From positions 1 through 41,144 of the IMG/VR virus record IMGVR_UViG_3300013132_000095: a stretch of 41,144 bases of DNA, one strand, 5' to 3'. Every line of letters starts with the position of its first letter. Position 1 is the stretch's first letter. Origin of the DNA: a virus. Position numbers and translations under genes: made by a program. This document shows positions 1 to 41,144 of this stretch, piece after piece. The notes below the pieces were generated by a model. That model did not search any database, had not been told where the DNA came from, and worked only from the letters and a program-made list of their open reading frames with translations.

Positions 1-852
1 ATTAATCTTTAATCTCTTGATTATTTTAATGAACTTTTCAAAGTTTTCACCATTTTTAATCTCTAAATCAATTCCAGCAATGTTTTCTTTATATTTAACT
101 AGAATTTGCTCTGGTATTTCTTTGTCTGTTCGGATTCTATATTTTCTTGAACCTAGATGATTCTGTAAAAATTGTAGATCATAATTAAAGTCTAGTCGAA
201 TAATCGGTTCGGCAATATTGGGCAAATTATACATATAATCTTTAACTGGATAAACATTAACTTCAAAAAAGTTTTCTTTATAACTCTTTCCGACGTAAAC
301 CGTCGAATAAGGTTTAGTGAAGGGGATTTCTAAAGCGGCGCATACTTTTTCCGCGATTTCTTCTGGTTTAATCTTATTGATTAAATCTTTTGTCGCATTG
401 GGATCATAAAATGGCAAACTTCCATTCTTCGTATAATTATTTATGATGATTTCTTTATCTTTATCTCCTAAATACGGACTTATAAATCTAGGATCGCTTA
501 TCGAATTGAGAATAACTCTCTTAGTATCCACAGAAGCAGCAAGATCAAACAAAATAGAATATTCTCCAAAATGAAGAAGAGACTTCCTGAGTACATAAGT
601 TGCGTGACAGTATTCTTTAACGTTTGATATACCTTTGATATTTTTATAATTAGCGCCGCCGATTTGAACGATTTCAATGTCATGTTGAGATAGTATAGGC
701 TTGAGAATATTAATAACTTCTTGATGATTATCGTAAAGTATCTTATGAAAAGAAATAAACTTATCTATTCCAAGTGGAATAAATTTTTCATAGATTTTTT
801 GATTTGTCAACTTGCATCCAGAAGCAAGAGCTAAACTTTCTGCTAAGTGCAT
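1..852 (-). CDS. GT9-like glycosyltransferase C-terminal part, cut by left window edge
   Basis: An open frame of 284 codons runs from ATG at 852 to base 1 without a stop, so the 3' end lies outside the window. The protein begins MHLAESLALASGCK and has a segment around IVQIGGANYKNIKGI followed by HFGEYSILFDLAAS, which resembles the C-terminal nucleotide-sugar-binding half of heptosyltransferase-like (GT9) enzymes. The matching N-terminal half seems to be the tail of the upstream gene, which ends in another frame 10 bases inside this one. No Shine-Dalgarno is visible before the ATG. It is either a separate subunit translated by coupling or the second half of a frameshifted gene. The GT9 assignment is from pattern memory and moderate. 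Confidence 0.6.
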   Translation of the reverse strand, partial: MHLAESLALASGCKLTNQKIYEKFIPLGIDKFISFHKILYDNHQEVINILKPILSQHDIEIVQIGGANYKNIKGISNVKEYCHATYVLRKSLLHFGEYSILFDLAASVDTKRVILNSISDPRFISPYLGDKDKEIIINNYTKNGSLPFYDPNATKDLINKIKPEEIAEKVCAALEIPFTKPYSTVYVGKSYKENFFEVNVYPVKDYMYNLPNIAEPIIRLDFNYDLQFLQNHLGSRKYRIRTDKEIPEQILVKYKENIAGIDLEIKNGENFEKFIKIIKRLKIN

Positions 853-2753
853 ATTAAGTCGAAATTAATTTGATCTTTACTGTTCCTAATATAAGAGAAG
901 TTAGGAAAAATATCATTGATTTGAATAGCTATATCGCAATATTTTTTATCAAATCCTTTACCTTCCAAAAATAAAGGTTTGCTCATTTTTTCATGATAGT
1001 CAACAACTTGATATACGTATTCGTTTCCTTCGAAGATGTGAGACAATTCTTTCTTTGCGGCGACAATTATTTTATATCCTTCATAAGTATCATGTAGATT
1101 TTTAATCAAACAATTAGCATAAAAGCTTTCTCTTTCTCCGCTTTTAACAACAACAACAATTTTATTTCCTTCTATTTTGTGGATAGTTTCTAGTTCGACA
1201 TTTGGCGCAAATTTCTTTTCTTCTTTATCCGCTACTGATCGAAAATATAATTCTACAGTTCTTCTTTGTTCTCCATTGGATAATCTTTGTAGCCAATGAG
1301 CTAAACCTTCATCATCATCTTTTACTTCTGTATTTAAAATATTCTTATATAAAGTTTTTATCCATTCTTTATTATCTTGAATATTTGGAACGGATGCTGC
1401 TGGATATTTTCGATACTTTATTTCTGCGTAATCAAATTTCTTGTGGCATTCTGTGTCAATAAATTTTTCTATCTTAGAACAAACAGCAGGAATAGAATAA
1501 TTTTTGAGCGCCCATTCTCTGGACATTATCTCTTGTTCTTTCTTTTGATTTTTATCCATCAAATAAACTTTTTCAAGAGAATCTGCTATGCTTGCGGCTG
1601 AAGTCGCCGCCTTGATGAACTGTGTTCCGGGTTCACGATACTCTTCCCAGCTTAACGGAATCGATCCTGAGCCGTCTGCGCAGTTGTCCTCGCCGCAACT
1701 ATAATTGGTCACTAGAGTGATCAATTCTGTCAGTTTAGCTTCTTGGATAGGCATTTCTTGTCCGCCGCTGGTAAACGGATGACAATAAACATCCATCAAA
1801 TTATAAATTTCATTCAAATCATCTTCAGCAATACCACAGCTTGGAGATGTTGTAACGAATGAATTTTCGCCGCACTTTGGACACTTTTTAGTTTTTACAT
1901 CTGGCTTATCAGCTTTAAAATAAGAACAATTCTTACAAATATAAGTAGTTAAAACATCCTCTGTTGTCAGAGAATATTCTTTCATGAATTTTTCTATGTT
2001 CCAACTTTCGTCCCAACTTGTATGAAGTAATACTTTAGATTTAACTGTTGGATATTTTTGCTTGAATAGATATAAACCTTTTAATAATGCAAATACAGAT
2101 TTTCTTAGTTGATTTCTAAATACAAACCCGACAATGAAATCATCTTTATTTATGCCATGTTTATTTCTGAGAAATTCTTTATCTTCATCAGATCTTCTGA
2201 AGAATTTACTTTCATCAATCGCGCCGTGATAAGTCTTGACATGATTTAACCCCATTTTACGCATTTCTTTTTCTGCAAATTCGCTCCAGACCCAAAAATT
2301 TTTTACTTTTTTAGCGGCTTTTACTGCTTGTTCTAATATAGGAACAGAATCAAGAGTGGTCCATAATATAGAGTCAATATTATCGAACCATTTTCGACCA
2401 ACTGCAAAATCAATGCCCCAAATATCTTGAACTCCAAAATAAATATCTGGCTTTTCTTTTTCTATAACTTCGTCAAGCAATGCTTCTCCATATCCAAATA
2501 AATTTTTTTTAGCTTCAGCTTCTTGTGGAGTTAATCCATCTAAAAATTGAGGAATTCTTTCTTGCAGTGGAACTGTTCCGTAGCATCGCCAAGGAAGTCT
2601 TTTAAAAATAGAATCTCCCTCTCTTTGAGAAACGCAATAGTTGGCAATATCATATTTACCAGTTTTATATAAATATGACAAAATGGCTTTAGTATTTCTA
2701 CCAAAGCCAGTTTTCGCTGTCGCGCAGTCGCTTTGAAAAAGGATTTTTTTCAC
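843..2753 (-). CDS. Multidomain glycosyltransferase (GT4-like + DUF4214 + GT9-like N half)
   Basis: 636 residues. Residues 1-430 look like a GT-B, GT4-type glycosyltransferase: an N-terminal strand then a TGFGR turn (15-19), and a late acidic/Gly-rich segment near GGQEMPIQEAKL (330-341) in the donor-binding position. A zinc-ribbon-like insertion has Cys273, Cys276, Cys291 and Cys294. Residues 462-507 match the DUF4214 pattern (LYKNILNTEV then GLAHWLQRLSNG), a module found with glycosyltransferases and surface proteins. Residues 530-636 look like the first Rossmann half of a GT9 enzyme and stop abruptly, while the next gene carries what looks like the second half in the -1 frame. Its start overlaps the stop of the upstream ssDNA-binding-like gene. 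Donor and acceptor are unknown. Confidence 0.8.
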   Translation of the reverse strand: MKKILFQSDCATAKTGFGRNTKAILSYLYKTGKYDIANYCVSQREGDSIFKRLPWRCYGTVPLQERIPQFLDGLTPQEAEAKKNLFGYGEALLDEVIEKEKPDIYFGVQDIWGIDFAVGRKWFDNIDSILWTTLDSVPILEQAVKAAKKVKNFWVWSEFAEKEMRKMGLNHVKTYHGAIDESKFFRRSDEDKEFLRNKHGINKDDFIVGFVFRNQLRKSVFALLKGLYLFKQKYPTVKSKVLLHTSWDESWNIEKFMKEYSLTTEDVLTTYICKNCSYFKADKPDVKTKKCPKCGENSFVTTSPSCGIAEDDLNEIYNLMDVYCHPFTSGGQEMPIQEAKLTELITLVTNYSCGEDNCADGSGSIPLSWEEYREPGTQFIKAATSAASIADSLEKVYLMDKNQKKEQEIMSREWALKNYSIPAVCSKIEKFIDTECHKKFDYAEIKYRKYPAASVPNIQDNKEWIKTLYKNILNTEVKDDDEGLAHWLQRLSNGEQRRTVELYFRSVADKEEKKFAPNVELETIHKIEGNKIVVVVKSGERESFYANCLIKNLHDTYEGYKIIVAAKKELSHIFEGNEYVYQVVDYHEKMSKPLFLEGKGFDKKYCDIAIQINDIFPNFSYIRNSKDQINFDLICT

Positions 2754-3307
2754 CAGTCTAAGTCGTCATTCTGCTGCTTCGGAGCTACAGGCTTTGGAGC
2801 TTCAGCAGACTCTTCTTGAGTATCACCGTCTTCCTTTTCATTCTTTCCCTTGATAGGATTAGCAAAAGAATCGTGAATGATATAGAGAAGATATTCTCTT
2901 AAAAGGCGCGCCTCTTTAAAAGTTAATCCAATTAGAAAAGAAAGCTTATCTTGAGAATCTTTAGTCTGCTTAGAAACAGACAGAGAAAAACCCTTTCTTT
3001 CGTTTGTATTTTTATCTAGATACGGAGCGAACCGGATTTGAGTTGTTTGATTTGGACTATTATGAAACTCCTTAAACTCTGAGTCTTTATCGATAGACTC
3101 TAGAATTCCAGCGAGTTCTGCCAAAGAAAGCTTAACTTTAACGTTGCCCTTGGGATCTGTCTTATTCTTTTGAAAAGAGCCGGTTTTCTTAGAGTCATCC
3201 CAAGAAGCCTGCTTGATAATGCTGAACATGATAGCGCCATCGCGAGTCTTGTAGAAAGAGCATGCTGAACCTGAATTTCGGGGATTTGGCTTATAAAATT
3301 GAATCAT
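2750..3307 (-). CDS. Putative phage ssDNA-binding protein with acidic C-terminal tip
   Basis: 185 residues. The N-terminus (FYKPNPRNSGSACSFYKT) and the KVKLSLAELAGILESI segment resemble a compact beta-rich ssDNA-binding family seen in large phages, possibly of Whirly-type fold. After a low-complexity Glu/Pro/Gln linker the chain ends DDLDW, comparable with the acidic aromatic tip by which bacterial SSB recruits partners. If right, it coats ssDNA and docks replication proteins from this leftward block. A TATAAT box lies 14 bases upstream of the ATG and the 42-base gap before it is the largest nearby, so it may have its own promoter. The family call rests on pattern memory; the acidic tip is directly visible. 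Confidence 0.5.
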   Translation of the reverse strand: MIQFYKPNPRNSGSACSFYKTRDGAIMFSIIKQASWDDSKKTGSFQKNKTDPKGNVKVKLSLAELAGILESIDKDSEFKEFHNSPNQTTQIRFAPYLDKNTNERKGFSLSVSKQTKDSQDKLSFLIGLTFKEARLLREYLLYIIHDSFANPIKGKNEKEDGDTQEESAEAPKPVAPKQQNDDLDW

Positions 3308-3349
3308 ATAGTCTCATTATTATAGTGATTTCTATCGAAAAAACTACGA

Positions 3350-4120
3350 TTATTCAAGAATTTTGTAGGAGTATCCGTGAACAAAATCTTTACCGTTAAA
3401 TGGTCTAGAAAATTCTTCTTCTATTAATTCAGGCCAATTTTTATCTGATGAATGCCCCCAGCTTTTGACTTTTTTTAATAATAATTCTTTGCATTCATTT
3501 TCATTTTTTCCTTTAGCCCAACTATAGTGATGAAAAAGAGGTTTATTATCAGAACTTCTACAATTCTTAATAATCTGATTAACTCCTAAAGCCCATCTTT
3601 CATGAATCGAGAAAATATTTTCTTGAGTCAAATATCTTTTATCGCTCATTACAATTGAGGAAGCTTCGAAAGTCGTGGCTTGATATTTTTTATTTCTAAA
3701 ATACCAATAAACGTCAAAAAAATATGATTTTTGCTCTCCGAAATTTAAATTTTCTATAAATTTATTGAACTCTTTATCTTCTACCACTTCGTCTGAATCG
3801 ATAAATAAGATATAGTCATATTTGCTTTTTAAAATATTATTATATCTTAAGTAATTATGGCAAAATTTATATAGATGGTAATCTGATGAAAAATTATATT
3901 GTTTAACGTTATCGTACTCTAAAAAATGAAACTGAGCTTTATTTCTATTTTTTTCAAAAGTTTTCGCTAAGAGTTCTAAATTTTCTTCATCACCATTAAA
4001 AAATTTATTGAAGCTACTAACATGAATATCATCTGAAATTAATGCGGCTTTATTTATTACTTCATCTATTTGATCAAAATCAGGAGAAGAGTAACTTATT
4101 GAAATAGAAATATTATTCAT
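3350..4120 (-). CDS. GT2-like (GT-A fold) glycosyltransferase
   Basis: 256 residues from ATG 4120. An in-frame ATG at 4141 also exists, but the later start gives the usual short lead (MNNISISISY) and an 8-base overlap with the upstream methyltransferase stop. The segment YDYILFIDSDEVVED carries the metal-binding D-x-D of GT-A enzymes in the right place, after about 110 residues of alpha/beta sequence. A later HERW and a His-rich FHHYSWAKGK resemble the acceptor side of GT2-like proteins. It belongs to a run of overlapping glycosyltransferase and methyltransferase genes, so it probably acts on the same glycan. Substrate unknown. Confidence 0.75.
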   Translation of the reverse strand: MNNISISISYSSPDFDQIDEVINKAALISDDIHVSSFNKFFNGDEENLELLAKTFEKNRNKAQFHFLEYDNVKQYNFSSDYHLYKFCHNYLRYNNILKSKYDYILFIDSDEVVEDKEFNKFIENLNFGEQKSYFFDVYWYFRNKKYQATTFEASSIVMSDKRYLTQENIFSIHERWALGVNQIIKNCRSSDNKPLFHHYSWAKGKNENECKELLLKKVKSWGHSSDKNWPELIEEEFSRPFNGKDFVHGYSYKILE

Positions 4121-4658
4121 TTTTATACCAAAACCATACATTATGTTCAGTGAATAGAAGTTGACTTTTTATTGAATTCGCGTATCTGAATTCTAAAATA
4201 GCTTCTCTTACTTCGATTAGCTGAAAATCATGCCCAGAAATTATTCCATTGTTTTTTATTTTTGGATAGTAATTTTTCAAATCTTTAGAAACACCTTCGC
4301 GCGAATGATCACCATCTATAAAAATAAAATCTAACTCTTGATCTTTTATAAAGCAGAAAGCTTCTGAAGATAATTTTTCTATAATTTGAACTTTTTCTTT
4401 AAAATCATCTAGAATATCAAAAGCGATTTTTTTACTGTCTTTTATTGAATTTTTATTTATATAACTATTCCAATCTTGATACTCGATCCAAGGATCAATA
4501 GCGTATACCTTTTTAATATTTTCTACTTTACTTAATATATTATATAAATTATATCCATTTAGAACCCCTATTTCACAACCTATTATATCTTTATTTAAAT
4601 TTCTTAAATATTCTATTAATCCTGGGGCTGATATTTGATTTTGAGGAATGCTTCTCAT
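4113..4658 (-). CDS. SAM-dependent methyltransferase (Methyltransf_24-like)
   Basis: 181 residues. IGCEIGVLNGYN is the SAM-binding motif I; KVYAIDPW gives the acidic residue after strand 2; DFIFIDGDHSREGV is the signature of the Methyltransf_24 / class I sugar or small-molecule O-methyltransferase group; NNGIISGHDF follows as in that family. It overlaps the next glycosyltransferase and abuts another methyltransferase (stop and start share bases at 4658), which suggests tandem methylation of a sugar or glycan made by the cluster. The acceptor is not deducible. Confidence 0.8.
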   Translation of the reverse strand: MRSIPQNQISAPGLIEYLRNLNKDIIGCEIGVLNGYNLYNILSKVENIKKVYAIDPWIEYQDWNSYINKNSIKDSKKIAFDILDDFKEKVQIIEKLSSEAFCFIKDQELDFIFIDGDHSREGVSKDLKNYYPKIKNNGIISGHDFQLIEVREAILEFRYANSIKSQLLFTEHNVWFWYKNE

Positions 4659-5362
4659 TATTTTTTCCTCCTACATGTCCAAACGCATTTGTTGAATTCT
4701 TCTTCCATAAAATTCTCTAATCCATAGTAATCGCAAGCTGGTTGAACGTCTGAATTTTTAGTTTCCAACCAAAACCAAATTTTATTTCGTTTATTTTCTT
4801 CGAATTTTTCTTCATTGAACGAATAATCATGAGCAAAAATAAAATCTCCTTTTTTAAGAAATTGAGAAAAAAAGTTAAACTCTCTTGGTTTATCACCACC
4901 GTCGCAAAAAATAATTAGTTTTTGATTTTGGATTATGTTATTAATGAAAGCTATTGTTTTAAAAGCAAAAATATCTCCTTTATGAAATGTCACATTCTCG
5001 CATTTTTCTTTTAGGGATTCAGATACTTTTTTGTCTGGTAAAACAACATCTTTTTTTTCGATCATAAACTGTCTTTTATTTAACGTTAAATCTTCTATAT
5101 CAAATGTGTGAATTCCATTAGAATTCTTTCCTAATGCAGAATCAGCTAAAATTTTAGTAAGTCCGCCAAAATAAGTTCCTATTTCTAGAATTATATAATT
5201 TTTGTTAAATTCAGAGTTTATGTTCCGATAAAATTGATCTAAGGTATTAAAAATAGTCTTTACTTGAGCTGTTAGAGAATCTCTGTAAATAAAATCTAAT
5301 GACCCAGAAGTTTCATATGAAATATAAGGATTGATAATTTCTCTATAATTTGAATTATTCAT
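4658..5362 (-). CDS. SAM methyltransferase, cephalosporin hydroxylase/rhamnosyl O-methyltransferase-like
   Basis: 234 residues. IILEIGTYFGGLTKILAD is motif I; IIFCDGGDKPREF and then GDFIFAHDY match the CmcI / rhamnosyl O-methyltransferase branch, in which a metal-binding Asp and the HDY segment lie after strand 4. It is adjacent to a second methyltransferase (4113) and overlaps the DUF5672 gene upstream by 8 bases. Context points to O-methylation of a sugar. The annotation 'cephalosporin hydroxylase' is a family label only; no beta-lactam chemistry is implied. Confidence 0.72.
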   Translation of the reverse strand: MNNSNYREIINPYISYETSGSLDFIYRDSLTAQVKTIFNTLDQFYRNINSEFNKNYIILEIGTYFGGLTKILADSALGKNSNGIHTFDIEDLTLNKRQFMIEKKDVVLPDKKVSESLKEKCENVTFHKGDIFAFKTIAFINNIIQNQKLIIFCDGGDKPREFNFFSQFLKKGDFIFAHDYSFNEEKFEENKRNKIWFWLETKNSDVQPACDYYGLENFMEEEFNKCVWTCRRKK

Positions 5363-6035
5363 TTTTTATAATTACTCTTTTATTATGAAAGCCAAAAGTT
5401 TTTATTGTTGAAAAATCAGAAAAATATTGATTTTCATATTCTTTTTGTTTTTCATTTTCTATTGAAAATCTTGCTGCTAATTCTGGCGGCGCAAATTTAA
5501 TTCCTTTTTCTTCGAGTTGTTTTTTCCATTTTCTGCAAATTAAAGCGTCCTCTTGATAAGGTTTATTCCAATATTTTGATAAAGAAGCGTCATATTTAAA
5601 ATCTTTCTGGAGAAGAGATAGAAGTTTTTTGCTTCTTAGTGTGAAACCGCCGTTTCCAACTCTTGAATCTTCTGTCACTTGTGGATCATCTTCTAAATCT
5701 ACAGGCCACAACGCGCCAATATAATCATAATTTAAAAATTCATCTGCCCAAGCTTCAGGATTTATTACGAATCCATCGTATTGAATATGTAAAATAAAAT
5801 CAGTATCAATATACCGATTAATTCCTTCGATCATGAATTGATTATATTCATAAAATGAACTTTCTCTTCCATATAAACATTCAACAAATGGATGTCTGAA
5901 TCGTTCGCAAGAAAAAACTTTAACTTTTTTAAAATTACATAATCTTCGAGAATGTTCAATAGCTGTTAAAGAAGGCTTAAAGAATTTCTTTAATCCGACA
6001 AAGCAAGTTAATGTAACATTATCTAAATTTAACAT
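5355..6035 (-). CDS. DUF5672-type glycosyltransferase
   Basis: 226 residues. Hallmarks of the DUF5672 group are visible in order: an FILHIQYDGFVINPEAW segment (acidic residue in the D-x-D position), YDYIGALWP, VGNGGFTLRSKKLL, then an acidic EDALICR. These proteins have a GT-A-like fold and occur in phage and bacterial polysaccharide clusters. The start overlaps the stop of the upstream methyltransferase by 7 bases, so the genes are likely co-translated. Length is typical for the family. Substrate unknown. Confidence 0.8.
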   Translation of the reverse strand: MLNLDNVTLTCFVGLKKFFKPSLTAIEHSRRLCNFKKVKVFSCERFRHPFVECLYGRESSFYEYNQFMIEGINRYIDTDFILHIQYDGFVINPEAWADEFLNYDYIGALWPVDLEDDPQVTEDSRVGNGGFTLRSKKLLSLLQKDFKYDASLSKYWNKPYQEDALICRKWKKQLEEKGIKFAPPELAARFSIENEKQKEYENQYFSDFSTIKTFGFHNKRVIIKNE

Positions 6036-6655
6036 TTTACTTTCGATTTATATAGAACAAAATAGTGAGTTTCATCATTTAAAGAGTCCATTTTATCATC
6101 TGACCACATGATCGGCTGCCAAAAGTTAGTCGATCTTATCAAATGATGCATATTCAATCCGCCCATTTGCATTTTAAAATTTCTTAAAAAATCATTATAG
6201 CTTCTTGTCCAAGAAAAATAATATTTACATCTAAGCGCAAGATTCATTAAATAAGCTAAAGCTTCTTGCGGCGGCATATACTGAAACACTGTTGTTTCAT
6301 AAAGAAGAGAATAATCATTATTAATTTGATTGAAGTCATCTAGCAAAACATCTTGTTTATCGGCCTTATTCTTGTATCTCGATATCATCTCTGGAAGATC
6401 AAATCCATGAACTTCTTTAAAAATAGATTTAAGATATTTTTGATTTCTACCAAAACCAACTCCGAAATCTAGAACTTTATCAAATGATATCTTATCTGAT
6501 AAGTAATTAATATATTCTTTTGGAATTTCAGTGTGAGATGAATATTCACCTGTTTCAGCATTCCAAGAATTATTTAAATCTTTAGCTAAAACATTTTCTT
6601 CGGATGTCGCCGCGAAATTCTTCCAGTAATCTTTTTGATAATTTAAATCACTCAT
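6029..6655 (-). CDS. SAM-dependent class I methyltransferase
   Basis: 208 residues. FDKVLDFGVGFGRNQKYL is a clear SAM motif I, followed by VHGFDLPEM (motif II acidic residue) and, after DDFNQIN, the motif IV area YETTVFQYMPP. The N-terminus (NYQKDYWKNFA) is as in small methyltransferases of surface-polysaccharide clusters. It overlaps both neighbours: the DUF5672 glycosyltransferase downstream by 7 bases and the replicase C-terminal gene upstream by 8, showing that the glycan cluster is transcriptionally continuous with the replication block. Acceptor unknown. Confidence 0.75.
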   Translation of the reverse strand: MSDLNYQKDYWKNFAATSEENVLAKDLNNSWNAETGEYSSHTEIPKEYINYLSDKISFDKVLDFGVGFGRNQKYLKSIFKEVHGFDLPEMISRYKNKADKQDVLLDDFNQINNDYSLLYETTVFQYMPPQEALAYLMNLALRCKYYFSWTRSYNDFLRNFKMQMGGLNMHHLIRSTNFWQPIMWSDDKMDSLNDETHYFVLYKSKVKC

Positions 6656-7832
6656 CTTTCTTTATTTCTGATAGTTTTGTATAAATCTTATTATTTTGAA
6701 TGGCTACAAGATTAGCAAATACACATCCATCTTTTTTATTGCCTTTAATAACAACAATTTCATTCTTTTTAGGAGTTTTTCCATTCAACTCTAGACATTC
6801 TTCAAGCTTGGTATTAAATATTTTCACATTTATTATATTTGTTTCATCATAAATATCCATCGTCATATACTTATTTCCAGCTTTAGAAGTTCTTGTTTCG
6901 GAATCTTCTTTGAGACGGCCAATAAATTTGACTTCGTAGTTTTCCGGCAATCCTACAATGTCATCGATAGCAGACAATTGAACGTTAAGTTGATCCTTAA
7001 TGATATCCTTTAACGATAAACCATAAGTGTATCCAAGAAGTTTATTCTCGTAGAACCAGTTAGCGAACTTCTCAGATTTTTTATTCTTGTCATAAATTTC
7101 AGCATACTTAGCAGATTTGGTTCTAATGGTCTCCATTCTGGACTCTTTGATATAAGGCTTATTCTTTTCATCCTTCTTTTCGCAAATATGCCGAAGAGTT
7201 TTAACTAGATCATAATCAAATTGCGCGCCATAATTAATACAGAGTTTCTTTTCTTTTTCTGTCAGAGTGTTCCAGAGTTGAGCTTCATAAACAACCTTCG
7301 TTCGAGACTGCTTGAATCCTTCCAAAGCGCCCGCCTGAATCAAAGCGCAAAGAATGCCAAGATTTAATCCTGCTTCATTAGCTGTATTGAAAATCTCGAA
7401 CTTATTTTGGAAAATACCAATAAAATCATTCAGTTTGTCAATAGACTTATCTGAGATTCCTTTGATTGAAAGAAGTCCAAATCGGATATCATTTTCTTGA
7501 ATGCTAAAGTCTTTTTGAGACTTGAGAAGATGAGGCGGCAGTAGTTCAATATTAAAATGCCGCATCTCTTTATGAATCTTAGATATTTCAGCAATAGGAT
7601 CAGGTTCATGTCTTGTCATTTTAAGAAGAGACAAGAAGAATTGCTGTGGATATTTAAACTTGAGATAAGTCGTAATAGATGCTAGCGCCGCATAACAAGC
7701 TGAATGAGAATTGGAAGAGACAATTCCTCCAACATAAAAATTATGATCTTTATGCTTTACTTCCAGATCAATTGTTTTTTTAATTCCAATTGGTTTTATT
7801 GAAATTATTTTTTGTTTTTTAACAGTTTTCAT
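6648..7832 (-). CDS. dnaE: DNA polymerase III alpha, C-terminal segment preceded by split-intein C half
   Basis: 394 residues. Residues 1-41 form an intein C-terminal half ending VSSN. Residue 42 onward (SHSACYAALASITTYLK) is the conserved Pol III alpha fingers motif that should follow FNK, which ends the extein part of the adjacent gene. Then come KYPQQFFLSLL, the fingers/thumb-side region LPPHLLKSQKDF and FGLLSIKGIS (helix-hairpin-helix), and an OB-fold near the C-terminus (VKFIGRLKEDSETRTSKAGN). After trans-splicing it would complete the replicase. It lies 13 bases after the palm/IntN gene. No Shine-Dalgarno is seen, but TATAAT sits 2 bases before the ATG. The identity of the extein is very secure. 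Confidence 0.9.
   Translation of the reverse strand: MKTVKKQKIISIKPIGIKKTIDLEVKHKDHNFYVGGIVSSNSHSACYAALASITTYLKFKYPQQFFLSLLKMTRHEPDPIAEISKIHKEMRHFNIELLPPHLLKSQKDFSIQENDIRFGLLSIKGISDKSIDKLNDFIGIFQNKFEIFNTANEAGLNLGILCALIQAGALEGFKQSRTKVVYEAQLWNTLTEKEKKLCINYGAQFDYDLVKTLRHICEKKDEKNKPYIKESRMETIRTKSAKYAEIYDKNKKSEKFANWFYENKLLGYTYGLSLKDIIKDQLNVQLSAIDDIVGLPENYEVKFIGRLKEDSETRTSKAGNKYMTMDIYDETNIINVKIFNTKLEECLELNGKTPKKNEIVVIKGNKKDGCVFANLVAIQNNKIYTKLSEIKKDE
7710..7832 (-). other. Split intein, C-terminal half (IntC, 41 aa) in Pol III alpha
   Basis: The first 41 residues of the replicase C-terminal protein show intein block F (TIDLEVKHKDHNFYVGG, like the DHNF segment of DnaE inteins) and block G ending in Asn41, with Ser42 as +1 nucleophile. 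The penultimate residue is Ser rather than the more usual His, as in cyanobacterial DnaE inteins that end ASN. Codons 2-20 are Lys-rich. Together with IntN (94 aa) the intein totals about 135 aa and has no endonuclease domain. Confidence 0.88.
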
Positions 7833-7845
7833 AATTATAAAAATA

Positions 7846-9606
7846 TTAATCCGTGAGAATATTGTATCCTTTTTTTATAATTTCTGCAAGTGGGCGCATC
7901 ACTTTATCTTCGCACAGTAATTTATGTTCTAAAGATATTTTTAAAGTTCTCCCGTCTTCAAGCGTGATTTCATATAACTCTTTTTCATTTGCCATTACGT
8001 CTAAAACATCTACAAAATGATTAGAATCTTTATCTACATTATAAGCCTTTACCATATCGCCTATTTGCACATCTTTTAGCATTATTTTACCCTTGTTCTT
8101 CTCCTCTACTAATTCTTCCTCAAAGACGCATTTATTAAATGAATAATTAGCTGAATCTTCCAAGACTTTCCAGAGAATATCGCCTGCTTCTTGTGGCAGT
8201 TTATTCTCAATAATCTTATCTTGAATTTTTTGCTTCCATTTCTTGACTTCTTCGACTTTCTTCTTACCTACGATTCGGCGCAGAATTTCTGCTTCATCGA
8301 GAGAAAAACCTATCTTTGTAGCCATCTTCATCAACTGCTCTTGATAAAGTGCGACGCCTCCAGTGATTTTTAGAACATCGTCAAACAGGCTATGAATGCT
8401 TTCATATGTCTCTGTATTCGTATAAAGAGCATACTTATCAACGAACTGCAAAGCTCCGGGTCGAGCAAGAGCAAGAACGCCGCTTAATTCTTCCAAATTT
8501 TTAGGTTTTACTTTCTTTAATACTTTAAAGTTAGTATCAGCTTCAATCTGAAATAAACCATGAGGAGTTCTTAGTTCCTGTAAATTCTGATAAATAAAAG
8601 AATCATTTACATCAATATCTAGTAGATTAATTCCAATATTCTTACAAACATCATCGACAACTGAAACGCCTCGAAGACCAAGAATATCAAGCTTAATATT
8701 AAATAATGTAACCCAATTCATATCAAATGACGATACGACACTGCCGTCAGATGATCTTTCAGTTGGACATGATTCTAAAATATTATCATAGCACAAAAGA
8801 ACGCCAGAAGGATGCGCGCCTTTATTCTTGATTAGATCTTTAAGCTTTTTGGCGATCTCATAAATCCTAGAGTTTTCATCGCACCATTGCTTGAATTCTG
8901 GCACTTCTCCATAAGCTTCTTCAATATCTTTAACTTGTCCGAATACTTTTGGAATATGACCTGAGATTACAGTCATTTCGGACTCTGGCTTTTCATCTAC
9001 AACTTTGCCGCATTCCTTAATCAGAAGTTTGCTGCTAAGAGTATTAAGAGTCAGAATTTTGGCTGTCTTGCCCTCGAACTTCTTCTCCAGATACTCTAGA
9101 ACTTTATGTCTTTGATAATAACAAATATCTAGATCGACATCAGGAGCAAGCGAGCCATCTAAATATGTAACCCCATCAACAACCTGTTTTCTTGATCGAG
9201 ATCTAGAAATAAACCGTTCAAAAAAAAGACCGTATTTTATAGGATCAATTCGGGTAACATTGCAAGCGAATAAAACTAAACTTCCTGCGGCAGAGCCTCT
9301 TCCAAGGCCAGTTGGGATTTTATTAACATGACAAAAATTTATAACATCCCAAACTAAAATCAAATAGTCAGTAAAACTTAATTCATCTATAATAGACAGT
9401 TCATAATTTAATCTATTTATATATTCTTGAGAGAATAAATTTTTTTCTTTTAATCCATATTCACATAAAGACTTCAAGAAAACTAGATTAGAACAATTGA
9501 GGTCTGCGCCGATCTTCTCTTTATATTTATTTTCAATTTCAAATGAAGGAAGTCTAACTCCGTGAAGATCAAGGTTTAGATCTGAGAAATTATCGTAAAA
9601 ATTCAT
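7846..9606 (-). CDS. dnaE: DNA polymerase III alpha, palm segment fused to split-intein N half
   Basis: 586 residues. GLGRGSAAGS (100-109) and the acidic cluster PDVDLD (155-160) are the Pol III nucleotide-binding and catalytic palm motifs; Asp307 in KLDILGL is the third catalytic acid; HGLFQIEAD, LARPGALQFVD and ALYQEQLM are further C-family motifs. The extein ends SANYSFNK at residue 492, exactly where SHSACYA of the next gene should follow, and Cys493 begins an intein N half. There is no PHP domain here: it is encoded two genes upstream. The start overlaps the exonuclease stop by 4 bases. This is the catalytic core of the phage replicase. Confidence 0.92.
   Translation of the reverse strand: MNFYDNFSDLNLDLHGVRLPSFEIENKYKEKIGADLNCSNLVFLKSLCEYGLKEKNLFSQEYINRLNYELSIIDELSFTDYLILVWDVINFCHVNKIPTGLGRGSAAGSLVLFACNVTRIDPIKYGLFFERFISRSRSRKQVVDGVTYLDGSLAPDVDLDICYYQRHKVLEYLEKKFEGKTAKILTLNTLSSKLLIKECGKVVDEKPESEMTVISGHIPKVFGQVKDIEEAYGEVPEFKQWCDENSRIYEIAKKLKDLIKNKGAHPSGVLLCYDNILESCPTERSSDGSVVSSFDMNWVTLFNIKLDILGLRGVSVVDDVCKNIGINLLDIDVNDSFIYQNLQELRTPHGLFQIEADTNFKVLKKVKPKNLEELSGVLALARPGALQFVDKYALYTNTETYESIHSLFDDVLKITGGVALYQEQLMKMATKIGFSLDEAEILRRIVGKKKVEEVKKWKQKIQDKIIENKLPQEAGDILWKVLEDSANYSFNKCVFEEELVEEKNKGKIMLKDVQIGDMVKAYNVDKDSNHFVDVLDVMANEKELYEITLEDGRTLKISLEHKLLCEDKVMRPLAEIIKKGYNILTD
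7849..8130 (-). other. Split intein, N-terminal half (IntN, 94 aa) in Pol III alpha
   Basis: Residues 493-586. It begins with the Cys1 nucleophile (codon TGC at 8130-8128), has block A up to VQIGDMVKAYN, and block B around LYEITLEDGRTLKISLEH, where the usual TxxH is SLEH. It ends with a stop after ILTD, where an uninterrupted mini-intein would continue into its C half. No endonuclease motifs are present. The C half starts only 13 bases later in a different frame. Confidence 0.88.
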
Positions 9607-10241
9607 ATATCAATCTGATACTTAAGTTTATTCCAGACTTTTAGATTTAATTTGAGATCAATAATAGCGTCGTGAAGTCTGTCATATTCATGTTCAATGC
9701 CATATTCTTTTCCGAGACTTGTAAGATTTGTCTTGACACCTTTTCGCCTCGCATTTGCTAATCTGTATTGATATTCAATAATAGAATCATCTTTCTTTGG
9801 CGGTTCGCCATACTTAATACCTTTGGCGACACAATTTGTGTCTATTATCTTTTCAATAAAATGCTTCCAAGGTTTATCGTATTTTTCGCATAATCCTTTA
9901 ATAAGATAAAGATCAAAATTTAATACATTGTGGCCGACAATCTTAAAAGCCGAATTCAACCAATCATACATCTGATCAAATGCTTCTTTGGGATTAATTC
10001 CGAGTCGATTGACTTTATTCTGATCATATCTTGTAATCTTCGCAGCTTCATCGCTTATCTTGAGAGAAGTATCCCATTTAAGATACATGTCTTTAGAGTC
10101 TGTGATTTCATGCCCAATAACTTTCAGCATAGAAATCTGCCAAGGTAAATTATTAACAAGATTTAAGCAAAGGTTGAAAGTCTCAACATCGATGAATACG
10201 AATTCATCTTTATTATTAAATCTAAGTAGATGGTCGTCCAT
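9603..10241 (-). CDS. dnaQ: DnaQ-like 3'-5' proofreading exonuclease (DEDDh)
   Basis: 212 residues. Exo I motif FVFIDVETF (Asp18, Glu20), Exo II IVGHNVLNFD (Asp110) and Exo III HDAIIDLKL (His190, Asp195) give the full DEDDh set, so the enzyme should be active. It sits between the PHP cistron and the palm cistron and overlaps the palm start by 4 bases, repeating as separate genes the PHP-exo-polymerase order that PolC has within one chain. It should proofread for the split Pol III alpha. Length is typical for a stand-alone epsilon-type domain. Confidence 0.9.
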   Translation of the reverse strand: MDDHLLRFNNKDEFVFIDVETFNLCLNLVNNLPWQISMLKVIGHEITDSKDMYLKWDTSLKISDEAAKITRYDQNKVNRLGINPKEAFDQMYDWLNSAFKIVGHNVLNFDLYLIKGLCEKYDKPWKHFIEKIIDTNCVAKGIKYGEPPKKDDSIIEYQYRLANARRKGVKTNLTSLGKEYGIEHEYDRLHDAIIDLKLNLKVWNKLKYQIDI

Positions 10242-10242
10242 T

Positions 10243-10995
10243 TTATTTATTATTTAACCAATGTTCAACACAAAAAGTATCACTAGCCATATGTTCAAGA
10301 TTTGGCTTATTAAGAGTTGTTCTATTATTAATGCATCTAAAAGTAAGATAAGCTAGAAAATCTTCTTTTTTATGATAGAAGATGCTCTGAGTTTTTTGAA
10401 CCTGATACTTATCTTTTGCGTAGTGATTTACTTTAGCCTCAAGTATATAGTCGGTCGGCAGGTTGTTATCTTCAACAAAGAATATAGGACTAAATGACGA
10501 AAAATCAGGTATGCATAGATGACTGCACAAAGTATTATTGTACAGAAAACTATCGTAGAAAGGAATAGCGACCAATAAATCGTCACTGTAATTGTCATTA
10601 AGAAGTTTGTAATCGAGGCGAGGCTCATAGTAGAATCCTTCGGTTGATGCGACTGTAGAAAGTTTAATTAATTTTTTATAACCCTTAGAGTTCTTAGGAA
10701 ATATAATAATCTTCGAGTTTTTCTTTAGCGAAGCTTCGGATTTATCTGCAATGTCTTCACAAATTGTAATTCGAAGACCGAAAATTAATTTTGTTTTTAA
10801 ATCTTTAGCATAAGTATATGCTTGCAAAAAACCAGATAATGAATCATCGACAATGGTTATTTGAGGCAGATCATATTCTTTCGCAAGAGAAAAAATAGAA
10901 ACCGGCCCCGAGCTGGTAAGCGGAGCCGGTTTTTCCAAAGTCAAGATAGATTTCCCTACAGAATAGTGGGATTTAAAAAGGCCAATTCGATCCAC
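10243..10995 (-). CDS. Stand-alone PHP domain of DNA polymerase III alpha
   Basis: 250 residues from GTG 10995. The order of Pol III PHP landmarks is present: IVDDSLSGFLQAY, LIFGLRITI (the PIxGxE-like strand), IIIFPKNSKGYKKLIKLST and the EPRLDYKLL segment. The first metal motif, H-x-H in active PHP domains, is replaced by LFKSHYSVG, so metal chemistry is probably lost and the role structural. It ends CVEHWLNNK, where the palm would normally begin. It is the first cistron of the replicase set, 1 base from the exonuclease. A strong hairpin lies inside its 5' region. Confidence 0.75.
   Translation of the reverse strand: MDRIGLFKSHYSVGKSILTLEKPAPLTSSGPVSIFSLAKEYDLPQITIVDDSLSGFLQAYTYAKDLKTKLIFGLRITICEDIADKSEASLKKNSKIIIFPKNSKGYKKLIKLSTVASTEGFYYEPRLDYKLLNDNYSDDLLVAIPFYDSFLYNNTLCSHLCIPDFSSFSPIFFVEDNNLPTDYILEAKVNHYAKDKYQVQKTQSIFYHKKEDFLAYLTFRCINNRTTLNKPNLEHMASDTFCVEHWLNNK
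10901..10934. other. GC-rich terminator-like hairpin inside the PHP gene
   Basis: On the + strand, ACCGGCCCC and GGAGCCGGT flank a smaller AGC/GCT stem and are followed by five T, the form of an intrinsic terminator. On the - strand (sense for the PHP gene) the same arms, ACCGGCTCC and GGGGCCGGT, pair with one T-G and precede TTTCTATTTTTTC. It stands out in a very AT-rich setting, yet it encodes part of the PHP N-terminal region. It could stop antisense transcription or attenuate the leftward transcript. Confidence 0.5.
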
Positions 10996-11009
10996 GAAGC
11001 TATTTTACC

Positions 11010-11990
11010 TCAAAAGTCAAAGTTGTCAACCTTAATCTTCTTGCTCTTATGAGCTGGACAGCCTGTATAAGTCTTCTTTTTAACTGTGTATGATTTATTT
11101 AAATCTTGCGGCAGATTATCTATAAAATAATTCTTGATAAAATTGCCAGATTCATCTGTTACTTCGTAATATTCAAAAGGCTCATAATATGGACACACCC
11201 ATGTTTTTCCAGCTTTGCATAGCCATTTTTTGTCGTCGTTGTGAGCGGCGAAATTTGATACAGCAGCTTTTTCAGTAAAATTTTCAGCAATATTATATAT
11301 ATACTCTAGATATCTTTCGTATCCATTTAACTGTTCATCAGTGATAATAACTTCTTGAACTGGTTGTTTTGGAAATCTTAGAAAAATAAACTGAGTAACT
11401 ACTTTCTCTATCTTGTTAGCGATTTCTTTAAATTTATTTGATTTCTTAGAAGCTAAAGTATAAGTCAACGCCTGAATGTTTGCAGTTAATTCATCATCTT
11501 TGAACTTAGCTTTGCTGCTTTTATAATCAACAATTTTAAATACTTTATCTTTGGGATAAAATCCATTTTTGTCGATAAAGCCTTTTATTTTGTATTTAGG
11601 ATTATCGTTTTCAATAAGAAACTCTTGTTCAGCTTCTCCGAGTTTAGCTTTGCTCAAAAAGAAATCTTGAGATAGACCAACGACGATCATTCCGTCTACC
11701 ATTTCATAATTCTTATCGGTATAGATATTAAGTTTTTTCATATGCTTAATAACTAGTCGATCTATTGCGGGACTTCCTTTTATTGAAGCTCTTTTATCAA
11801 TTTTAACAAAATGCTCTTTGTGTCGAGGATTTAAAAGCAATTCAAAAACAAGGTGGCACACGGTTCCCCTCGATGCGCCGTCGTTTGACTTATCAGGAAG
11901 CTTAAGGTGATAATTACACCAATAAATCCAAGAGCATGTTTCAAGAGTTTTAATTCTTGAAGCCGATAATATTAAATCTTTTTTCTCCAC
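11010..11990 (-). CDS. PD-(D/E)XK nuclease, RecB/Cas4-like, possible Fe-S cluster
   Basis: 326 residues. LSASRIKTLETCSWIYW is the standard N-terminus of PDDEXK_1 nucleases; RGTVCHLVFE supplies the conserved His; the core is GFIDKNGF followed by FKIVDYKSSK (D-x-K) and the QALTYTLAS helix. Cys19 plus late cysteines (LCKAGKTWVCPYY and GCPAHK) match the layout of AddB/Cas4-type 4Fe-4S nucleases. It probably trims DNA ends in recombination or replication, which fits its place beside the primase (19-base overlap) and in one block with the RecA-like protein. It is not accompanied by CRISPR genes. Confidence 0.82.
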   Translation of the reverse strand: MEKKDLILSASRIKTLETCSWIYWCNYHLKLPDKSNDGASRGTVCHLVFELLLNPRHKEHFVKIDKRASIKGSPAIDRLVIKHMKKLNIYTDKNYEMVDGMIVVGLSQDFFLSKAKLGEAEQEFLIENDNPKYKIKGFIDKNGFYPKDKVFKIVDYKSSKAKFKDDELTANIQALTYTLASKKSNKFKEIANKIEKVVTQFIFLRFPKQPVQEVIITDEQLNGYERYLEYIYNIAENFTEKAAVSNFAAHNDDKKWLCKAGKTWVCPYYEPFEYYEVTDESGNFIKNYFIDNLPQDLNKSYTVKKKTYTGCPAHKSKKIKVDNFDF

Positions 11991-12874
11991 TCTGTTATTT
12001 CCTCAGTTGTCATTTCTCCGAAATCTTTTTTATTAGGCAGATTTATTACGACTTGATTAGAGTCAAAGAATTTAGTTAATTTATTGTAAGCTTTTTCTGC
12101 CGCTTCATTACCAGCAGAATTTTTATCGCAATCGTTGTTGAAACTTATTCTAATCTTCTTTACGTCTAATTTCAATAAGAAGTTTATTATAGATGTAGAA
12201 ATCTCTAAGCCGAAAGAAACTACTACATTTGTAATTCCGGCGTTGAAAAGAGCCAAGCAATCACCGATACTTTCTACAACAAAGACTTCTCTTGAATCTT
12301 TAATTTGTTTAAGAGATTTTTTAGCTGGAAATACCCAAGTAGATTTAACCCCAATATGTTTCCATTTTGGATGATCTTCCCTGTTTAGAATATCTCTTCC
12401 AGAAAATCCTACTATTTGATCTTTGTTATTAAAAATTGGAAAGACGTATCGGCCAGTCATCTTGCCAGATCCAGCGACCCCGCCTTCAAAAGAAGATACA
12501 ATATCTTCTGGAATATTTCTATTAAGCCAATAAGAATGATCTTTCTTTAACTTAAGAAGCATCTCTCGATCAAATATTTTTCTTTCTACAATCTTCGGCT
12601 TCTTCTCTTCTTTTCGTTCGATAGAGATATTTCTTTGAGAAACCCACTTTTTTACTTCTTCTGGATCTTTTAGATTTAAAGATAATTTAATTAAATCTTC
12701 TAGAGAGCCTGTTATTCCTCTACTAAAATCAATAAATCTGCCAGAATCTTTCTTTACTGCTAGAACTGTATTATTGTCCGAGTCTCTATAAATCGGACGC
12801 ATTCTATATTCTTTTGGATTTTCAATGATGTTTGAATATCCAAGATCAATAAGAATATCTTTAACACTTGTCAT
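11972..12874 (-). CDS. dnaG: DnaG-type primase with TOPRIM domain
   Basis: 300 residues. FVVESIGDCLALFNAG is TOPRIM motif I with Glu201; ISFNNDCDKNSAG provides the metal-binding D-x-D (Asp248, Asp250) and the AG that follows it in primases. The middle (GRYVFPIFNN, IVGFSGRDI) is the RNA polymerase basic region of DnaG. The N-terminal about 80 residues look like a zinc-binding domain without cysteines, so template recognition may differ from host DnaG. It makes primers for the phage fork and overlaps the helicase gene by 4 bases. Confidence 0.87.
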   Translation of the reverse strand: MTSVKDILIDLGYSNIIENPKEYRMRPIYRDSDNNTVLAVKKDSGRFIDFSRGITGSLEDLIKLSLNLKDPEEVKKWVSQRNISIERKEEKKPKIVERKIFDREMLLKLKKDHSYWLNRNIPEDIVSSFEGGVAGSGKMTGRYVFPIFNNKDQIVGFSGRDILNREDHPKWKHIGVKSTWVFPAKKSLKQIKDSREVFVVESIGDCLALFNAGITNVVVSFGLEISTSIINFLLKLDVKKIRISFNNDCDKNSAGNEAAEKAYNKLTKFFDSNQVVINLPNKKDFGEMTTEEITEWRKKI

Positions 12875-14352
12875 AGAGTGTCTCCGTCTTGGCTTTGTTT
12901 ATCTTTAAGTTCGAATTGTTCATTTTCTACTTGAGCAATATCATTCAAAGATCCTTTTTCTTCTACATTGAAACTTTCTACTTTAAAGTTTAAGAAGTTA
13001 TTTTGATATGTAAATTCTCCATTAGCGTCTCTTCGCTTGACAAGATCGTGATGTCCAGCGGCATCTCTTCCTTGAAATCTTGTTTTGATAGGAACTAACT
13101 TGTGCGTTCCGAACTGATCGCCATCAGTCGCAATTTCATCTAGAGTTTTTCTACGGAAGATTCCAACGAATGAAGCAAACCATTGTAGTCGATCTGACAA
13201 AGCGATAGCAGAACTATCGTCTATAACCATGTTGCTCTTCCTGTTAAAATTTTCTCCTGATCGATTCATTTGCATTGCCGTAATAATAGGGCAGCAAATT
13301 TCTTCTGAAAGTTTCTTCAGCTTATCGATTTTATCGCCGATGGCTTGATGCTCCGCCCAGTTTTGACTAATTTTTTCTCCAGTTAATTTAACATAATCAT
13401 AGGCGACAATACATTTATTTCCTCTTCCTACTTCCTTGTAGTACCATCTCTTGACCATTGAACAAATTTCATCAATGCTTTTATTACCTACTCTGAGATA
13501 ATAATATTGATAATTAGCAACTTTCTTTAAAGCTTCGCGTACTTTCTTTGTCATCTCCGCATTCTTACGCCAATTTCCTGTTTCAACATACCACATTGGA
13601 ACACCAGAAATAGAAGAAACCATACGAAACTGCATCTCTTCTTGGCTCATTTCTGTATCAAGAATAAGAGCTTTAACGTTATTCTTGAGAGAAGTCTTCA
13701 GGCAAATATCGTTAATCCAAGTCGTCTTGCCTTGAGCAGGACGAGAAACAATAGCATAAATATTACCGGGTCGTAATCCACCATACAAACGATTGAATTC
13801 AGGATATGGAGTCAATAGTCCACTATCATCTTGAATATTATTTCCTCGCTCTTCGATCTTATAAGCTACATTCTCAAATAGATTAGCTGGTTTTTCATTA
13901 ACTTCAATAGAGGAAACTTTATCTGAATATAATTTGTCGCAATTTAAAATAAAATCTGTAACAGTTTCTTCATTAGCTTTTTGGGCTAGATTTTTTAACT
14001 TATCACCAGTTTCGAACATTTCTCGACGAATACGAAGTCGAATTAATTCTTTTGCTGCTTCAAGTGTCGCGCGTTCATTTATTTGAGTAAAAGTAATACT
14101 CTCGATATAATCAAAAATATTAATCTCATCTTTAAATGCGACGCCAAGATCCTTGATCTTTTGAGCGATAAGAACTTTATCTATTTCCTGCTTATTAAGA
14201 TAAGAATTCTTACAAACTAAGAAAATAGTTGAATGAACTTCATTATAGAAGTCTTTCTCAGTCAAGAAATTAACTAACTCACAAAGAATATCTTTATTCT
14301 TAAATATTCCTGCAATAACATGCTTTTCTACTTGATAGGAAAATATATTCAT
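12871..14352 (-). CDS. dnaB: DnaB-like replicative helicase
   Basis: 493 residues. An N-terminal helical DnaB domain (QVEKHVIAGIF, FYNEVHSTIF) precedes a RecA-fold ATPase that begins at TPYPEFNRLYGGLRPGNIYA. Walker A is SRPAQGKT (203-210) and Walker B CIVAYDYVKL with Asp319; ITAMQMNRSGE is the motif H3/H4 area with an arginine-rich continuation. It should unwind DNA at the fork together with the adjacent primase. It overlaps both neighbours (ATGA-type junctions). The C-terminal about 40 residues are Glu/Gln-rich and probably unstructured. Confidence 0.92.
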   Translation of the reverse strand: MNIFSYQVEKHVIAGIFKNKDILCELVNFLTEKDFYNEVHSTIFLVCKNSYLNKQEIDKVLIAQKIKDLGVAFKDEINIFDYIESITFTQINERATLEAAKELIRLRIRREMFETGDKLKNLAQKANEETVTDFILNCDKLYSDKVSSIEVNEKPANLFENVAYKIEERGNNIQDDSGLLTPYPEFNRLYGGLRPGNIYAIVSRPAQGKTTWINDICLKTSLKNNVKALILDTEMSQEEMQFRMVSSISGVPMWYVETGNWRKNAEMTKKVREALKKVANYQYYYLRVGNKSIDEICSMVKRWYYKEVGRGNKCIVAYDYVKLTGEKISQNWAEHQAIGDKIDKLKKLSEEICCPIITAMQMNRSGENFNRKSNMVIDDSSAIALSDRLQWFASFVGIFRRKTLDEIATDGDQFGTHKLVPIKTRFQGRDAAGHHDLVKRRDANGEFTYQNNFLNFKVESFNVEEKGSLNDIAQVENEQFELKDKQSQDGDTL

Positions 14353-14765
14353 ATTTCTACGTCAAACTTCTGAAGGATAAATTTTGGGGACAATACTTTT
14401 AGATCTTCTTGTTCTAGTTCAATAAATTTAAATTCATTCTTCATCAACCATTCATATTTTTCATAATCTCTACGAATAGAAGAGAGATATTTAGCTCTGG
14501 AGTTATTATGAAAGAATTTATTAAAAGAAGAATGTTGAGCGCCATTTACTTCTACAGCTATCTTGCGAGTTGCATTGATAAAGTCAATCTTCATTCTCGT
14601 TCCATAAACAGGAAACTCTTCATAAACAATATGATTTATCCAATATTGGCGCAAAAATTGTTTAATTTGGAACTGAAGATTAGACTTGGATTTACTATTC
14701 CAATCGACGCGGTATTTACTGACATTTTTACTGATCAGTTTACCTGTTATGGAATATAATCTCAT
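14349..14765 (-). CDS. Small PD-(D/E)XK/Vsr-like endonuclease (DUF559-like)
   Basis: 138 residues. The core is IVYEEFPVYGTRMKIDF (Asp61) followed by KIAVEVNGAQH (Glu72, Gln77, His78), the spacing of DUF559 and Vsr-like nucleases, whose usual EVDGxQH is here EVNGAQH. No zinc motif or DNA-binding extension is visible. It overlaps recA and the helicase gene by 4 bases each, so it is part of the operon rather than a recent insertion that breaks it. It may be a homing-type nuclease fixed between two essential genes, or a repair/recombination nuclease. Confidence 0.65.
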   Translation of the reverse strand: MRLYSITGKLISKNVSKYRVDWNSKSKSNLQFQIKQFLRQYWINHIVYEEFPVYGTRMKIDFINATRKIAVEVNGAQHSSFNKFFHNNSRAKYLSSIRRDYEKYEWLMKNEFKFIELEQEDLKVLSPKFILQKFDVEI

Positions 14766-15859
14766 TTCTTAAAAACTCTATTGAACTTGTCAAAAAGATG
14801 TTGAGTTAGCTTTTGATCGTTCTCTAGAAGTTTTCTAAGATTATCTACACCTTGAATTTGTTTATTGATCTGGAAACCAGCTTCGGTCAATTCTTTGAGA
14901 AGATCATCACAAATTGTAATCCAAGCCGTTTTGGCTTCAATCATCTCCCAAGCTTTTAGTTGTTCAATAATTTCATATTCAATCCAAATACTGTTTCCAT
15001 TTTCTCTGCCGTACTTAATAGGATATCGAACTTCAATTCCTGTCTTCTCGTTTGGAGTCTTGCGGAAGACAATCTTACACCAGTGTCCAATTGGAGTTTT
15101 TCCATCTGTATCAAAAATAACATCTTTCTGATATCTTTGCTGAAATTCTAGAATCCAATCAGAATAATGAAGCGCGGCATTTCCACCAGAAGCGTTCGTG
15201 ACTTTAGGATCACCTTTTTCATACGGATTAATCTTGATCGTCGAACGTACTTGAGAAATAAGAAAACAAATATGCCCCTTTGTGGAGAAATAATTTGCCA
15301 TCTTTCTCAAGAAATTAGATGTCAACAGAGCGCCGCCAGCAGTTTTATCAGCTTCGTTCGCTTTCTTTTCAATATCGTTTCTTGGAACTAGAGAGTCTAA
15401 AGAATCAATAATGAACATATAAAAATGGTCATCAGGATTAATCTTTGTAACGTCTCTAATCAAATCAATAACAAACTCAAAATCATTTGTTGGAATAATT
15501 TTAAATTTCTCAGGATTTGTGTCTACTCCTGATCGAGCTACAATTTCTTTCGAAAGTCTTCCTTCGGCTTTGATATAAACAACAACGCCATTTTCAGGAT
15601 GAACTTTCTGAAAGTTCCTAGCGAATGCTAGAGCGTTAGAAGTTTTTCCGCCTTCTGTTATTCCAGTCGAACGCACTACTCCGGGACGAATTCCTCCGCC
15701 CATTTCCATATCCAATACAAGACTTCCGCTGCTAACGACGTATTCTACTGGATTGTCATAAGCGAAATGATATTCTGAATTTTCTTTCAGATATCTATCG
15801 AGAGAGGTAAGTTTGGATGAAACTGTGTTCGAGTCTTGGTTTTTTGGAGGTCTACCCAT
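14762..15859 (-). CDS. RecA/UvsX-type recombinase
   Basis: 365 residues. The RecA core begins YVVSSGSLVLDMEMGGGIRPG; Walker A is GITEGGKT (66-73); Glu in YIKAEGRLSKE corresponds to the catalytic Glu after strand 3; Walker B is FYMFIIDSLDSL; ICFLISQVRSTIK matches loop L1 and NASGGNAALHYSDWILEF loop L2. It is compact with a basic C-terminal tail rather than the acidic one of bacterial RecA, in keeping with phage UvsX-like proteins. It should drive strand invasion for repair and recombination-dependent replication with the neighbouring helicase and nucleases. Confidence 0.9.
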   Translation of the reverse strand: MGRPPKNQDSNTVSSKLTSLDRYLKENSEYHFAYDNPVEYVVSSGSLVLDMEMGGGIRPGVVRSTGITEGGKTSNALAFARNFQKVHPENGVVVYIKAEGRLSKEIVARSGVDTNPEKFKIIPTNDFEFVIDLIRDVTKINPDDHFYMFIIDSLDSLVPRNDIEKKANEADKTAGGALLTSNFLRKMANYFSTKGHICFLISQVRSTIKINPYEKGDPKVTNASGGNAALHYSDWILEFQQRYQKDVIFDTDGKTPIGHWCKIVFRKTPNEKTGIEVRYPIKYGRENGNSIWIEYEIIEQLKAWEMIEAKTAWITICDDLLKELTEAGFQINKQIQGVDNLRKLLENDQKLTQHLFDKFNRVFKK

Positions 15860-16292
15860 AAAGTAAAAAGTCTTTCAGAGAAAGGATTTTCTTTTCTGGC
15901 GAAACATCTTCGCCTACTTTCTCATCTTGGAGGATAACACGATTTTGCGGCAAGTCAAGATTTTTCTTTTTCTCTTCTTGAAAATCTTGCCATTTGCTTT
16001 TCATGAAATCCTCAAACTGATACTTTATTATACTGAAATTATCAGCTTTTATAAAGTAGCAGAGAGAAGTTACTTGAGTTACTTCTACAGAATCCCAAAA
16101 CTCTTGATCTCTTGAAATTTGTCCTAGTTTTTTTGCTAATTTAATTTCCATAGGGTAATTTACTTTTACCCCTTCAGAAATAAATCTACCTATTAAATAG
16201 GTTTCGAAACTTCTATATTCTATTGTTTTATTATTCTTTACCGCTGTATACTTCTTTTTGGACGAACTCAATGATTTCTTTTTCATTTTCAA
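15852..16292 (-). CDS. Unknown protein, basic N-terminus
   Basis: 146 residues, not recognised. The first 20 residues are Lys/Ser-rich; the rest has aromatic-rich helices and ends SLKDFLLYG. It lies between the GT9-like gene (its chosen start overlaps that gene by 62 bases, which is long for this genome) and recA (8-base overlap). No good later Met exists before residue 48, so either the overlap is real or the start is non-standard. Position suggests a role with the recombinase, but nothing in the sequence proves it. Confidence 0.6.
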   Translation of the reverse strand: MKMKKKSLSSSKKKYTAVKNNKTIEYRSFETYLIGRFISEGVKVNYPMEIKLAKKLGQISRDQEFWDSVEVTQVTSLCYFIKADNFSIIKYQFEDFMKSKWQDFQEEKKKNLDLPQNRVILQDEKVGEDVSPEKKILSLKDFLLYG

Positions 16293-17016
16293 GCAGATTT
16301 GGAGTTTTTAAAAGTTTTAAATGTCCGTCTTCCAAATATGGATCAATAAACATTTTATCTCTGTATTGATCTGGGTAATCTGGAACGATGAGATATGTTG
16401 GCATTTTACGCATCAAAGTCAAGGTCTTAAACGCGCTGTCTGCCGCAATCATTTTTTTACAAAGTTTAACATGACTTAAATTAACCCAAATATTATCATG
16501 ATTAACTAGACAAATATTAGGCGCAAATTTTAAATCTTCGAATATGCTTAATTCCTTTTTAGATCCAAATAAAAGATAATTCTTATCGTCTCTGAATATT
16601 TTTCTTGCGATTTTATCAGAAATATTCTTAGATGATCTTTGAAGTTGGTTATTTGCGCTCTTAGCGAAATCACTTCCAAAGGGATGAATACCAATAATTT
16701 CGTTATCGTTATCGAATGGGCTTTCGACTTCGAAAGGATCTTGTATTTGAAGATATTTATTTCTTGGGCAATCTAATGTTCCGGTTCTATCTATTTTACA
16801 TAGAGTTGAATTTAAAGAACTGAGATCATCAAAATAATAATACTTAATTCTATCACTTTCTATAAATGGAGAAAAAAAGTCGCCAGCGCCTTTGAAGTGC
16901 GTGATGACTAAAAAGTTAAGACTTTTTATAGGTTTAGCTTGATTTACAATGTCTACACACTGTAAAAAATCACCTATTCCTCCAGTAATAATAAGAGTTT
17001 TTATCTGATCGGACAT
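16231..17016 (-). CDS. GT9-like (heptosyltransferase-type) glycosyltransferase
   Basis: 261 residues from ATG 17016, chosen over 17031 because GAGGGCGGAG lies just upstream and the protein then starts MSDQIKTLIITGG. GGIGDFLQ is the GT9 N-terminal turn; IIGIHPFGS opens the second domain; MIAADSAFKTLTLMRK matches the acceptor/donor loop usually written GxDSGxxHLA. It overlaps the 3' end of nrdJ by 16 bases and is isolated from the other glycan genes by the replication block. A 29-base stretch encoding DYPDQYRD is nearly identical to one in an unrelated glycosyltransferase at 36226. Confidence 0.72.
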   Translation of the reverse strand: MSDQIKTLIITGGIGDFLQCVDIVNQAKPIKSLNFLVITHFKGAGDFFSPFIESDRIKYYYFDDLSSLNSTLCKIDRTGTLDCPRNKYLQIQDPFEVESPFDNDNEIIGIHPFGSDFAKSANNQLQRSSKNISDKIARKIFRDDKNYLLFGSKKELSIFEDLKFAPNICLVNHDNIWVNLSHVKLCKKMIAADSAFKTLTLMRKMPTYLIVPDYPDQYRDKMFIDPYLEDGHLKLLKTPNLLENEKEIIEFVQKEVYSGKE

Positions 17017-19928
17017 ACTCCGCCCTCGCACTCCACTCCTTGAATCATTTCTCCTGTTCCAATTTTAACAGAGGAAAGAGGCTGAACCTTAGCGGTCGCC
17101 TTGAGATACTCTTGCTTAGAGATTTCTTGGTAGGGAGCTTGCTTAAATCCATGCTTTTGACGAAGAAGGAAGCTAACAGATTTAATATTATTTTTATAAT
17201 TATCCTTAAGCCACTTCTTCAGATCTGCTAATTCCTTCTCTTCATAATAAGCTGTTACAGAAACAGCGTTATCAGACCAAATATTCTGTAGCTTCTTGAC
17301 CATTTCAAGCTGCTTAAGAACACTCATGTCTTCTGCTAGAATTGCTCCATCAGGAGTTTCACACGGGAAATAAACGACAACAGTATCTCGATTTTCGGAA
17401 CCATCAAAATTCAATAGATATTCAACATGATATCCTAGATCCTTACAAATCTGAACAAGATTATCGCTGCTGCTCATACGAACAGTTCGCATGTAATACT
17501 TGCTGTAAGCAGGATGTACTCCGGGCGTTGCTCCGCCTAGAAGACTTAGAGTTCCACTTGGCTTGACGGTTGTAAGCTTAATACTTCTGCTCCAATTTCT
17601 CTTCGCGCTCCACTCCTCGTCAAACTTACGAAGAGCCACATAGCAATCATCAAGCCAATCAACTTTATCTAAAGATTGACAGATACCAGTAACACCAAGA
17701 CCAAGGCGCATATTTTTATGCACAATTTCATTTGTCTCTTCATGAATAAACGGAAGAGCCGCGATAGCCTTTTGAGTCTTGTAAAGAAGAATTGCACAGC
17801 GGCTTAACTCTTCCTTTGAAGTAATATTATTTAAATAAAGTTCACAAAGATTACAGCATTCATAATTTGACAAGGAAATTTCTCCACATGGATTTGTTCC
17901 TTCTACGGTATCTACATCTCCGGGATATAGATTATTATCCTTCATTAAGCCATCTTTTGTTCTTCCGTACTTTTGGCTTAAAGGAAGATTGAAAAGACCA
18001 TATGGCTCGCCATTAGCAAATCCTGTTTCTTTATTAATAATATAACCATTTGTCCAGAATTCATCCATCAAATGAGTATAATCATCAGCATAAATTGTAT
18101 TATTACTCATTGCGCGCCAATTAGGAACATTTCCTGTTCCCCAATTCTTGCCTCTTAGATAGAGAATATCATCTGGGTCACCGATAGCAATTTCTGCGCT
18201 TCTGCGAACATTACCAGCAACAACTACGCTGCCAATAATATTACAAATATCAAGGACATCGATAGAACGAAGTTTCTTACCTTCTCTTGCTTGAAAGATC
18301 TTAGTAATCTTTCCAATACCATCTATAAGAATCTGAGGACCGCTTGCCTTTCCTCCGAATCCATTGATTGGCTCGCCGTATCCGCGAATTAAAATTGTAG
18401 AATAGGAAAAAGACTTTCCGGAGACATAGAAAGCGTCTAGTACATTGGAGAGAAGTTTTACCCAACCTTCTCGACTATCAGGAACGATATAATCTGCATC
18501 TTTTGTAGCTTGGTGTTCTACGCTAACTCCCTTTTTAATTTTCGGAAGTTCATGAACATCTTCTCTGCGAATACTGTAACCAACTCCACCACCAAGCATT
18601 AGGTTTTCAAAAAGGAACAAAAAAGACTTTGGATGATTCATTTGAGCGAACCAGCAATTTCCGGTGAGAATATTCCCTTCAATCACAAATGAACGAGTAT
18701 CTGGAACTTCCGCACAATAAACCTCTTCTTCAATCTCTGTAAGCTCATTTGAAATAACTTTAGCCCAGTTATTATAATCTCTTTCAAATGCATCTAATTT
18801 AGAGCGGTGATCATTCCTGATGATCAGATGATGTGGATTATCTGAATTATAAAATGCGATAGACCATAATTCGCTGGACTCACATTCTGAATCAAAAGGA
18901 TTATAATCACGCTCAAGATATGGTTCTGAAGTTCTATATCCAAGAACAGCAGCAATATCCCTAGCAAATTCTAATACATCTTTTTTACAATTAAAAAGAC
19001 GAATTCGACCATTACTTTTATTAACACTTCCATCAGCAGCAATCCATCCAGCTAAAAATCCTGAAAGATATTGTTTATTTTCATTAATATCTGGAAGCTG
19101 TTTATAGTAATTAGGCATTCCAGCATATCTTACATGTCTAGAATTTTCAGGATTATTCCAAGATATTCTATTCAGTGAAAAATAATTTTTGCATTCATCA
19201 TATGTATTATCAATTAAATCAATAATTGATTCATATCCATTACAAGAACCATCTCCAAATACAAGTCCATGCTGAATTCCCTGTGGACTCATTTCTTTAG
19301 AAGCATTTTTCCCGCGAACAACGGGAACTTTATCGCCAATATTTAAATTATGTGTAAAAACATCAGTAGAGTTATGATTTCTATCAAGAATCAACCAGCG
19401 ATGCTCTGGAGTCGAATAAATAGTAGAAACATTTCCATTCTTATCTTCAAAAACTGTTTTCATCAGCTTTTGCTTTCCATAAGATTTAAATGGAGCAGTA
19501 ACCCATTTTCCATTTTTTGTGACTATTTCGACATTTTTACCAGCTAAATCACCAATTTGTTTCCATCCTTGACGAGTAAGAACTTTTGTAGAATACCTAA
19601 AACAATTAAGCAAAGAATTAGCTCCAAATCTTTCAACAGTTGAGGTTCCAAGCTGCCAAAGCATTCGACCCGCGAAGTTGCACTTTAAATTAAATACATA
19701 ATCATAAAGCTCTTCTGCTTCTTCCTTTGTGTATTGTGCGCCAATTTTTTGAGCGCCATTGATACAACGAGCAACTGTTTCCCACCACTCTTCTGTCGAA
19801 CCGTCAGCCTTTAGGCGAGCGTAAGTTCTCTTATATACAACATAACCAAGACCATTAAAGCCCCAATTAGGTTGTTTGTTCTTGTATTGACTAATAAAGC
19901 TATCAGACAAAATCATGGTCTCGGACAT
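17001..19928 (-). CDS. nrdJ: Adenosylcobalamin-dependent (class II) ribonucleotide reductase with intein
   Basis: 975 residues, of which 109-424 are an intein; the spliced enzyme is about 659 aa, somewhat shorter than Lactobacillus RTPR. Extein motifs: NSLLN|CWFAQMNHPKSF, GGGVGYSIRRE, TNPCGEISLSN (thiyl Cys681), KPSGTLSLLGGATPGVHP, and a C-terminal CEGGVC pair (Cys967, Cys972) for re-reduction. The SIRRE/GFGGKASG pattern and single-chain form fit the monomeric class II type, which uses vitamin B12 and works with or without oxygen. It makes dNTPs for the phage. The B12 requirement implies a host with cobalamin. The start is preceded by TATAATTATA, not a Shine-Dalgarno. Confidence 0.92.
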   Translation of the reverse strand: MSETMILSDSFISQYKNKQPNWGFNGLGYVVYKRTYARLKADGSTEEWWETVARCINGAQKIGAQYTKEEAEELYDYVFNLKCNFAGRMLWQLGTSTVERFGANSLLNCFRYSTKVLTRQGWKQIGDLAGKNVEIVTKNGKWVTAPFKSYGKQKLMKTVFEDKNGNVSTIYSTPEHRWLILDRNHNSTDVFTHNLNIGDKVPVVRGKNASKEMSPQGIQHGLVFGDGSCNGYESIIDLIDNTYDECKNYFSLNRISWNNPENSRHVRYAGMPNYYKQLPDINENKQYLSGFLAGWIAADGSVNKSNGRIRLFNCKKDVLEFARDIAAVLGYRTSEPYLERDYNPFDSECESSELWSIAFYNSDNPHHLIIRNDHRSKLDAFERDYNNWAKVISNELTEIEEEVYCAEVPDTRSFVIEGNILTGNCWFAQMNHPKSFLFLFENLMLGGGVGYSIRREDVHELPKIKKGVSVEHQATKDADYIVPDSREGWVKLLSNVLDAFYVSGKSFSYSTILIRGYGEPINGFGGKASGPQILIDGIGKITKIFQAREGKKLRSIDVLDICNIIGSVVVAGNVRRSAEIAIGDPDDILYLRGKNWGTGNVPNWRAMSNNTIYADDYTHLMDEFWTNGYIINKETGFANGEPYGLFNLPLSQKYGRTKDGLMKDNNLYPGDVDTVEGTNPCGEISLSNYECCNLCELYLNNITSKEELSRCAILLYKTQKAIAALPFIHEETNEIVHKNMRLGLGVTGICQSLDKVDWLDDCYVALRKFDEEWSAKRNWSRSIKLTTVKPSGTLSLLGGATPGVHPAYSKYYMRTVRMSSSDNLVQICKDLGYHVEYLLNFDGSENRDTVVVYFPCETPDGAILAEDMSVLKQLEMVKKLQNIWSDNAVSVTAYYEEKELADLKKWLKDNYKNNIKSVSFLLRQKHGFKQAPYQEISKQEYLKATAKVQPLSSVKIGTGEMIQGVECEGGVCPIR
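18657..19604 (-). other. Intein with LAGLIDADG endonuclease in NrdJ
   Basis: 316 residues (109-424). Cys109 opens block A (CFRYSTKVLTRQGWKQI); block B has the TPEH of TxxH; two LAGLIDADG-type motifs are GIQHGLVFGDG (217-227) and LSGFLAGWIAADG (288-300); block F/G runs VYCAEVPDTRSF to ILTGN, with Asn424 last and Cys425 as +1. The penultimate residue is Gly instead of His. The insertion point is immediately before the conserved N-terminal redox cysteine of the reductase, so the enzyme cannot work until splicing occurs. The endonuclease probably homes into intein-less nrdJ alleles. Confidence 0.92.
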
Positions 19929-19935
19929 ATTATAA

Positions 19936-20991
19936 TTATACGTTCTTTTTGTAAATTTCGATATCGAACTTTACCATTTTTTCCACTAGCTTGTCAAATG
20001 AAATCTTTGGATTCCAGTCTAATTCTTGTCTTGCTTGCGATGAATTTCCTAGTAGAAGATCTACTTCCGCTGGCCTATAGAATTTTGGATTGATTTTAAC
20101 TAAATCTATTCGATATGGTAGTACTGGAGATGCAAGACCATATTTTTCATTTATGCCTTCTCCACTCCAAAGACCTTTGATTCCAGCAGTTGCAAAAGCT
20201 TTTTCTACAAATTCTCTGATCGAATGAGTTTCGTCGCTTGATAAAACATAATCTCTTGGTTTTTCTTGATTCAACATTCTCCAAACACCATCTACAAAGT
20301 CCTCGCTGTCGCTCCAATCTCTTTTTGAATCTAAATTACCAAGCTCAATTGGAGTAAATGGTTGATTGTTTTTAATAGCATGATAAATGCGAGCAACGCC
20401 TTTGCTGATTTTTCTAGTTACAAATTCTTCTCCCCTCTTAGTCCCTTCATGATTAAATAATAAACCATGAACAGCATATAAATTATAAGACTCACGATAA
20501 ATTTTTACTAGATGGCGAGCGGAAGCTTTGCTCGCTCCATATGGGCTTCTTGGTCTTACTGGATGGAGAATGTCTTGTGGGCTATATTGAACATCTCCGA
20601 ATTCTTCGCTAGATCCAGCAGAATAAAATCGGCATTTTGGTTGAAAACGACGAACAGCTTCTAGGCATCTAGCGACTCCAGTAGCATTAACATCAAAAGT
20701 TTGAAGCGGAATATCCCAACTACAACCGACAAACGATTGAGCTGCAAAATTAATAAAATAATCAGGCTGAATGTCTCGCACAAGACCATCTATGCTTATG
20801 CTGTCAGATAAATCACCATAAACTAATTTAAATCTTTTATTTTTAATAAACGATTGACAATTAACAAAATTTGGATTAGAAGTGCGACGAGTCATTCCAA
20901 AAATTTTTACCGTCGTGTTCTTCAATAGATATTCTACAAGATTTGCTCCATCTTGTCCGCTTATGCCGGTTATTAAAACTTTTTTTTCCAT
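19936..20991 (-). CDS. gmd: GDP-mannose 4,6-dehydratase
   Basis: 351 residues of full family length. NAD(P)-binding GISGQDGAN (9-17), SAGSSEEFG (catalytic Ser/Glu), SPYGASK (Tyr151, Lys155) and FNHEGTKRGEEFVTRKIS are diagnostic of GDP-mannose 4,6-dehydratase; RRTSNP resembles the NADP/tetramer loop. It converts GDP-mannose to GDP-4-keto-6-deoxymannose, precursor of fucose, rhamnose or perosamine sugars, and so supplies the glycosyltransferases in this window. It lies 7 bases before nrdJ and 3 bases after an HNH nuclease gene, beyond which a decayed copy of its own 5' end is found. No epimerase/reductase partner is seen in the window. Confidence 0.95.
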   Translation of the reverse strand: MEKKVLITGISGQDGANLVEYLLKNTTVKIFGMTRRTSNPNFVNCQSFIKNKRFKLVYGDLSDSISIDGLVRDIQPDYFINFAAQSFVGCSWDIPLQTFDVNATGVARCLEAVRRFQPKCRFYSAGSSEEFGDVQYSPQDILHPVRPRSPYGASKASARHLVKIYRESYNLYAVHGLLFNHEGTKRGEEFVTRKISKGVARIYHAIKNNQPFTPIELGNLDSKRDWSDSEDFVDGVWRMLNQEKPRDYVLSSDETHSIREFVEKAFATAGIKGLWSGEGINEKYGLASPVLPYRIDLVKINPKFYRPAEVDLLLGNSSQARQELDWNPKISFDKLVEKMVKFDIEIYKKNV

Positions 20992-20994
20992 ATA

Positions 20995-21546
20995 TTATTT
21001 ATTTTTTTTTATTATTTTTTTACACATTTCAATGAATTGTTCATTTGTCATTTCTTGTTTAGCGTAATTTATATCTTTATCTATCCATTGGACATTGGTA
21101 ATAATATACCCTAAAGATGGATCAATTCTATCTAATGATGCGTTTCCATCATGAGTTTTTCTATTTGAATTAAATTTAAGATCTATTCCTGATAAAGCAC
21201 ATTTATAATTTTGTTTTTGAAATAAGATCCATATTTCATCGAGGGTTATTTCAAATTGCAAATTTCTTGATTCAGCTCCTCTTTTTAGAGAATAAAAGTA
21301 GCTTCCACTTATTTCACCAATCCCTTTCCATTTAGGATTATTAAATGTTTTTTGAAATTGTTGGCATCCACAACTTTTATAATTTCCTTTATAGACATTG
21401 TGAAATTTAGCTTCAAATATCCTACCACAATTAAAACATTGGCATTCTATAAATAATCTTCCATCTCTTACGTCTAAAGATTTTAATATCTTTACTCCTC
21501 CAACCTTTTTGCCGATATAAGAATTTATTGTACTTTTTCTACCCAT
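20995..21546 (-). CDS. HNH endonuclease with N-terminal zinc ribbon
   Basis: 183 residues. An N-terminal treble-clef-like ribbon has CQCFNCG and CGCQQF; the HNH core is YKCALSGIDLKF, then NASLDRIDPSLGYIITNVQWIDKDINYAK, with the Asp-Arg and the NVQW typical of phage free-standing HNH enzymes. Such genes move by cutting a cognate site and being copied in with flanking DNA. Here it separates an intact gmd from a broken gmd 5' end, which fits insertion by homing. Its start is preceded by GTGTATTTATTTAT rather than a Shine-Dalgarno. Confidence 0.88.
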   Translation of the reverse strand: MGRKSTINSYIGKKVGGVKILKSLDVRDGRLFIECQCFNCGRIFEAKFHNVYKGNYKSCGCQQFQKTFNNPKWKGIGEISGSYFYSLKRGAESRNLQFEITLDEIWILFQKQNYKCALSGIDLKFNSNRKTHDGNASLDRIDPSLGYIITNVQWIDKDINYAKQEMTNEQFIEMCKKIIKKNK

Positions 21547-21579
21547 ATAAATAAATACACTTTGTTTTTGTAGATAGAA

Positions 21580-21662
21580 AGTATTTTTAAAAAGTATTTT
21601 TTAACAGATGCTTAGTCGTTTTCGTCATCTTGACCTAGAATTCCTGTAATTATAATATTCAT
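21580..21662 (-). pseudogene. Decayed 5' fragment of a gmd-like gene
   Basis: ATG at 21662 directly follows the stop of the upstream gene (TAAATG) and gives MNIIITGILGQDDEND then a stop. This copies the gmd N-terminal NAD-binding strand (VLITGISGQDGAN). In the +1 frame after GQD the same DNA continues to HLLKNT, matching YLLKNT in intact gmd. So a nucleotide-sugar dehydratase 5' end is present with a small deletion and then breaks off before the HNH gene. Similarity is short, about 25 residues over two frames, but collinear. A real 16-aa peptide is the alternative. Confidence 0.5.
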
Positions 21663-22043
21663 TTATTCGACTGAAAACATTTTATTCCCAGAGACATCTC
21701 CTCTTGAAGGATCTTTAACGTGTTTCTTGCCGTTAGTTTTCTTGCTATAATCTTCGAAGAATTTTTTTTGAACTGGATCTGTTCCAGCGGCGCGCTGCCT
21801 TTTTTCAGATAATTCTTTTGATCGATCCATCAAGTCGCCTAACGTTTCTCTCTTGCCAGAAGTTTTATTCTTAAATTCTGATTCATTGAATGGATCTATC
21901 TGAGTATCAATATTAGACTGAGGAATAGTGAAAACACGTTCCCACTGAATACCGTCCTCAAAATAGACATGATTCTCGTTCATTGACTGAACGATTTCTT
22001 TAATCTTTCCAGTCTTAGGATTTTTAAATAAATATATAGGCAT
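21663..22043 (-). CDS. FmdB-like small phage protein lacking the zinc ribbon
   Basis: 126 residues. MPIYLFKNPKTGKIKEI has the shape of the FmdB regulatory/zinc-ribbon family (MPIYEYxCxxCG), but both CxxC knuckles are absent, as in several phage versions. The rest is polar: a RETLGDLMDRSKELSEKR helix and a basic Gly/Lys-rich end. Its start overlaps the stop of the upstream methyltransferase by one base. Function unknown; possibly DNA or nucleoprotein binding. Confidence 0.7.
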   Translation of the reverse strand: MPIYLFKNPKTGKIKEIVQSMNENHVYFEDGIQWERVFTIPQSNIDTQIDPFNESEFKNKTSGKRETLGDLMDRSKELSEKRQRAAGTDPVQKKFFEDYSKKTNGKKHVKDPSRGDVSGNKMFSVE

Positions 22044-22621
22044 TAATATAAATACATTAAGTCAGGTTTAGTTTTTTTACCTACGTACAAAGAGTGTTCA
22101 TTTTTGTGATTAAATAAAACTTTCTTTGCAAAATTATGCCAAGCATAAAATGATCCGGGCCAAGTTTCAATTACGTCATGAAATCCAATTAATCCGCCAT
22201 TTTTAACAATTGGATACGATAAAATAAAATCTGACAATACATCTTGATAATCATGAGAAGCGTCAATAAAAACAAAATCAACTTTTTTATCCCCGAACTT
22301 TTCGTTCCAGTTTTTTAAAAATTCGTAGGAAGAACTTTTATAAAATGTTATTGTATCAGTTAAATTGTTTTTCTTGATATTCTCTTTGAACATGTCGAAT
22401 CTGTAATCTTCTCGAAACCAATCGACTGCTATTATTTTACTATTTTTTTCTTTCGCCGCGAAACCCATTGCTGTTGCGGATTTTCCAGCGTCAGAACCTA
22501 TTTCTAGAACAGTAGATTCTTCTGGAAGATTTCGGACTAAATTAAATAGATATTTTTCTTGCCCCGGAACCAAGAATCCAGCAACGGCATCGACTCTATC
22601 TTTGTAAAAATCGTATTCCAT
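22043..22621 (-). CDS. SAM-dependent methyltransferase (Methyltransf_24-like)
   Basis: 192 residues. TVLEIGSDAGKSATAMG is motif I, IIAVDWF motif II, VDFVFIDASHDYQDVLSDF the diagnostic FIDasH/DYxxVxxD segment, and GGLIGFHDVIETWPG the following strand with its HD. This is the same subfamily as the methyltransferase at 4113 but clearly divergent. It follows the GT4 gene by one base, which suggests methylation of the sugar or glycan handled by that enzyme. Acceptor unknown. The start is preceded by CATATAATATGG and no Shine-Dalgarno. Confidence 0.82.
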   Translation of the reverse strand: MEYDFYKDRVDAVAGFLVPGQEKYLFNLVRNLPEESTVLEIGSDAGKSATAMGFAAKEKNSKIIAVDWFREDYRFDMFKENIKKNNLTDTITFYKSSSYEFLKNWNEKFGDKKVDFVFIDASHDYQDVLSDFILSYPIVKNGGLIGFHDVIETWPGSFYAWHNFAKKVLFNHKNEHSLYVGKKTKPDLMYLY

Positions 22622-22622
22622 A

Positions 22623-23699
22623 TTATATGAGTTTCAATATTTCATCAACTGTTTTAGCATAAGTAAACTCTTCTTGAAGTTTTAGTCCTTCAGTATTTAC
22701 TTTATTAGATTCAACTCTTTTGATTACTTCTTCACAAGCTGCTACAAAATCATCTTCTTTATAATTAAAATATTGCCCTTGATTAATATCAGTTCCTTTC
22801 TTGAAAAATACATTGTCATAACAATCTATCTTTTCAGACAGAGGATTAACAAGAACAGAATTTTTTTCAGTAGCCCAAGTTTGATGAGCGTGAGCGTTAA
22901 GGATAACGCCATGCTTTCCTAAAGCAACAGAAGAGAATTCAGGAATAGACCATCCTTCTCCACTTGACATTCCAATAATAACATCAGCAGAATTTAAAAA
23001 CTCATTATAATCTTCATTAGAGGGAATTCTTTCAAGATTATTAAAATTAAAATACTTCTTTCCTTCTAAAGCTTCATGTATAACTTTATCATTAATCTCC
23101 TTCGAAATAAATGAATTATAACAAGCTATTTGAAGAGAATATCTTTTATCATTGCCGAATCGTTTCAGCCAACTTTTAATAACTCGAATTTGATTTTTGC
23201 GCCGTTCTAGTTTGCCGCACAAATTAAAAGTAATTCTGCCATCATTGAAGAATTCTTTATTGACGACTTTAAAAGTATCAGCATCAAAACCAAGAGGAAC
23301 ATAAACAGTTTCGATCCCAATATCAGAGAAAACTTTCTGAGTATATTTATTCGTGAAAACTGTTATGTTACTTTTTGCTACATTCTTTTCAAAAACAGTA
23401 GGAGAATCAAGTTCGTAAAAAGAAATAAGAATCTGCTTTTTTGCAACAGATTCAAGGCCGCCGCTTAAATGCCACAGCTTAATAACAGGAACATCTCTTG
23501 TGTGAGAAGTTTTATACCTTTGGACGCAAGAGTTTAACCAGTTATTAAATTCTGAATCCTGTTTAGATGTGGACAAATCGACGTTTCCTATCGGAGCCAA
23601 AGAAGGGTTTAGCCCCCTTCGGTAGATCTCTCTCAAAATTGAGAGAGAAACCTGACCGAAGGAGACTGAATTGATAGGAACGTTAAGACAGAATTCCAT
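22623..23699 (-). CDS. GT4-family glycosyltransferase
   Basis: 358 residues. The C-terminal GT-B domain shows RITFNLCGKLERRKNQIRVI (strand with the basic donor-binding loop), then SADVIIGMSSGEGWSIPEFSSVALG, the EX7E-like donor motif of GT4. The N-terminal domain includes ISFYELDSPTVF and an NKYTQKVFSDIGI segment, as in GT4 enzymes that recognise a partner sugar. It sits directly upstream of a methyltransferase (1-base gap) and starts at the stop of the DUF736-like gene. Its first codons carry a conspicuous nested inverted repeat (23616-23662). Confidence 0.85.
   Translation of the reverse strand: MEFCLNVPINSVSFGQVSLSILREIYRRGLNPSLAPIGNVDLSTSKQDSEFNNWLNSCVQRYKTSHTRDVPVIKLWHLSGGLESVAKKQILISFYELDSPTVFEKNVAKSNITVFTNKYTQKVFSDIGIETVYVPLGFDADTFKVVNKEFFNDGRITFNLCGKLERRKNQIRVIKSWLKRFGNDKRYSLQIACYNSFISKEINDKVIHEALEGKKYFNFNNLERIPSNEDYNEFLNSADVIIGMSSGEGWSIPEFSSVALGKHGVILNAHAHQTWATEKNSVLVNPLSEKIDCYDNVFFKKGTDINQGQYFNYKEDDFVAACEEVIKRVESNKVNTEGLKLQEEFTYAKTVDEILKLI
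23616..23662. repeat. Nested inverted repeat in the 5' coding region of the GT4 gene
   Basis: Outer arms CCTTCGGT (23616-23623) and ACCGAAGG (23655-23662) are perfectly complementary. Inside, CTCTCTCAA (23628-23636) and TTGAGAGAG (23639-23647) form a second perfect stem with a two-base centre. In the leftward mRNA this would fold about 40-85 bases after the start codon. It encodes ordinary-looking protein, so it is not an intergenic element. Confidence 0.75.
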
Positions 23700-24025
23700 T
23701 ACAGAAGTCCATCTGAATCATCGGCGCTTTCAGCTTGCGCTGGTTTTGGAGCAGTGTTCTTAGTTTTCACTGGAGCAGAAGCTTTTTCCGAAGTTTCACC
23801 AGTGCCACTGCGATTTTCTAGAGGCAGAGACTCATAGATGCGAAAATCTGGCTGATTTTCGTTCTTCTTGTTCTTCGAAGAGAAGACGACGATCTTTGTC
23901 TTGGATCCATCCCAGTTAGAGATGTAACCAGTCAAATAAGTCTCGTTCTTTCCTTGACGCTTCCAAAGAGCGCCAAGTTCTTCGCGCTGAGTCTTGCTTG
24001 TTGTTGAGGGTGCAGTACTATTCAT
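23699..24025 (-). CDS. DUF736-like small protein with acidic tail
   Basis: 108 residues. REELGALWKRQGKNETYLTGYISNWDG followed by a NENQPDFRIYES strand resembles the DUF736 / SSB-associated small beta-barrel proteins (LGALWKR, pDYRvy). A Pro/Ala/Lys-rich linker leads to a DDSDGLL tail. The layout (beta domain, flexible linker, acidic tip) recalls the protein at 2750, although the folds look different. It overlaps the sigma-factor gene by 8 bases and abuts the GT4 gene. A nucleic-acid-related role is likely but unproven. Confidence 0.6.
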   Translation of the reverse strand: MNSTAPSTTSKTQREELGALWKRQGKNETYLTGYISNWDGSKTKIVVFSSKNKKNENQPDFRIYESLPLENRSGTGETSEKASAPVKTKNTAPKPAQAESADDSDGLL

Positions 24026-24620
24026 ATATTTCTATTTTTTTATTTTTGATTTTACGTTTAAGAAGATTTATTCCTTTTTTGTGAAGGTTAAGAACAGTTT
24101 GCGTTGTCACACCAAGTTCTTCCGCGATGTTCTTCCACTTTACTTTGTAATCAGAATACTTCCTCTTGAAGACATATGAAATTCTTTCGTCAGACAATTC
24201 TGAAAAAATCGGAATAATATTATCCAGATTGATTCGGCTTTTATCATGCCGAAAGGCTTCCATAGATATTTCAGAGTCTATAATAGGCGAAATTTCTTCG
24301 TTGTCAATGAAGAATTTGTTCTTTGTGCTAGAAATTTTATTCAGACAATTAAAGCGCGCTTGATTTGCCAGCCATGTAGAAAATTTTACTTTCTTTTCTG
24401 GGTCAAAAGATGAAACAGAAGAGAAAAATACGTACATCTTGTCAGCAAGAATATCTTCTAAAGAATATCCTGATTTTCTAAGAGCGTTTGTATAACCATG
24501 ACAGACTTTGTAGTATAAATTTTCATGTCGTTCCATCAACTCTCTAAAAAGATCGTTACTACTGTCTTCTTTTATTTTCAAAATTAGCTCATTGTCTGAG
24601 AATTTTTTAAAGTTTTTCAT
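24018..24620 (-). CDS. Phage RNA polymerase sigma factor (sigma-70 family, ECF-sized)
   Basis: 200 residues. Region 2 is visible: a helix with NDLFRELMERHENLYYKVC, then YSLEDILADKMYVFFSSVSSFDPEKKVKFSTWL (the 2.2-2.4 pattern FDPxxxxKFSTWL) and NQARFNCLNKIS. Region 4 is the helix-turn-helix VKWKNIAEELGVTTQTVLNLHKKGINLLKRK. Lack of regions 1 and 3 gives an ECF-like size. It should redirect host core RNA polymerase to a class of phage promoters. It overlaps the dNMP kinase gene by 14 bases and is among the first genes behind the strong promoter at 25583, so it may be made early. Confidence 0.85.
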   Translation of the reverse strand: MKNFKKFSDNELILKIKEDSSNDLFRELMERHENLYYKVCHGYTNALRKSGYSLEDILADKMYVFFSSVSSFDPEKKVKFSTWLANQARFNCLNKISSTKNKFFIDNEEISPIIDSEISMEAFRHDKSRINLDNIIPIFSELSDERISYVFKRKYSDYKVKWKNIAEELGVTTQTVLNLHKKGINLLKRKIKNKKIEIYE

Positions 24621-25206
24621 TTAATCTGAGATCAACAATAGCTCGATCAATATAAAAGTCAAGTTCTTTTATATCATCAACAGTGGGCCATTGAATAAAA
24701 TAATCTGCACAAGCTTTAACTTTGGGGTATTGTATTCTTTCTTCTTCGTTAGGAAAGTCTATTTCCTTTCCAGTAACAGAATCGATTCTAGAAATATCAA
24801 CCAAAGTCCCGCCAAGAACATTTTTAAACCAATAAACTTCATCTTCTGGATATTCATTGTATCGAATATCAGTGATGCAAATGAATTTCTTTTCCGAGTT
24901 GAGAATCCTGCTTTCCACTAGTCGCGTCCAATACGTTCCCGAACTTTCAGTTCGTTTTTGCTTCGCAAAAGAAACCAACTCGTCTCGAATGATTGTCTTT
25001 TCTTCTCTAGAGCAACTAATAACGTCAATACCATATTTTTCAAAAATCTTCCATCGAAGAGAATATTTTAACTCATCTGCTAAAGCGTATCTGACGAATG
25101 GAATTTTTCTAGACAGTAATGTGAAGAAAGTGTCTTTACCACTTCCAGCGATACCAGTAATACCGATAATTCTTTTACCGACTGCCAACTTTGATACATT
25201 TTCCAT
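24607..25206 (-). CDS. Deoxynucleoside monophosphate kinase (T4 gp1-like)
   Basis: 199 residues from ATG 25206. The frame stays open to a TTG at 25278, but the ATG puts the P-loop (IIGITGIAGSGKDTF) near the N-terminus as the family expects. Other features: PFVRYALADELKYSLR (dNMP/lid region), SSGTYWTRLVE and FICITDIRYNEYPEDE, the last characteristic of T4 gp1-like dNMP kinases; the C-terminus has a VKACADYFIQW segment. It phosphorylates dNMPs to dNDPs, downstream of NrdJ, dUTPase and dCMP deaminase. It is the first clear gene of the leftward block. Confidence 0.82.
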   Translation of the reverse strand: MENVSKLAVGKRIIGITGIAGSGKDTFFTLLSRKIPFVRYALADELKYSLRWKIFEKYGIDVISCSREEKTIIRDELVSFAKQKRTESSGTYWTRLVESRILNSEKKFICITDIRYNEYPEDEVYWFKNVLGGTLVDISRIDSVTGKEIDFPNEEERIQYPKVKACADYFIQWPTVDDIKELDFYIDRAIVDLRLNEKL

Positions 25207-25582
25207 GAGTTGCGATATTAGGAAAAGCGAGCCATCTCTAATATGTAAGTATATTAGATTAAATATGACATTATTCAAGCTAAATCAGTTCTTCGCAGCC
25301 TATTTCGTAGGTTTTCAGCCCTCTGTGAGAGCCTAGCTAATAACTTGAATAAATTTTTACTGAACTAACGTTCGATTGAACTTCTTTTCTTGCGACTGCC
25401 AACTTTTCCATTGAGAGGAATTGAGGGGTCAGCTTTTTCGATCTCGTCTTGCGAACGCCGCCTTTTCCCGAAATAACGTTGGAGTTATTAGCTCCACTTG
25501 ATCGACGCCTTTCTACGGGCCTGATGTCTCTTAAGGTTCATGCCGAAGATTTCCTTCGACAGGCTACTAATCGAACGGCGGC
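25207..25582 (-). ncRNA. Structured, relatively GC-rich leader or small RNA region without a clear gene
   Basis: About 375 bases follow the 25583 promoter. Hairpins on the transcribed strand include TGTCGAAG/CTTCGGCA (25541-25561, 8 bp with one U-G), alternative pairings TGGAG/CTCCA and AATAAC/GTTATT that compete for the same bases, and GCTCTC/GAGGGC near 25330. An imperfect direct repeat (GGAAAAGGCGGCGTTCGCAAGA versus GGAAAAGTTGGCAGTCGCAAGA) is present. Only tiny ORFs occur, e.g. 17 codons MNLKRHQARRKASIKWS from ATG 25542, whose AUG lies in the first hairpin. It could be a regulatory leader for the dNMP kinase-sigma operon or an independent small RNA; no known RNA family is recognised. Confidence 0.45.
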
Positions 25583-25611
25583 ACTATACTAGGTCTCTGG
25601 GGTCTTGTCAA
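25583..25611 (-). promoter_or_regulatory. Near-consensus sigma70 promoter, leftward
   Basis: On the - strand, TTGACA (25611-25606) is separated by exactly 17 bases from TATAGT (25588-25583). The -10 box follows immediately after the TAG stop of the 25589 gene. Expected start about 25576. It is the best sigma70 match seen on the leftward strand and heads the 25-kb leftward gene block, so it probably serves early transcription by host polymerase. The RNA between here and 25206 looks structured. Confidence 0.85.
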
Positions 25612-26002
25612 GGGTTTTCAAAAAATTTATTATGTAAGTTAAATTATATATATCTTTTTGCGTGATCGACGAAGGATCGCACACGGCAGACTCATCTTTG
25701 GCGATTTCGTTGCAGAACCAGTTGATCGTGTTGGCGACATCAAGCGCAACAGAATAATTTAATTCAACTGTTTGTTCGACTTGATTTAATTTTTTATTTA
25801 AAAAATAAATAGTATTTCCTTTATCTAATTCTGAAGAAATAATTTTAGACTCTTGGAGGTTAGAAAGAGCTGTTTTTATAGGCAAAAAATCATAATCATT
25901 TTCAAAAACACCAAGAAGTTTCTGACAGTCTTTTGGGTAGTTGAAATAATCAGAGGAAGAAAACCAATCAAATAATTTTATTGAAGCTTCGATTGTGGTC
26001 AT
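25589..26002 (-). CDS. Unknown protein, possible regulator
   Basis: 137 residues, not recognised. The middle (FLPIKTALSNLQESKIISSELDKGNTIYFLNKK) has the rhythm of a winged helix: helix, helix, beta hairpin. The C-terminus is a helical YIINFLKTLDKTPET. It is the leftmost-reading gene at the divergent boundary; its start is 13 bases from the start of the rightward gene and its 3' end contains the -35 and spacer of the strong leftward promoter. Its position suggests an early or regulatory protein. No metal or catalytic motif is seen. Confidence 0.6.
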   Translation of the reverse strand: MTTIEASIKLFDWFSSSDYFNYPKDCQKLLGVFENDYDFLPIKTALSNLQESKIISSELDKGNTIYFLNKKLNQVEQTVELNYSVALDVANTINWFCNEIAKDESAVCDPSSITQKDIYNLTYIINFLKTLDKTPET

Positions 26003-26016
26003 TATAATACATTATA
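25981..26016. promoter_or_regulatory. Divergent promoter region with near-zero leaders
   Basis: Rightward: TTGAAG (25981-25986), 16-base spacer, TATAAT (26003-26008), with the start codon at 26016, so the transcript would begin at or next to the AUG. Leftward: TATAAT is also read on the - strand at 26016-26011 before ATG 26002, but its -35 is poor. The only intergenic DNA here is 13 bases, so the two promoters must overlap each other and both coding regions. Confidence 0.55.
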
Positions 26017-26366
26017 TGGAATACGTATTCGAATCTATACATAATTATTTACAAGTCATTTTTTATTCAATTCTTATTGGATACTCTTCTTTCATCTGGC
26101 TTAATACAAATGCTCTTTATGAGTACACAAAGTATATTTTAAAGCCGACTAAATTGTATTTTAATTATGAGTCATTCTTGACAGAGAAGAATCTTGTTCT
26201 TTCTGTTTCTCAATATATTAAAATGACGCGAACAAACTTCGCGGCCAAGATTTTAACATGCCCTCTCTGTCTTACATTTTGGTGCTCAGTGCTACTTTTT
26301 AGATCAAAGGAAGCCATCGTTGCCGCTTTCATTTCCTATCTATCCTATAAGCTCCTAGAAAAATGA
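26016..26366 (+). CDS. DUF1360-like membrane protein
   Basis: 116 residues from ATG 26016 (an earlier in-frame ATG at 25995 would overlap the -10 box). One membrane span is near residues 10-29 (LQVIFYSILIGYSSFIWL) and a second near the C-terminus after LTCPLCLTFWCSVLLF. The CPxCLxFWxS motif with flanking span is the hallmark of the DUF1360 group in bacteria and phages. Function unknown. It starts the rightward block and overlaps the next gene (ATGA at 26363). Confidence 0.65.
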   Translation: MEYVFESIHNYLQVIFYSILIGYSSFIWLNTNALYEYTKYILKPTKLYFNYESFLTEKNLVLSVSQYIKMTRTNFAAKILTCPLCLTFWCSVLLFRSKEAIVAAFISYLSYKLLEK

Positions 26367-26659
26367 AACTAACAGTTAAAGATTTAGCGACGTTTGTAAA
26401 AAATAATCCACAGCATTTCAAGGATTTAGATCCTAAAATCCAAACTTATTTCAATAGATTACCAGTTCAATCTTGCGGAGTTTGCCCAAAAGCGGCTCAA
26501 GCTTTCAAAGATAATTCTTTAGATTTCAGCAAGTTTATTCTTTGCGATGAAAGCGTTAGAAAATTAATTGTTGACAAAAGTAAAATCTTATTAGATGATG
26601 TTGTCGAAATAGAAGATTTCAGTGTAAATAGTTGTAGTGAAAGCGATCAAAGTCAATAA
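26363..26659 (+). CDS. Unknown small protein with CxxC motif
   Basis: 98 residues, not recognised. LTVKDLATFVKNNPQHF at the start is helical; SCGVCPKAAQAFKDN holds a CxxC that could bind metal or form a disulfide, with two more Cys (LCDES and NSCSE). The C-terminus is Ser/Gln-rich. It overlaps the membrane-protein gene by 4 bases, suggesting translational coupling. No function can be assigned. Confidence 0.55.
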   Translation: MKLTVKDLATFVKNNPQHFKDLDPKIQTYFNRLPVQSCGVCPKAAQAFKDNSLDFSKFILCDESVRKLIVDKSKILLDDVVEIEDFSVNSCSESDQSQ

Positions 26660-26666
26660 TTTAAAA

Positions 26667-26819
26667 ATGAAAATCGCTGGACAAAAACTAACCATTTTTG
26701 ATCCGTATGAAGACTTGTCTACCGAAGAAGCCGGGTTAATTGCCCAATATCTTTACAATGAAGGATTCTTTAAAAAAAAGAACATTACAATTATAATTAA
26801 AAATGAATCCAGTAAATGA
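26667..26819 (+). CDS. Small unknown protein (50 aa)
   Basis: ATG 26667 lies 8 bases after the upstream stop; an in-frame ATG at 26637 would overlap that gene by 23 bases and is less likely. The protein is compact: two short strands (AGQKLTIFDPYEDL), a helix STEEAGLIAQYLYNEGF, and a final strand KNITIIIKNES. This beta-beta-alpha-beta outline is plausible for a small folded phage protein. It overlaps the next gene by 17 bases. Function unknown. Confidence 0.5.
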   Translation: MKIAGQKLTIFDPYEDLSTEEAGLIAQYLYNEGFFKKKNITIIIKNESSK

Positions 26820-27060
26820 TAGTTTCTTAGAAAAACTTGAGAAAACTCACGAAAGCCTTGATTGGTTAGAAGAAAAAATTGAAGCAAATTTAAAGAAGTT
26901 AGAACAATTAGAAAATTGCGAAGAGGAAAATGAAGAAGAAATAAATCAAATAACAAATGATTTAGATTTCTTAATGGTTCAGTTGGGCAACGAAAAAGAA
27001 CATGTCGAAAAGCTATACAGAGACTTTCTGGCTCAAATCGGAAAAATTGACCCAGAGTGA
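26803..27060 (+). CDS. Acidic coiled-coil protein
   Basis: 85 residues, almost entirely helical, with heptad-like hydrophobics through LEKLEKTHESLDWLEEKI and LKKLEQLENCEEENEEEI, and strongly acidic. A single Cys is present. It probably forms a helical hairpin or oligomer. It ends the first small rightward cluster; a 93-base gap with the sigma54-like promoter follows. Function unknown. Confidence 0.6.
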   Translation: MNPVNDSFLEKLEKTHESLDWLEEKIEANLKKLEQLENCEEENEEEINQITNDLDFLMVQLGNEKEHVEKLYRDFLAQIGKIDPE

Positions 27061-27114
27061 CAGGTGTGTGACACAAAGCTGGCGCAAAAATAGTTAGAAG
27101 AAGAGGTAAAAACT

Positions 27115-27130
27115 TGGCATGATTCTTGCT
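27115..27130 (+). promoter_or_regulatory. Sigma54 (RpoN)-type promoter upstream of hsp20
   Basis: TGGCATGATTCTTGCT fits TGGCAYRNNNNTTGCW at every fixed position, with correct GG-to-GC spacing. The predicted start is about 27141 and the Hsp20 ATG is at 27154. A sigma70 reading of the same bases fails: from TTGGCA the nearest TATAGT leaves a 12-base spacer. The upstream bases include GTGTGTGACAC (27064-27074), a short inverted repeat that could bind an activator. A lone 16-base match can occur by chance, but position and orientation are right. Confidence 0.65.
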
Positions 27131-27153
27131 ATATAGTAGTTGAAAGTAAAAAC

Positions 27154-27483
27154 ATGAGCAACTATTTATCCAATTATCTAACTGATTATTTATCTGACTG
27201 GAACATTTACTATCTTAATAAGGAAGATGACAAGTACGTTTTGGAACTTGATCTTCCCGGATTTAAAAAAGATGAAGTTTCTATTTCTGTAGAAAATAAA
27301 AATTCAAACACTTATTTGCATGTTAAAGGCCAAACTAAACGCAGGTCTTATGAAAAGAAATTTTCTATCTCAGAAAAATTCGATTTACAAAACGTAAAAG
27401 CTTCTCTCGTAGACGGAGTTCTAAGAATAGCTATAAAACTAAAAGAAGAAGAAGAATCAAGAAAAAAGATTCTCATTGAATAA
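27154..27483 (+). CDS. hsp20: Small heat-shock protein (Hsp20/alpha-crystallin)
   Basis: 109 residues. The alpha-crystallin domain spans about residues 18-105: YVLELDLPGFKKDEVSISV, then YLHVKGQTK, the basic FSISEKFDLQNVKAS, and the signature ASLVDGVLRIAIK. The C-terminal ILI tripeptide is the I-x-I anchor for oligomers. The N-terminal arm is short (about 17 residues, Tyr/Leu-rich). It is an ATP-independent holdase; phage homologues are thought to aid folding or assembly late in infection. It is flanked by a sigma54-type promoter and an intrinsic terminator, hence likely a single-gene transcript. Confidence 0.92.
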   Translation: MSNYLSNYLTDYLSDWNIYYLNKEDDKYVLELDLPGFKKDEVSISVENKNSNTYLHVKGQTKRRSYEKKFSISEKFDLQNVKASLVDGVLRIAIKLKEEEESRKKILIE

Positions 27484-27494
27484 AAATTAAATAA

Positions 27495-27516
27495 CCCCGC
27501 CAAGAGGCGGGGTTTT
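27495..27516 (+). terminator. Intrinsic terminator after hsp20
   Basis: CCCCGCC (27495-27501), AAGA loop, GGCGGGG (27506-27512), then TTTT. The 7-bp GC stem is perfect. GTGTATAATAATATAT follows at once and leads into the next start codon, so termination and a new promoter-like box are back to back. Confidence 0.93.
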
Positions 27517-27532
27517 GTGTATAATAATATAT

Positions 27533-27751
27533 ATGCCAGTACCTCAACCTAGAAAAAATCAAAACGAAGACAAGTATATCGGAGACTGCATGAGCAATTC
27601 CCAGATGGGGAAAGATTTCCCTAACCAGAAGCAAAGATACGCCGTTTGCAAGAGCACTTTTGATCGCGCTAAGAAGGCTAAAGCATCAGAAGGAGATCAA
27701 TCTGATATAAATTGGCTTGACATGAAGGATGATTCTTATATCATTCATTAA
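27533..27751 (+). CDS. Conserved small phage protein
   Basis: 72 residues from ATG 27533. MPVPQPRKNQNEDKYIGDCM with later FPNQKQRYAVCKSTFD matches a small conserved phage protein pattern (MPxPxxxExxxxFIxxCM ... QRxAVCxxxW) with two invariant Cys, often near head genes; function not established. TATAAT at 27520-27525 is 7 bases from the start codon, so the mRNA may be leaderless. The stop overlaps the HNH start by one base. Confidence 0.65.
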   Translation: MPVPQPRKNQNEDKYIGDCMSNSQMGKDFPNQKQRYAVCKSTFDRAKKAKASEGDQSDINWLDMKDDSYIIH

Positions 27752-28350
27752 TGTTTATCGCAGATAAAGTAACCACTCTTTGTCTTAATAAAAGCTGGAT
27801 ACCAATAGGAACTAAAACTGCTGGAGAAGCGATTAGTTCTTTGTTTTCTGGAAATTATCTCGCCGTTCATGTTGAAGAACAAGACGGCGCGCCTAATTTT
27901 TTTACCTATAATCTTGACGAATGGTTGACGTTACCAACCAAAAATAACGAATTGTATATCAATTCAGTAAGATTAAAGGTTAAAGTTCCAATTGTTATCG
28001 TCGCTAAAAACTTCAATCAAATACCTTTGGTCGAAACTAAATTGTCGTATCAAAGAATTTCAGAGAGAGACAATTATACTTGTCAATACACGGGCAAAAA
28101 ATTCTCTAGAGAGGAAGCAAGAATAAACGGATCAATTGATCATGTTGTGCCCAAATCAAGAGGTGGAAAAGAAAGTTGGGAAAATTTAGTTTTTTGTGAT
28201 AAAGATGTTAATCTAGCAAAATCAAATAAAACACCAGAGGAAGCTGGGCTTAAACTACTGAAGAAACCATCGTCTGTTGCTTTTAAAATTCCTATTTCTC
28301 TCACTATCAAAAATAAAAATAATAAATACTGGGATTATTTTATAATATAG
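27751..28350 (+). CDS. HNH endonuclease
   Basis: 199 residues. The N-terminal half (VTTLCLNKSWIPI, then LKVKVPIVIVAKNFN) precedes an HNH core with YTCQYTGKKFSREE, SIDHVVPKSRGGKESWENLVF and CDKDVNLAKSNKTPEEAGL. DHVVPxSxGG is the ββα-metal motif; the first zinc-type knuckle is reduced to one Cys. The IPI-xxxx-A start is shared with a widespread bacterial/phage HNH group often adjacent to packaging or nucleotide genes. It may be a homing or host-DNA nuclease. Confidence 0.88.
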   Translation: MFIADKVTTLCLNKSWIPIGTKTAGEAISSLFSGNYLAVHVEEQDGAPNFFTYNLDEWLTLPTKNNELYINSVRLKVKVPIVIVAKNFNQIPLVETKLSYQRISERDNYTCQYTGKKFSREEARINGSIDHVVPKSRGGKESWENLVFCDKDVNLAKSNKTPEEAGLKLLKKPSSVAFKIPISLTIKNKNNKYWDYFII

Positions 28351-28351
28351 C

Positions 28352-28642
28352 ATGAATAAAAAATCAAAAGAAAGATCTTACAAGCAAATCGTAAAAATGG
28401 TGAATGAAATTGCCGAGACTTATGATTCTGTACAGATTTTTCTAACTAAACACTCTGACAAAAGTGAAACATTAGAAGATACTGAATCTATTTATTACGG
28501 CATAGGAAATAAATTTGCTATTTTAGGCCAAGTTAAAAGTTGGATAACTTTTGAAGAAGCAAAGATGAAAAGAATCGCGGAGTTAGAATTTGAGCTTGAC
28601 AACGAGGATGAAGAAGGAGAAGATGAAGGAGAAGATGAATAA
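28352..28642 (+). CDS. Unknown protein with acidic tail
   Basis: 96 residues, not recognised. A helical N-terminus (SYKQIVKMVNEIAETYDSVQIF) and a middle GNKFAILGQVKSWITFEEA are followed by a run of Asp/Glu/Gly to the C-terminus. The repetitive GAAGGAGAAGATGAA codons of the tail also provide the purine-rich ribosome-binding stretch for dut, which starts 8 bases before this stop. Function unknown. Confidence 0.55.
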   Translation: MNKKSKERSYKQIVKMVNEIAETYDSVQIFLTKHSDKSETLEDTESIYYGIGNKFAILGQVKSWITFEEAKMKRIAELEFELDNEDEEGEDEGEDE

Positions 28643-29078
28643 TTCAAATCAACTTTTAATCCAAGTAAAAAAGCTTTCCGAAGACGCGCAGATTCCAACG
28701 GCAGGAACGCCGTTTGCTGCTGGATATGATTTGTACGCCGCGCATGATGGAGTAATTTATCCAAAAAATCGTAAGCTCATCAAAACAAATTTGGCTATTT
28801 CTATTCCTGCGGGTTATTATGGACGAATCGCGCCGCGTTCAGGTTTAGCCTTCAAGCATGGAATTGATGTTCTAGCTGGAGTTATCGATTCTGATTATCG
28901 AGGCGATGTTGGAGTTATTTTATTTAATTCTGATATCGCGAATGAGTTTGAAGTTAAAAAAGGAGATAGAATTGCTCAAATAATTATTGAAAAATGTATG
29001 TCGGCATTTTGGAGTGAAGTTTCTGAGCTAGAAACGTCCGTTAGAGCTGGCGGAGGTTTTGGAAGCACCGGGATATAA
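28635..29078 (+). CDS. dut: dUTPase (trimeric dUTP pyrophosphatase)
   Basis: 147 residues from ATG 28635, preceded by AAGGAG. All five dUTPase motifs are present: AGYDLYAA, PRSGLAFKHG, GVIDSDYRGDVGV with the catalytic Asp, RIAQIIIEK, and RAGGGFGSTGI at the C-terminus. It hydrolyses dUTP to dUMP, keeps uracil out of DNA and feeds thymidylate synthesis. Full length, no insertions. It overlaps the upstream gene by 8 bases and precedes an unknown gene by one base. Confidence 0.95.
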   Translation: MNNSNQLLIQVKKLSEDAQIPTAGTPFAAGYDLYAAHDGVIYPKNRKLIKTNLAISIPAGYYGRIAPRSGLAFKHGIDVLAGVIDSDYRGDVGVILFNSDIANEFEVKKGDRIAQIIIEKCMSAFWSEVSELETSVRAGGGFGSTGI

Positions 29079-29079
29079 A

Positions 29080-29622
29080 ATGTCGCGGCATTCTAATCTA
29101 CCATTTCATGTATATGTAAATATACAGAATGGTTTTTTAGGTCCGAACATGCCTCATGGAGTGACACAAGGAATTTGGCACGGTATTTATTGCAGACCAA
29201 ATCAAATCTTAATGTGTCACGTTCTTCTTGAATCAGGCGCGCATTGGAGTGGATTGCCAATTCACGCCTTATCTTCTTCTGAAGATTTCAAATATGGTAG
29301 TAATAAATTAATGCCTTGGTCCGCGATGGGCGAAGATTTAGATGTTTATCATATTAAATATTTAGAAGGCATAGAATGTAGTATTCGAGAACCGATAGAA
29401 GAAAAAGGAAGACATATTGGTATAATGATTGATTGGAAAGATGGTTTTAGTAGATATCCACAAGAACATAAACCATTAAATTTAATTGAATTAAGAAATG
29501 GTCAGTTTGGTTTATATCCAAATAATTTTATAACATATCAAGATAAGCATTTTGTTGAAAATCAAAGTAAAGAAAATTTAAAACTCTACAAAAGAGGAGA
29601 CAAAGTATACTGGGGAAATTAA
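29080..29622 (+). CDS. Conserved phage protein of unknown function
   Basis: 180 residues from ATG 29080 (an in-frame ATG at 29059 would overlap dut). The N-terminal region FHVYVNIQNGFLGPNMPHGVTQGIW and LMCHVLLESGAHWSGLP looks like a conserved phage family, His- and Trp-rich, of about this size; I recall no function. The C-terminus is FGLYPNNFITYQDKHF. It lies between dut and the SET-domain gene, so could be linked to metabolism, but there is no motif-level support. Confidence 0.6.
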   Translation: MSRHSNLPFHVYVNIQNGFLGPNMPHGVTQGIWHGIYCRPNQILMCHVLLESGAHWSGLPIHALSSSEDFKYGSNKLMPWSAMGEDLDVYHIKYLEGIECSIREPIEEKGRHIGIMIDWKDGFSRYPQEHKPLNLIELRNGQFGLYPNNFITYQDKHFVENQSKENLKLYKRGDKVYWGN

Positions 29623-29623
29623 A

Positions 29624-30019
29624 ATGATTAAAATTAAAACAAAATTAGACAAAAGCCAGATAGCAGGAATAGGAGTTTTCGCCGATCAAGAAATACGGTC
29701 AGGAGAAATCGTTTGGTCTATGAATAAACTTTCAGTGGTTAGAATTTCTCCAGAAGATTACAGAAATTTATCAGAAGAAGAAAAATCTTTCATTGATGAA
29801 AAAGATTATTATTGGATCGACAATGATGGAAGCTATATGATTCCCGCAGATGATAGCAGATTTATAAATCATTCAGAAAATCCAAACGTTATAGATAAAG
29901 ATGATTACACAACAATTGCTGCAAGGGACATAAAGATAGGAGAAGAACTAACAATGAATTACAGAACTCTTGTTCCAGAAGAATATTGGCGTCCTTATTT
30001 TACAAATGAGATTATCTAA
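29624..30019 (+). CDS. SET-domain protein (putative protein-lysine methyltransferase)
   Basis: 131 residues. AGIGVFADQEIRSGEIVW is the SET N-terminal strand pair; DDSRFINHSENPNV is the RFxNHSxxPN SAM/pseudoknot motif; AARDIKIGEELTMNY carries GEELTxxY with the catalytic Tyr. No pre- or post-SET cysteines, so a minimal SET domain. These enzymes use SAM to methylate lysine on proteins. In a phage the target could be a host ribosomal, chromatin-like or virion protein. The stop lies 14 bases inside the deaminase gene. Confidence 0.85.
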   Translation: MIKIKTKLDKSQIAGIGVFADQEIRSGEIVWSMNKLSVVRISPEDYRNLSEEEKSFIDEKDYYWIDNDGSYMIPADDSRFINHSENPNVIDKDDYTTIAARDIKIGEELTMNYRTLVPEEYWRPYFTNEII

Positions 30020-30509
30020 AATTGAATATGGAGCTTATTTAGCTCTTGCGGCGAGATCAAGGTCTGAAGATCATCAGACAAAAACTGGATGCGTGTTGTT
30101 TGATGAAAACTGGAGGACAGTCGGAACCGGATTCAACGGGTTTGCCGCTAAATTTATTCCAGATGAAAATTTATTTCTTGACAGATCTGAAAAATCAGAT
30201 ATCATTAGTCACGCTGAGATAAATGCAATTATAAATTGTTCAAAAACTCCCAAGTATTTATTTACAGTTTTAAGTCCTTGCGTTTCCTGTTCAAAAACCA
30301 TTTCCGCCACAACTATCAAAGAAGTTTATTATATAAAGCAGTATAACAAGGGTGGCAAAACTCCTGACGAAAAATTTAAGAAGATTTTCGATTTATACGG
30401 GATAATATATAAGCAGATAACTCATACAGAGTTAGAAAATGTTAGAAATCAATTTCTAGCAGAAAAAGAAGCAATAGACATTTTTTTAAATGAAAATATT
30501 AAAGAGTAA
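30006..30509 (+). CDS. dCMP deaminase-like enzyme
   Basis: 167 residues from ATG 30006 (ATG 29970 gives 12 extra residues antisense in character and a longer overlap). Zinc motif SHAEINAIINC (His, catalytic Glu) and SPCVSCSKTI give the CDA fold active site; KTGCVLFDENWRTVGTGFNGF is the start typical of dCMP deaminases. A second, allosteric-zinc set is not obvious. It converts dCMP to dUMP, complementing dut. It overlaps both neighbours (SET gene by 14, GMP reductase by 20 bases). Confidence 0.87.
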   Translation: MRLSKIEYGAYLALAARSRSEDHQTKTGCVLFDENWRTVGTGFNGFAAKFIPDENLFLDRSEKSDIISHAEINAIINCSKTPKYLFTVLSPCVSCSKTISATTIKEVYYIKQYNKGGKTPDEKFKKIFDLYGIIYKQITHTELENVRNQFLAEKEAIDIFLNENIKE

Positions 30510-31452
30510 ATCGATTTACTATGATGATGTAAATTTAATCGCTCAACCTTCAGATTTAATTTCAAGACGCCATATTGAACGTGAATTACACAGAATTATT
30601 GTTTCTCCGATGCAAGCAGTTGTCGGAAAAACATTCGCTAGAACTGCTTATAATCTCGGCGTTTCTGTTGCTCTTCATCGATTCTCGACTCTAGAAGAGC
30701 AAATCAATACATATAAATATGTTGCAGAATCCATTTCGGAAAATAAAAAGAATAAAATTTGGTGCTCAATTGGACTGAATGATTATTCAGTTTTTGAAAA
30801 TCTATTCGATCACGGCGCTAGGAATTTTATTATTGATATAGCTAATGGATATTTAAGTTCTGTTGAATCAATGTTAAAATGTTTGAATTATGATTATAAA
30901 GGACCTGAAACTTCCATCATGGTTGGAAACATTCATACAGAACAAGGTTTAAATTTATATAAAAATTATCATAATGTTTGGGTAAGAGTTGGAATCGGCC
31001 AAGGCAGCGGTTGTACCACGAAAGACCAAACAGGATACACAAGAGGCCAAATAACAGAAATCAGCGAATGTTATCATGATCGAATGAATGGTAATTATAT
31101 AATTGCTGATGGAGGTATTCGAAACGGTGGAGATGCTGCGAAAGCTTTTGGCGCTGGCGCTGACTATGTCATGATGGGTGGATATTTTGCACATACAAAT
31201 GAAGCACAAAATGTTATCGATGGCGTTTATCAGTTTTGGGGATCAGCAAGTCAAAAACAGTTAAATCTATCTGGCAAAAAGAAAAGTCATGCAGAAGGAA
31301 GAACTTATGACATCGATCAAAATAAACTCAGATCTTTGTCTGAATCCGTAGAAGAACTTTGGGGCGCAATTTCTTCCGCTGTATCTTATTCAGGATTTAA
31401 ATCATTGTCAGATTTTATAGGAAGAGGAATATATGAAGTCAAAGAAAGATGA
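30490..31452 (+). CDS. guaC: GMP reductase (IMPDH/GMPR family)
   Basis: 320 residues. VNLIAQPSDLISRR is the family start; the active-site loop is VGIGQGSGCTTKDQTG with Cys175; DGGIRNGGDAAKAFGAGADYVMMGG is the phosphate-binding region; the C-terminal flap SHAEGRTYDI leads to SSAVSYSGFKSLSDF. The lack of CBS domains and the EGRxY flap favour GMP reductase (GMP to IMP, NADPH) over IMP dehydrogenase. It could recycle host GMP for adenine nucleotides in an AT-rich phage. The start has no Shine-Dalgarno and overlaps the deaminase gene. Confidence 0.87.
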   Translation: MKILKSKSIYYDDVNLIAQPSDLISRRHIERELHRIIVSPMQAVVGKTFARTAYNLGVSVALHRFSTLEEQINTYKYVAESISENKKNKIWCSIGLNDYSVFENLFDHGARNFIIDIANGYLSSVESMLKCLNYDYKGPETSIMVGNIHTEQGLNLYKNYHNVWVRVGIGQGSGCTTKDQTGYTRGQITEISECYHDRMNGNYIIADGGIRNGGDAAKAFGAGADYVMMGGYFAHTNEAQNVIDGVYQFWGSASQKQLNLSGKKKSHAEGRTYDIDQNKLRSLSESVEELWGAISSAVSYSGFKSLSDFIGRGIYEVKER

Positions 31453-31714
31453 TCCTATTTTAGAAGCTTGTAAAATACTTGATACTGATTATTCTGACTA
31501 CGGCGGTAAAATAACAAGATGGTTAGATCCAGATGCTGCTTATCCAGATTGCAGTTGCGGTTGTAAATATTTCAATCCATTATATAATGATCAACACGAT
31601 GGCGCTGATTTAGATTTTGGAGTGTGTTTGAATCCAAGAAGTAAAAGATATGGATTATTAACTTTTGAACATCAAGCAGGTTTTGGATGTTTTGAAGTAG
31701 AAAAATTAAGGTGA
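31433..31714 (+). CDS. Small Cys-rich putative metal-binding protein
   Basis: 93 residues. DCSCGCKYFNPL, FGVCLNPRSKRYGLLTFEHQAGFGCFE form a pattern of four or five Cys plus His that resembles the conserved motif of DUF3027-like bacterial proteins (CSxGCxxF ... WGVCxNPxSxRxGLLTFEHQG). A metal site is likely. It overlaps guaC by 20 bases and its stop codon overlaps the tRNA-Ser 5' end by 5 bases. Function unknown. Confidence 0.65.
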   Translation: MKSKKDDPILEACKILDTDYSDYGGKITRWLDPDAAYPDCSCGCKYFNPLYNDQHDGADLDFGVCLNPRSKRYGLLTFEHQAGFGCFEVEKLR

Positions 31715-31800
31715 GATGGCGGAGCGGTTTAACGCAGAGCTTTGCTAAAGCTCCGTACTTCAAAAAAGTACCGAAGGTTCAAATCCTTCTCTCACCGCCA
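31710..31800 (+). tRNA. tRNA-Ser (anticodon GCU)
   Basis: 91 bases. Acceptor GGTGAGA pairs with TCTCACC, discriminator G, CCA encoded. Anticodon stem GAGCT/AGCTC with loop TTGCTAA gives GCU (codons AGC, AGU). A long variable arm (GTACTTCAAAAAAGTAC region) confirms a class II serine tRNA; the T loop is TTCAAAT. Its first five bases overlap the end of the preceding coding region. Confidence 0.95.
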
Positions 31801-31808
31801 AATTTATT

Positions 31809-31885
31809 GGGGAGTTCGTATAATGGCTTATTACTTTCGCCTTTGAAGCGAGAAATGGGCGGTTCAATTCCACCACTCCCTGCCA
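31809..31885 (+). tRNA. tRNA-Gln (anticodon UUG)
   Basis: 77 bases. Acceptor GGGGAGT pairs with ACTCCCT (one G-T at the end), discriminator G, CCA encoded. Anticodon stem TTCGC/GCGAG with loop CTTTGAA gives UUG (codon CAA). The D arm is GTA/TAC with TAATGGCTTAT loop; the T stem GGCGG/CCACC has one C-A mismatch. It lies 8 bases after tRNA-Ser, probably on the same transcript. Confidence 0.9.
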
Positions 31886-31891
31886 ATTGAA

Positions 31892-32095
31892 ATGAATACA
31901 AAAAAAGAGCACACAATAATTCTAAGAAATTTAATCAAGGAAATTTCAACAATTAATCCTGATCAAAAAGCAAGCATCATCGTAAAAACGCTTGACAAGA
32001 TGGTCTATTCCTGCTATAGTGAGATTTATAAAATAGCAGAACAACAAAGAAAAATAATGCCCGCTAAAGATGGAAAACACGGACATTGCTGCTAA
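31892..32095 (+). CDS. Small unknown protein containing an internal promoter
   Basis: 67 residues, not recognised; mainly helical (IILRNLIKEISTINPDQKASIIVKTL), ending in a Cys/His-rich KHGHCC. It starts 6 bases after tRNA-Gln. A near-consensus sigma70 promoter lies within its codons (31992-32020) and its 3' end overlaps the DUF1289 gene by 26 bases. The overlapping signals make it a moderate-confidence gene. Confidence 0.5.
   Translation: MNTKKEHTIILRNLIKEISTINPDQKASIIVKTLDKMVYSCYSEIYKIAEQQRKIMPAKDGKHGHCC
31992..32020 (+). promoter_or_regulatory. Near-consensus sigma70 promoter, rightward
   Basis: TTGACA (31992-31997), exactly 17 bases, TATAGT (32015-32020); expected start near 32027, about 43 bases before the DUF1289 ATG. 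It has the same two hexamers and spacing as the leftward promoter at 25583. It lies inside the small ORF at 31892 and would serve the DUF1289 and phosphatase genes. Confidence 0.75.
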
Positions 32096-32234
32096 AATAA
32101 TTTCTCCTTGTATAAAAGAATGTAAAGTTAAAAATAATATCTGCATAGGTTGCGGCAGAAATTTATATCAAATTCAAAACTGGCTAAATTATTCACACGA
32201 AGTCAGAAGTCAGATAATGAAAGAGCTTTATGAA
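32070..32234 (+). CDS. DUF1289-family small zinc-binding protein
   Basis: 54 residues. SPCIKECKVKNNICIGCGRN followed by LYQIQNWLNY is the DUF1289 pattern: C-x3-C, then C-x2-C-G-R, then helix with a Trp (usually EIxxW). Four Cys should bind one zinc. The bacterial family is short and of unknown function. It overlaps the preceding small ORF by 26 bases and the following broken ORF by 4 (ATGA). Confidence 0.75.
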
Positions 32235-32385
32235 CGGCAAAGGAAGTAAACCAAGAAATTGTTTCAGCAAAGAATTTAAAAATAATTACGACGCTATAAA
32301 TTGGAGTAAAAATGAGACTAAGATCAAACGGAAAGAAGATTCTGGTATTCAGCGATCCACACCAAGAGGTGGACAAGCTGAATAA
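32231..32385 (+). pseudogene. Frameshifted small phage gene (MNGKGSKPR... / NNYDAINW...)
   Basis: ATG 32231 gives MNGKGSKPRNCFSKEFK and then drifts to a stop at 32297-32299. In the -1 frame the DNA continues NNYDAINWSKNETKIKRKED to TAA 32385. A small phage family has both parts in one chain (GKGSKPR ... EFxxNYDxIxW). The shift falls in an A run (TTTAAAATAAT) at about 32279-32283, where one extra A would restore the frame. This is either a homopolymer sequencing error or a real lesion. The restored ORF would overlap the phosphatase gene by 74 bases. Confidence 0.5.
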
Positions 32386-33088
32386 AATCATTGCCGCAGA
32401 AAGTGCGGATATTAATGTTTGCTTGGGTGATTGGTTTGATAGTTTTATTTATGATAGCGACGATGATTGTTCGAGAACCGCTAGTTTTCTAGCAGATTTT
32501 CTATCAAAACCGAACAACTATAGCCTTTGGGGGAATCATGATGTTCACTATTTCTTCAAAAGTAGCTTAATAAAATGCAGCGGCTACGAGAGAAGAAAGT
32601 GGCATCTTATCAATCAAGTTCTCGGAAAGAGGAAAGCAAATATCACAAATAAGTTCCAATGGCATATTTGGATTGAAGATTTTCTTTGTACTCATGCGGG
32701 TCTTCATCCTTTGGTTATTCCTGCTTTTTGCACTCTTGAAGAAAGATGTATTCAAAAGTATCTTGATGATGAATCAAAGATGATTACAAATCAAATTAAA
32801 GCTCAAGTTCCTTATTGGGCTTACAATGCTGGACTCTCAAGAGGCGGATCTCAAAGAGTTGGCGGCATTATTTGGCTTGATTTCGATGAAGAGTTTCAAC
32901 CTGTCGAAGGATTAAAGCAAATTGTAGGACATACATTTAGATTTAGAAGTCAACGAGTTGAATCTCACCGTTCTGAAAACTGTGAAGATTTAACTAAAGC
33001 AAATAATCTCTGTATTGATACAGGATTAAATCAGTATATTACTTTTGCTAATGGTAAGATGGAAATTAAAAATTATAATGATCTATGA
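32312..33088 (+). CDS. Calcineurin-like metallophosphoesterase
   Basis: 258 residues. KILVFSDPHQEVD (D-x-H), CLGDWFDSF (GDxxD), SLWGNHDVHY (GNHD), CTHAGLHP and IVGHTFRF (GHT) supply all the metal-binding motifs of the superfamily in order. Closest in outline to phage serine/threonine or nucleotide phosphatases; the substrate is not deducible. It starts near the end of a frameshifted small gene and overlaps the next gene by 4 bases (ATGA). A sigma70 promoter about 300 bases upstream probably serves it. Confidence 0.88.
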   Translation: MRLRSNGKKILVFSDPHQEVDKLNKIIAAESADINVCLGDWFDSFIYDSDDDCSRTASFLADFLSKPNNYSLWGNHDVHYFFKSSLIKCSGYERRKWHLINQVLGKRKANITNKFQWHIWIEDFLCTHAGLHPLVIPAFCTLEERCIQKYLDDESKMITNQIKAQVPYWAYNAGLSRGGSQRVGGIIWLDFDEEFQPVEGLKQIVGHTFRFRSQRVESHRSENCEDLTKANNLCIDTGLNQYITFANGKMEIKNYNDL

Positions 33089-33600
33089 AAGATAAAGACG
33101 GATATTTGTTGCTAGAAAAAGAATTCACTTCTCGCGGCTTTAGTTTTAAACAAGTTAAAGATTTCGGAGATGGATGGATGATCTATGAGAAATCTCATAA
33201 AAATTATAAGCATAAAAAATATGAATTGATTAGACCCAAAAGGCAAGAAGAATACGTTTTTAACGGGAAGAAAATAGAAGCAAAATGGCTTTATCCCAAC
33301 AATAATTCTTTTGGTCACACGGGTTTTGATTGTTGTTCGATGAATCATGCGGAGCAAAAGCATGAAGATATTCTAAAAAACAATCTTAAAAAAGAAGAAA
33401 TGGAAGAAATCAGAAGTGAGGAAGTAAGAATTCCCACTAGAGATTTCACTATCAAAGAGTTCATGAAGGCAAATCCTAAACTGTCTTATGGATTAGCTTA
33501 TGTTAAAGTTAAAGAATTGATAGATAATAAACAGATTAGAGTTTGCGGAGTAAAAGAAAATAAACGCGGAAGAGCAAGTAATTTATATAGTAAAAAATAA
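33085..33600 (+). CDS. Unknown protein with possible C-terminal winged helix
   Basis: 171 residues. The N-terminal part (GFSFKQVKDFGDGWMIYEKS, YELIRPKRQEEYVF) is unknown. The C-terminal 55 residues (FTIKEFMKANPKLSYGLAYVKV, KELIDNKQIRVCGVKENKRGRASNLY) read as helix-helix-helix-wing, like small phage transcription regulators. It overlaps the phosphatase gene and is closed by an intrinsic terminator, so the two form a short operon. Function uncertain. Confidence 0.6.
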   Translation: MKDKDGYLLLEKEFTSRGFSFKQVKDFGDGWMIYEKSHKNYKHKKYELIRPKRQEEYVFNGKKIEAKWLYPNNNSFGHTGFDCCSMNHAEQKHEDILKNNLKKEEMEEIRSEEVRIPTRDFTIKEFMKANPKLSYGLAYVKVKELIDNKQIRVCGVKENKRGRASNLYSKK

Positions 33601-33610
33601 AAGTGACCTC

Positions 33611-33635
33611 AAGCCGCCGAAAAGGCGGCTTTTTT
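33611..33635 (+). terminator. Intrinsic terminator after the phosphatase operon
   Basis: AAGCCGCC (33611-33618), GAAAA loop, GGCGGCTT (33624-33631), continuing into TTTT. The 8-bp stem is perfect. As at 27516, the T run is directly followed by GTGTA and an A/T-rich stretch that leads into the next start codon. Confidence 0.93.
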
Positions 33636-33649
33636 GTGTAAACATATAT

Positions 33650-34609
33650 GTGCAATTTAAAAATTTGACAGTTTTAGCTTTAGCGTTAGTATTAACAGGA
33701 TGTTTTTCTTCGTTAAGACCATCTAAAATTAATACAGATTCTCAAAAAGCACTAACAAAGCAAGAAGAAAAAGTTGATAAAATTTTAGATAAGATAGAGA
33801 CAAATGATGCTAAAAATAATATTCAAACATCAGCTTTAACTTATGGAGTTCAATATTCACTATCTCAAGTAGAAAATCCTTCTATCGAAGTTGGCACAGC
33901 GAAAGCTCTTAATGAAAGAGTTATTTCTATTATAGGATCGCCAAAATTAGACGAAGCAAAAAGAATCAAGGCGACAGTAGATTTATTAAATTCTGAAATA
34001 ATTGAAGAAAGAAAAAGGGGAGAATCATTACTCAGAGAAAGAGATGCAATAATAATAAAATTACAAAAAGAAAAAATTGATCTTGAAAAAGCTTATGACG
34101 ATCAAGTCGATGAGATGTCTGATAAAGCGAAGGAAATAGCGAAACAAGCCGATGCAAATAAGTCAGTTATAGATACAATGGGCGGTTTGATGGGTTTGAA
34201 CGCTGTATTTTGGGGATTAAAGAAATTCTTTCTTAGTTCTTTAACAGCAATAATAATTTTCTCTATACTATTTTTAATATTAAGAATTGCCGCCATGAGC
34301 AATCCATTTGCCGCCGCCGCATTTTCTATATTTAATTTACTAGGTTCGTTGTTTTTATCCCTTATCGAAGCTTTAACTCCTCAAGCTTTTGAAATGGCGA
34401 AATATGTTCCTCAAAAAATCAGTAATGAATTTAAAGATGTCTTACTCAAGATCGTTGATTCAATACAATTATTGAAAGAAAAACAAAAAGATATTCCTGA
34501 TAAAGTGTTTACTTTACAAGACGTTTTAAATAAATTTGATAAAGAAATGGATATCTCAAACAAGCAAACTGTCGAAAAAATTTTGAAAGAAGAAAAATGG
34601 AAAATGTAA
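33650..34609 (+). CDS. Lipoprotein with coiled coil and membrane segments
   Basis: 319 residues from GTG 33650. A signal peptide with lipobox LTGC (Cys18) predicts a lipid-anchored N-terminus. Residues about 105-165 are a charged coiled coil; about 193-216 (FFLSSLTAIIIFSILFLILRI) and 219-240 are hydrophobic spans; the C-terminal 70 residues are amphipathic helices. An N-terminal lipid anchor plus inner-membrane spans and a coiled coil could bridge envelope layers, so a spanin-like or envelope role is possible, but no lysis gene is nearby. It sits before the membrane PAS gene (30-base gap). Confidence 0.65.
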   Translation: MQFKNLTVLALALVLTGCFSSLRPSKINTDSQKALTKQEEKVDKILDKIETNDAKNNIQTSALTYGVQYSLSQVENPSIEVGTAKALNERVISIIGSPKLDEAKRIKATVDLLNSEIIEERKRGESLLRERDAIIIKLQKEKIDLEKAYDDQVDEMSDKAKEIAKQADANKSVIDTMGGLMGLNAVFWGLKKFFLSSLTAIIIFSILFLILRIAAMSNPFAAAAFSIFNLLGSLFLSLIEALTPQAFEMAKYVPQKISNEFKDVLLKIVDSIQLLKEKQKDIPDKVFTLQDVLNKFDKEMDISNKQTVEKILKEEKWKM

Positions 34610-34639
34610 TTTTTTTGTGTAATAATAAAATACATTCTT

Positions 34640-35230
34640 ATGGATATTAATTCAATTTCTGATTTAATAAAAAATATAAATAGTTCGTATGTAATTTTAT
34701 CTGTAATAGGTGGATATATGTTTTTAGTTTATAAAAAATTGAAACCATACACTACAATAACAGATGACATAAGTCAAATCAGGGCAGAATTAACAAGTAA
34801 CTCTGGAAAATCCTTAAAAGATCTTGTCAAAAAAATCGAAGTAGACGTAGAATCAAATACGGACCTTACAAAAACAATAATGTGTCGTCAAAGATGGATA
34901 TTAGATAATAGGAATGAACCAATATTTGAGGTTGATGAAAATGGAAATTTTACTTGGGTAAATGAAGCTTTTATAAAGTTAACTAAAAGATCATGTTATG
35001 ATTTATTGGGAAATAAGTGGAAAAATATAATATCCGAAGAAGAAAGAGATTTAATTTTCAGTCACTGGGATAAAGCAATTAAAGAGAAAAGAAATTTCGA
35101 AGAAACAATTGTGATAACAGATAAAAAAGGGCGTAGTTTTTCTGCAATGTGCATCGCTTCTATTCAAGAAGACGGAAAATATATGGGTTCTTTAACGAAT
35201 ATTGAGCAGACAAAGTCAGAAAAGTCTTGA
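34640..35230 (+). CDS. Membrane-anchored PAS-domain protein
   Basis: 196 residues. One span at about 15-32 (SYVILSVIGGYMFLVYKK), a coiled linker (38-70), then a PAS fold at 85-190: NEPIFEVDENGNFTWVNEAFIKLT, LLGNKWKNIISEEER, FEETIVITDKKGRSF and a final GKYMGSLTNI strand. No histidine kinase, GGDEF or other output domain follows, so any signal must pass through protein contact. It follows the lipoprotein gene and lies just ahead of a strong promoter. PAS proteins sense ligands, redox state or light; which one is not deducible. Confidence 0.8.
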   Translation: MDINSISDLIKNINSSYVILSVIGGYMFLVYKKLKPYTTITDDISQIRAELTSNSGKSLKDLVKKIEVDVESNTDLTKTIMCRQRWILDNRNEPIFEVDENGNFTWVNEAFIKLTKRSCYDLLGNKWKNIISEEERDLIFSHWDKAIKEKRNFEETIVITDKKGRSFSAMCIASIQEDGKYMGSLTNIEQTKSEKS

Positions 35231-35279
35231 CATCATAGATAGATCATGTATAATATCAGTGACCACAATACGGTCATTG
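35227..35279 (+). promoter_or_regulatory. Sigma70 promoter with operator-like inverted repeat
   Basis: TTGACA (35227-35232), 16 bases, TATAAT (35249-35254) preceded by TG (extended -10). The expected start is about 35261. TGACC (35260-35264) and GGTCA (35272-35276) form an inverted repeat at the start site; in RNA the arms extend to CAGUGACC/GGUCAUUG. It could be an operator or a 5' hairpin. The -35 box lies at the very end of the PAS gene. Confidence 0.8.
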
Positions 35280-35282
35280 AAA

Positions 35283-35543
35283 ATGAATACTGAAAACAAT
35301 CAAGACTCAACAAATAAGCTAGAATCACTAATTTCAAAGGCGAGCGCAGAGCAGATTGATATCCTCTGGGCTATTCTAAAGTATAAGGAAATCGGAATCT
35401 TCCGAAAGGTAAAGTGTATGTCCGCAGCACTCGGGCTTGACGCGAATAATTTTACCTCAATCTTGCCAAAGGACAACGATGGAAGAATCTTGGATTACAA
35501 GAGCCGCCATCTTATTCATGATGTCCTCATTAAGTATTCTTAA
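35283..35543 (+). CDS. Unknown small protein behind a strong promoter
   Basis: 86 residues from ATG 35283; the frame is open further upstream but that part contains the promoter. Mostly helical: LESLISKASAEQIDILWAILKYKEI, then a basic FRKVKCMSAALGLDANNF and a charged C-terminus. Codon use looks less AT-rich than neighbours. It lies 4 bases after a hairpin and overlaps the next start (TAATG). Not recognised; the strong promoter implies high or early expression. Confidence 0.65.
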   Translation: MNTENNQDSTNKLESLISKASAEQIDILWAILKYKEIGIFRKVKCMSAALGLDANNFTSILPKDNDGRILDYKSRHLIHDVLIKYS

Positions 35544-35824
35544 TGGAAGCTTTTGAGGGATCTATAGACGATCTACTTGAAAAAGTTTCTCGGTTAAGCG
35601 AAGAAGAAATAGATCAGATCGAGGCGGACGCCGAAAAGTCCGCTTCGATTTCTTTTATTTGTACACGTTGTAATTGCACAGAGGAAGAAGCTGAAGAAAT
35701 TTATGAATACATACTTGATTTAGAAATTAAAAAAGCTTTGGACGATTTGATAGAAGAAGGATTAGTAAAAATAGTTGGATATGATGAAGATGGAAATCCT
35801 TTATACGCATTAAAAAATGATTAA
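35543..35824 (+). CDS. Acidic unknown protein, possible winged helix
   Basis: 93 residues. A very acidic N-terminus (LLEKVSRLSEEEIDQIEADAE), CTRCNCTEEEAEEIYEYILDL, then LDDLIEEGLVKIVGYDEDGNPLYAL, which reads as a recognition helix plus wing. A CxxCxC cluster might bind metal. Its start overlaps the previous stop and its end overlaps the glycosyltransferase start by 8 bases. Function unknown; it could be an inhibitor or regulator. Confidence 0.6.
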   Translation: MEAFEGSIDDLLEKVSRLSEEEIDQIEADAEKSASISFICTRCNCTEEEAEEIYEYILDLEIKKALDDLIEEGLVKIVGYDEDGNPLYALKND

Positions 35825-36617
35825 TATTCTATATAGAACTTGTGAAAAAATAAATCCGACCAATGGTTCTAGACCTATTTGGTGTCAAGAAGTTGATTTC
35901 AAATATAAATGTCTTAAATCTTTAGCTTCTGGTTTGATTAAAGATCAATATAAATTTATTGTTATTGGAGATTCTCTATCTAAAAAAACGATAGAAAGAA
36001 TAAAAGAAATAGTACCGAGTGCAGAGATTAAAAATTTTGAAAATAAATTAGGTAATCAACAAAGTCTTTTTCAGTCTTATTGCGCCGCAGATTTATACTC
36101 TAATGATAATGATATTTTGTTTTTTTGCGAAGATGATTATTTTTTCTTGCCGTCTTGGATGCGGAACATGAAGTACTTCTTCGAAAACGTAGGCAAAAAA
36201 TTTCAATACTCTTTTTATCATCCAACAGATTATCCAGATCAATACAGAGATGAAAGAAATAGAAGAAGTTTTATTTATCTAAATCCAAGAGGCGGCTGGT
36301 TTCGCGAAGTTGATAGCACAACATGCACAAAAGCCTGCATAGTAAAAACCTACAAAAAATATGCGGCTTTAATGAAAGACTGCGCAGTTAGAAAAAAAAT
36401 TGGATATGATCAATTAGCTAATCCAGTTTATAACGATATCGGAGCAGATGACGGCAGATTGTCAGAAATTTTTGGGCATAAAAATAGCATGGGTTATATA
36501 AGCCTAAAACAAGAAGCAGTTTGTTTTAGTCCAATTCCCGGAGATTCTGCTCATATGCACGAAGGAACTACGAGTTATTTTATTGATTGGAAACAAGCGT
36601 ATGCAAAAATATCCTGA
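35817..36617 (+). CDS. GT-A-fold glycosyltransferase-like protein
   Basis: 266 residues. FIVIGDSLSKKTIERIKEIVP then NNDILFFCEDDYFFLPSWM gives an acidic D-x-D-type site after a Rossmann-like start; YHPTDYPDQYRD and later HMHEGTTSYF resemble phage/NCLDV glycosyltransferases of this size. It is the first of three adjacent glycosyltransferase genes. A 29-base part encoding DYPDQYRD is almost identical to one in the GT9-like gene at 16354-16382. Acceptor unknown. Confidence 0.68.
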   Translation: MINILYRTCEKINPTNGSRPIWCQEVDFKYKCLKSLASGLIKDQYKFIVIGDSLSKKTIERIKEIVPSAEIKNFENKLGNQQSLFQSYCAADLYSNDNDILFFCEDDYFFLPSWMRNMKYFFENVGKKFQYSFYHPTDYPDQYRDERNRRSFIYLNPRGGWFREVDSTTCTKACIVKTYKKYAALMKDCAVRKKIGYDQLANPVYNDIGADDGRLSEIFGHKNSMGYISLKQEAVCFSPIPGDSAHMHEGTTSYFIDWKQAYAKIS

Positions 36618-37290
36618 CATATACATAACTCATTATTCCAAATTGATAGAAAGAAAAGACAGAATTAAAAGCGATCTTTCTAATTGGCCCGCAAAAGTTC
36701 AATTTATCGAAGAATTTAACAAAGAAGAGATAACGGGAAAAATAAAAGAAAAATACAGATTAAAAGATAAAAAAGATTACATTAAAGAATTAAAAAGTCT
36801 CGCTAGAAATAACGACAATGATGATATAATATCAGATTCAGAAATATCTTTGGCGCTTAAACATTTACATGCTTATAAAAAAATAATTGACAATGAAGAA
36901 GAGTATGGTTTAATATTAGAAGATGATGCAATTCCTAAAGAAAACTTTATAGAAAAATTTGCTGATAATCTTAAAAATACCTCAATTGATTGGGATATGA
37001 TTTTTATGGGAGAAGGATGCGGCGTTAAATTTATAAAAGAAAAAATAACAAAAGGACGCCAAATAAATGAATTTTGCTATGAAGTCAAAGGAACTAATGG
37101 CACTGAAGCATATTTAATAAAAAAACAGATGGCGGAAAAATTAATAAAGAGAATGGAAAAATTTGTTTTGCCTGTTGATTGGGAAATTGAACATCAATTA
37201 CAAAATATGGATGTTAAAGTAATATGGTGGTTTCCGTCTCTTTTTTATCAAGGATCCGAAAATGGAATATATAAATCCTCACTAAGATGA
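36601..37290 (+). CDS. GT25-family (LPS-type) glycosyltransferase
   Basis: 229 residues from ATG 36601. IYITHYSKLIERKDRIKSDL is the GT25 start (xxNLxxxxxR), ISLALKHLHAYKKIIDNEEEYGLILEDDA the signature (GExxCxxSHxxxxxxI ... ILEDD), and GTEAYLIKKQMAEKLI the later conserved segment. GT25 enzymes include LOS/LPS galactosyltransferases. It overlaps the previous gene by 17 bases and lies 3 bases before the next, forming a glycosylation operon. Confidence 0.85.
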   Translation: MQKYPDIYITHYSKLIERKDRIKSDLSNWPAKVQFIEEFNKEEITGKIKEKYRLKDKKDYIKELKSLARNNDNDDIISDSEISLALKHLHAYKKIIDNEEEYGLILEDDAIPKENFIEKFADNLKNTSIDWDMIFMGEGCGVKFIKEKITKGRQINEFCYEVKGTNGTEAYLIKKQMAEKLIKRMEKFVLPVDWEIEHQLQNMDVKVIWWFPSLFYQGSENGIYKSSLR

Positions 37291-37293
37291 AAT

Positions 37294-38100
37294 ATGGACT
37301 CTAAAATAAAAGATGTAAACGTAACAGTTCTTTCTTGCGTAAAAAACTGCGCTTCACATGTCGAAGAAAGTTGTTATAGAATAAAAGAGTTTCAAAAAAT
37401 ATTTAAATCAGTTAAATTATTAATCGCCGAAAACGATTCTGTTGATAATTCCTTAGAGATAGTTAAAAAATATCTATCAGGAATAGAAAATGAAATATAT
37501 AATTTTAATGGATTAGATAAAAAAATCAAACCTAGAACTCATCGACTCGGAAGTTTGAGAAATTTTTTATATACACAAGTAAAAACAGAATATTTTATAA
37601 TGTTAGATTTTGATTCTATTTTAAAAGATTTCGACAACGAAGGATTAAAAAACTGTTTTGAATACGATACGAATGAATGGGATATGTTAGGAGCTAACTG
37701 CAATGATAGATATTACGATGTTTGGACTTTAAGAACAAAAAATCTTAACTATGATTGTTGGGATTTAATTAATCATAAAAGACAGCAAGGATTTATAGAT
37801 CAAATCAACATTCCGATCTTTATCGGAAAAAATCAAATAAAAATAAACAAGCAGGAAGAATTAATTCCTGTTGATTCTTGTTTCGGAGGTTTAGCTATTT
37901 ATAAAACAGAAGCTTTTAAAGATTGTTTTTATAGCGGGAAACCAAATGGTTGCGAATGTAAACATTTAAACGTAACAGGTTCATGCATAAATGAGATATG
38001 CGAACATGTCACGTTCAATAAAATGGGCAAAAGAAAAGGGGCAAAAATTTTTATCAACTCAAATTTAATTGTAAACTGCCAAAAAGAACATCTTCGCTGA
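37294..38100 (+). CDS. GT-A glycosyltransferase, CMT1/Anp1-like
   Basis: 268 residues. VTVLSCVKNCASHVEES, LLIAENDSVDNSLEIVKKYL and LGSLRNFLYTQVKTEYFIMLDFDSIL follow the outline of mannosyltransferase-type GT-A proteins (GT62/GT69-like): ENDSxDxT, a RxxxLRN helix and a D-x-D (DFDS). Cys-rich C-terminus (CECKHLNVTGSCINEICEH). It ends the three-gene glycosyltransferase run. The exact family is uncertain. Confidence 0.7.
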   Translation: MDSKIKDVNVTVLSCVKNCASHVEESCYRIKEFQKIFKSVKLLIAENDSVDNSLEIVKKYLSGIENEIYNFNGLDKKIKPRTHRLGSLRNFLYTQVKTEYFIMLDFDSILKDFDNEGLKNCFEYDTNEWDMLGANCNDRYYDVWTLRTKNLNYDCWDLINHKRQQGFIDQINIPIFIGKNQIKINKQEELIPVDSCFGGLAIYKTEAFKDCFYSGKPNGCECKHLNVTGSCINEICEHVTFNKMGKRKGAKIFINSNLIVNCQKEHLR

Positions 38101-38313
38101 TTATTCAGGAAGAAAAAATTTCTTAGCAGTCTTTTTTTGATGATCAACTCGTCTAGGAGCTGGTTTGATAATAATAATTTGTTGAGGACGACAGCGTGGC
38201 CCTGAGCAGGAAGGATGTTTTTGTTCTTGACGAGGTCTTGGACTTGAGCTAGGATTTCCTCCTAAAACGTTAAGAGACAGAATAATTGATGAGATAATCA
38301 GAATATTTTTCAT
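38101..38313 (-). CDS. Small secreted basic protein, opposite strand
   Basis: 70 residues from ATG 38313. A signal peptide (MKNILIISSIILSLNVLGG) is followed by a Pro/Arg/Gln-rich region with two Cys (SCSGPRC) and a basic tail. A mature exported peptide of about 50 residues is likely. It reads against its neighbours in an otherwise empty 280-base interval; TATAAT lies 3 bases before the ATG. The signal peptide is good evidence of a real gene. Function unknown. Confidence 0.6.
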   Translation of the reverse strand: MKNILIISSIILSLNVLGGNPSSSPRPRQEQKHPSCSGPRCRPQQIIIIKPAPRRVDHQKKTAKKFFLPE

Positions 38314-38380
38314 GGTATTATATTTTACATCTTTGATTTCAGATGTGAAAAACATTTACCATACCTTAACAAATCTGTCA

Positions 38381-38773
38381 ATGAAAAAAAAGACTCTTGC
38401 TAAGACGATCAAGCTCGCCCATGCTCTTTGTCCAGCTAATCGAAGCAACGGACTACCAACGACGCATGTAGCTTTTCTGGTTCGAAGAAATAAAATAATT
38501 AAAATTGGCTGGAACAAGAATAGAACTCATCCAGAAATCAAAAATCATCCTTATCATTCAGGAAAAGTAGGAATTCATGCAGAACTAGATTGCTTGTTGA
38601 AAGCTGGTAAAGATGATCTTTCGGGGCATAATTTAGTTGTTTTAAGGATTGACAAAAATTCTAACTTAGCTAATAGTAAGCCTTGTTCTGGATGCAAAAG
38701 CCTTATCAAGCAGTTCGGGCTTGAGAATGTTTTTTATTCAAATTCTAGTGGAAATATAGAGACTTACTCTTAA
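38381..38773 (+). CDS. Cytidine/deoxycytidylate deaminase-like enzyme
   Basis: 130 residues from ATG 38381 (an open frame to 38312 overlaps the promoter area of the divergent peptide). KVGIHAELDCLLKAG carries the H-A-E zinc/proton site and KPCSGCKSLIKQFG the P-C-x-x-C site; THVAFLVRRNKIIKIGWNKNRTHP is the first hairpin. It is smaller than the dCMP deaminase at 30006 and lacks the NxxTG start, so may act on another base, on nucleosides, or on nucleic acid. Confidence 0.75.
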   Translation: MKKKTLAKTIKLAHALCPANRSNGLPTTHVAFLVRRNKIIKIGWNKNRTHPEIKNHPYHSGKVGIHAELDCLLKAGKDDLSGHNLVVLRIDKNSNLANSKPCSGCKSLIKQFGLENVFYSNSSGNIETYS

Positions 38774-38781
38774 GATAGATT

Positions 38782-38967
38782 ATGAACGTCAACGAATTCG
38801 AGCGCACAAAGCCAACGATAACGATGAAAAAAATAACAGATTTAATTTTGTTAATTGAACAAGAAGAAGTAAAGACTGAAATCTTATATAAAGATAGAAT
38901 CAAAAGTTTAAATGAAATTCATAGTCTTTTAATAGACATGAAAAACAGCTTTAAAAAAGGAGAATAA
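38782..38967 (+). CDS. Small helical unknown protein
   Basis: 61 residues from ATG 38782 (ATG 38824 is an alternative). Two long amphipathic helices: ITDLILLIEQEEVKTEILYK and RIKSLNEIHSLLIDMKNSF. It may form a helical hairpin or dimer. It lies 8 bases after the deaminase; its last codons supply the AAAGGAG ribosome site of the next gene. Function unknown. Confidence 0.5.
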   Translation: MNVNEFERTKPTITMKKITDLILLIEQEEVKTEILYKDRIKSLNEIHSLLIDMKNSFKKGE

Positions 38968-38968
38968 A

Positions 38969-39190
38969 ATGGAAAAAGACCTGTACATGAAAGATAAGTA
39001 TCCAATTCAATCAGACGATTTGAAGTTTGATGGCAAAAATATTATTATACCTAGATATTGGGTAGATAATCTTTGCGATTATATTAAAAACACTGATATT
39101 CACGATCTGTCTGATGCAGATAAAGATGATTATAAACTATTCAAGCTTTTTCTGTGGGACGTTCAAGAGTATAAGAACAGAGGAAACTAA
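38969..39190 (+). CDS. Small unknown protein with good Shine-Dalgarno
   Basis: 73 residues. AAAGGAG lies 7 bases before the ATG, one of the few clear Shine-Dalgarno sequences in the window. The protein is acidic and aromatic: IIIPRYWVDNLCDYIKN, then DADKDDYKLFKLFLWDVQEY. Its stop overlaps the next start (TAATG). Not recognised. Confidence 0.6.
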   Translation: MEKDLYMKDKYPIQSDDLKFDGKNIIIPRYWVDNLCDYIKNTDIHDLSDADKDDYKLFKLFLWDVQEYKNRGN

Positions 39191-39582
39191 TGAATCTCAA
39201 AAATGATAAAAAGTTAATTAAAAGATTTCCTAAGATCTTCGCGCCAGATTTTTGTTTTGAATGTGACGAAGGCTGGTACGATCTTTTGTTTGATCTTTGT
39301 TCTAAAATTCAAGAGCATTGTGATGAAGGAAAGTGTCAACAAGTTGTAGCTCTTCAAGTCAAAGAGAAGTTCGCGACTCTTCGTTTTTATCATTCAGGCG
39401 GCGATGAATATGTATATAAACTAATTGATGAAGCTGAAGCAAAATCTGCTGATATTTGCGAAGTAACTGGCGGACACGGCGCGCTTTACAGAAAAGGTTA
39501 TTATTATAAAACTCTTTGTAAAGAAACTGCTTTGCTCATGGACTTTAAAGAGGTAAAATCTAAAAAACTATTTCAACAATAA
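39190..39582 (+). CDS. Conserved phage protein of unknown function
   Basis: 130 residues. FECDEGWYDLLFDLCSKIQEHC, VVALQVKEKFATLRFYHSGG and ADICEVTGGHGALYRKGYYYKTLC match a phage family with invariant GWYDLL, QVKEKFGxLRFY and Cys-rich GWxxTLC segments. The Cys residues suggest a zinc site (partly lost here: the CE.CG is CEVTG). Function not established. Good full-length member. Confidence 0.7.
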   Translation: MNLKNDKKLIKRFPKIFAPDFCFECDEGWYDLLFDLCSKIQEHCDEGKCQQVVALQVKEKFATLRFYHSGGDEYVYKLIDEAEAKSADICEVTGGHGALYRKGYYYKTLCKETALLMDFKEVKSKKLFQQ

Positions 39583-39618
39583 TTTATTATAAGAAAGGGT
39601 AAGGGTAAATCTATCGGA

Positions 39619-40200
39619 ATGTACGACACACTTATTTGTAAGTATCCACTTCCAATGCCAGAAGATCCAAAAGGATATGTTGGCAGCAAAGATTTTCAAT
39701 CTAAAGATTTAGATTGTGCTTTGTCTTATTATGAGATTCGTGAAGACGGATCAATTTGGGAAGAAGAACGCGAAACTGAATATGTTCCCGGTAAAGATAA
39801 AGCTAAGAACTTCTGGGATAAAGTTGGTCATTTAAAAACTATTAAATTTTGGTATGAGCCGCGTTGTCTAAATGATTTCATTAATATTTATAATTACCAA
39901 CAAAATAACGATGGTAATTATGATTACGATATTGAATATAGAATACGTTTTGAAAATGGTAAAATTGTCGATGTTAAATTAGTTGGATTTGAAGCCATTG
40001 ACAATACCAGTAGAAAGAAACTGCACAAAGAAAATGAACAAACTTGGCTTAAATGGATTGAGTATAAAAAGACATCCAGATATAAATATTTTATGCGCCC
40101 ATATTTATTTGTCGGTCGAAAAATCTTTTACTATGCTCATTTTATTGTACAAAGTCTCGACCATTTCCTGCATAAAGCTCAAAGAAAAATGAGGCTATGA
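39619..40200 (+). CDS. Conserved phage protein of unknown function
   Basis: 193 residues. MYDTLICKYPLP and DFQSKDLDCALSYYEIREDG are the typical start of a phage family with this exact MYDxLxCxYPLP N-terminus; the rest is beta-rich (IEYRIRFENGKIVDVKL) with a basic aromatic C-terminus. It follows a 36-base gap with AAGGGTAAGGG as a possible ribosome site and overlaps the next gene by 4 bases. No function known. Confidence 0.65.
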   Translation: MYDTLICKYPLPMPEDPKGYVGSKDFQSKDLDCALSYYEIREDGSIWEEERETEYVPGKDKAKNFWDKVGHLKTIKFWYEPRCLNDFINIYNYQQNNDGNYDYDIEYRIRFENGKIVDVKLVGFEAIDNTSRKKLHKENEQTWLKWIEYKKTSRYKYFMRPYLFVGRKIFYYAHFIVQSLDHFLHKAQRKMRL

Positions 40201-40463
40201 AGTTTAAGAATTTTGAAGGAATAGAATATTCTGTAAGATATCTAAAGCCGTCGCCTAAGTACGAGGCAGAAGGTCTTTGCGACAATCCTATTCTTCCAAA
40301 GCCTCAAATTATAGTTGATCCAGATTTACTTCCTCGAAGGCAACTAAATGTATTAATCGAAGAAGTTTTTCATGCGTATTTTTATCATTTACCAGAAAAA
40401 AAAGCGCGTAAGTTTGCTGCTAACCTTGGCAAATTAGTGTATAATAAGTTCATAAAGAAGTGA
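40197..40463 (+). CDS. Small putative metallopeptidase-like protein
   Basis: 88 residues. QIIVDPDLLPRRQLNVLIEEVFHAYFYHL resembles a short phage zinc-peptidase-like family in which the helix reads LxxLIHExLHAxxW; here the HE is EE and the later His remains (E-E-x-x-H-A), so catalysis is doubtful. It is followed by EKKARKFAANLGKLVY, as in that family. Overlaps of 4 bases on both sides. Confidence 0.5.
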   Translation: MKFKNFEGIEYSVRYLKPSPKYEAEGLCDNPILPKPQIIVDPDLLPRRQLNVLIEEVFHAYFYHLPEKKARKFAANLGKLVYNKFIKK

Positions 40464-40678
40464 TTAATCAATTCATACTATTCTGTTTCAAACATGCGCT
40501 TCCGATACATTTTTTAGTTCAGATAGCTATTTTAAGCGCCGCTGATATTTATCCCAAAGATCCTATATTTTATGCTTTTTTATTAAATACAGGACTATTA
40601 ATTTATTTTTCTATTGTCAGAGGAATAATGATCGGAATTATGAATGGTGAAAAATTATTAGATGAAACTAAAGAATAA
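40460..40678 (+). CDS. Small two-span membrane protein
   Basis: 72 residues from GTG 40460. Two hydrophobic spans: about 4-29 (FILFCFKHALPIHFLVQIAILSA) and 35-60 (FYAFLLNTGLLIYFSIVRGIMIGI), then a short charged tail. The size and two spans are compatible with a holin, but nothing specific supports that and no endolysin is visible nearby. It converges on and overlaps the minus-strand gene by 11 bases. Confidence 0.5.
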   Translation: MINQFILFCFKHALPIHFLVQIAILSAADIYPKDPIFYAFLLNTGLLIYFSIVRGIMIGIMNGEKLLDETKE

Positions 40679-41144
40679 TTTGTAATTCCCACATTTTACC
40701 CCAGTATGGATGAGTTTCCCAACAGTAACTGACAGATCCATTTGCTCTCAATAGTTTAAACCGAAAGTCGTGAAACTGAGGAGTAATTTTATATTTATCA
40801 GCAACATATTTAAAAAATATTTCATAATGAGTGATTCCTCCTTGTAAAAAATAATCATTGAAAATATCAAGGCGATTTTGTAATATGTTCATATTTTTGC
40901 TATTAGAAAAATAAACACGATCATTGTATCCAAACCAAGCGTCATGTTTAAATACGTGAAGTTTATTTAAATCTAAATCAGATAAATTAGGAAATTGAGC
41001 GTCAGATTCAATTAAAAAATCAGGCCGCATTCTAATAACGCAGTCGTATTTAAAATCGTTAGAAGATTCATGTTTTTCCTTGAGTTTATTACTCATTTTT
41101 AAACAATAAATTTGGCGCAAAAGTCCTTGAACATTAACTTCGCG
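40668..41144 (-). CDS. Glycosyltransferase-like protein, 5' end cut by right window edge
   Basis: The frame is open from the stop at 40668 to base 41144 (REVNVQGLLRQIYCL at the edge), so the true start lies outside. FKYDCVIRMRPDFLIESDAQFP is the YDxVIRxRxD signature of a GT-A-like family seen in phages and giant viruses; HVFKHDAWFGYNDRVYFSN and HYEIFFKYVADKY follow it. Together with the genes at 35817-38100 it extends the glycan set to the right end. Convergent with the 40460 gene. Confidence 0.7.
   Translation of the reverse strand, partial: REVNVQGLLRQIYCLKMSNKLKEKHESSNDFKYDCVIRMRPDFLIESDAQFPNLSDLDLNKLHVFKHDAWFGYNDRVYFSNSKNMNILQNRLDIFNDYFLQGGITHYEIFFKYVADKYKITPQFHDFRFKLLRANGSVSYCWETHPYWGKMWELQIIL

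What the first reader, a model, noticed from the sequence alone, without database searches (positions are those of the whole stretch)
6648..10995. DNA polymerase III alpha fractured into separate PHP, exonuclease, palm and C-terminal cistrons
Reading leftward, one polymerase is spread over four overlapping or nearly abutting genes in the order PHP, DEDDh exonuclease, palm (with IntN), fingers/OB (with IntC). Only the last junction carries an intein, so the PHP piece must associate non-covalently. The PHP metal motif is degenerate (LFKSHYSVG for HxH). The order mirrors PolC but as separate chains.
Basis: partly seen in the sequence, partly recalled or inferred. Interest (0 to 1): 0.65.

Follow-up and report, generated by a model that had tools for sequence, protein, structure and literature searches.

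The report
Viral DNA polymerase with detached PHP domain
A large group of uncultured aquatic viruses builds its replicative DNA polymerase from separate genes, with the normally built-in PHP domain detached, stripped of all its metal-binding residues and kept as a gene of its own next to a proofreading nuclease, which suggests a polymerase assembled from separate chains.

Summary
The four genes are a DnaE-type (not PolC-type) alpha subunit plus a DEDDh exonuclease. The PHP protein models on E. coli alpha 4-247; an intein-free relative of the palm/C-terminal pair models on 274-1074. Two real fissions exist. (1) PHP is a separate gene in all 110 non-redundant relatives carrying the three genes, in the same order and strand, often with unrelated genes between. 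It is under purifying selection and has lost all nine metal ligands, while exonuclease and polymerase catalytic motifs are kept. (2) The palm/C-terminal split is a split intein found in only three lineages; L002, 89% identical, is intein-free. The exonuclease is an ordinary epsilon-like subunit, not a fragment, and the PolC analogy fails because PolC nests its exonuclease inside PHP. Twelve relatives of 78-172 kb carry a single alpha. Detached PHP is not unique: two cultured actinophage genera (Krampusvirus, Terapinvirus) also encode it separately, but with an intact metal site. Best reading: the dead PHP is a trans-acting scaffold that docks the exonuclease on the polymerase (assembly inferred, not shown). 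New variant of a known kind; I found no description of it in the papers I could search.

The parts
10243..10995 (-). Free-standing PHP domain of a DnaE-type alpha subunit (250 aa, GTG start), metal site fully lost
   Evidence: Pfam PHP 2e-14; AF2 pLDDT 87.9; VIA Z 20.8 to Taq alpha 5-258, 20.1 to E. coli alpha 4-247; ligand columns HHDHEHCDH -> -KDDRKFSF
9603..10241 (-). DEDDh 3'-5' exonuclease (212 aa), epsilon-like, no room for an E. coli-type C-terminal tail
   Evidence: RNase_T 2e-10 over residues 15-202; phrog_192 DNA polymerase exonuclease subunit 9e-20; DxE, GHN..FD and H..D motifs conserved in 76 sequences
8131..9606 (-). Palm, thumb and first fingers part of alpha (492 aa), starts where E. 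coli alpha residue ~274 lies
   Evidence: PF07733 4e-57 and PF17657 8e-33; Asp motif and LDILGLR invariant in relatives; fold of L002 homologue
7849..8130 (-). Split-intein N half (94 aa, begins Cys1)
   Evidence: Intein_splicing/Hint/TIGR01445 matches, all below curated cut-offs; phmmer to Npu DnaE intein 6.5e-8 and gp41-1 1.7e-6 for IntN+IntC
7710..7832 (-). Split-intein C half (41 aa, ends ..SSN, Ser+1 follows)
   Evidence: TIGR01443 0.031, below cut-off; part of query; homologous IntC in L064/L066 and L089
6648..7709 (-). C-terminal fingers, HhH and OB part of alpha; no C-terminal tau-binding domain
   Evidence: HHH_6 4e-13, tRNA_anti-codon 1e-4 below cut-off; L002 model ends at E. coli alpha ~1074

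Best explanation
The locus encodes a DnaE-type replicative polymerase core delivered as separate chains: (a) a catalytically dead PHP domain, (b) a DEDDh proofreading exonuclease, and (c) the palm-thumb-fingers-OB polymerase, which in this virus is made in two halves joined by trans-splicing of a split intein. The PHP chain most likely packs non-covalently on the palm where it sits in ordinary alpha, stabilises the polymerase and docks the exonuclease, so PHP has become a scaffold subunit. Shown: gene anatomy, homology, folds of the single chains, loss of all PHP metal ligands, conservation and purifying selection. Inferred: the physical assembly, docking of the exonuclease through PHP, and intein splicing in the cell.
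For: PHP and palm tile E. coli alpha almost exactly (4-247 and 274-1074). All 110 non-redundant relatives keep PHP, exo and palm as separate genes, same order and strand; the palm scan that found the first 80 loci did not select on PHP. dN/dS in close pairs is 0.03-0.07 for PHP and 0.02-0.09 for palm. PHP and palm distances correlate at r 0.94 against 0.64 for PHP-DnaB, though the primase gives 0.90. One PHP and one fingers region per record in 12 relatives of 78-172 kb; no family B polymerase domain in seven. In all 71 family PHPs the metal ligands are replaced while the exonuclease motifs are intact, the same pairing Barros et al. report for bacteria, who also show that a dead PHP stabilises Pol III and propose it positions a trans exonuclease (PMC3666897). 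An E. coli PHP-epsilon chimera has been crystallised without the polymerase (PDB 4gx8/4gx9), so the isolated domain can fold.
Against: No complex was predicted or measured; co-conservation in one replication operon does not prove binding, and the primase control gives nearly the same distance correlation. The exonuclease lacks a long C-terminal segment like the one epsilon uses to bind PHP, so docking must differ. The window record is a 41 kb fragment. The intein profile matches are below curated cut-offs.
Confidence: 0.75

Rival explanations
1. The detached PHP no longer belongs to the polymerase and does another job, for example binding or blocking a host replisome protein.
For: It is a separate gene that tolerates insertions up to about 2 kb from its neighbour and has lost the metal site.
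Against: It stays in the replication operon next to exo and palm in every relative and co-diverges with the palm at r 0.94; the palm protein lacks its own PHP, and a PHP is otherwise found in all C-family polymerases (PMC3666897).
Confidence: 0.12
2. PHP, exo and palm are joined in vivo by frameshifting, readthrough or an unseen intein, giving a single chain.
For: In the window the genes abut or overlap by 4 nt.
Against: In 65 of 110 relatives at least 60 nt, up to about 2 kb with unrelated genes, lie between PHP and exo; no intein match is reported in the PHP or exo proteins.
Confidence: 0.03
3. Assembly error or decaying pseudogene that merely looks split.
For: Single metagenomic record; fragmentation of cellular dnaE by likely errors does occur (L133).
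Against: The same architecture in 110 non-redundant relatives and low dN/dS.
Confidence: 0.02
4. The PHP chain is an active enzyme in trans (proofreading nuclease or pyrophosphatase).
For: PHP domains with intact sites are nucleases, and detached PHPs of Krampusvirus and Terapinvirus keep HHEHEHCDH.
Against: None of the nine ligands is kept in the 71 sequences of this clade beyond an Asp/Glu at one position.
Confidence: 0.04

Closest known systems
Bacterial DnaE1 / E. coli Pol III core (alpha, epsilon)
   Same: Same domains in the same order, catalytic Asp motifs kept, dead PHP paired with a DEDDh exonuclease (PMC3666897).
   Different: PHP is its own chain; exo lacks a long C-terminal tail; no tau-binding C-terminal domain; no QxxLF-type clamp motif found in the C-terminal part.
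PolC of Firmicutes
   Same: Has PHP, exonuclease and polymerase modules.
   Different: PolC nests the exonuclease inside PHP in one chain (PMC3919608); here PHP is whole. Palm fold match is lower (best Z 26 for PolC entries against 27-39 for DnaE entries).
Detached PHP of Microbacterium phage Krampus (gp56/gp57) and Gordonia phage Beyoncage/Terapin (gp64/gp66)
   Same: Separate PHP gene just upstream of a PHP-less palm gene in cultured phages.
   Different: Those PHPs keep the metal ligands, with Glu for Asp at one; no exonuclease gene between; a separate origin in the tree.
Split DnaE inteins (cyanobacterial Npu/Ssp) and gp41-1 type split inteins
   Same: Split intein in DnaE or in a phage replication gene, sequence similarity.
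   Different: Inserted at FNK|SHS, three residues downstream of the cyanobacterial site as I remember it; found in only three lineages of this clade.
Fractured genes with split inteins from metagenomes (Dassa 2009, from memory)
   Same: L064/L066 have IntN and IntC separated by about 0.85 kb; in L066 that gap holds a free-standing GIY-YIG endonuclease gene on the opposite strand.
   Different: The window copy has only 13 nt between the halves and no endonuclease.

Membership tests
DnaE-type Pol III alpha | PHP, palm, fingers and HhH/OB domains of DnaE type | tested here: met
DnaE-type Pol III alpha | Palm catalytic Asp residues | tested here: met
   D156, D158, D160 and D307 (L002 numbering) invariant in A2; the same motifs in the window protein
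DnaE-type Pol III alpha | All domains in a single polypeptide (stated for the family in PMC3666897) | tested here: not met
   PHP on its own gene in 110/110 relatives with the three genes
DnaE-type Pol III alpha | Tau-binding C-terminal domain (absent in part of DnaE3 and all DnaE2, PMC3919608) | tested here: not met
   Model and protein end after OB, E. coli ~1074
PolC | Exonuclease inserted inside the PHP domain | tested here: not met
   PHP model covers the whole domain uninterrupted; exo is a separate downstream gene
Active PHP proofreading nuclease | Nine ligands HHDHEH[C/H]DH (criterion of PMC12926913) | tested here: not met
   -KEDRKFSY and variants in 71 sequences
DEDDh (DnaQ/epsilon) exonuclease | D, E, D, D and H catalytic residues | tested here: met
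   IDVET, GHN..FD, H..I.D conserved in 76 sequences
E. coli-type epsilon | Long C-terminal segment that binds PHP | tested here: not met
   RNase_T ends at residue 202 of 212
Split intein | Cys1, block B His, C-terminal Asn and Ser/Cys +1 | tested here: met
   Sequence: C-VFEE....SLEHKLL....SSN-S
Split intein | Splicing in trans | not testable with these tools
   needs expression of the two halves

The most novel reading that the evidence does not exclude
A widespread uncultured virus clade runs a replicase whose PHP domain has become an independent, catalytically dead scaffold subunit that docks the proofreading exonuclease, so that proofreading could be assembled or exchanged in trans; together with the two cultured actinophage genera, PHP has detached at least twice.
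Probability: 0.6. Interest if true: 0.6.

Novelty: new variant of a known kind. Interest (0 to 1): 0.5.

Why it matters
PHP has been described as invariably present in one chain with the bacterial replicative polymerase, and its non-enzymatic role is still debated. A clade in which evolution keeps a metal-free PHP as its own chain makes that role directly testable: the polymerase can be assayed with and without PHP, and with and without the exonuclease.

Tried and rejected
PolC-like origin: rejected by domain order and by family and fold scores. Frameshift fusion: rejected by genes lying between PHP and exo in relatives. Second full-length alpha: not found in the window record or in 12 relatives of 78-172 kb, but the records may be incomplete. 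Clamp: no DnaN in 13 large records; T4-type clamp and Gp23 searches were uninformative because the control genomes gave no useful hit. A conserved small ORF between exo and palm in many relatives is not found in the window. Literature: no paper found that describes a detached PHP; most subscription papers were not searchable and the 2011 survey of viral replicases I looked for was not held. Distance correlation as evidence of binding: weak, because the primase control is nearly as high.

Full report
What is there. The window is a 41,144-base IMG/VR virus record. On the minus strand the genes run in the order DnaB helicase, primase, PDDEXK nuclease, PHP, exonuclease, palm/fingers, C-terminal part. 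The four genes named in the finding have exactly the stated coordinates and the stated domains. PHP ends in TAA one base before the exonuclease ATG, exonuclease and palm overlap in ATGA, and the two intein halves are separated by 13 nt.

Identity of the PHP piece. Pfam, PHROG, NCBIfam and PDB sequence searches place it with DnaE PHP domains. The AF2 model (pLDDT 87.9) aligns over its whole length with Taq alpha 5-258 (Z 20.8) and E. coli alpha 4-247 (Z 20.1); free PHP phosphoesterases score 11.5 or less. The intein-free relative L002 gives a palm/C model (pLDDT 83.2) matching E. coli alpha 274-1074. The two chains together make one alpha without the C-terminal tau-binding domain, and the break lies in the linker between PHP and palm.

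Conservation. A palm-based scan of viral contigs, blind to PHP, gave 80 loci; a PHP-based scan and a genome-contig scan added more. Of 204 loci that hold both PHP and palm, 53 carry them in one frame; those listed are bacterial dnaE genes, mainly Patescibacteria. The other 151 are separate: 149 run PHP-exo-palm on the plus strand, one is the window's own segment in reverse, and one is a cellular gene broken in several frames, L133. After removing duplicates, 110 non-redundant relatives of the window carry PHP, exo and palm as separate genes in one order; in 65 of them at least 60 nt, up to about 2 kb, separate PHP from exo. Unrelated genes lie in these gaps, including glycosyltransferase-like ones by eye. 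Twelve relatives of 78-172 kb contain one PHP and one fingers region each. dN/dS in close pairs is 0.03-0.07 for PHP.

Catalytic state. Against 53 fused DnaE proteins, 51 of which show HHDHEHCDH, the 71 family PHPs show -KEDRKFSY or close variants: no ligand is kept except Asp or Glu at one position. The exonuclease keeps its DEDDh motifs and the polymerase its Asp motifs. This matches the rule of Barros et al. that PHP loses metal binding where a separate proofreading exonuclease exists, and their finding that a dead PHP still stabilises Pol III (PMC3666897). The same paper says that all C-family members carry their domains in a single polypeptide, which this clade contradicts.

The intein. 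Only three lineages have the palm/C-terminal split: the window, L064/L066 and L089. All are at the same site, FNK|SHS. The nearest relative, L002 (89% identical palm), has no intein. In L066 a GIY-YIG gene on the opposite strand lies between the halves. The intein resembles Npu DnaE and gp41-1, although profile matches are below curated cut-offs. Splicing is inferred from the motifs.

Evolution and precedents. In a palm tree the clade is monophyletic (support 94-100) among phage and bacterial polymerases that otherwise mostly have fused PHP. Cultured actinophages Krampus (gp56/gp57) and Beyoncage/Terapin (gp64/gp66) also have a separate PHP gene, but theirs keeps the metal site. Detachment has thus happened at least twice, and the combination of detached, dead PHP with an adjacent exonuclease gene is what distinguishes this clade.

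Mechanism. The best-supported model is a polymerase core of separate chains in which PHP is a scaffold for the exonuclease and the palm. Binding is not shown here. The exonuclease has no long C-terminal segment, so it cannot dock exactly like E. coli epsilon.

Limits. No multimer prediction was possible; IMG/VR records may be incomplete; the held literature is partial; the outgroup sample in the tree is small.

Noticed in passing
window 17001-19928 (-): Class II ribonucleotide reductase with an in-frame LAGLIDADG-type intein, in the same record as the split DnaE intein.
   Followed up: no
L066 9769-10599 (-): Free-standing GIY-YIG endonuclease gene on the opposite strand between the two intein halves.
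   Followed up: partly
relatives, between exo and palm (e.g. L187 9710-10060): A conserved small ORF, about 75 aa, of unknown function lies between exonuclease and palm in many relatives but not in the window.
   Followed up: partly
window 3350-6655 (-): A run of genes resembling glycosyltransferases and methyltransferases directly downstream of the polymerase genes (read by eye).
   Followed up: no
L244 4501-7852 and L238 2753-6385: Cultured actinophages with PHP and palm on separate genes, both annotated as DnaE-like polymerase; the PHP metal site is intact.
   Followed up: yes
L230 2882-6482 and L246 3628-6910: Cellulophaga phage phi13:1 and Rossellomorea phage phiT1 have alpha split within the polymerase domain into two annotated genes; no intein search was made on them.
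   Followed up: no
L044 against L008: PHP 98.8% identical but palm only 83.5%, suggesting recombination or a chimeric contig.
   Followed up: no
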